Below, piece by piece: positions 1 through 32,149 of a DNA stretch of 32,149 nucleotides. Every line of letters begins with the position of its first letter. Positions within the stretch are counted from its first letter, which is position 1. This stretch comes from Prevotella sp. (GTDB lineage: Bacteria > Bacteroidota > Bacteroidia > Bacteroidales > Bacteroidaceae), in NCBI GenBank assembly GCA_022771265.1, contig JALFCG010000084.1:1-32149 (forward strand), given 5' to 3'. The notes under the pieces were generated by a model that saw nothing but the letters and a program-made list of their open reading frames with translations, did no database searches and had not been told where the DNA came from. The position numbers and the translations under genes were made by a program.

Positions 1-498
1 GTCTTCCTTGCCCGTCCCCGCCGTTTCGGCAAGTCGTTGTTGTGCAACACCTTCAAGGCTTATTTCCAAGGTCAGAAGGAACTGTTCGAGGGGTTGAAGG
101 TCATGGACTTGGAGAAGGAATGGAAGACATATCCCGTGCTGCATTTCACAATGAGCGGACTGAAGAACCTTAAGGTGAGCGAGGCAAAGACAAAGCTGGA
201 AAACTTTATTTCAGACTACGAACGACTTTATGGACGTAATACGGAGGAGTAAACACCTGGAGCCCGCTTCCGCGGCTTGATTCATAGGGCTTGTGAAAAG
301 ACGGGCGAACGTGTCGTGGTCATCCTAGATGAATACGACGCTCCCGTTATGCGATTGCTCTACGACACAAAACAGCTTGAAGAAATGCGCATGATGCTAC
401 GTGAGTTCTATCAGGTGCTGAAGGACGAAGGGGCATATCTTAAAATGCCTGCAACCACCAATAATCCTTGCCGCCTCATCTTTCTCACTTTGGAATGA
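1..498 (+). pseudogene. AAA-ATPase-like (DUF1703-type) gene, 5' remnant
   Basis: The piece enters from the left edge, so its start is outside the window. In frame 1 it reads through a Walker A-like segment (RPRRFGKSLL, bases 13-42), then a stretch ending YGRNTEE, a TAA stop at 250-252, and continues in the same frame with TPGARFRGLIHRA and a Walker B-like VVVILDEYDAP (about 313-345). Family members have no stop there, so this is a nonsense mutation. Similarity ends around RLIFLTLE (about 475-495), where the family normally continues FLTG and a KFS motif; a stop follows at 496-498. The family pairs an N-terminal AAA domain with a C-terminal PD-(D/E)XK nuclease-like domain and its function is poorly known. 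The missing middle and a later part reappear at 4779-5093. Not functional as it stands. Confidence 0.8.
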
Positions 499-515
499 GA
501 GTTGGTTGAATTTCC

Positions 516-1640
516 CTAATACTTCTTTTTCAACCAATACGAGAACACTGGGTCTTGGATTACCGTTGAATCGGGAAGGATGTCTATCAGGTCCTTGTCC
601 TGAAGAGCCTTTCGCAGGTTCTTGATATTGGCTGATGTACCAAGGTCGTATCTTGAAAGAACCTCACGCGACGAGAAGTTTTTCTCGCCATTGGCTATGA
701 CTTGCAGAAAAGCGATCTGTTTGGCAGTGAGATTGTCAATGATATTGCTGAACAACAAACTGAGTTGGTTGACAAGCGACTCAAATGCCGACTCTACAAT
801 AGCAGCATCGCACGTATCCGAGGTATGCAACCATGACAACTGTGCGAGTTGCTGGACATAGTATGGATGACATTCCACCAGTTTGGCAATGAGCGACGCA
901 TCATCCCGCGAGATATGTTTTCCCGTTTCATCGAATCGTCGGGTTATGTATTTCACCCATTCCTCCCGACTGATTTTGTCTAAAAATATCATGTCGCCAA
1001 ATTTATAAAACGGCATCTCATAGTTGCTGAATATATCGAGAAGCATGTGACGCTTACTGCCAAACATACAGTATCCCACCCTGTTGTGCATCTGCCAGTG
1101 AGAGCGCAGTTTTCGTTGAAATCCCAAAGGGTCGTCATAAACATTTACATTCTGGAATTCATCTATACAAACTATGAACTTCTTTCCTTTTTCCTCCGCT
1201 ATCTTTTGAGGAAGGTCGAGAATCTCATCAAACGAGTATTGTTTATCCTTGAAATCAATCCCAAATGCCAATTCATATTTCATACTACTGTCGCTGAGTG
1301 ACAACTTTGGTCCAAAGGTGCCAACATATTTCCTTGCGGCAAGTATAAACTCGTCCATCTTCGTGAATGAGGCAGCCAGAATTGCATTCACGTATGTTTG
1401 ATAAAACTGCGCTTCGGTGCGGCAGTTGAATATATCAACCTTGCATATAAGAAAATCCTTGTCCTGCTTGATTTCCTCAAGAACATGACAAACCAATGAT
1501 GTCTTTCCCCACCTGCGCGGAGAAATTATTGTAGTATTGACAAGTCCAAGAAGATTGTTCCTCAATTTCTTGGAATCCTCCTCGCGATCGGTGAAATTCA
1601 TACCGTCAGCTATCTTTCCATATACAAAAGGTATATCCAT
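516..1640 (-). CDS. AAA ATPase, ATPase_2 (archaeal-type) family
   Basis: A 374-residue cytoplasmic ATPase with no signal peptide. Walker A is SPRRWGKTSL (residues 40-49) and Walker B is KFIVCIDEFQNV (about 154-165). The C-terminal third (about 295-374) looks like a winged helix, as in ATPase_2/DUF234-type proteins. These are STAND-like NTPases common in Bacteroidales; their biological role is usually unknown, and some accompany nuclease domains, but none is visible here. The ATG at 1640 is supported by a -7 box (TATATTTG, minus strand 1673-1666) 26 bases upstream. The gene is intact, yet it sits between the two halves of a broken AAA-ATPase-like gene from a different family, which suggests it arrived with the inserted or rearranged segment. 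Function unassigned beyond ATPase. Confidence 0.8.
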   Translation of the reverse strand: MDIPFVYGKIADGMNFTDREEDSKKLRNNLLGLVNTTIISPRRWGKTSLVCHVLEEIKQDKDFLICKVDIFNCRTEAQFYQTYVNAILAASFTKMDEFILAARKYVGTFGPKLSLSDSSMKYELAFGIDFKDKQYSFDEILDLPQKIAEEKGKKFIVCIDEFQNVNVYDDPLGFQRKLRSHWQMHNRVGYCMFGSKRHMLLDIFSNYEMPFYKFGDMIFLDKISREEWVKYITRRFDETGKHISRDDASLIAKLVECHPYYVQQLAQLSWLHTSDTCDAAIVESAFESLVNQLSLLFSNIIDNLTAKQIAFLQVIANGEKNFSSREVLSRYDLGTSANIKNLRKALQDKDLIDILPDSTVIQDPVFSYWLKKKY

Positions 1641-1665
1641 ATTATTCTTTATTCTAATTACACAG

Positions 1666-1673
1666 CAAATATA
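1666..1673 (-). promoter_or_regulatory. Bacteroidota -7 box for the ATPase gene
   Basis: On the minus strand the sequence is TATATTTG, matching TAnnTTTG. It lies 26 bases before the ATG at 1640. No clear -33 element was found at the usual distance. Confidence 0.5.
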
Positions 1674-1912
1674 ACAAATCTATTTGAAATAAAATAATTT
1701 CAAATCAATTGATTTCGTTGATTTGATTATATTTAACCTTAATAACATCCATTACAAAGGAAGTTAAATACTATTAACAGTCAATAAGGTTACTATATAG
1801 CAAATAGTGTTGTGGGGCAGAGGGATTGTAAACCGAATAGTTACTCAGACCACTACATAAATAGAATAGTGGCAAACAGTTGTTTTTTGGTGGTGAAAGT
1901 ACGGAGGAAAAT

Positions 1913-1943
1913 TTTGTATGAATCATTAAAATGAGTAATTTTG
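1913..1943 (+). promoter_or_regulatory. Bacteroidota promoter for the secreted esterase
   Basis: TTTG at 1913-1916 (-33) and TAATTTTG at 1936-1943 (-7) are separated by 19 bases, which matches the Bacteroidota consensus TTTG-n19/21-TAnnTTTG. The ATG follows at 1978. Confidence 0.65.
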
Positions 1944-1977
1944 CATTGTCAATTCATATAATTATATATTGCAAATT

Positions 1978-3279
1978 ATGAAAAAAAGAATGATTATCAC
2001 TATGGTTATGGTAGGAATCCTCGGCATGGCAAATGCCCAAAACACCTCCACTACAGTAGAACATGTGCAGTCGGCAACGGCAATCAGCCGCGTGTTGGGA
2101 GACGGACGTAAGGTGGAAACCGTCGTGCTTCAATACGACACCCCCATCCGCAACAAGAGCCTCTCGGCTGAGAGTTTCAAGGTTGAAGGAAAAGATGTGA
2201 CACGCATATATGCCAACAATGCTCCCGAAAGGGCCGAAAAAGGAAAGGACGGACAGTATGTCATCATCGAAGTGAAGGCGGAAGTGGACCTGAATGCCCG
2301 TCCGCAGATGCCTTCAGAGGCTGACAAGAAGAAAAAAGAGGAACGCGACCGAATGCAGGGAGGTCCGGGACTGCGTGCAGGATGGAGCACTGGAGGCAAC
2401 GACTCATATCCCGGCAATGCCGTCGTCACACAGACGAAAGACATAAAGACTTCAAACGGCAAAAGCTATAAGGCAAACGAAAATCAGATAGATGCCACTA
2501 CTGGGCAGTGTCTCGTAGCAGACGATTTCAGACAGGAAGAATTCATCAGTCCATTTACAGGTCAGGCCTTACCTTATAATATATATGTGCCGAAAGACTA
2601 TAATCCGGCAGAAAAGTATCCGTTAGTGCTCTTTATCCACGATGCGGGAGTGGCAAGCGGCGATGTCACCCACACCCTCTATCAGGGCAATGGTGCCACC
2701 TCATGGGCAGAAGCGCAGGCACAGGCAAGACACAAGTGTATCGTGGTGGCACCAGAATACCCTGTCATAACTGTGGATAACAACTGGAACTACAGTCACC
2801 ATCTCGATGCTACCATAGCCTTGTTGAAAGACTTGCAAACGCGCTATTCCATCGACCCGAAGCGCATCTACACCACAGGCCAGTCAATGGGTTGCATGTC
2901 ATCCATAGTGATGATGTTGAAAGAGCCCGACCTCTTTGCCGCAACCTTGCTTGTTGCCGGAAAATGGAACCCGTCGTTGATGGGACCGTTAGACAAACAA
3001 AATATCTGGATTATTTCATGTGAGGGAGATGTCTCGTCAAGTTCGCTGCAAGGACAAGCCGTGGAGCTGTGGCGCAGTCAAGGCAGCAAGGTGACTGAGG
3101 CGACATGGGATATGACCTTGCCACAGGAACAGCTGTCGGCAGAAGCAGACAAGATGCGTGCGGAAGGCAATCACCTGCTCTTCACCCATCTCACTGGTGG
3201 AAACCACCGCGCCACCTGGTTTATAGCATACGGTATTGAAGGAGTGCAAGACTGGCTTTTTGAACAGCATAAACAATAA
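1978..3279 (+). CDS. Secreted alpha/beta-hydrolase (esterase/peptidase-like) with N-terminal Ig-like domain
   Basis: A 433-residue exported hydrolase. The start is the ATG at 1978 (MKKRMIITMV), which gives a clean signal peptide ending ANAQ at about residue 21; the in-frame TTG at 1969 is not needed. Residues about 25-110 form a beta-rich Ig-like domain as in esterase Ig-like families. Residues about 115-170 are charged and low complexity (DKKKKEERDR). From about 190 an alpha/beta-hydrolase of the PHB-depolymerase/prolyl-oligopeptidase type follows. Likely catalytic residues are Ser303 in GQSMGC, Asp351 in CEGD and His410 in GGNHRATW. The substrate is unknown: a plant-derived ester or a short polyester is possible. 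It is monocistronic with its own promoter. The codons for QLSAEADKM near the 3' end recur downstream of the TolC gene at 11929-11954. Confidence 0.8.
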   Translation: MKKRMIITMVMVGILGMANAQNTSTTVEHVQSATAISRVLGDGRKVETVVLQYDTPIRNKSLSAESFKVEGKDVTRIYANNAPERAEKGKDGQYVIIEVKAEVDLNARPQMPSEADKKKKEERDRMQGGPGLRAGWSTGGNDSYPGNAVVTQTKDIKTSNGKSYKANENQIDATTGQCLVADDFRQEEFISPFTGQALPYNIYVPKDYNPAEKYPLVLFIHDAGVASGDVTHTLYQGNGATSWAEAQAQARHKCIVVAPEYPVITVDNNWNYSHHLDATIALLKDLQTRYSIDPKRIYTTGQSMGCMSSIVMMLKEPDLFAATLLVAGKWNPSLMGPLDKQNIWIISCEGDVSSSSLQGQAVELWRSQGSKVTEATWDMTLPQEQLSAEADKMRAEGNHLLFTHLTGGNHRATWFIAYGIEGVQDWLFEQHKQ

Positions 3280-3337
3280 ATTGTGTTGGTAAGAATAAAA
3301 AAAACAGATTTATATATTCATTTTGGGAGAATAATAT

Positions 3338-3345
3338 TACCTTTG
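3338..3345 (+). promoter_or_regulatory. Probable -7 box for the permease gene
   Basis: TACCTTTG matches TAnnTTTG. It lies 43 bases before the ATG at 3389. The only TTTG upstream (3322-3325) is just 12 bases away, closer than usual, so the -33 element is uncertain. Confidence 0.5.
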
Positions 3346-3388
3346 CATCAAAAATGCAGCAAATAGTATAAATTCCACTTGAGAATAT

Positions 3389-4699
3389 ATGAATCAGTTT
3401 ATCGATTTAGTCACAGAAATGTCGCCTTACCTTCTGTTGGGTTTCCTGTTGGCAGGTTTGATGCATGCCTTTATACCAGGGACTATCTACAGTAAATATC
3501 TTGCCAAACCAAATATGAGAAGCGTAGTGCTTGCCGCACTCTTCGGCATTCCCCTTCCGCTTTGCTCGTGTGGCGTTCTTCCCACGGCAATGTCATTGCG
3601 TCGTGAGGGGGCCAGCAAGGGTGCGGCAGTCTCTTTCCTTATAGCCACACCGCAGACAGGTGTCGACTCTATCATTGCCACATTCTCGTTGATGGGATTG
3701 CCGTTTGCCATTATCCGTCCGATAGCCGCCCTTGCCACAGCCATATTCGGAGGAAAGATGGTCAACGTGATTGAAGGCGACGAGGGTGCAGGGAGAATTG
3801 ACGGTACGAAAGAACAGATCAACGACGCCGACTGCGGAGACAACTGTTGTAAGGGTCATAACAAAGCACCTAAGTCGTTTGTCGGAAAAATCATTGAAGC
3901 CTTACGCTATGCCTATATCGACATGATGGAGAGCGTGGGAAAATGGCTTGTCGTGGGTCTTGTCGTTGCCGGATTGATAACAATTTTTGTACCTGATTCA
4001 TTCTTTGAGGTTTTCAAGGACAACAGTTTCACGTCGATGCTGTTGGTATTGTGCATCTCCATCCCTATGTATCTTTGTGCCACTGGCAGTATACCAATAG
4101 CAGTGGCTTTGATGATGAAGGGACTCACCCCCGGAGCGGCACTCGTACTGTTGATGGCTGGTCCTGCATGCAGTGTGGCGAGTGTCTTGGTGGTAAGCAA
4201 GGTGTTGGGCAGACGCACGTTGACAGCATATCTTTTCTCGATTATTTCAGGAGCAATTGGTTTCGGTCTTATCACCGACTATCTGTTGCCCAGAGCATGG
4301 TTTATGTCACATCTTGTGGCAAACGACGCATGTTGCGAAGAGGAAAGCAGCTTGTTTGCCACATGTTGCACCGTTCTTCTCTTTCTCTTGTTGGCAAATG
4401 CTTTCATTCGTCGTAGATTCTGCAGTAAGGATAAATGCTGTTGTGAAAATGAAAATAGCGATGTATCATCAACAACAAAGATAAATTCCAAAAAAACAAT
4501 GAAACAAACATTTGTCATCAACGGCATGTCGTGCAATCATTGCCGTATGTCAGCAGAGAAAGCCATTCTCTCGGTAAAGGGAGTCACCTCTGCTTCCGTA
4601 GATTTAGGTAGCAAACAAGCTGTAGTTGAAGGCGAATTCTCGCCTGAAGATGTCTGCAAGGCAGTGGAGGAGACAGGATTCACGTGCTCATTGCTGTGA
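3389..4699 (+). CDS. SO_0444-type Cu/Zn efflux permease with C-terminal HMA domain
   Basis: A 436-residue inner-membrane permease of the DUF318/ArsP-like family, expected to export metal ions (copper or zinc). The N-terminal half has hydrophobic segments and the signature PLPLCSCGVLP (residues about 56-65); the second half repeats the theme with LCATGSIP (229-236) and GPACS. A cysteine-rich cytoplasmic loop, CGDNCCKGH (149-157), and further cysteine pairs at 315-316, 326-327 and 345-352 could bind metal. Residues 371-436 are a complete heavy-metal-associated domain with GMSCNHC (379-385). The domain begins exactly at an internal methionine (Met371, base 4499), so separate translation of a CopZ-like chaperone is conceivable. 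Substrate metal is inferred from the family. Confidence 0.85.
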   Translation: MNQFIDLVTEMSPYLLLGFLLAGLMHAFIPGTIYSKYLAKPNMRSVVLAALFGIPLPLCSCGVLPTAMSLRREGASKGAAVSFLIATPQTGVDSIIATFSLMGLPFAIIRPIAALATAIFGGKMVNVIEGDEGAGRIDGTKEQINDADCGDNCCKGHNKAPKSFVGKIIEALRYAYIDMMESVGKWLVVGLVVAGLITIFVPDSFFEVFKDNSFTSMLLVLCISIPMYLCATGSIPIAVALMMKGLTPGAALVLLMAGPACSVASVLVVSKVLGRRTLTAYLFSIISGAIGFGLITDYLLPRAWFMSHLVANDACCEEESSLFATCCTVLLFLLLANAFIRRRFCSKDKCCCENENSDVSSTTKINSKKTMKQTFVINGMSCNHCRMSAEKAILSVKGVTSASVDLGSKQAVVEGEFSPEDVCKAVEETGFTCSLL

Positions 4700-4778
4700 T
4701 TTCTTTAAGTTTAACTGTTGGTAACTTGAGATATCCGTACCAAGGTAGCCAGCCGCCTGTTCAAGGTAGGGTAAAAAT

Positions 4779-5153
4779 AGCGGCATTACCCAGGAAGAAC
4801 TTAACACAGTCTTGCGTCCTTGTGTCGAGGAATATGCATCAAACCCTGAGATTACAACCGACGAGGCATACGCCTTGCTGAAATCGAAATACGATGGCTA
4901 TCACTTTGCAAGAAAGAGTCAGGACATATATGCTCCTTTCAGTCTTATGCGCGCCCTCAACAACAATACGACAGACAACTTCTGGTTTGAGTCGGGCACA
5001 TCGGCATCGCTCATCGAGCATCTCAAACATTTCCCCGACTTCAACCCTCTCGACTTCGACGGAGTGGAATTGTCGTTGGAGGAATTTAAAGTGCGGAGTA
5101 ACCATATCCTCAGAGGCTCGAAACATTGTGCATTGGCGTGCAGTGGATCATGA
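4779..5153 (+). pseudogene. AAA-ATPase-like (DUF1703-type) gene, central remnant
   Basis: Translation from 4779 gives SGITQEELNTVLRPCVEEYA, then LKSKYDGYHFA, YAPFSLMRAL and NFWFESGTSASLIEHL. These are the hallmarks of the segment that follows the AAA core in DUF1703-type proteins. Similarity ends around SLEEFKV (about 5093), after which the frame runs into an unrelated tail and a stop at 5151-5153. There is no start codon of its own, and a TAG lies in frame at 4767-4769. The segment continues the protein whose N-terminal part is at 1-498, with roughly 30 residues missing in between. The C-terminal nuclease-like domain is absent. Confidence 0.75.
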
Positions 5154-5161
5154 AGGCAAGG

Positions 5162-6091
5162 TCATTGACGATCAGGAGTATGAATGACATTTGACCGCCC
5201 ATTAGAACGATACTGCATAGGACTGCAACCAAGATGCTCCTTGGTGAACTTGCCGAAAAAGGAAGTGTTGGGAAAATCAAGGCGCATTGCTATTTCCTTG
5301 CATGAGAGAGAAGTGTTAAGCAACAGGTTGCGAATCTGTTCGGTGAGTTGCTCCTTTATCCATTTCGACACAGTTTTTCCCGTTTCTTTCTTCACAATAT
5401 GTGAGAGATACTTTGACGAGACACACAATTTGTCGGCATAGAAAGAAACGGAACGATGCTGGCATCGGTCTTCCGACAACAGGATGAGAAAGTCGTGGGC
5501 AATGTTCTTGTTGATGGGACTATTGGGTTGTACATAATCCGGCATGGTTTCCTTTCTTCTCTCGCACGCTGACATGAACTCAAACACAAGAGCTTGGGTT
5601 ATCGAGTCGGTAATGCGCCCACTGTATATAGTGTCGTGTTCGTCGTTTTTTATCTGCAACAGGCGTTTGTAACCCTCAACTAACTGCATCTCTTTTTCGT
5701 TCAACGAAATGAGCGGACGTTGATATGCGAAAAGGAAATTCGACATCGACTCTTTGTCGGGCACCACCAGCTCTTGGTATTTTCGCATGGATATACAAAA
5801 CAAGTCGCAATCGAAGTCGGTGGTTATCAAGGCTTCGGTCATGGTATGCATTCCGCTACAGAATATAATATCACCGGCTTGGGCTGTGTAGTTGACATTG
5901 TTAAGCGTGGCTTCTAATCTGCCATGCTTGCATAGTATGACAAGCGCAAAGTCAACTTGATTAATCTGCCTCCAGAAAGGCAGATTGTTCACGTCTTCAA
6001 TTATCGTGAGGTTTTCATCGGAGAATAATTCTTTTCCCAATCCACGTGTGAATCGTCTGCTGAAATCCGTTACACTCAGTCTCTTTTCCAT
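5162..6091 (-). CDS. AraC-family transcriptional regulator, divergent from RND operon
   Basis: A 309-residue cytoplasmic regulator. The N-terminal part (about 1-170) is a cupin-like effector domain; the C-terminal part (about 195-295) is a two-HTH AraC domain. The first HTH includes VSKYLSHIVKKETGKTVSKW and the second includes CKEIAMRLDFPNTSFFGKF, followed by GCSPMQYR. It lies head to head with the RND efflux operon and is the obvious candidate regulator. The spacer contains two 21-bp phased GAACA pairs, one in front of each promoter, which suggests both autoregulation and control of the pump. The inducer is unknown. The gene's last codons abut the broken AAA-ATPase-like remnant. Confidence 0.88.
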   Translation of the reverse strand: MEKRLSVTDFSRRFTRGLGKELFSDENLTIIEDVNNLPFWRQINQVDFALVILCKHGRLEATLNNVNYTAQAGDIIFCSGMHTMTEALITTDFDCDLFCISMRKYQELVVPDKESMSNFLFAYQRPLISLNEKEMQLVEGYKRLLQIKNDEHDTIYSGRITDSITQALVFEFMSACERRKETMPDYVQPNSPINKNIAHDFLILLSEDRCQHRSVSFYADKLCVSSKYLSHIVKKETGKTVSKWIKEQLTEQIRNLLLNTSLSCKEIAMRLDFPNTSFFGKFTKEHLGCSPMQYRSNGRSNVIHTPDRQ

Positions 6092-6118
6092 TTTTTCTTT
6101 TTAATGTAAAAACACGTG

Positions 6119-6126
6119 CAAAGATA
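6119..6126 (-). promoter_or_regulatory. -7 box of the AraC-family regulator
   Basis: On the minus strand the sequence is TATCTTTG, a perfect TAnnTTTG match and identical to the -7 box of the divergent RND operon. It lies 27 bases before the ATG at 6091. Confidence 0.6.
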
Positions 6127-6148
6127 ACCGATTTTTTGAACATGAGAA

Positions 6149-6174
6149 TGTTCTCAATTTACCTATTTGTGTTC
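6149..6174 (-). promoter_or_regulatory. Candidate AraC operator pair for the regulator's own promoter
   Basis: Two minus-strand GAACA cores lie at 6153-6149 and 6174-6170, exactly 21 bp apart. The proximal core starts 27 bp upstream of the first base of the -7 box (6126). The proximal core also sits in a palindrome (TGAGAA at 6143-6148 / TTCTCA at 6151-6156). Two direct half-sites spaced by 21 bp are the classical AraC-type arrangement. The core is only 5 bp, so this rests on geometry. Confidence 0.5.
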
Positions 6175-6209
6175 AAAATGACAGATTTTTAACTGTATGT
6201 CATAATAAG

Positions 6210-6235
6210 GAACAAAGGAAACGCCATTTAGAACA
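6210..6235 (+). promoter_or_regulatory. Candidate AraC operator pair for the RND efflux promoter
   Basis: GAACA cores lie at 6210-6214 and 6231-6235, 21 bp apart, and the proximal one starts 27 bp before the first base of the -7 box (6258). This is the same distance as for the opposing pair in front of the regulator gene. An additional imperfect inverted repeat, ATGACAG (6178-6184) with CTGTATGTCAT (6193-6203), lies between the two pairs. Confidence 0.5.
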
Positions 6236-6257
6236 TGATGTATCTACAATAATATTG

Positions 6258-6265
6258 TATCTTTG
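6258..6265 (+). promoter_or_regulatory. -7 box of the RND efflux operon
   Basis: TATCTTTG matches TAnnTTTG and lies 30 bases before the ATG at 6296. There is no good -33 TTTG, consistent with a promoter that depends on an activator. Confidence 0.6.
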
Positions 6266-6295
6266 CCACCAAAAATATATGAAATAGATATTGGC

Positions 6296-7366
6296 ATGAA
6301 AAAGGAAAGAATTTGGATTGGTGTGCTTTGCCTGTCTCTCATGGCAATGACGGGATGTGGCGACAAGAAGACCGGAAAGGATGTATTGAAAAAAGTGAAT
6401 GTGGCAGAAGCCATCTCCATCGATGGTGGAGAGACGGTGTCGTTTCCAGCCACTACAAGGGCTGCCGAGGAGGTGAACGTATCGTTCAGGGTGAGCGGGC
6501 CGTTGGCCAAGGTGACGGTAAACGAAGGTGACTATGTAAGGAAAGGCCAAGTGTTGGCTATCATGGACCCGAGAGACTATCAACTTCAGTTGGCTGCCAC
6601 ACAAGCTGAATACGACCGCATAAAGGGCGATGCAGAAAGAGTAATCGCCATGTATAAGGAAGGTACGACCACTGCGCAAAACTACGACCAGGCGAGGTAT
6701 GGACTTCAGCAGATGACACAGAAACTTGCCAACCACCGCAACCAGCTCGCCGACACCCGATTGGTGTCACCCGTGGCAGGATATGTCAAGGAGAAACTGC
6801 ACGAGGCGGGAGAGACGGTAAGTGCAGGCATGCCTATCGTCACGGTATCTTCGGGTGACAGGATTGAGGTGGAAATCAATGTCTCGGCAAGCGACTATGC
6901 ACGATTAGGGCAATTGTCCGACTTCCGCTGCTCCATTGACGCTCTTGGTGGCAACAGTATGCCGTTGGAGCGCATCAGGACGAGTGCAGTGGCTAATGCC
7001 ACACAACTCTATACCGTCCGTTTTGCCATCCAGGGCAACTATAACCGCAAACTGCTTACGCCCGGAATGTCGGCTCTCGTGAAAGCCTTGTCGGCAAAGG
7101 GTTCCAGTACAGATGTCACCATACCCTCGTCGGCAATAATGAACAAGGACGGGCGCACTTCGGTATTCATCTTTTCAGAGCAATCCAAGAAGGTGACAAG
7201 AAAGGATGTCGAAGTGAAGGCAATGAAACTTGACGGAATGGCACAGGTGACCGGTCTGTCGGCAGGCGAGAAAGTGGTGACCACCGGTGTGCGATATCTC
7301 ACCGACGGACAACAAGTGGAACCCATGAAAGCAACATCAGCAACTAACATAGGAGGAATGTTATGA
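6296..7366 (+). CDS. RND efflux periplasmic adaptor (membrane fusion protein), lipoprotein
   Basis: A 356-residue HlyD/AcrA-family adaptor that bridges the inner-membrane RND pump and a TolC-type outer-membrane channel. The ATG at 6296 gives a lipoprotein signal (MKKERIWIGV...AMTGC, lipidated Cys21); the upstream in-frame TTG at 6263 lies inside the -7 box and cannot be the start. The first biotinyl-lipoyl half (about 60-95) includes VNEGDYVRKGQVLA. A short alpha-hairpin (about 95-150) is followed by the second lipoyl half (VSPVAGYVKEKLHEAGETV) and beta-barrel and membrane-proximal domains. Its stop overlaps the start of the pump gene by 4 bp (ATGA), so the two are translationally coupled. 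Substrate unknown. Confidence 0.92.
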   Translation: MKKERIWIGVLCLSLMAMTGCGDKKTGKDVLKKVNVAEAISIDGGETVSFPATTRAAEEVNVSFRVSGPLAKVTVNEGDYVRKGQVLAIMDPRDYQLQLAATQAEYDRIKGDAERVIAMYKEGTTTAQNYDQARYGLQQMTQKLANHRNQLADTRLVSPVAGYVKEKLHEAGETVSAGMPIVTVSSGDRIEVEINVSASDYARLGQLSDFRCSIDALGGNSMPLERIRTSAVANATQLYTVRFAIQGNYNRKLLTPGMSALVKALSAKGSSTDVTIPSSAIMNKDGRTSVFIFSEQSKKVTRKDVEVKAMKLDGMAQVTGLSAGEKVVTTGVRYLTDGQQVEPMKATSATNIGGML

Positions 7367-10300
7367 ACATCAGCAAATGGGCACTCAAAAGGGGCGTTCT
7401 TATCAATGCGTTTGTCGCCGTTCTCATCATCGGAGGCTTATGGGCTTTCACCCAAATGCCTAAACTCGAAGACCCTGCCATAAGGGTGAAGCAGGCATTG
7501 GTGGTTGCCACATATCCTGGCGCCTCGGCACATCAGGTGGAACTGGAACTCACCGACCCAATAGAGAAGTCAATACGCCAGATGCCTACCATCGACCATA
7601 TTGAGTCGTCGTCGTATGCCGACATGACCATCATCACCGTGGAACTGCAACCTACCGTGAAGGATGACGAACTCGAACAGCAGTGGGACTTGCTGCGCCG
7701 CAAGGTGGAAAACATAAAACCATCACTGCCAAAAGGGTCACAGGTGATGACCGTGGCGGACGATTTCGGCGATGTTTATGGCATGTTCTATGCCCTGACC
7801 GGCGACGGACTCTCCGACCGCCAGCTCAGCGACTATGCTGAACTCATAAAGCGAGAAGTGCTCGCCATCGACGGTGTGACACGTGTGGATATTTACGGCA
7901 AACGACCAGAATGTATCAATATCAACCTGAAAGAAGAGAAGATGGCAAATCTCGGGGTCTTGCCAACAGAAGTGATACAGACGCTCAACGGACAGAACGC
8001 CACCTCGTATGCTGGATATTATGACAACGGGACAAGGAGAATACGTGTCACCGTGGATGACAAGTTCCGCTCGGTGGAAGACATTGCCGACATGCTCATC
8101 GCCGGACACGACGACGACCAGTTGCGCATACGCGACATTGCCGATGTGAGCAAGGGTTATGAAAAGGTGACACGCAACGCCATGCTCCGCGACGGAGAGA
8201 GGGCGCTGGGCATCAGCATAGCCTGTTCGAGCAGTCACGACATACTGAAAGTGGGCGACAAAGTGGAAGAGAAACTCGGACAGCTGGCAAAGAGAATGCC
8301 TGTGGGTGTAGAATATAATAAGGTGTTCTTCCAACCCGAACGAGTGAGCGACTCGCTCTACACCTTCCTGATCAACCTGCTCGAATCGGTGGTTATTGTC
8401 GTGGTGGTGCTTATCTTCTTCATGGGATTCAAGTCGGGAGTGATACTCGGCATGTCATTGGCGGTAATCGTCTTCGGCTCGTTTCTCGTGCTCAACGGTT
8501 TCGACGGCACGTTGCAGCGTGTGTCGTTAGGTGCGTTCATCCTTGCCATGGGTATGCTGGTAGATAATGCCATCGTAATCGTAGATGGCATACTCGTTGA
8601 TCTCCGCAGTGGCAAGCCACGCGCCGAGGCGCTCACCTCCATAGGCAGGAAGACCGCCATGCCGCTGCTTGGGGCCACGCTCATCGCCATTCTTGCCTTC
8701 ATGCCCATCTTTCTCAGTCCCGACACTTCTGGAGTATATGTGCGCGACCTTTTCATCGTCATAGCCGTGTCGCTGTTGCTCAGTTGGCTGCTTGCCCTGA
8801 CCCACGTGCCACTGATGGCAAACCGCCTGCTCCATCCCAAGGTGAGCGAAGGCGAGACATACAAGGGCAAGGCATACGACATGCTCGACAAGGTGATGGG
8901 TGTTTGCCTGCGCCACCGCCTTATGGTGGTCGGCGCGGCAGTAGTGCTGCTTGTGGGCAGTCTGTCGTGCTATCCGTTAATCCAACAGAGTTTTTTCCCC
9001 GACATGGAATACGACCAACTCTACATCGAATACAAACTGCCCGAAGGCTATAACAGCACACAAGTGGAGCACGACCTGGAACATATGCGAACGATGTTGA
9101 TGCAATGCAAGGACGTAACGCACGTCACAACCAGTATCGGCGGCACTCCCTCACGTTATAATCTCGTGCGCTCCATAGCCACACCGTCGTTGGCATACGG
9201 CGAACTGATAGTCGATTTCACATCGCCGGAGACACTCGTGGCACATCTCGACTCTATGCAACGGACACTAAACGACCGATTCCCCGATGCGTATATCAAA
9301 ATCAAGCGTTACAACCTGATGTACAAAAAATATCCTATAGAGATATGTTTCAACGGTCCCGACCCGCAGGTGCTGCACCAGCTCACCGACTCCGCCATGG
9401 CTATAGTCAGAAACAGCGACAAGGTGTGCCTGCCCACGTCAGACTGGGAGCCACGGGTGCCTGTGCTCACCGTTGACTATAACCAGTCGGCGGCACGCAC
9501 CAGCGGATTGTCTCGCGGCGATGTTTCCCTCTCGCTCATGTCCTATACCGACGGTATTCCTGTAGGCACGTTCTACGATGGCATTCACCCCGAGAACATC
9601 TATGTGAAATGCCATACCGACAAAGGGGAAGAAGTGGAGAACCTCGACCGCGTGAATGTCTTCGGCATGATGCCCAACGTGGGCAATGTCTTCAACCGCA
9701 GCACTGTACAGAAACTCATGAGCGGACGTCTCGACAAGGATGACGTCATACGTCAGGTGACCAGTACCACACCCTTGTCGCAGGTGTCAAAGGGGATAGA
9801 CATCCGTTGGGAAGAACCCGTTGTGGTGCGCTACAATGGGCAGCGCCAGCAAAGGCTCCAGTGCTCGCCAGCCCCGGGTGTATCGACAGAGTCGGCACGC
9901 CAGTCGATAGCCAAAGCCATAGAGTCGATAGCCCTTCCAGAGGGATATTCACTCTCGTGGGAGGGTGAATATAAGGCAAGCGCCCAATCCAAACAATATC
10001 TCTTCAAGGGCTTCCCGCTGTCTGTGGTGATGATGCTGCTCATACTCATCATGCTGTTCAACGATTTCCGGCGTCCCGCCATCATCTTCGCTTGCATACC
10101 GTTAGTTGTGGTGGGTGTTTTCCCGTCGGTGCTCCTTTCGGGAAAGGATTTCGGATTTGTAGCCATCGTGGGCATACTCGGACTCATCGGCATGATGATC
10201 AAGAACGGTATCGTGCTCATCGATGAAATATCGCTACAGACATCACAAGGCAAACCGCTCGACAGGGCACTCATCGACAGTAGCAAGTCGCGCCTGCTTC

Positions 10301-10467
10301 CTGTGATGATGGCATCGCTCACCACCATCCTCGGTATGATACCTCTCATCTCCGACTCTCTCTTCGGGTCGCTTGCCGTCACCATCATGGGTGGATTGGC
10401 TGCAGGCACTGTCATCATTCTCATCTTCATACCAGTGCTATATTCGCTGATGTACAAAAGGAAATAA
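7363..10467 (+). CDS. RND-family efflux transporter permease (AcrB/MexB-like)
   Basis: A 1034-residue inner-membrane pump of normal RND length. It has an N-terminal membrane helix (about residues 10-30), a large periplasmic loop, and helices 2-6 containing the signature GMLVDNAIVIVDG (396-408) with the proton-relay Asp401. A second periplasmic loop is followed by the last helices with GIVLIDE near the C terminus. Family members use the proton motive force to expel drugs, bile salts or solvents through a TolC channel. Asp401 is followed by Asn rather than the second Asp seen in AcrB, which is common in Bacteroidota pumps. It lies between its adaptor (4-bp overlap) and TolC gene (3-bp gap). Control is probably by the divergent AraC regulator. 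Confidence 0.95.
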   Translation: MNISKWALKRGVLINAFVAVLIIGGLWAFTQMPKLEDPAIRVKQALVVATYPGASAHQVELELTDPIEKSIRQMPTIDHIESSSYADMTIITVELQPTVKDDELEQQWDLLRRKVENIKPSLPKGSQVMTVADDFGDVYGMFYALTGDGLSDRQLSDYAELIKREVLAIDGVTRVDIYGKRPECININLKEEKMANLGVLPTEVIQTLNGQNATSYAGYYDNGTRRIRVTVDDKFRSVEDIADMLIAGHDDDQLRIRDIADVSKGYEKVTRNAMLRDGERALGISIACSSSHDILKVGDKVEEKLGQLAKRMPVGVEYNKVFFQPERVSDSLYTFLINLLESVVIVVVVLIFFMGFKSGVILGMSLAVIVFGSFLVLNGFDGTLQRVSLGAFILAMGMLVDNAIVIVDGILVDLRSGKPRAEALTSIGRKTAMPLLGATLIAILAFMPIFLSPDTSGVYVRDLFIVIAVSLLLSWLLALTHVPLMANRLLHPKVSEGETYKGKAYDMLDKVMGVCLRHRLMVVGAAVVLLVGSLSCYPLIQQSFFPDMEYDQLYIEYKLPEGYNSTQVEHDLEHMRTMLMQCKDVTHVTTSIGGTPSRYNLVRSIATPSLAYGELIVDFTSPETLVAHLDSMQRTLNDRFPDAYIKIKRYNLMYKKYPIEICFNGPDPQVLHQLTDSAMAIVRNSDKVCLPTSDWEPRVPVLTVDYNQSAARTSGLSRGDVSLSLMSYTDGIPVGTFYDGIHPENIYVKCHTDKGEEVENLDRVNVFGMMPNVGNVFNRSTVQKLMSGRLDKDDVIRQVTSTTPLSQVSKGIDIRWEEPVVVRYNGQRQQRLQCSPAPGVSTESARQSIAKAIESIALPEGYSLSWEGEYKASAQSKQYLFKGFPLSVVMMLLILIMLFNDFRRPAIIFACIPLVVVGVFPSVLLSGKDFGFVAIVGILGLIGMMIKNGIVLIDEISLQTSQGKPLDRALIDSSKSRLLPVMMASLTTILGMIPLISDSLFGSLAVTIMGGLAAGTVIILIFIPVLYSLMYKRK

Positions 10468-10470
10468 AAC

Positions 10471-11916
10471 ATGAAAAGACTGATATACATAATGATTGGC
10501 ATAGGCATGCAACTCAATGCCACAGCCCAAGACTCACTGACCATCGACCAATGCAGGGCAATGGCAGTGGAGCATAACCGCCAACTGCAACAAGCCCGTG
10601 AGCAGAGGGAAAAATCGGGCTACGACGTGATGGCAATGAAAGCAAATTACCTGCCCAAGCTTGACTTTCAAGCCTTCAATCTCCTCAACACCACATCGGG
10701 CAGTATCGGGATGCCTTCCGCCCCTCTTCCCATTTATTCATACAACTCGCAGATGGGGCAGTTCCTGCCTTCTGTGCTTACCGATGCCTCCGGCAATGTG
10801 ACTGGGCTGTCGCAATATGCGGAATTTCCGGCAATGACCGTGAAGTATAAGATGCCCAACCTTTTCAATGCCTCGCTCTCGCTTGTGCAACCCATATATA
10901 TGGGCGGGAAGATTGACGCAGGATATACTATGACGAAAATAGGACAACGCATCTCCGACGAGAATATACGTATGACGGAGAGCGAGGTGATTGTCAGAGT
11001 AGAGGAGGCATACGCTCTTGCAGTGAAGGCAAGCGAGATGGTCGATGTGGCAAAGTCATACCGGCATCTTCTTCAGGAACTGCTGAAAACGGTGGAGTCG
11101 GCAGTGCGCCATGGAATGCGCACCAGAAACGACCTGATGAAGGTGCAGGTGAAACTCAACCAGGCCCAACTGTCTGTCACTCGTGCCGATAATGCCTACG
11201 ACCTTGCCCGCATGAATCTGTGTCAGGTCATTGGTATGCCCTTGTCGTCGCCTCTGCTCATTGCCCGTCCCGACATCACTTCAGCCTTGGTGGAGGAAGT
11301 CATGTCTGCCTCCGACGACAGTCTTCAGGTGCTCTCCCGACCAGAGTATGCCATCCTCAACGAGAAGGCAGAACTTGCCCGTCAGCAGCTGCGCCTCACC
11401 CGATCCGACTATCTCCCCCACCTGGCGGCATTTGCCTCGGGCGGATACACCAATGGCGGCAAGGTGACGATCGATGCCACCAGTTCGCTTGCCGGTACCC
11501 AGCGTATGTATGACCAAACACTCATCGACCAGTTCTCAGGTTGTGTCGGTGTCACGTTCTCCATGCCCATCTTCCATTTCGGCGAGCGCAGGGGCAAGAT
11601 ACGTTCTGCCAAGTCGTCTGTACGTATGGCGGAAATAGAACTGGCAGACAAACGTGAGAAAATGACACTCGAACTCGCCCAAGCCCGAAATACGCTTCGC
11701 GAACAACTCACTGCACTCGAAATAGCCCGACTTTCGGTGGAACAAGCCACCGAGAATCTCCGTCTCTCGCGCAGCTCTTACGATTCGGGCATGGAGACAC
11801 TCAGCGACCATTTAGAGGCGCAGTCGTTATGGCAGTCGGCACTTGCCGACGAAATAGATGCCCGCACTCAATTGATTGTCGCCCTTGGTAAATGGCGCAA
11901 GGCTGCAGGGAGATAA
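10471..11916 (+). CDS. TolC-family outer-membrane efflux protein
   Basis: A 481-residue outer-membrane channel that completes the tripartite pump. A signal peptide ends at NATAQ (about residue 20). Two outer membrane efflux protein repeats follow; each begins with a helix-rich segment (SLTIDQCRAMAVEHNRQLQ near the start; EYAILNEKAELARQQLRL in the second), and the second contains a typical CVGVTFSMPIFHFGERRGK strand. The gene starts three bases after the pump stop, so the operon is adaptor-pump-channel. There is no cysteine at the mature N terminus, so it is not lipidated. No convincing terminator follows directly. Confidence 0.92.
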   Translation: MKRLIYIMIGIGMQLNATAQDSLTIDQCRAMAVEHNRQLQQAREQREKSGYDVMAMKANYLPKLDFQAFNLLNTTSGSIGMPSAPLPIYSYNSQMGQFLPSVLTDASGNVTGLSQYAEFPAMTVKYKMPNLFNASLSLVQPIYMGGKIDAGYTMTKIGQRISDENIRMTESEVIVRVEEAYALAVKASEMVDVAKSYRHLLQELLKTVESAVRHGMRTRNDLMKVQVKLNQAQLSVTRADNAYDLARMNLCQVIGMPLSSPLLIARPDITSALVEEVMSASDDSLQVLSRPEYAILNEKAELARQQLRLTRSDYLPHLAAFASGGYTNGGKVTIDATSSLAGTQRMYDQTLIDQFSGCVGVTFSMPIFHFGERRGKIRSAKSSVRMAEIELADKREKMTLELAQARNTLREQLTALEIARLSVEQATENLRLSRSSYDSGMETLSDHLEAQSLWQSALADEIDARTQLIVALGKWRKAAGR

Positions 11917-11928
11917 TCCTTGCCGCCT

Positions 11929-11954
11929 CAGCTGTCGGCAGAAGCTGACAAGAT
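11929..11954 (+). repeat. 26-bp copy of an esterase coding segment
   Basis: The 26 bases starting CAGCTGTCGGCAGAAGC match bases 3130-3155 inside the esterase gene at 25 of 26 positions. The same reading frame also preserves LP and QLSAEADK before and within the match. This suggests a leftover of a second esterase-like gene or a small duplicated fragment. Confidence 0.55.
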
Positions 11955-12071
11955 CGCTGTGTGCTTACGAGTGAAGGGTGGTGAAGGGTTTTCGCAAATA
12001 TTCTTCTGCATAACAGTTGTAGACATGAGGCAACTGTATATGCAGATGTGAGTTATCAGTCAGACGCTTTG

Positions 12072-12155
12072 GATGTTCATCCGAAGACTTTTGATGTGCG
12101 TCCGAAGCCTTCTGACGAACATCAGAAGCCTTTTGACGAGAACCACAAAGTTATC
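12072..12155 (+). repeat. Tandem array, 21-bp period (first type)
   Basis: Units start at 12072 (GATGTTCATCCGAAGACTT), 12093 (GATGTGCGTCCGAAGCCTT), 12114 (GACGAACATCAGAAGCCTT) and, degenerate, 12135. A further weak unit may precede them (12051-12071). In one frame the units read as heptapeptides DVHPKTF, DVRPKPS, DEHQKPF and DENHKVI followed by a stop, but no ATG opens that frame. Confidence 0.6.
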
Positions 12156-12366
12156 TAATTGTTCTGAAAGCGTTTGAAAGCGATTGATTCCGTAAGAATA
12201 CGTGCTCGACTATATCATTTAGCCTCCCGTCCAGTCGCCGCCAAGGATTCTGCCATGGCGTACAATAACAGGGTGTCGTGATATGGTGTGACAAACAGTC
12301 GTAAAACTATTATGACAACGATAATAATTATTGTTTGTAAGGCATCGTGTTTATGTTGAGACTGGT

Positions 12367-12465
12367 GCTGGCGTTATATTCCACACTGCGGAACGTATAT
12401 TCCGCATTGCAGAACTTACGTTCGCCAATGGGGAACGTACATTCGCCAATGCGGAATATAAATAA
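12367..12465 (+). repeat. Tandem array, 21-bp period (second type), hairpin-forming
   Basis: Units of exactly 21 bp start at 12367, 12388, 12409, 12430 and (partial) 12451, alternating a GCGGAACGTA-like half with an ATTCCGCATT- or TTCGCCAAT-like half. The halves are complementary: GCGGAA (12388-12393) pairs with TTCCGC (12400-12405). In one frame the array reads as heptapeptides YSTLRNV, YSALQNL, RSPMGNV and HSPMRNI. Confidence 0.65.
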
Positions 12466-12509
12466 GCAAGGGCTTAATAAAACATTTATAATGGGGGAAG
12501 TGATGTATT

Positions 12510-12545
12510 ATGAAAGGAGTGGGCAGAAGAACCCACTCCTTTCAT
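12510..12545 (-). terminator. Strong hairpin terminator after the GH26 gene
   Basis: A perfect 14-bp inverted repeat, ATGAAAGGAGTGGG (12510-12523) and CCCACTCCTTTCAT (12532-12545), encloses an 8-base loop. It lies 20 bases past the stop of the minus-strand GH26 gene. There is no long T run, which is common in Bacteroidota. It could also stop plus-strand transcripts from the RND side. Confidence 0.7.
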
Positions 12546-12564
12546 CATTATAAGATAAGAAACG

Positions 12565-13725
12565 TCAGTTTGCTTTCAAGTATAACCCGTTTATGTCCTT
12601 GAGAAAGAGGGTGCGCTTGTCGTTATAGAAACGAATGAAGTCGCTCACGGTCTTCTGTCCGGGATAAGGCATGTAGAAATGGCCGGGCTTGTCGTGGGCA
12701 TTGCGCCAGAGGAGGACGTAGGCGATGGGATACTTGTTGAGCACAGGCATGAGCACCTCTGTCCACCAGTTCTCCATTCCAAGACTCTCCATACCTGTCT
12801 CACTCAACACTGGCACGACATTGTGCTGCTTGGCAATCTCGCAGATTGTCTTAAGACCAAGGTCGAGACCGTTGCGGTAGTTGTTGATGGCTGTGGTGTC
12901 CTCGGGATTGTTGGTGCAATATGTGTCGAAGCCTATCACATCCACCATCTCGTCGCCAGGCCAGCGCTCAAGATATTTGTCGGCATCACCGCCGAACTCT
13001 GTTCCAGGAGAATAGGCATAGAGCACATTGGCGACTCCTTTCTCTTTCAGTCGGTCTTCAGTGAGTTTCCACAGAGCCTTATACTGCTCGGTGGTACAGA
13101 GATTCTGTCCCCACCAGAACCAGCTACCAGTGTGCTCATGCCATGGACGGAAGAGTACGGGAACCTTCACTCCATAAGGAGTCTCAAGCGAGTTAAGGAA
13201 CTCGGCGAGAGTATCGAGCCATCCGAGAAACTTCTCGTGGCACTCGCCACCTTCAAGCACAGAGGCTACGGTCTGTTTCTCCTGGTCGGTGAGCGAGTCG
13301 GGCTTCACCCAAGCCGAACCACCGGTGAGAGGATTGTCGAGATGCCAGCTTAGCGTTACCATTCCTCCGCGGTCGTATTGGCGTATTATCTCCTCACGCA
13401 TTCTGTCGAATGGCACTCCGTCGAGGTTTACGGAGTCGCCCATTTCGAGATGTCCAAGGTCGAAGCCGACTATAGCGGGGAAGTCGTCGCAAACGCTCTT
13501 AACGTCAGAGCGGCAACTGTCGCCCACCCACCCTATTCCATATACGGTAGCATCCTGATGACCGACGAGATAGCCCTTTTCCGCCGAAGCCTTAAGGTTT
13601 GCGAGCAGGTTTTCGGTGCGTTGTGTACGTCCCGATTCAGCCAACGGGTCGTCAGCCTTTTTCTTGTCGCATGAAGCAGTCAGCATTACAGTTGCGACCA
13701 TAAAAAGAATAATGTTTTTTTTCAT
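12565..13725 (-). CDS. GH26 endo-beta-mannanase, lipoprotein
   Basis: A 386-residue glycoside hydrolase family 26 enzyme that cleaves beta-1,4-mannosidic bonds in mannan or gluco/galactomannan, probably yielding mannobiose as in the Bacteroides fragilis pathway. The lipoprotein signal ends at Cys19 (VMLTASC), so it is anchored to a membrane and is likely surface exposed. Family motifs are GHQDA (56-60), FRPWHEHTGSWFWWG (193-207) with acid/base Glu198, and VLSETG (307-312) with nucleophile Glu310. The gene starts one base after the stop of a second, truncated GH26 gene, in the same orientation, and ends at a hairpin terminator. Transcription probably comes from the old SusC promoter at 14941. 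Confidence 0.92.
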   Translation of the reverse strand: MKKNIILFMVATVMLTASCDKKKADDPLAESGRTQRTENLLANLKASAEKGYLVGHQDATVYGIGWVGDSCRSDVKSVCDDFPAIVGFDLGHLEMGDSVNLDGVPFDRMREEIIRQYDRGGMVTLSWHLDNPLTGGSAWVKPDSLTDQEKQTVASVLEGGECHEKFLGWLDTLAEFLNSLETPYGVKVPVLFRPWHEHTGSWFWWGQNLCTTEQYKALWKLTEDRLKEKGVANVLYAYSPGTEFGGDADKYLERWPGDEMVDVIGFDTYCTNNPEDTTAINNYRNGLDLGLKTICEIAKQHNVVPVLSETGMESLGMENWWTEVLMPVLNKYPIAYVLLWRNAHDKPGHFYMPYPGQKTVSDFIRFYNDKRTLFLKDINGLYLKAN

Positions 13726-13726
13726 A

Positions 13727-13966
13727 TTAGAACTTCACTTTGTCGCGTGTTATAACGAATTGGCTGCCCATTGCTGCCTTCCACCAAGCCTCGTCGGCAT
13801 GTTTGTTTACAGCTTCGCTTCCGTCATACCAAGGCATGAACCACGACCACTTGGCACCTGACTCCCACTGCTCGGAGATGTTTGCAACGCGCGAATTGGT
13901 GTATTCGCTCCATCCGCACTCAGAGAGGGTGACAATCTTGTTGCTGTACTTGTTGGAAAGCAGTCT
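13727..13966 (-). pseudogene. Second GH26 mannanase, C-terminal remnant
   Basis: In this frame the minus strand reads LLSNKYSNKIVTLSECGWSE, then an AKWSWFMPWYD segment and HADEAWWKAAMGSQFVITRD before the stop at 13727. This is the C-terminal end of a GH26 enzyme, with the nucleophile Glu preserved in LSECG but the acid/base half missing. There is no start codon of its own; its left border is fused to SusC sequence around 13956-13967. It differs from the intact GH26 next door, so the ancestral locus had two mannanases in tandem. Not functional. Confidence 0.75.
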
Positions 13967-14117
13967 GGAAGATGGCATCCTGCCAGTTTGTTCCTTTTCC
14001 AAGCAGTGAGACATCGCTGTAGTATGGGTCTTCTTTGATGCCGCCGAAGCCTGAAGCCACGAAGTCGTTGTAGTAGTCGCCAAACTCGCGGAGGTTCATC
14101 ATGTCGAGGCGTTGGGT
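13962..14117 (-). pseudogene. SusC-type receptor, internal remnant
   Basis: The minus strand reads RLDMMNLREFGDYYNDF, then LLGKGTNWQDAIFQTAF. This is a recognisable stretch from the start of the barrel of SusC/RagA TonB-dependent receptors. It is out of frame with the upstream SusC piece (junction around 14109-14119), and its downstream end is fused to a GH26 fragment (around 13956-13967). Confidence 0.75.
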
Positions 14118-14830
14118 CTGTCAGCCGGGTTGATGGTTGACAAAGGAGAAACGGTTGATGTCGGACCGTTGTCGAGGGCATCGCCGAATCCAAGGCTTGA
14201 ACCGCTTGTGTTTCCCGTCTGTACTATCACACCGTCGATAACGTAGAGTGGCTCGGCGTTGGAGTTGATGGTTGCAGTACCACGCACACGAATTAAAGAA
14301 GCTGTACCCGGAGCACCGGAAGTGCTAACTGCCGTGACACCGGCTGCACGACCCTGAAGCGACTGGTCGAGTGAGGTGATGATAGAGCCTTTCATGGCTT
14401 TCTCCCCAAGGTTGACCGACGAGCCAGAGATGTCGCTCTTCTTCATCGTACCGTAACCAACGACAACCACTTCGTCAAGAAGTTTCTTGTCTTCTTCAAG
14501 GGTGATGGAAAGAGTTGTCTGGTTGCCGACTTCTATTTCCTTAGTTACGTAACCGATATATGACACTACGAGAGTGGCTCCCGGCTGTACGTTAAGTGTA
14601 AAGTTTCCGTCAAAATCGGTGGCAACGCCCGTTGAGGTTCCCTTGACCTTGACACTCGCACCAATGATTGGTCCCATGGCATCGGAGACGACACCTGAGA
14701 CTTTCTTCGTTTGCTGTACGGCTGGAGGCGTTTGTGCATCCCGTACCGCAAAAGCCTGCGAAGGATTGCCCAACAATAGTATCGAGCATAACCCTACAAG
14801 CAAGATTTGTTTTCTTGTTTTACTGTTCAT
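14118..14830 (-). pseudogene. SusC/RagA TonB-linked receptor, N-terminal remnant
   Basis: About 237 residues of the beginning of a SusC-type outer-membrane glycan importer. It has a signal peptide (MNSKTRKQ...AFA), a carboxypeptidase-regulatory-like domain (about 44-118, KVSGVVSDAMGPIIGASVKV), the linker LDEVVVVGYG and the plug with GRAAGVTAVSTSGAPG and PLYVIDGV. It breaks after STINPAD (about 14120) and stops at once in RPNAST. An intact protein would be about 1000 residues and be followed by SusD; both are gone. The start ATG at 14830 and the promoter upstream are preserved, so the locus is probably still transcribed. Confidence 0.85.
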
Positions 14831-14933
14831 ACGTTATTTGACTTTAATGTATTTTACTTTAATAAAAGTTTGTTTCAGTTCCGTTGGCACTACTCTTTGT
14901 TTCGCATTTATAGATAACATAAGTTTTCGGTTG

Positions 14934-14941
14934 CAAAGGTA
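14934..14941 (-). promoter_or_regulatory. -7 box of the SusC-remnant/GH26 transcript
   Basis: On the minus strand the sequence is TACCTTTG, a TAnnTTTG match about 104 bases before the SusC ATG. A weak TTG (minus strand 14961-14959) lies 17 bases upstream. Confidence 0.55.
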
Positions 14942-14962
14942 GCAATTATTTCATAAAGCAAT

Positions 14963-15001
14963 TGTGCTTATTTTGATAAAAGATGATACTATTTTGCAAA
15001 T
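14963..15001 (-). promoter_or_regulatory. Paired 18-bp activator sites, minus orientation
   Basis: Reading the minus strand, ATTTGCAAAATAGTATCA (15001-14984) is the distal site and TTTATCAAAATAAGCACA (14980-14963) a weaker proximal one, 21 bp apart. The gaps from site end to the -7 box are 42 and 21 bases. The distal site matches the plus-side site at 15209-15226 at 15 of 18 positions. Confidence 0.6.
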
Positions 15002-15187
15002 ATTACGAAAAACAACAAGAAAGTGATTGTTTTACTATTTTTAAGTGTATTATTTACAATATTATTGATATAACGCAAGAATTTCTTAAAACACTCTCAA
15101 AAAAACGACTGCCTTTATATATATAATATAAGGTGTAGGCTTGCATAATAGTATAAAAAACATTAATTAATAGTCATATTTTTACTT

Positions 15188-15226
15188 TTTGGCAACATAG
15201 TGTAATTTTTTGGCAAAAAAGTATCA
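15188..15226 (+). promoter_or_regulatory. Paired 18-bp activator sites, plus orientation
   Basis: TTTGGCAACATAGTGTAA (15188-15205) and TTTGGCAAAAAAGTATCA (15209-15226) are direct repeats 21 bp apart that match at 14 of 18 positions. The gaps to the -7 box are 42 and 21 bases, the same as on the other side of the spacer. The likely binder is the AraC-family regulator encoded at the end of this operon. Confidence 0.65.
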
Positions 15227-15255
15227 TTGTTTTCATAGAAAATGTACTAACTTTG
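15227..15255 (+). promoter_or_regulatory. Promoter of the mannan utilisation operon
   Basis: TTG at 15227-15229 (-33) directly abuts the proximal activator site, and TAACTTTG at 15248-15255 is a clean -7 box, 18 bases apart. The ATG of the first gene is at 15421, so the leader is about 160 bases. Confidence 0.65.
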
Positions 15256-15371
15256 CAGCATCAAACGAGAAATCGTTTTAATAACGAAATATTTGATTAG
15301 GTTTATAGTTAGTAGTTAGGTTAGAGGGAATGGGAGCTAAAGGCGTTTGGCTCCTCCTCTTCTTAATCTAA

Positions 15372-15400
15372 AACTTGAGACTTGTAAAAACTTGAAACTT
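15372..15400 (+). repeat. Start-proximal ACTTG repeat (esterase leader)
   Basis: ACTTGAGACTTG is followed by a short A run and ACTTGAAACTT, ending 20 bases before the esterase ATG. It belongs to the same general class as the ACTTGTCAACT elements in front of three other genes here. Confidence 0.45.
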
Positions 15401-15420
15401 AAAATACAGAATAACGCATT

Positions 15421-16695
15421 ATGAAAAGAACTTGCATGTTTTTGCTCACGCTACTTCTCGTGGTTGTAGCGCAAGCACAAATCAGGGGTAATAACATCAA
15501 CGTCACTGTGACACCTGACCATTACGACTGGAATTACAAAACAGGAGAGACTGCCAAATTCAACGTCAGCGTACTGCGATCGGGCACGCCGATTGCCAAC
15601 GCCAAGGTGGCTTACGAGGCGGGGCCGGAGATGTACCCGACGGTAAAGAAAGAACTGACACTGAAAGGCGGGACAGCAACGTTTGAAGGAAAGATGAACA
15701 AACCGGGATTCTACCGCGTGACAGTGACATACACGGAGAAAGGCAAGACCTACACCGGCATCTGCACCGCCGCCTTCTCGCCAGAGAAACTGACAGCGGA
15801 TGTCGTATGCCCCGAAGACTTCGACTCATTTTGGAGCAACACCATTGCCGAAGCACGAAAGGTTGACCTCGACCCGCACAGGGAGCTGTTGCCCGAGCGA
15901 TGCACAAAGGACGTGAACGTCTATGAGGTCAGCTTCAACAATAATGCCTGGGGAAGCCGCATCTACGGCATATTGTGCGTACCGGTGAAGCCAGGAAAGT
16001 ATCCTGCACTTCTTCGTGTGCCAGGAGCGGGATGCCGACCATACGGTGGTGATGTATATGTAGCGTCGCAGGGAGCCATAACGCTGGAGATTGGTATCCA
16101 TGGCATTCCTGTGACCATGAAACAGGAGGTTTATGACCGTCTTCACAACGGTGCATTAAATGGATATTGGGAAGCCAACCTCGACGACCGTGAAAAAATG
16201 CCTTATAAGAGAATTTTCACAGGGGCAATCCGTTCTATCGACTATATTGCCTCTCTGCCTGAGTGGGACGGAGAGAAACTGGGAGTGACGGGCAGTAGCC
16301 AGGGCGGTATGCTGTCGCTCGTTTGCGCTGCACTTGACAAACGAGTGACATGCTTCGGAGCTGTGCATGCAGCGATGTGCGACCATACTGCCTCACTGAA
16401 GAAGCAGGCTTGCGGATGGCCTCACTATTTCTATAATGTGGAGAATCCTAATCCCGTGAAGGTTAAGAACTCAGGCTATTTCGACGGAATAAACTTCGCA
16501 AAGCGCATAACATGCCCTGGATGGTTCTCATTCGGATATAACGATGTGGTTGTTCCGCCTACGACAATGTGGGAAACCTACAACACCGTGACTGCTCCCA
16601 AGGAGCTGAGCCTTTACCAACAGACAGGGCACTTCTGGTATCAGGAACAATGGGACGAGTGGGTGGCTTGGCTACTAAAGGAATTAAAAAAATGA
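15421..16695 (+). CDS. CE7-like acetyl (xylan) esterase, secreted
   Basis: A 424-residue exported esterase of the AXE1/carbohydrate esterase family 7 type, which removes acetyl groups from polysaccharides or oligosaccharides. The signal peptide ends at VAQAQ (residue 20). An Ig-like N-terminal domain (about 25-120) precedes the alpha/beta-hydrolase (about 125-424). Likely catalytic residues are Ser293 in GSSQGG, Asp375 in GYNDVV and His404 in TGHFW. As the first gene of the mannan operon it is best explained as a deacetylase for acetylated glucomannan or its products, although the family is named for xylan. The gap to the GH130 gene is 54 bases. Exact substrate is inferred from context. Confidence 0.85.
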   Translation: MKRTCMFLLTLLLVVVAQAQIRGNNINVTVTPDHYDWNYKTGETAKFNVSVLRSGTPIANAKVAYEAGPEMYPTVKKELTLKGGTATFEGKMNKPGFYRVTVTYTEKGKTYTGICTAAFSPEKLTADVVCPEDFDSFWSNTIAEARKVDLDPHRELLPERCTKDVNVYEVSFNNNAWGSRIYGILCVPVKPGKYPALLRVPGAGCRPYGGDVYVASQGAITLEIGIHGIPVTMKQEVYDRLHNGALNGYWEANLDDREKMPYKRIFTGAIRSIDYIASLPEWDGEKLGVTGSSQGGMLSLVCAALDKRVTCFGAVHAAMCDHTASLKKQACGWPHYFYNVENPNPVKVKNSGYFDGINFAKRITCPGWFSFGYNDVVVPPTTMWETYNTVTAPKELSLYQQTGHFWYQEQWDEWVAWLLKELKK

Positions 16696-16749
16696 AGAAT
16701 TGAATTATAGAAAAATTGAAATGAAATATAAAAATATACATTAACCATC

Positions 16750-17916
16750 ATGAGTGATTTTAATGAAAGAGTGGCAGCCCTGCGCAAGGCGCATGAGGAA
16801 CTGCTGAGCAAACCTAACAAACCTTCTGCCAAATATAACGGCATTTACGAAAAGTATGAGAACCCTATCCTCACGGCAGAACATACTCCATTAGAGTGGA
16901 GATATGACTTCAACGAAAAGGACAACCCATATCTCATGCAGCGTATCATGATGAACGCTACACTCAACTCCGGAGCCATCAAGTGGAACGGAAAATATGT
17001 GCTTGTCGTGCGTGTGGAAGGAGCCGACCGCAAGAGCTTCTTCGCCGTGGCAGAAAGCCCCAACGGTGTTGACAACTTCCGCTTCTGGCCAGAGCCAATC
17101 ACCATGCCGGAGGACACCATACCAGCCACAAACATCTACGACATGCGACTGACGGCACACGAGGATGGATGGGTCTATGGAGTGTTCTGTGCCGAGCGTC
17201 ACGACGACTCGCAACCTGGCGACCTCTCGGCAGCCACTGCGACAGCAGCCATTGCACGCACCAAGGACCTCGTCAACTGGGAGCGTCTGCCAGACCTGAA
17301 GACAAAGAGCCAGCAGCGCAATGTGGTGCTTCACCCGGAATTTGTCGATGGCAAATATGCCTTCTACACTCGACCACAGGACGGATTTATCGACACCGGT
17401 TCAGGTGGCGGCATCGGCTGGGCACTTGTTGACGACATCACCCACGCGGAGGTTAAGGAAGAGAAAATCATCAACTCACGCCACTATCACACCATCATGG
17501 AGGTGAAGAACGGCGAAGGCCCTCATCCTATCAAGACATCCAAGGGCTGGCTTCACCTTGCCCACGGTGTGCGCGGATGTGCCAGCGGACTTCGTTATGT
17601 GCTTTACATGTACATGACTTCGCTTGAAGACCCTACAAAAGTGATTGCACAGCCTGGAGGCTACTTCCTTGTGCCAGAGGGAGAGGAGTATATCGGTGAT
17701 GTAATGAACGTGGCATTTGCCAACGGATGGATTGCCGACGAGGATGGCAAGGTGTTCATCTACTACGCAAGCAGTGACACGAGAATGCATGTGGCCACTT
17801 CCACCATCGACCGTCTGGTTGACTATTGCTTCAATACGCCTGAGGATGGATTATTCACCGCAGCGAGTGTAGAGACTATAAAGAAACTCGTTGCAAAAAA
17901 CAGAAATAACTTGTAA
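16750..17916 (+). CDS. GH130 beta-1,4-mannosylglucose phosphorylase
   Basis: A 388-residue cytoplasmic inverting phosphorylase with no signal peptide. The family splits 4-O-beta-D-mannosyl-D-glucose with phosphate into alpha-mannose-1-phosphate and glucose. It is typical GH130 subfamily 1 in length and motifs: [20 protein letters not shown] (88-107), [14 protein letters not shown] (127-140) with the likely general acid Asp131, and a [11 protein letters not shown] segment. Asp131 agrees with the numbering I recall for the B. fragilis enzyme. Downstream the GPH transporter and the epimerase supply its substrate. Identification as mannosylglucose rather than mannobiose or mannosyl-GlcNAc phosphorylase rests on the epimerase next door. 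Confidence 0.9.
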
Positions 17917-17920
17917 GTTA

Positions 17921-17931
17921 ACTTGTCAACT
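17921..17931 (+). repeat. ACTTGTCAACT element before the GPH transporter
   Basis: ACTTGTCAACT is followed by AAAATAATAAT and the ATG at 17943. The same word precedes lgt and ychF in the gene-sense orientation. Confidence 0.5.
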
Positions 17932-17942
17932 AAAATAATAAT

Positions 17943-19286
17943 ATGGCAAAATTATCTGAAAAAATAGGCTATGCACTTGGTGATGCAGCAGCAGGAGGTA
18001 TTACATGGAAAATAATGTCTATAGCTTTCCCGCTGTTTTTTACTAATGTTTTTGGATTGACATTCGCCGACACTGCTACATTGATGCTGATAGCTAGATT
18101 GTTCGACGTGTTCACCGACCCTCTTATGGGCAGTTTGGCCGACCGTACTCAGTCACGTTGGGGGACATATCGTCCTTGGCTCATCTTCGGTGCCATACCC
18201 TTCGGTCTAATATTTGCGATGCTTCTCTATACACCAGACATGGGTTATGCAGGCAAGCGCATTTATGCCTATACCTTATACCTGCTTATGATGGCAATAT
18301 ATACTATGGTAAATGTGCCCTACGGTTCACTGCTCGGCGTAATGACTGAAAATGACAATGAGAAAAACCAATTCTCGTCATTCCGTATGGTGGGCGCCTA
18401 CGCCATGGGATTCATCACTCTTCTCTCTTTCCCGTACCTACAGAAAATGGTCGGAGGCACTGAAGCACATCAGTATGCTGTTCTTGGTGCTGGTTTCGGT
18501 ATCATAGCTGCAGTGATGACTCTTGCCTGCGGACTGCTCACTAAGGAAAGACTGAAGCCGGTACGTGCTGAAAAATTCTCTTTTAAGCAGTTTGCCGACC
18601 TCGTCAAGAACAAACCGTGGATTTATCTCACTCTGATAGGTGTATGCACAAATTTCTTCAACGGTTTCCGCTATGCTGTAGCAGGATATATGCTTACCTA
18701 CTGTCTCGGTGGTGAAATAACCATCAGCGGTTTGATTATCAACTACACTGTCTTTATGACCTTTGGCGAACTTACATGTATGATTTTCGGAGGCATATCG
18801 CCTAAGTTCACTGAAAAAGTGGGCTCTAAGAGCAGGGCTTTCATTATATCTGCCATCATCTGTGCTGTATTCTCCGTAGCCTTCTTCTTTGTGCCTATGG
18901 ACCCAGCATATATATGGGTTATGGTGACACTGGTAGTACTTACATCTGTAGGCATTGGACTCTACTCTCCATTGTTGTGGTCAATGTATGCCGACGTGGC
19001 TGACTATGCCACCGAGAAAAACGGTAGTTCATCCACAGGCCTAATCTTCTCATCGGGTACAATGTCGCAGAAGTTTGGCACTGCTATCTCCGGTTCGCTC
19101 GTAGCCCTTTTCTTAGGACTTGCCGGAGCAAGCATGACAACTGACAAAATGGGCAACACTATAGTTGATCCCGTTTCAATCACCGACTCTGTACTCAACA
19201 TGATATGGTCGCTGTTCTCGCTCTTCCCTGCTATCATCGCTGCAATAATAGTATTATTGGTACTTAAGTATCCTATAAAGAAATAA
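17943..19286 (+). CDS. GPH-family sugar:cation symporter (MelB-like)
   Basis: A 447-residue inner-membrane transporter of the glycoside-pentoside-hexuronide:cation symporter family (MFS fold, about 12 helices). Hallmarks are KIGYALGDAAAGGITWKI at the N terminus, LFDVFTDPLMGSLADRTQSR (about 53-72) with the cation-site acidic residues, and WGTYRPWL just after. In this operon it should import mannobiose or other short manno-oligosaccharides from the periplasm; a transporter of this kind occupies the same place in the B. fragilis mannan cluster. It lies 26 bases after the GH130 gene, and the spacer carries an ACTTGTCAACT element just before the start codon. Substrate is inferred. Confidence 0.88.
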   Translation: MAKLSEKIGYALGDAAAGGITWKIMSIAFPLFFTNVFGLTFADTATLMLIARLFDVFTDPLMGSLADRTQSRWGTYRPWLIFGAIPFGLIFAMLLYTPDMGYAGKRIYAYTLYLLMMAIYTMVNVPYGSLLGVMTENDNEKNQFSSFRMVGAYAMGFITLLSFPYLQKMVGGTEAHQYAVLGAGFGIIAAVMTLACGLLTKERLKPVRAEKFSFKQFADLVKNKPWIYLTLIGVCTNFFNGFRYAVAGYMLTYCLGGEITISGLIINYTVFMTFGELTCMIFGGISPKFTEKVGSKSRAFIISAIICAVFSVAFFFVPMDPAYIWVMVTLVVLTSVGIGLYSPLLWSMYADVADYATEKNGSSSTGLIFSSGTMSQKFGTAISGSLVALFLGLAGASMTTDKMGNTIVDPVSITDSVLNMIWSLFSLFPAIIAAIIVLLVLKYPIKK

Positions 19287-19307
19287 TTGCTTTTCATCCA
19301 CAGTATA

Positions 19308-20507
19308 ATGAATACAAACAAGGTCTCTACATTCAGAAAAGAAATGCAGGATGTGCTCACAAACAACATCCTGCCTTTCTGGATTAACAATATGGTTGAC
19401 CATGAGAACGGGGGATTCTATGGCCGTATCGACGGTCATGGCAACCTGCATGCCGAGGCCGAAAAGGGTGGCATACTCAATGGCCGTATCTTGTGGACTT
19501 TCTCGGCAGCATATCGCGTTCTCGGCAAACCCGAGTATCTTGAAATGGCAACCAGGGCAAAGGACTATATCATTGACCATTTCATCGACCGCGAATATGG
19601 CGGCACTTACTGGTCGCTCGACTATAAGGGTAATCCCAAGGACACCAAAAAGCAGTTTTATGCAATTGGTTTCATGATTTACGGACTGAGCGAATATGTT
19701 CGCGCCACTGGCGACAAGGAGGCTCTCGATTATGCCATCCAACTCTTTGACTGTATCGAAGAGCACTCGCTCGACGTGATATACAATGGATATATAGAGG
19801 CATGCACCCGTGAATGGGGCGAGATTGCTGATATGCGCCTGTCAGACTTCGATGCCAACTATCCCAAGTCACAGAACACTCACCTGCATATCATCGAGCC
19901 TTACACTAACCTCTTCCGCATCTGGAAAGACGCGCGACTGGAAAAAGCCCTCCGCAACCTCATCGACATCTTCACCGACCGTATCCTCAACCCCGAGACC
20001 CACCATCTCGACCTCTTCTTTGAGAACGACTGGACACGCGGTGCTGGACATCTTGAGAGCTATGGTCACGACATCGAATGTTCATGGCTTATACACGAAG
20101 CAGCCCTTGTACTCGGTGATGCCGAGGTGCTCAAAAAGGTAGAGCCGATAGTGCAGCTCGTGGCAAAGGCATCGGAGAAAGGACTCAACGCCGACGGTTC
20201 GATGGTGCATGAGGCTAATGTAGATACAGGTCACGTAGATGACGACCTGCACTGGTGGGTGCAGGCGGAGGCAGTGGTAGGTTTCTACAACATCTACCAG
20301 CATTTCGCCGACTCGTCGGCCCTCGACAAGTCCCTCCGTTGCTGGCAGTACATCAAGGACAACCTTATCGACACGAAAAACGGCGAGTGGTACTGGAGCC
20401 GCCACGCCGACGGCACGCTGAACCTCGACGACGACAAGGCTGGCTTCTGGAAATGCCCGTACCACAACGGACGAATGTGTCTTGAACTGATTGAAAGAAT
20501 CGACTAA
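19308..20507 (+). CDS. Cellobiose/mannobiose 2-epimerase (AGE family)
   Basis: A 399-residue cytoplasmic (alpha/alpha)6-barrel enzyme of the N-acylglucosamine 2-epimerase family. In mannan pathways it converts beta-1,4-mannobiose to mannosylglucose, the substrate of the GH130 enzyme. The ATG at 19308 (MNTNKVSTFR) is preferred over the TTG at 19287, which directly follows the transporter stop. Conserved features are NHTHL-type NTHLHIIEPYTNL (190-202, His192), SYGHDIECSWL (251-261, His254) and PYHNGRMCLE (384-393, His386), matching the catalytic histidines of cellobiose 2-epimerases. Length is normal. The start is 21 bases after the transporter stop. Confidence 0.9.
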   Translation: MNTNKVSTFRKEMQDVLTNNILPFWINNMVDHENGGFYGRIDGHGNLHAEAEKGGILNGRILWTFSAAYRVLGKPEYLEMATRAKDYIIDHFIDREYGGTYWSLDYKGNPKDTKKQFYAIGFMIYGLSEYVRATGDKEALDYAIQLFDCIEEHSLDVIYNGYIEACTREWGEIADMRLSDFDANYPKSQNTHLHIIEPYTNLFRIWKDARLEKALRNLIDIFTDRILNPETHHLDLFFENDWTRGAGHLESYGHDIECSWLIHEAALVLGDAEVLKKVEPIVQLVAKASEKGLNADGSMVHEANVDTGHVDDDLHWWVQAEAVVGFYNIYQHFADSSALDKSLRCWQYIKDNLIDTKNGEWYWSRHADGTLNLDDDKAGFWKCPYHNGRMCLELIERID

Positions 20508-20555
20508 GCATACCTATCGCGCAGGACGCATTTTTTACTCATAAAGACTCACATT

Positions 20556-21452
20556 ATGAAACAAGACCATACCACCGACCGCGTGCTTCACGAAATAACC
20601 CCATTGCGTGAAAACGACATAATGTACATTGCCGACCGCCACAAGAAGGAATTCACCTATCCGATTCATAACCACCAGGTGTTTGAGCTCAACTTCGTCG
20701 AACATGCGGCAGGAGTGAGGCGCATTGTCGGCGACAGCAACGAGGTCATAGGGGAATACGACCTCGTGCTCATCACCAGTCTTGAACTCGAACATGTGTG
20801 GATGCAGAACGACTGCAAAAGCGACGACATACACGAGATAACCGTGCAATTCCGATTCGACCTGTCGGAGGAAAGCTTATTAGGCAAGTCGGCATTCAAG
20901 CAAATCTACAACATGCTCAACGAGGCGCGCAAGGGGCTCGTCTTCTCCATGGATGCCATAATGAAGGTCTATAACCAGCTTCATGACCTCAGCAGCATCA
21001 CCGACCGCTTCGATGCGTTCATCAGTTTCCTCCGCATTCTCAACACGCTTGCCAACAGCGATGGTTCGCGCACTCTTGCAACGACGAGCTACGCGAAAGT
21101 GGTGATAGAGGAGGATAGCTCACGCATACTCAAGGTGAAAAACTACATCAACACCCACTACATGGACGACATGAAGCTGAAGACTCTCTCAGAGCTTGCC
21201 TGCATGAGCGAGACCGCTTTCAGCCGCTTCTTCCGACTCCACACAGGGCGCACCGTGAGTGACTACATCATCGACATCCGTCTCGGCTTTGCCGCGCGCA
21301 TGCTTGTCGATACCACCAAGAGCATCGCCGACATCTGCTACCTATGCGGCTACAACAACCTTAGCAACTTCAACCGCGTATTCAAGCGGAAGAAGGGCTG
21401 CTCGCCCACTGAGTTTCGCGAGTATTACCGCAAGAAAAAAATTATCCTGTAA
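20556..21452 (+). CDS. AraC-family regulator of the mannan operon
   Basis: A 298-residue regulator with an N-terminal cupin-like domain (about 15-150, including YPIHNHQVFELNFV, typical of AraC-type ligand binding) and a C-terminal double HTH (about 195-298). The first HTH includes LKTLSELACMSETAFSRFF and the second includes SIADICYLCGYNNLSNFNRVF, then KGCSPTEFREYY. It is the last gene of the operon, 48 bases after the epimerase, so it is probably autoregulated. It is the natural candidate for binding the four 18-bp sites between 14963 and 15226, whose 21-bp phasing is typical of AraC dimers. The inducer is likely a manno-oligosaccharide (inferred). Confidence 0.88.
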   Translation: MKQDHTTDRVLHEITPLRENDIMYIADRHKKEFTYPIHNHQVFELNFVEHAAGVRRIVGDSNEVIGEYDLVLITSLELEHVWMQNDCKSDDIHEITVQFRFDLSEESLLGKSAFKQIYNMLNEARKGLVFSMDAIMKVYNQLHDLSSITDRFDAFISFLRILNTLANSDGSRTLATTSYAKVVIEEDSSRILKVKNYINTHYMDDMKLKTLSELACMSETAFSRFFRLHTGRTVSDYIIDIRLGFAARMLVDTTKSIADICYLCGYNNLSNFNRVFKRKKGCSPTEFREYYRKKKIIL

Positions 21453-21596
21453 AGTCTTTTGGTTTTGATCGACATCAATATAGCAACTTCCGAAAGTTCA
21501 GCTAATTTATTTATGTTTAGGAGCCAAGCCCTTTGGGGGGCATTACCTATGCTTCGGACCGGTGATAAGTTATGACGGGCGGTGGTCGTAGGCCGA

Positions 21597-23825
21597 TTAC
21601 GCCCTCAGCGAAACACGGAACCTCGAGCCTTTTGAAGCGTAAGTGCGGTCCAGCTCTACCGTTGCACCCATACGCCTTGCTATCTTGCGCACAAGCGGGA
21701 GGCCGAGACCTACGCCGGGCACAAACTCATCCTCCTTAAAAAAGCGGTCGAAGATGCTCTCCTCGTTGCCTTCGCGAATGCCCTTGCCCGTGTCCGCCAC
21801 AGTAAACACGGTTTCGCCGTCGGCGCCAGTGTGGCACTCCACGCTGATGAAACCCTCCGCGGTGAACTTCACCGCGTTGCCCACCAGGCACTGCAAGATG
21901 CGCGATAGACCCTTGCCGTTGGTTTGCAACGTGTCCGTTTCTCTTCGGTTGCTGAACGTCAGCTCCACGCCCTCAGCCGGTCGCGGCACTATGGAATCCA
22001 CCTCGCTGTACAAGGCGGCTATGGAGACCATCTCGCATGGCAGCGGCTCGTCGCTGCTCTCGTATTCTGAAATTTCGAGGAACTTGTTGATCAGTCGAGT
22101 CATGTAGGTTGTCTGGTCGGCGATGATGTCGTTGTACTGCCGTTTCTGGTCGTCGGAGAGTTGAATGTTCGGGTCGGTGAGCAACTGCACGAAACCGTAG
22201 ATTTGGTTCAACGGCGTACGTATCTCGTGCGACATGCTGTTGATGAACGAGTCTCTCATCTGCTTTGCCTCTTCCATGCCCGTCTTTTCCTGCTCGTTGA
22301 TTTGCCTCGACCACTTGCGGTATTCCTCCGCATGGATACCGAAATGAGCGTAGAACTTCTTGGCTAAGTCGGCTGCGTCCGTAAAGCCCGATGCCGTGGC
22401 AATGTCGTCCATCGGCATGTCGTTCTTCAGCATTTCGAGGCACTGCATGAGGCGCATCTCGTCGGGGTTGGCGTTCTTTGCGTCATCATTTAGGCGTAGC
22501 CGTGTCAGCTCACCCTCCTTCTCCATCATTTGGTTAATTGTCGAGACGATGGTCTTGTTGCGGCGGTTAACCTTGCGGTTAAACATCAGCAGCATGACAA
22601 TGAACATAAAGGCGAGCGCCAACACCACCGCCACGACAAAGAAGATGCCCTTGTGCCTCGACAGCTGCGCGTCCTTCTCCGCAAGGAGGCGTTCCTTCTC
22701 CTGCGTCTCGTAGATTTTCGCCAGTCGCGCTCCGTCCTCCTCACTGTTGCGCTTGGCTATCGAGTCCTTCACGCTGCTTATCACCTCCGCCTTCTCGAAA
22801 GCCTCGCGGTAGTTGCCGCGAGTCTTGCTTATATATTTCTCGTAGTCGAGCACATATTCCACGAAAAACTCCGATAGGGTGTCGTTGTTTGCCACCGCGT
22901 TTTCCCTTATACTGGCGGTTATCTCCGCAAGGCGTTTCACATCGTTCACGTCCAAGTAATGCTCCGAGACGAGAGCCTCAACGAAGTTTGTCCCCGCGAG
23001 TTTCGACTTCTTTATCAACGTAAGATATTTCTCCGATTCCCTCGCGTTGCCCGTCTTATCATAGAATTTCATCAGCAGGCCGTAGGTGTGGAGCTGGCGG
23101 TATTCCACCACCCCGTCCATTACGTTATCAAGCTGTTCCATTTTTTTTGTGATGTTGGTCAAGTCGGGAATTAGCTGTTTCGCTTCTTCGTATCTTTTGG
23201 CGTTGAGCAGGCTTTCCATGTAGTTTCCCACAAAGGAGTAGGCGTTGTTGATATTCTGGAAGTCGTTATTCTTGTCCAACGATTTTACTATTTCATCCTT
23301 TCCCTCAGCGAAGAGCTTGAATCCGCTTTCCTGGTCGCCAAGCTTTATAAGGCTTAGTGCCAATGCTTCTGTAGCCGACACCTCATATTCTTTAATATTG
23401 TTCTTTTGCGCCACTTCCATAGCCGCCTTGGAATATTTTATGCTTTGTGCGTATTGGCTGTTTTGATTGGCAATGTCGGCAAGGATGTTCAAGATGGTGA
23501 AATGGCATTTCACGTCTTTCTGCAGCTCAAGGGAGTCTTTCAGCACTTGTTTTGCATAATATTCTGCCATCTTGTTATCAGCGTACCCGTTGACGTAGAT
23601 GGCAAAACGCATGTAGTTGAGCTCATACGGCAGCGCCTCCTTGTTCATCTCCATCGTGTCGATGATGGCAAGGGCACGGTCGGGCTCCTGGAGGCTTATC
23701 TTTGTGATAAACTCCTTTGTGTGGGTGCTGTCCGCACCACCTTTACCGCCCGCAGTGCGGCTATCTGAACAACCGGCGAAAGTCAGCAGCACAAAAATTG
23801 CCGATATGGTCAATAGCTTATTCAT
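21597..23825 (-). CDS. TPR sensor histidine kinase with internal AraC-type half-HTH
   Basis: A 742-residue membrane sensor kinase. The N terminus has a lipoprotein-like signal (LLTFAGC, Cys19). Residues about 35-360 are a TPR-like helical sensor region, expected in the periplasm, followed by a short coiled coil and one membrane helix (about 393-415). After the membrane, residues about 456-504 (LEMLKNDMPMDDIATASGF, then FYAHFGIHAEEYRKW) match the second half of an AraC HTH. The kinase core follows: H-box SHEIRTPLN with His533, N-box LVGNAVKFT (Asn650), G1 DTGKGI (678-683), F-box FDRFFKED and G2 GVGLGLPL. There is no receiver domain and no response regulator nearby. Its ATG overlaps the stop of the OYE-like gene (ATGA), so the two are coupled. 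Confidence 0.88.
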   Translation of the reverse strand: MNKLLTISAIFVLLTFAGCSDSRTAGGKGGADSTHTKEFITKISLQEPDRALAIIDTMEMNKEALPYELNYMRFAIYVNGYADNKMAEYYAKQVLKDSLELQKDVKCHFTILNILADIANQNSQYAQSIKYSKAAMEVAQKNNIKEYEVSATEALALSLIKLGDQESGFKLFAEGKDEIVKSLDKNNDFQNINNAYSFVGNYMESLLNAKRYEEAKQLIPDLTNITKKMEQLDNVMDGVVEYRQLHTYGLLMKFYDKTGNARESEKYLTLIKKSKLAGTNFVEALVSEHYLDVNDVKRLAEITASIRENAVANNDTLSEFFVEYVLDYEKYISKTRGNYREAFEKAEVISSVKDSIAKRNSEEDGARLAKIYETQEKERLLAEKDAQLSRHKGIFFVVAVVLALAFMFIVMLLMFNRKVNRRNKTIVSTINQMMEKEGELTRLRLNDDAKNANPDEMRLMQCLEMLKNDMPMDDIATASGFTDAADLAKKFYAHFGIHAEEYRKWSRQINEQEKTGMEEAKQMRDSFINSMSHEIRTPLNQIYGFVQLLTDPNIQLSDDQKRQYNDIIADQTTYMTRLINKFLEISEYESSDEPLPCEMVSIAALYSEVDSIVPRPAEGVELTFSNRRETDTLQTNGKGLSRILQCLVGNAVKFTAEGFISVECHTGADGETVFTVADTGKGIREGNEESIFDRFFKEDEFVPGVGLGLPLVRKIARRMGATVELDRTYASKGSRFRVSLRA

Positions 23826-25054
23826 ATATCATCCTTTTTTTCTATTTTTTCAATCTCACGCTTCAGGCATCGTGGCAGTTCCTCGTCCAAGTGTTGGTGG
23901 CACGCCATGTCGAGAGTGTACATTCGGGCAATGCAGTAGTTGCTGTGGCGGCAGTTGCAGCGGGCGTTTTCCTCGGCCTTCATTCGATTTACGAAGCCTG
24001 GCTCGTTGAGCAGGGCGCGACCCATCTGCACGGCAACGAACCCGTGGTCGAGCACCTCGTCAATCTTCTCCCTTGCCACCAAGCCACCTACATACACGAG
24101 TGGCATGTCGGGCAGAGCCTCACGGAACTTCAGTGCGTCGTCGAGGAAATAGGCTTCCTTGAACGGTACCGAGGGAATCATCATCTTGCCCACCATCCTC
24201 ACACCGTATTTCAACCACCAGCAAGTCATGTAATGGGTCATGGTGCGGATAGGCATCTCGCCACGCATGACATACATCGGAGCCTTGCTCACGAAACCGC
24301 CGCTCAACACCAGTGCGTGGGCGCCGTCGTCCTGCAACCGTCGTGCCACCTGCAGTGTCTCATCGAGTTCCATGCCGCCCTTGAATCCGTCGCGCATATT
24401 CATCTTCACCAACACCGCCATGTCGTTTCCCGCAGCCTTCATCACCTCGTCCATACACATGTCCATAAAGCGCATGCGGTTCTTCAGCGACCCTCCGAAC
24501 TCGTCCTTGCGGTGGTTGGTCGAAGGCGAGAGGAACTGGCTGATGAGGTAACCGTGACCTGCATGAATCTCCACAGCGTCGAAGCCAGCCTCACGGGCAA
24601 GGCGCACCGAGTCGCCATAAGCCCGTGCCATCACAGGCAGTTCATCGGTACGCAAACCGCGCACGAAGGTGGGCGAATAGAGGTTAAAGCCGCCGCTTGC
24701 TCCCACAGGCAGACAGCCGCAGATGCTCTTGTGCGACATATTGCCGCAGTGGCCGAGTTGAATAGATGCTGCTGCACCTTCCTTGTGTACGGCATCGGTG
24801 AGTTCCCTAAGTCCCGGCACAATTTCCGGGCGCATCCAAAGTTGGCGGTCGAAAGAGAGTCCGCTCTGGCATACTGCGGCGTATGCCACTGTTGTCATTC
24901 CCACGCCTCCTTCGGCTACCGAATGGTGATAGTCGAGCAACTGTTTGCTCGGAACATTACCCGGACACATGCTCTCAAAGGCAGCAGAGCGAATTGTTCT
25001 GTTCCTCAGAGTCAGCGGTCCTATGTTTACTGGTGTGAAGAGTTTTGATGCCAT
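23822..25054 (-). CDS. Old Yellow Enzyme-family NADH:flavin oxidoreductase
   Basis: A 410-residue flavin-dependent TIM-barrel ene-reductase. The start is the ATG at 25054 (MASKLFTPVNIGPLTLRNRT); the frame stays open further upstream but that part overlaps the neighbouring gene. OYE motifs are IQLGHCGNMS (98-107), EIHAGHGYLISQFLSPSTN (162-180) with RKDEFGGS and RMRF after it, and YVGGL near the C terminus for phosphate binding. A cysteine cluster (Cys366, Cys368, Cys374, Cys385) resembles the iron-sulfur site of dienoyl-CoA-reductase relatives, although Ser371 sits where a cysteine would be expected. It lies 11 bases after the SRD5A-like gene, so the pair may act on one enone substrate, possibly a 3-oxo-delta4 steroid. 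Substrate is inferred. Confidence 0.85.
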   Translation of the reverse strand: MASKLFTPVNIGPLTLRNRTIRSAAFESMCPGNVPSKQLLDYHHSVAEGGVGMTTVAYAAVCQSGLSFDRQLWMRPEIVPGLRELTDAVHKEGAAASIQLGHCGNMSHKSICGCLPVGASGGFNLYSPTFVRGLRTDELPVMARAYGDSVRLAREAGFDAVEIHAGHGYLISQFLSPSTNHRKDEFGGSLKNRMRFMDMCMDEVMKAAGNDMAVLVKMNMRDGFKGGMELDETLQVARRLQDDGAHALVLSGGFVSKAPMYVMRGEMPIRTMTHYMTCWWLKYGVRMVGKMMIPSVPFKEAYFLDDALKFREALPDMPLVYVGGLVAREKIDEVLDHGFVAVQMGRALLNEPGFVNRMKAEENARCNCRHSNYCIARMYTLDMACHQHLDEELPRCLKREIEKIEKKDDI

Positions 25055-25065
25055 AATTGTCTGTT

Positions 25066-25836
25066 TTAATATATGAATGGTATGATTCTTTTCCTGTTTC
25101 CCACAGCGGCGCCAAATTCCTCGCGGTAGTGCTTGTGTATGGCAGCGGCACGCGGAACGAGATTGGCCGCCGTCCATATTACGAAGAGCCAAGCGGCAGG
25201 TATCGTGGTGAAGAGAGCGAAACCTGTCCATTCCACAAGTTCGCCGAAATAGTTGGCTGAGGTGACATAGCGGTAAAGTCCCTTGGAGGGCAGATAGTGG
25301 TTGGTGTCGCCTGGTTTGCGCAGATGGCGGATGACGTGGTCGGAGTGCAGGTTGATGCCCATGCCAAGGAAAAATACGGCTATGCCCAAGAGCGACAGCG
25401 GACGAAGCAAGAACGCCGCGCCCTCGTTGAAGCAAGACGGCGGAAACGAGAAGAGCCCCTTGCCTATCAGCACGCCATTGATGACATTAAACGTGATGCC
25501 CATCAACATTATTGCAACAGGCATACGGCTCTTTCCCTTCATCAGAAGAGGAAAAACAAACGACCGCTGGAAATAATGCAGCTCAAAAAGCAGGAAGGCG
25601 AGGAAAGCCGGCAAGGCTGTTGTCGCCCCATTGCTTGTCCACATCCATAGCATCACGATGAACACCGGAGCCTCCATCAGCACCCATGTCACCTTGTTGC
25701 TTATCGACCATCCCCAAGCCTTTGTGCGGAACATTCCATATCCTGCCTTCACAAAGTAAAGGGCAACAAAGACGAAGACAGCCATTACTGTCATTGTCCA
25801 AAGCGCCGTATTATATATATATAAGGTTTGGTCCAT
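25066..25836 (-). CDS. Steroid 5-alpha-reductase-like membrane protein
   Basis: A 256-residue polytopic membrane protein (about six or seven helices) of the 3-oxo-5-alpha-steroid 4-dehydrogenase family. The signatures seen in SRD5A enzymes are all present: ELHYFQRSFVFP (85-96), NLHSDHVIRHLRKPGD (162-177), GLYRYVTSANYFGELVEW (186-203), NLVPRAAAIHKHY (225-237) and the terminal RKRIIPFIY (248-256). Such enzymes use NADPH to saturate the delta4 double bond of 3-oxo steroids; in gut Bacteroidales homologues act on 3-oxo-delta4 bile acids. It follows the helicase by 12 bases and precedes the OYE gene by 11 bases. Family assignment is firm; the actual substrate here is inferred. Confidence 0.87.
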   Translation of the reverse strand: MDQTLYIYNTALWTMTVMAVFVFVALYFVKAGYGMFRTKAWGWSISNKVTWVLMEAPVFIVMLWMWTSNGATTALPAFLAFLLFELHYFQRSFVFPLLMKGKSRMPVAIMLMGITFNVINGVLIGKGLFSFPPSCFNEGAAFLLRPLSLLGIAVFFLGMGINLHSDHVIRHLRKPGDTNHYLPSKGLYRYVTSANYFGELVEWTGFALFTTIPAAWLFVIWTAANLVPRAAAIHKHYREEFGAAVGNRKRIIPFIY

Positions 25837-25848
25837 AATGATTGATTT

Positions 25849-27729
25849 TTATTTTGTTTCACTCAAACTGTCTATATATTCTTTCAGGCGGCGATAAAAC
25901 GTATGCCGTGTGAGAGTGGCAGAGTCGCCAAGGATGATGAGTTTCATCCTTGCCCTCGTTATCGCCACATTCATGCGTCGCAGGTCTCGCAAAAATCCTA
26001 TCTGCCCTTCCTCGTTGCTTCTCACCATTGAAATCACTATGATGTCGCGTTCCTGTCCTTGGAATCCGTCAACAGTATTCACGGCGATTATCTTTCGGAA
26101 AGGTTTGTAGAAGTCGGTCCTTTTTATCAGGTGGCGCAGGTATTGCACCTGTGCACGATAGGGCGAGATTATTCCCACGTCTATTCGCTCGTCAATTATT
26201 CTTTGTCTGCCTATTCGTACAAAATACTCCGCAAGGGTGAGCAGTGTCAGTTGGGCTTCCTCTTTGTTTATGCGTCCGAAGTTGTCGCCCACGAATTGCT
26301 CGTGCGAAGTGTCGCCAGACGTGTCTTTCCATTCTATCGCCTTGTCGAGGTCGAGTATTCCGCGATATTTCACCATCGGTGCCGCTTCCACTTCTCCGTG
26401 GTAGAACCAGTCGGAAGAGAAGCGCATGATGGCTTCGTTCATACGGTATTGCATTTTCAACAGTGTTACCGCCTCGGGCTTTCGTTCCACAATGCGTTGC
26501 ATCAACGTCTTGTCCAAGCCGCCTTTCATCGCGGCAACACTTTTAATTGTCGGAGGCAGCTGGCAGTGGTCGCCTGCAAGTATCACTCTTGTGGCACGAC
26601 GCATCGGAATCCAGCAAGCCGCCTCAAGTGCCTGTGCCGCCTCATCGATGAACAGGGTTCCAAACTTCATTCCGTCGAGCAGGCGGTTGGCGCTGCCCAC
26701 AAGCGTGGAGGCTATAACGCGCGCCTCGCGGAATAGTTGGTTGCGTATGCGCAGTTCGAGTTCTGTCTCGCGTTCCTTCAGCCGTTCCAACTTCTGGTGG
26801 AAGCTGTGGTCGCCGCGCTTGCGGTTGGCTCGCAACTGGCGTATGCTTTTCCTTATTGCCCAGAGTTGCGGATAGTCGGGATGACTCTCGAAGCGCCGTT
26901 CGTAGGTGAAGGACAGCATCTTGTCGTTCACCTTTGTAGGATTGCCGATACGCAAGACATTAATCCCCCTGTCAACGAGTTTTTCCGAAATCCAATCGAC
27001 AGCCATATTGCTTTGCGCACAAACGAGGACCTGGTTCTCGCGTCGCAAGGTTTCGTAGATAGCCTCAACGAGCGTGGTGGTCTTTCCTGTTCCAGGAGGT
27101 CCGTGAACCACCGCCACGTCCTTTGCCCTCAACACTTCGTTCACTGCCCTTTCCTGCGACACGTTGAGGAACGGGAAACTGAGCGGCGCGAAAGTGAAGG
27201 TTTCAGCTTTCTGGCTGCTGTAGAAGAGGTCGCGCAGATAGCCAAGTCGCCCACGTGCTCCGATGGTGCGGTCGAGTGCTTCAAACATAAGCCTGTAGGT
27301 TGTCTCGTCGAAACCAAGCTGCACGTAGAGGGAAGCCGCTGTCTGCATTCCCACGGTGTCGGTTCCGTCGGGCACAGTGACCACCATCCTGTCTCCATCC
27401 ACGTAGCTTACCGTCCCGTTTATCGACTTAGTCTTCTTCCCGTTTTTGTCGTTCTGTTTTTCAATTAGGATGATATATACAGGTCGCCCAAACTCGAAAT
27501 TGTGTTCAATGTCGTTGTCTTGTGTCCGCACTATTTCCACCGAGAGTTGGTTGAGAGAGTTGTAGAAGCTACGGCTGAAATGCACGTTGAGCCACACGTC
27601 ACCTCTCTTTGCCAAGCGTTCAAGACCCTTGGCTTCCATCTGTCGGCGGTGTTCCTCCTTATCGACATTGTATTCAATCTCCAGTAACATGCGTTGTTGC
27701 TGGAGTGCGAGTATGGGCGATTCTGTCAT
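25849..27729 (-). CDS. UPF1/DNA2-like superfamily 1 helicase
   Basis: A 626-residue cytoplasmic SF1B helicase, IGHMBP2/UPF1-like. The ATG at 27729 (MTESPILALQ) overlaps the GH31 stop by 4 bp (ATGA); the longer open frame upstream is only out-of-frame GH31 sequence. Motifs in order are I (GPPGTGKTTT, 210-219), II (LFIDEAAQALE), III (GDHCQLPPT), IV (QYRMNEAIM), V (VDGFQGQERDIIVISMVRSN) and VI (MNVAITRARMKLIILGD). The N-terminal domain (about 1-180) is the usual stalk/beta-barrel part. No nuclease domain is seen. Probably a general nucleic-acid helicase; its place between GH31 and the reductases looks incidental. Confidence 0.92.
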   Translation of the reverse strand: MTESPILALQQQRMLLEIEYNVDKEEHRRQMEAKGLERLAKRGDVWLNVHFSRSFYNSLNQLSVEIVRTQDNDIEHNFEFGRPVYIILIEKQNDKNGKKTKSINGTVSYVDGDRMVVTVPDGTDTVGMQTAASLYVQLGFDETTYRLMFEALDRTIGARGRLGYLRDLFYSSQKAETFTFAPLSFPFLNVSQERAVNEVLRAKDVAVVHGPPGTGKTTTLVEAIYETLRRENQVLVCAQSNMAVDWISEKLVDRGINVLRIGNPTKVNDKMLSFTYERRFESHPDYPQLWAIRKSIRQLRANRKRGDHSFHQKLERLKERETELELRIRNQLFREARVIASTLVGSANRLLDGMKFGTLFIDEAAQALEAACWIPMRRATRVILAGDHCQLPPTIKSVAAMKGGLDKTLMQRIVERKPEAVTLLKMQYRMNEAIMRFSSDWFYHGEVEAAPMVKYRGILDLDKAIEWKDTSGDTSHEQFVGDNFGRINKEEAQLTLLTLAEYFVRIGRQRIIDERIDVGIISPYRAQVQYLRHLIKRTDFYKPFRKIIAVNTVDGFQGQERDIIVISMVRSNEEGQIGFLRDLRRMNVAITRARMKLIILGDSATLTRHTFYRRLKEYIDSLSETK

Positions 27730-30044
27730 TTTACGATTTCTATCTTCTCGTCGCCTGGACGATAAACTATTCCGCTGCACTTCACGTTGTCGGCAGAACG
27801 GAAGTGTTTCATCTCTATCTTGTCCCAGCGTATCTGGTCGGTGCGCTGTGCAAGCGGTGCGTGTGGTATGATGCTTCCGTCGCGAACGAGGATTACGCAA
27901 GATATCTTTCCTGTTGCAATGTTGCGGTAGCCACCTTCATAAACCTTTCCGGATTGATAGTCAATCCACTTTCCTGCCGGCAGGTAGCACATTCTCGACG
28001 TGCCGCTCTCAAGCAACGGTGCCACGAGAATCTGCGATCCGAACATATACTCGTCCTCAACCAGCCATGCGCCTGGGTCGTCGGGGAACTCCACGAGCAG
28101 GGCGCGTAGCATTGGCAGGCCACGCTCCGAGCAATCCTTTGCCTGGGCATAGACGTAAGGCATAAGTTTGTATTTCAGTTCAGCACTCTCACGGAAGGCG
28201 TCTGTCAAGCCTTTGCTGATGAGCCATGGCTCCGTTGGAGGTGCACCGTGGGCACGGCTGTGGCTCGACAGGAAACCGAAGGGAAGCCAGCGGCGATACA
28301 GGTCTTCGGGTGTCTCGGTGACGAAGCCTCCGATGTCGTGGCTCCAGAACGAGAATCCGCTGAGACCAAACGAGAGTCCACCTCGCAGGTCGCCTATGAA
28401 GCCAGTGTTTGTCGTGGCAGCGTCGCCACCCCAATGCAGAGGATAACGCTGTGAACCAGCCCATGCACTACGCGCCCATATCACTCCTTCGTTGTCGGCG
28501 GAGTTTGCCTTCACAGCCTCCCAGAGAGCCTTGTTGTAGCGCAGCGGGTAGAGGTTATGCTCGTAGAGTCCTCCACGTCCGCTATGATAAAAACCGTCGA
28601 GAGGCGCAGCCTCGCCGAAGTCGCACTTTATGGCTCCCACGCCCTGCTTCACGAGCCCTGCAATCTTTTGCTGATACCAGCTGACGGTCTTTGGATTCGA
28701 CAGGTCGAGCACGGCATCCTCGTAAGGCGACGATCCGCAGGCGTTCCTTACCGCCATATCGCCATCGAGCAGCTCACCAAAGAATTTGTTCTTCGGAGTG
28801 AAATAAGGCAATTGCCAGAGACAGACATGGAAACCGTCGGCGCGCATCTTTTTCATCATTGCCACTGGGTCGGCAAAGCGGTCGGCGGCAAACTGGTAGT
28901 CGCACTGCCAGTCAACTCCAAACCATCCCGTGTCGAAGTGAATCACGTCGGCCGGAATCTTGTGCTTGCGCAGGTTGGCTGCAATGTCAAGACCTTCTTG
29001 CTGCGAGAAATAGGTGATGCGGCTCATCCATGTGCCGAAAGTCCACAGCGGCAGCATCGGGCTTTTGCCCGTTATCTCGGTGTATTCGTAGAGTATGTCC
29101 TTCGGGTCGCCGAAGAACACGAAGAAGTCCATCTTCTCGTCGCCCATATAGAGGCTTTGTGTGCCTATATAGCTCTTGCCGAAGTCGCAGGTCACCGGCG
29201 CCGAGGTGTGCATAAACACTCCGTAGCCGCGGTTGCTGAAATAGAACGGTATTGGCTTGTACATTCCAGGTGTCTCAGGTCCTTGCGGGTCGGTCACGAA
29301 GATGTTCACCTTCTGTCCTACCTTGTTGAGCGAGGTGAACGACTCGCCGCAACCGTAGATGCGCTCCTGTGGCGCAAGGGAAAAGACGGGGTTGATGCTT
29401 CTGGAGTTGTCAGAGCCTCGCTTTATGAAGTTGAACGGCAGAATCTTCACCTGTGTGGAGTCGTTGTCGCCCAAGGTGCGTGTCTCTGTCAGCGTGCGTC
29501 CGTCCTTGTCCTTCAGGACGATACGCCAAGGATATTTCCTTATCTCTATTGTACCGTAAGCCGACGAGTAGCTCACCGCCGCGGCACTCTGCTTCACCTT
29601 CCAGTCCGAGGGATTGTTTGCCAGCACCTTGCTGAACATTATGTCGTCGGCATCGTTGTCCTTCGGCTCAATGGGTGTGGTGAGCATGGTGATGCGCACC
29701 GTGCGCGGACTTACGAACTGCAGTTTGAACTTCAGCTGCGGGTCGTTGTCGTAGGCAGTTTCGGGGAAGTCGAGCATCTGCAGCCGTTGCGGCCAGAAGC
29801 CGTTGGTGTTGAAAGCCTGTCGCGGTGCTATGCGATAGCGGTTCCACTTCACCTTTCCCTCTGCCTTGGCGGTGTCGAAGTCGGCAAGGCTGTCGGCAAA
29901 GAAATAGGTGTTGGCAAGGTCGCTGAAGTCGGCTGCCATGTCCTTCGGCTGGTTCATCAGATAACTGATTCCCTCGTTGGTCTTGATTTGTGCCTGCGTC
30001 TGCATCGTGGCGGCAAGCAGCATTGCGGTGACAATAGATTTCAT
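27726..30044 (-). CDS. GH31 alpha-glucosidase/alpha-xylosidase, secreted
   Basis: A 772-residue glycoside hydrolase family 31 enzyme with a signal peptide (ending TQAQ, residue 19), so periplasmic or surface located. An N-terminal galactose-mutarotase-like beta domain (to about 310) precedes the catalytic barrel. The nucleophile is Asp475 in KCDFGEAAP and the acid/base is Asp541 in HWGGDAATT; substrate-pocket segments include WMSRITYF (339-346) and HFDTGWFGVDWQCDY (369-383). The DTGWF...WQCDY form recalls alpha-xylosidases, but alpha-glucosidase is equally possible. It lies between lgt (16-base gap) and the helicase (4-bp overlap), not beside a SusC/SusD pair. Confidence 0.9.
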   Translation of the reverse strand: MKSIVTAMLLAATMQTQAQIKTNEGISYLMNQPKDMAADFSDLANTYFFADSLADFDTAKAEGKVKWNRYRIAPRQAFNTNGFWPQRLQMLDFPETAYDNDPQLKFKLQFVSPRTVRITMLTTPIEPKDNDADDIMFSKVLANNPSDWKVKQSAAAVSYSSAYGTIEIRKYPWRIVLKDKDGRTLTETRTLGDNDSTQVKILPFNFIKRGSDNSRSINPVFSLAPQERIYGCGESFTSLNKVGQKVNIFVTDPQGPETPGMYKPIPFYFSNRGYGVFMHTSAPVTCDFGKSYIGTQSLYMGDEKMDFFVFFGDPKDILYEYTEITGKSPMLPLWTFGTWMSRITYFSQQEGLDIAANLRKHKIPADVIHFDTGWFGVDWQCDYQFAADRFADPVAMMKKMRADGFHVCLWQLPYFTPKNKFFGELLDGDMAVRNACGSSPYEDAVLDLSNPKTVSWYQQKIAGLVKQGVGAIKCDFGEAAPLDGFYHSGRGGLYEHNLYPLRYNKALWEAVKANSADNEGVIWARSAWAGSQRYPLHWGGDAATTNTGFIGDLRGGLSFGLSGFSFWSHDIGGFVTETPEDLYRRWLPFGFLSSHSRAHGAPPTEPWLISKGLTDAFRESAELKYKLMPYVYAQAKDCSERGLPMLRALLVEFPDDPGAWLVEDEYMFGSQILVAPLLESGTSRMCYLPAGKWIDYQSGKVYEGGYRNIATGKISCVILVRDGSIIPHAPLAQRTDQIRWDKIEMKHFRSADNVKCSGIVYRPGDEKIEIVK

Positions 30045-30060
30045 AGGTTCTTTTGTTATT

Positions 30061-30873
30061 TTAGGATTGTTTCTTATATCTCATCATACATACTATTCCG
30101 ATTATGACAAACGGAATGCTGAGCAGCTGTCCCATGTCCAGGGGCAGCGATGCCTCAAACGCCTCCTGTATCTCCTTCGTAAACTCGATGAAGAAGCGGG
30201 CGGTGAAGATGTAGGTCAGGCAGAGACCGAAATAGAAGCCAGTGCCCACGCGCTGCGGATAGCGCTTGTAAAGGGCAAAGCCGATGAACAGCAGTGCGGC
30301 GTAGGCTATTGCCTCGTAGAGCTGACCGGGATGGCGAGGCATCATATCCACGCGTTCGAAGACGAAAGCCCATGGCACGTCGGTCACCTTGCCTATTATC
30401 TCCGAGTTCATCAGGTTGCCTATTCGTATGAAGAAGGCAGCTATCGGTGTGGCTATTGCCACATTGTCGAGCACCGTCCAGATGCCCACCTTAGTCCTTT
30501 TCACGTAGAGCCAAAGGGCAATTATCAGTCCCAGTGTTCCGCCGTGGCTTGCCAAACCCTCGTAGCCAGTGTATTTCCAGTCGCCGTCTGCCGTGAAATG
30601 TATTGGCAGTAGCATCTCCACAAAGCCCTTCACCGACGTGAGGTAGTAGTCGGGTTGATAGAAAAGGCAGTGTCCGAGTCGTGCTCCTATTATTATGCCG
30701 AAGAAGCAATAGAAGAACAGCGGCTCAAACTTCTCGTCGCCTAGTTTCTGTTGTCTGTATAGCCGCTTGGCTATGAGATAAGAGCCAAGCAGACCGAGCA
30801 GCCAGCACAAGCCGTACCAGCGAAGTCCGAAAATGGTGGTGAGGCTTGGGTTCCAATGAATGTATAGTTCCAT
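30061..30873 (-). CDS. lgt: Prolipoprotein diacylglyceryl transferase
   Basis: A 270-residue inner-membrane enzyme with about seven helices that moves a diacylglyceryl group from phosphatidylglycerol to the lipobox cysteine of prolipoproteins, the first step of lipoprotein maturation. Family motifs are [10 protein letters not shown] (63-72), the SHGGTLG segment with His110, and [14 protein letters not shown] (148-161) with the conserved Arg150 and Asn153. Length is normal. It serves the lipoproteins encoded here (RND adaptor, GH26, probably the kinase). The start at 30873 is preceded by an AGTTGACAAGT-type repeat, seen here in reverse, as in front of ychF. Confidence 0.94.
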
Positions 30874-30888
30874 ATTATTTTTATTCTA

Positions 30889-30914
30889 AGTTGACAAGTA
30901 AACAAGTTGACAAC
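30889..30914 (-). repeat. ACTTGTCAACT element before lgt
   Basis: On the minus strand two related copies, TTGTCAACTTG and ACTTGTCAACT, lead into an AT-rich stretch and the lgt ATG at 30873. Confidence 0.5.
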
Positions 30915-30919
30915 TAATA

Positions 30920-32023
30920 CTAAACATTAAATCGGAAGTGCATTATGTCGCCGTCCTGAACGACATAGTCCTTGCCTTCAATACCCAGTTTTCCTGCTTC
31001 CCTTACAGCCGCCTCGGAGCCAAACTGAATGTAGTCGTCGTACTTTATTACCTCGGCGCGGATGAAACCTTTCTCGAAGTCGGTGTGGATGACACCTGCA
31101 CACTGCGGAGCCTTCCATCCCTTGTGGTAGGTCCATGCCTTCACTTCCATCTCGCCTGCGGTGATGAATGTCTCAAGATTCAGCAAGGAGTAGGCTTTCT
31201 TTATCAGTCGGTTCACGCCGCTCTCCTCAAGTCCCAGTTCCTCAAGAAACATCTGTTTGTCCTCATACGACTCCAGTTCGGCAATGTCTTCCTCGGTCTT
31301 GGCAGCGATGACCATTGCCTCCGCGCCTTCTTCCTTGGCAAGAGCCTCTATCTTCTTTGTAAACTCATTGCCGCTCTTTGCCGACGCCTCGTCAACGTTG
31401 CAGACATAGAGCACTGGCTTTGCGGTGAGCAGGAAGAGGTTGCGGGCAGCGTCCTGTTCCTCCTTCGACTCAAACTCCACCGTTCGTGCGTTCTTGCCCT
31501 GTTCGAGCACTGCCTTGTATGCCTCCAGCACAACCACCTCAATCTTCGCGTCCTTGTTGTTGCCGATGGCGGCTATCTTCTGCTGCTTCTGCAGTCGGCT
31601 TTCTATTGTTTCAAGGTCTTTCAACTGCAACTCCGTGTCGATGATTTCCTTGTCGCGCACCGGGTCGATGGTTCCATCTACATGGGTGATGTTCTCGTCC
31701 TCGAAGCAACGCAGCACATGGATTATGGCGTCCGTCTCGCGTATGTTTCCAAGGAATTTGTTGCCAAGACCCTCTCCCTTGCTTGCGCCCTTCACAAGGC
31801 CTGCTATATCCACTATCTCACACGTTGCAGGCACTATTCTGCCGGGATGAACCAGTTCGGCGAGCTTTGTCAGTCGCTCGTCGGGAACGGTTATCACGCC
31901 CACGTTTGGCTCAATAGTACAGAAAGGAAAATTCGCTGCCTGTGCCTTGGCACTCGACAGACAGTTGAAAAGCGTTGACTTGCCCACATTAGGCAGTCCT
32001 ACAATACCACATTTTAATGACAT
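30920..32023 (-). CDS. ychF: Redox-regulated ATPase YchF (Obg-like, OLA1 family)
   Basis: A 367-residue translation-associated P-loop NTPase. G1 is GLPNVGKST (8-16), the switch region is NFPFCTIEPNVGV, G3 is DIAGLVKGAS (73-82), and the base-recognition segment CNVDE near 210 replaces the GTPase NKxD, which explains the ATP preference of the family. A coiled-coil insert (about 135-170) and a C-terminal TGS domain (about 280-367, ending HFRFNV) complete the fold. YchF binds ribosomes and acts in stress responses. It is the first gene of the long minus-strand run, 46 bases before lgt. The start at 32023 is preceded by a 50-bp GTTGAC-type repeat. Confidence 0.96.
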   Translation of the reverse strand: MSLKCGIVGLPNVGKSTLFNCLSSAKAQAANFPFCTIEPNVGVITVPDERLTKLAELVHPGRIVPATCEIVDIAGLVKGASKGEGLGNKFLGNIRETDAIIHVLRCFEDENITHVDGTIDPVRDKEIIDTELQLKDLETIESRLQKQQKIAAIGNNKDAKIEVVVLEAYKAVLEQGKNARTVEFESKEEQDAARNLFLLTAKPVLYVCNVDEASAKSGNEFTKKIEALAKEEGAEAMVIAAKTEEDIAELESYEDKQMFLEELGLEESGVNRLIKKAYSLLNLETFITAGEMEVKAWTYHKGWKAPQCAGVIHTDFEKGFIRAEVIKYDDYIQFGSEAAVREAGKLGIEGKDYVVQDGDIMHFRFNV

Positions 32024-32037
32024 ATATTTTCTTATTT

Positions 32038-32087
32038 AGTTGACAAGTGGACAAGTTGACGAGTTAACTGTTGACGAGTTGACAAGT
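32038..32087 (-). repeat. ACTTGTCAACT tandem array before ychF
   Basis: Fifty bases made of variants of ACTTGTCAACT (minus strand) end 14 bases before the ychF ATG at 32023. Individual units differ slightly (ACTCGTCAAC, ACTTGTCCACT). Confidence 0.55.
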
Positions 32088-32096
32088 CATATGTCC

Positions 32097-32132
32097 CCTT
32101 TAATCCTTTAATCTTTTAATTCTTTAATTCTT
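32097..32132. repeat. TTTAATTC short tandem repeat
   Basis: Four to five imperfect copies of an 8-9-bp unit (CTTTAATC, CTTTAATT) lie upstream of the ychF array at the right edge of the window. Function unknown. Confidence 0.5.
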
Positions 32133-32149
32133 CAAGCTGTATCCAACAG

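What the first reader, a model, noticed from the sequence alone, without database searches (positions are those of the whole stretch)
14934..15255. Mirrored, 21-bp phased 18-bp sites at both divergent mannan promoters
Seen: plus sites at 15188-15205 and 15209-15226 (14/18 alike) and minus sites at 14984-15001 and 14963-14980. The best cross-spacer pair agrees at 15 of 18 positions. On both sides the sites are 21 bp apart and end exactly 42 and 21 bases before a TAnnTTTG -7 box. Known: AraC activators bind two direct half-sites 21 bp apart next to the promoter. Inferred: the AraC regulator at 20556-21452 co-activates both arms of the locus. This operator appears readable at base level.
Basis: partly seen in the sequence, partly recalled or inferred. 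Interest (0 to 1): 0.8.

Follow-up and report, generated by a model that had tools for sequence, protein, structure and literature searches.

The report
Mirrored AraC-type operators for mannan genes
Between two divergent sets of predicted mannan-digesting genes, this Prevotella genome carries two mirrored pairs of short sites whose spacing to the promoter box is kept in many relatives, and an AraC-type protein encoded beside them likely binds the sites to switch both sets on: a neat but familiar kind of switch.

Summary
In detail: all coordinates, the 21-bp phasing and both TAnnTTTG boxes check out. With a matrix of 40 sites from other genomes, three of the four half-sites are the three best positions of the window; the minus-proximal one is weak (rank 93 of 64264).

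The phase is conserved. In 80 mannan loci outside the first matrix's training set, a good site lies exactly 21 bases before TAnnTTTG 42 times and 42 bases before it 18 times, against 3 hits at the 34 other gaps of 5-39 and none at gap 21 on reversed sequence.

The AraC reading is well supported, not proven. AraC ortholog and mannan phosphorylase co-occur (199 genomes: both 90, neither 87). No HTCS-sized gene was found in the mannan stretches held. Of 30 relatives' promoters with the site, 20 come from genomes whose AraC gene lies at dapA, unlinked; one AraC clade sits inside the mannan operon. HTCS proteins use the same 21-bp repeats, so geometry alone cannot name the binder. A new member of a known kind; nothing was tested at the bench.

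The parts
15188..15205 (+). plus-arm distal half-site TTTGGCAACATAGTGTAA
   Evidence: rank 3 of 64264 window positions with a matrix of sites from other genomes
15209..15226 (+). plus-arm proximal half-site TTTGGCAAAAAAGTATCA; equals the consensus of 40 sites from other genomes
   Evidence: rank 1 of 64264; with N21 and TAnnTTTG the only 0-mismatch place in the own genome
15248..15255 (+). plus-arm -7 box TAACTTTG, 21 bases after the proximal half-site
   Evidence: phase conserved
14984..15001 (-). minus-arm distal half-site ATTTGCAAAATAGTATCA (the strong one on this arm)
   Evidence: rank 2 of 64264
14963..14980 (-). minus-arm proximal half-site TTTATCAAAATAAGCACA (weak)
   Evidence: rank 93 of 64264; phase exact
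14934..14941 (-). minus-arm -7 box TACCTTTG
15421..16695 (+). AXE1-type carbohydrate esterase, first gene of the plus arm
   Evidence: PF05448
16750..17916 (+). GH130 mannoside phosphorylase
   Evidence: PF04041
17943..19286 (+). GPH/MFS sugar-cation symporter
   Evidence: PF13347; TIGR00792
19287..20507 (+). cellobiose/mannobiose 2-epimerase-like
   Evidence: PF07221; NF041848 below its cut-off
20556..21452 (+). AraC-family regulator, likely binder of the sites
   Evidence: PF12833 and PF00165; predicted strand-rich N-terminal part plus two-HTH C-terminal domain
14099..14830 (-). susC N-terminal stub (243 aa), first gene of the minus arm
   Evidence: TIGR04056 partial match; frame breaks
12565..13725 (-). 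GH26 mannanase-type protein, minus arm
   Evidence: PF02156

Best explanation
The spacer holds two mirrored units, each of two 18-bp direct half-sites 21 bp apart ending 21 bases before a TAnnTTTG box, and the AraC-family protein encoded at 20556-21452 likely binds each unit as a dimer and so would activate both arms of this predicted beta-mannan locus. Shown: the sites, their exact phase, its conservation in many Prevotella promoters and one Hallella promoter, and co-occurrence of the AraC gene with the mannan phosphorylase. Inferred: (1) each AraC monomer covers one half-site with its two helix-turn-helix motifs; (2) the proximal half-site covers the place of a -33 element, of which no conserved trace is seen, so the bound dimer helps RNA polymerase there; (3) the signal is a cytoplasmic mannan-derived sugar sensed by the N-terminal part; (4) because the gene lies last in its likely target operon in this lineage, it feeds back positively.
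For: Phase: in 80 loci outside the training set (1.13 Mb, both strands) 42 sites at gap 21, 18 at gap 42, 1 each at gaps 18, 22 and 38, none at the other 31 gaps of 5-39, 1 at gap 63; 0 at gap 21 on reversed sequence; a half-site exactly 21 bp upstream scores +2.5 on average against -19.4 over offsets 14-69, 15 of 42 at 6 or more. Esterase promoters: 30 of 56 at gap 21, 0 in 20 shuffle rounds; of the 30, 20 are in genomes with a dapA-linked AraC, 5 with the AraC elsewhere, 5 had no AraC locus fetched. Co-occurrence AraC (E 1e-40)/GH130 (E 1e-120): both 90, AraC only 8, GH130 only 14, neither 87 of 199. Three AraC-negative genomes with the site (G033, G094, G120) gave no dapA hit either, so the stretch is probably missing from their assemblies. 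No DNA-binding-domain hit in an HTCS-sized frame in the 80 GH130 loci or the window. AraC genes elsewhere lie within 0.9 kb of such a site in 8 of 29 loci, before GH26, GH36, GH130, GH5 or esterase genes. Segments around both helix-turn-helix motifs are strongly conserved in seven members of 45-80% identity.
Against: No binding, footprint or expression data. 26 of 56 esterase promoters have no site of 11 bits at gap 21, 21 of them in AraC-positive genomes. HTCS proteins of Bacteroides use 21-bp direct repeats, and the B. ovatus beta-mannan locus has an HTCS. Loss of the site with loss of AraC rests on four genomes (0 of 4 against 27 of 48); only two of the four (G037, G044) have a -7 box at the usual place, and G044 keeps a weak site of 8.1. 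The minus-proximal half-site is weak. Co-occurrence is not corrected for shared ancestry. Loci were read only as far as fetched (about 16 kb or less). The window itself has a histidine kinase with an HTH_18-like stretch (21597-23825, below Pfam's cut-off) and a second AraC gene (5162-6091).
Confidence: 0.8

Rival explanations
1. A hybrid two-component system encoded elsewhere in the genome binds the half-sites, as is likely in Bacteroides mannan loci; the nearby AraC gene controls something else.
For: HTCS motifs are direct repeats with a mean distance of 21 bp, HTCS_Man being two 16-bp sites with a 5-bp spacer (PMC3878776). The B. ovatus beta-mannan locus has an HTCS (PMC5217682). The own genome and relatives encode HTCS-sized proteins with this DNA-binding domain. 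One such frame (947 aa) lies in L112, an AraC locus of G189, over 20 kb from its GH130 gene.
Against: None in the 80 GH130 loci or the window, as far as fetched. AraC genes lie beside such a site in 8 of 29 loci and co-occur with GH130.
Confidence: 0.13
2. The AraC protein controls only the plus arm; the minus-arm sites are relics, since susC is broken here.
For: susC is a stub in the window; the minus-proximal half-site is weak; of 13 divergent susC promoters in the test set 6 have a site of 11 bits at gap 42 and only 1 at gap 21, with 1 each at gaps 22, 43, 58 and 63.
Against: The minus-distal half-site is rank 2 in the window; 10 of 18 susC promoters examined, training loci included, have a two-site score of 10 or more.
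Confidence: 0.15
3. The sites are a chance product of an A+T-rich spacer.
For: Half-sites and spacer are A+T-rich; with 3 mismatches allowed the pattern is no commoner in the own genome than its reversed control.
Against: 0 hits at gap 21 in 20 shuffle rounds; 0 on reversed sequence against 42; the phase is kept in many genomes.
Confidence: 0.01

Closest known systems
E. coli AraC at araI1-araI2 (operator layout recalled; no call read a paper on it)
   Same: One-component AraC-family activator; two direct half-sites 21 bp apart beside the promoter; its DNA-binding domain (2k9s) matches by sequence and fold.
   Different: Here two mirrored units serve two divergent promoters with Bacteroidota TAnnTTTG boxes; the half-site sequence differs; no looping site was looked for.
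HTCS operators of Bacteroides thetaiotaomicron (Ravcheev et al. 2013, PMC3878776, passages read)
   Different: The candidate regulator here is a 298-aa protein in which Pfam finds no kinase, receiver or periplasmic sensor.
Bacteroides ovatus beta-mannan locus BACOVA_02087-97 (PMC5217682, passages read)
   Same: Isomerase, symporter, mannosylglucose phosphorylase and GH26 genes in one locus.
   Different: There an HTCS that binds manno-oligosaccharides is the predicted regulator; here a one-component AraC protein likely takes that place.

Membership tests
AraC/XylS one-component activators | C-terminal DNA-binding domain with two helix-turn-helix motifs | tested here: met
   PF12833 81.5 bits over a cut-off of 33.6; DNA-binding domains of AraC, AdpA and MarA matched by sequence and fold
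AraC/XylS one-component activators | N-terminal effector/dimerisation domain in the same protein | tested here: met
   model with mean pLDDT 81.7: strands at 23-99, helices at 112-166; the RhaR regulatory domain matches with TMt 0.57-0.62. Pfam names no N-terminal domain; ligand unknown
AraC/XylS one-component activators | Direct half-sites about 21 bp apart next to the core promoter | tested here: met
   the sequence pattern only; spacing rule recalled
AraC/XylS one-component activators | The protein binds the sites and activates transcription | not testable with these tools
   needs gel shift, footprint and reporter tests
Hybrid two-component systems (HTCS) | Sensor, histidine kinase, receiver and AraC-type domain in one chain | tested here: not met
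   the 298-aa protein has only the AraC-type domain in Pfam. The kinase at 21597-23825 has a sub-threshold HTH_18-like stretch but no receiver hit
Hybrid two-component systems (HTCS) | HTCS gene in or beside the controlled locus | tested here: not met
   no hit in a frame over 450 aa in the 80 GH130 loci or the window with a home-made DNA-binding-domain profile, as far as the loci reach
Bacteroidota housekeeping promoter | TAnnTTTG at -7 | tested here: met
   both arms; consensus as given in PMC7366714; start sites not mapped
Bacteroidota housekeeping promoter | TTTG at about -33 | tested here: not met
   no conserved TTTG where the proximal half-site ends, over 49 plus-arm promoters; a conserved TT lies at positions 6-7 of the 21-base gap instead

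The most novel reading that the evidence does not exclude
Prevotellaceae replaced the membrane-bound HTCS of Bacteroides mannan loci with a cytoplasmic one-component AraC regulator; its gene, ancestrally beside dapA, was captured once by its own target operon; and the two arms are tuned oppositely, with the strong half-site proximal at the esterase operon and distal at susC, which would set different activation thresholds for import and for breakdown.
Probability: 0.45. Interest if true: 0.6.

Novelty: new member of a known kind. Interest (0 to 1): 0.45.

Why it matters
It gives a base-level operator, a named candidate regulator and a target present in about half of the Prevotella genomes sampled (GH130 in 105 of 200, AraC in 99 of 200). 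In the paper searches made here no listed title or abstract start names an AraC-type mannan regulator in Prevotella; most listed papers were not read. It also suggests that the same catabolic gene set can be run by a membrane HTCS in Bacteroides and by a soluble AraC protein in Prevotella, and it gives a spacing rule (site, 21 bases, TAnnTTTG) for finding other AraC-type regulons in Bacteroidota.

Tried and rejected
HTCS inside the locus: looked for with a home-made DNA-binding-domain profile and not found in the 80 GH130 loci or the window; one 947-aa frame in L112, an AraC locus. AraC-negative genomes that carry the site looked like counter-examples until three of them gave no dapA hit either, probably an assembly gap. 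A regulon beyond the locus: in the own genome a further site (17.0) precedes a GH36 alpha-galactosidase (L245), but of 15 GH36 homologs in loci already held (one promoter twice, L123/L153) only L124, L213 and L123/L153 have a site of 7 or more at gap 21, so this is a lead only. A further site on contig C163 (L249, 17.4) has no same-strand gene downstream in the ORF list kept and may be chance. The other AraC gene of the window (5162-6091) lies beside an efflux operon and was not pursued.

Counts to read with care: the 49 of 75 plus-arm promoters include loci the matrix was trained on, and one promoter (L121/L176) twice. The matrix was trained on 28 half-sites that I chose from the output, the window's four included; it also picked the 40 sites. 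In one search the dapA-linked control had 0 of 50 at gap 21 but 8 at gap 30, 3 at gap 31 and 1 each at 29, 43 and 48, which I did not follow up. Confidence in the best explanation was lowered from 0.82 to 0.80, and the HTCS rival raised from 0.12 to 0.13, after rechecking how far the loci reach.

Full report
WHAT WAS CHECKED. Half-sites start 21 bp apart on each arm, and 21 bases lie between the proximal half-site and the -7 box. The plus arm encodes an AXE1-type esterase, GH130 phosphorylase, symporter, 2-epimerase and the AraC protein; the minus arm a susC stub and a GH26 protein. Of 12 named loci encoding an AraC relative, nine are Prevotella (79-87% identity), one is Hallella multisaccharivorax (58%) and two are distant Bacillota (26-27%); several of the Prevotella contigs have the same lengths as contigs of the same-genus handles, so the window's genus is taken as Prevotella.

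IS IT MORE THAN CHANCE. A matrix from 28 half-sites of mannan operons that carry the AraC gene (the window's four included) was applied to 80 other mannan loci fetched around GH130. Of these, 56 have the esterase gene with at least 250 bases upstream; 30 of 56 have a site of at least 11 bits exactly 21 bases before TAnnTTTG, none at any other gap from 0 to 44 except 5 at gap 42, the place of the distal half-site; 20 rounds of dinucleotide shuffling gave none at gap 21. Over the full 1.13 Mb, both strands: 42 hits at gap 21, 18 at gap 42, 3 in total at the other gaps of 5-39, 1 at gap 63; reversed sequence gave 0 at gap 21. A second matrix from the 40 distinct sites so found, none from the window but picked with the first matrix, has the consensus TTTGGCAAAAAAGTATCA, identical to the window's plus-proximal site, and ranks three window half-sites 1, 2 and 3 of 64264; the minus-proximal one is 93rd. 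In the own genome, half-site + N21 + TAnnTTTG matches once without mismatch (here); up to 3 mismatches give 22 places against 24 for the reversed pattern, so loose matching says nothing.

ARM ASYMMETRY. Over 49 plus-arm promoters (of 75 examined, 54 with a TAnnTTTG) the proximal half-site carries 17.4 bits and the distal one 8.9, mostly in its AAAGTAT part; over 10 susC-arm promoters (of 18 examined) the distal carries 19.7 and the proximal 14.1 (training loci included, one promoter twice). In the 13 divergent susC promoters of the test set 6 have a site at gap 42 and 1 at gap 21, with 1 each at gaps 22, 43, 58 and 63. No -33 TTTG is conserved where the proximal half-site ends; the published consensus has TTTG at about -33 (PMC7366714, passages). 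This fits an activator standing in for the -33 element; that step is inferred.

WHO BINDS. The geometry does not decide. HTCS motifs in Bacteroides are direct repeats with a mean distance of 21 bp (PMC3878776, passages), and the B. ovatus beta-mannan locus has an HTCS (PMC5217682, passages). Four lines favour the AraC protein. First, co-occurrence: of 199 other genus genomes 90 have both AraC and GH130, 8 AraC only, 14 GH130 only, 87 neither (not corrected for ancestry). Second, the exceptions: in the 14 GH130-only genomes P0001 finds only distant relatives (E 1e-14 or weaker, mostly in HTCS-sized frames). Of the eight among them with a testable esterase promoter, three carry the site (G033, G094, G120), and all three give no dapA hit, beside which the gene often lies, so their assemblies probably miss that stretch. 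In four others the stretch after dapA was read and holds no AraC (G037, G044, G097, G101): 0 of 4 have a site of 11 or more (G044 has 8.1; G097 and G101 show no -7 box at the usual place), against 27 of 48 AraC-positive loci. The eighth, G177, has neither dapA hit nor site. That contrast is weak by number. Third, position: the DNA-binding-domain profile found no frame over 450 aa in the 80 GH130 loci or the window; other hits there were AraC-sized (L153 and L202, this AraC; L160, about 6 kb upstream of the esterase; the window's 5162-6091); among 176 loci scanned one HTCS-sized hit, in L112, lies over 20 kb from its GH130 gene. AraC relatives outside dapA and the mannan operon have a phased site within 0.9 kb downstream in 8 of 29 loci (threshold 5 bits, gap 21; 2 at gap 22, 2 at gap 42, 1 each at five others); dapA-linked ones have 0 of 50 at gap 21 but 8 at gap 30. 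The gene after such sites is GH26 (L111, L119), GH36 (L123), GH130 (L113), a SASA esterase (L127, L128) or GH5 (L110); in L125 the first gene has no Pfam match and the second is an AXE1 esterase. Fourth, the segments around both helix-turn-helix motifs are strongly conserved in seven members (45-80% identity to the window's protein), and a Hallella operon has the same genes plus a GH26 gene, the AraC gene and a site of 15.9 bits at gap 21.

THE REGULATOR. A model from 21 sequences (mean pLDDT 81.7, pTM 0.67) shows a strand-rich N-terminal part, a helical stretch and a two-motif DNA-binding domain. The best fold matches are full-length AraC-family proteins, then DNA-binding domains such as those of AdpA and AraC, and the RhaR regulatory domain; full-length matches have TM-scores of about 0.35-0.43, so the domain arrangement is not settled. 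Nothing in the calls names the ligand.

HOW THE GENE MOVED. Of 96 AraC loci examined, 50 have dapA just upstream, 17 (the window included) lie in a mannan operon, 2 lie before a GH130 gene, 27 elsewhere. Of the 30 test promoters with the site, 20 are in genomes whose AraC is dapA-linked, 5 in genomes with the AraC elsewhere, and for 5 no AraC locus was fetched. In a tree of 96 rows (one distant locus, L133, left out; Hallella added) 17 of 18 mannan-operon sequences form one clade (SH-aLRT 99) among the dapA-linked ones; L118 falls elsewhere (quick method, no bootstrap). One capture by the operon is the simplest reading; Hallella has a long branch, so its place is unsure. AraC relatives at E 1e-50 occur in 31 of 295 genomes of the order.

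WHAT IT IS. A new member of a known kind: AraC-type direct-repeat operators at two divergent promoters. What is new is the assignment, the exact and conserved phase to the Bacteroidota -7 box, and the likely exchange of regulator type between Bacteroides and Prevotella. Paper searches for AraC with mannan, Prevotella or Bacteroidetes, and for AraC with TAnnTTTG, listed no title or abstract start that describes such a regulator; the library holds open-licence papers only. Of the listed papers I saw passages of six (PMC3878776, PMC11253607, PMC10766802, PMC5217682, PMC7366714, PMC12125979) and no whole text.

WEAK POINTS. No experiment. 21 of 48 AraC-positive esterase promoters have no site of 11 bits at gap 21, in part because some have no TAnnTTTG just upstream and may be transcribed from further up. 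Many genomes are incomplete assemblies. The susC of the window is broken, so the minus arm may do little in this very genome. A histidine kinase with a sub-threshold HTH_18-like stretch lies next to the AraC gene (21597-23825) and was not studied.

Noticed in passing
window 13727-14830 (-); L274:463-2216: susC is a 243-aa stub: after about residue 238 the frame changes, about 60 more SusC residues follow in another frame, then a piece of a GH26 gene and the intact GH26. L274, another Prevotella genome, also has a susC stub directly before GH26, with a different junction. Real deletion or assembly collapse was not settled.
   Followed up: partly
window 21597-23825 (-): A 742-aa histidine kinase carries an HTH_18-like stretch (residues 456-504, below Pfam's cut-off) directly before the HisKA domain, an unusual order.
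   Followed up: no
L245:1476-1543 (own genome contig C44, near 27431): A proximal site of 17.0 bits with TACCTTTG at gap 21 lies upstream of a GH36 alpha-galactosidase on another contig: a possible further target. Few homologs share it.
   Followed up: partly
L174, L182, L185 (plus arm); L167, L177, L181 (susC arm): In some proximal half-sites the AAAGT part looks shifted by about 2 bp relative to the GCAA part while the distal half-site stays near-canonical (by eye).
   Followed up: no
L161, L198, L207: The two mirrored units lie back to back: the starts of the two distal half-sites are only 20-21 bp apart, against 187 in the window.
   Followed up: no
plus- and minus-arm promoters of relatives: A conserved TT(T) lies at positions 6-8 of the 21-base gap between the proximal half-site and the -7 box.
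   Followed up: no
dapA-linked AraC loci (50 of 96): Downstream of the AraC gene 8 of 50 have a weak site 30 bases before TAnnTTTG, not at gap 21; perhaps one shared ancestral sequence.
   Followed up: no
window 5162-6091 (-) and 6263-11916 (+): A second AraC-family gene lies divergent to an RND efflux operon.
   Followed up: no
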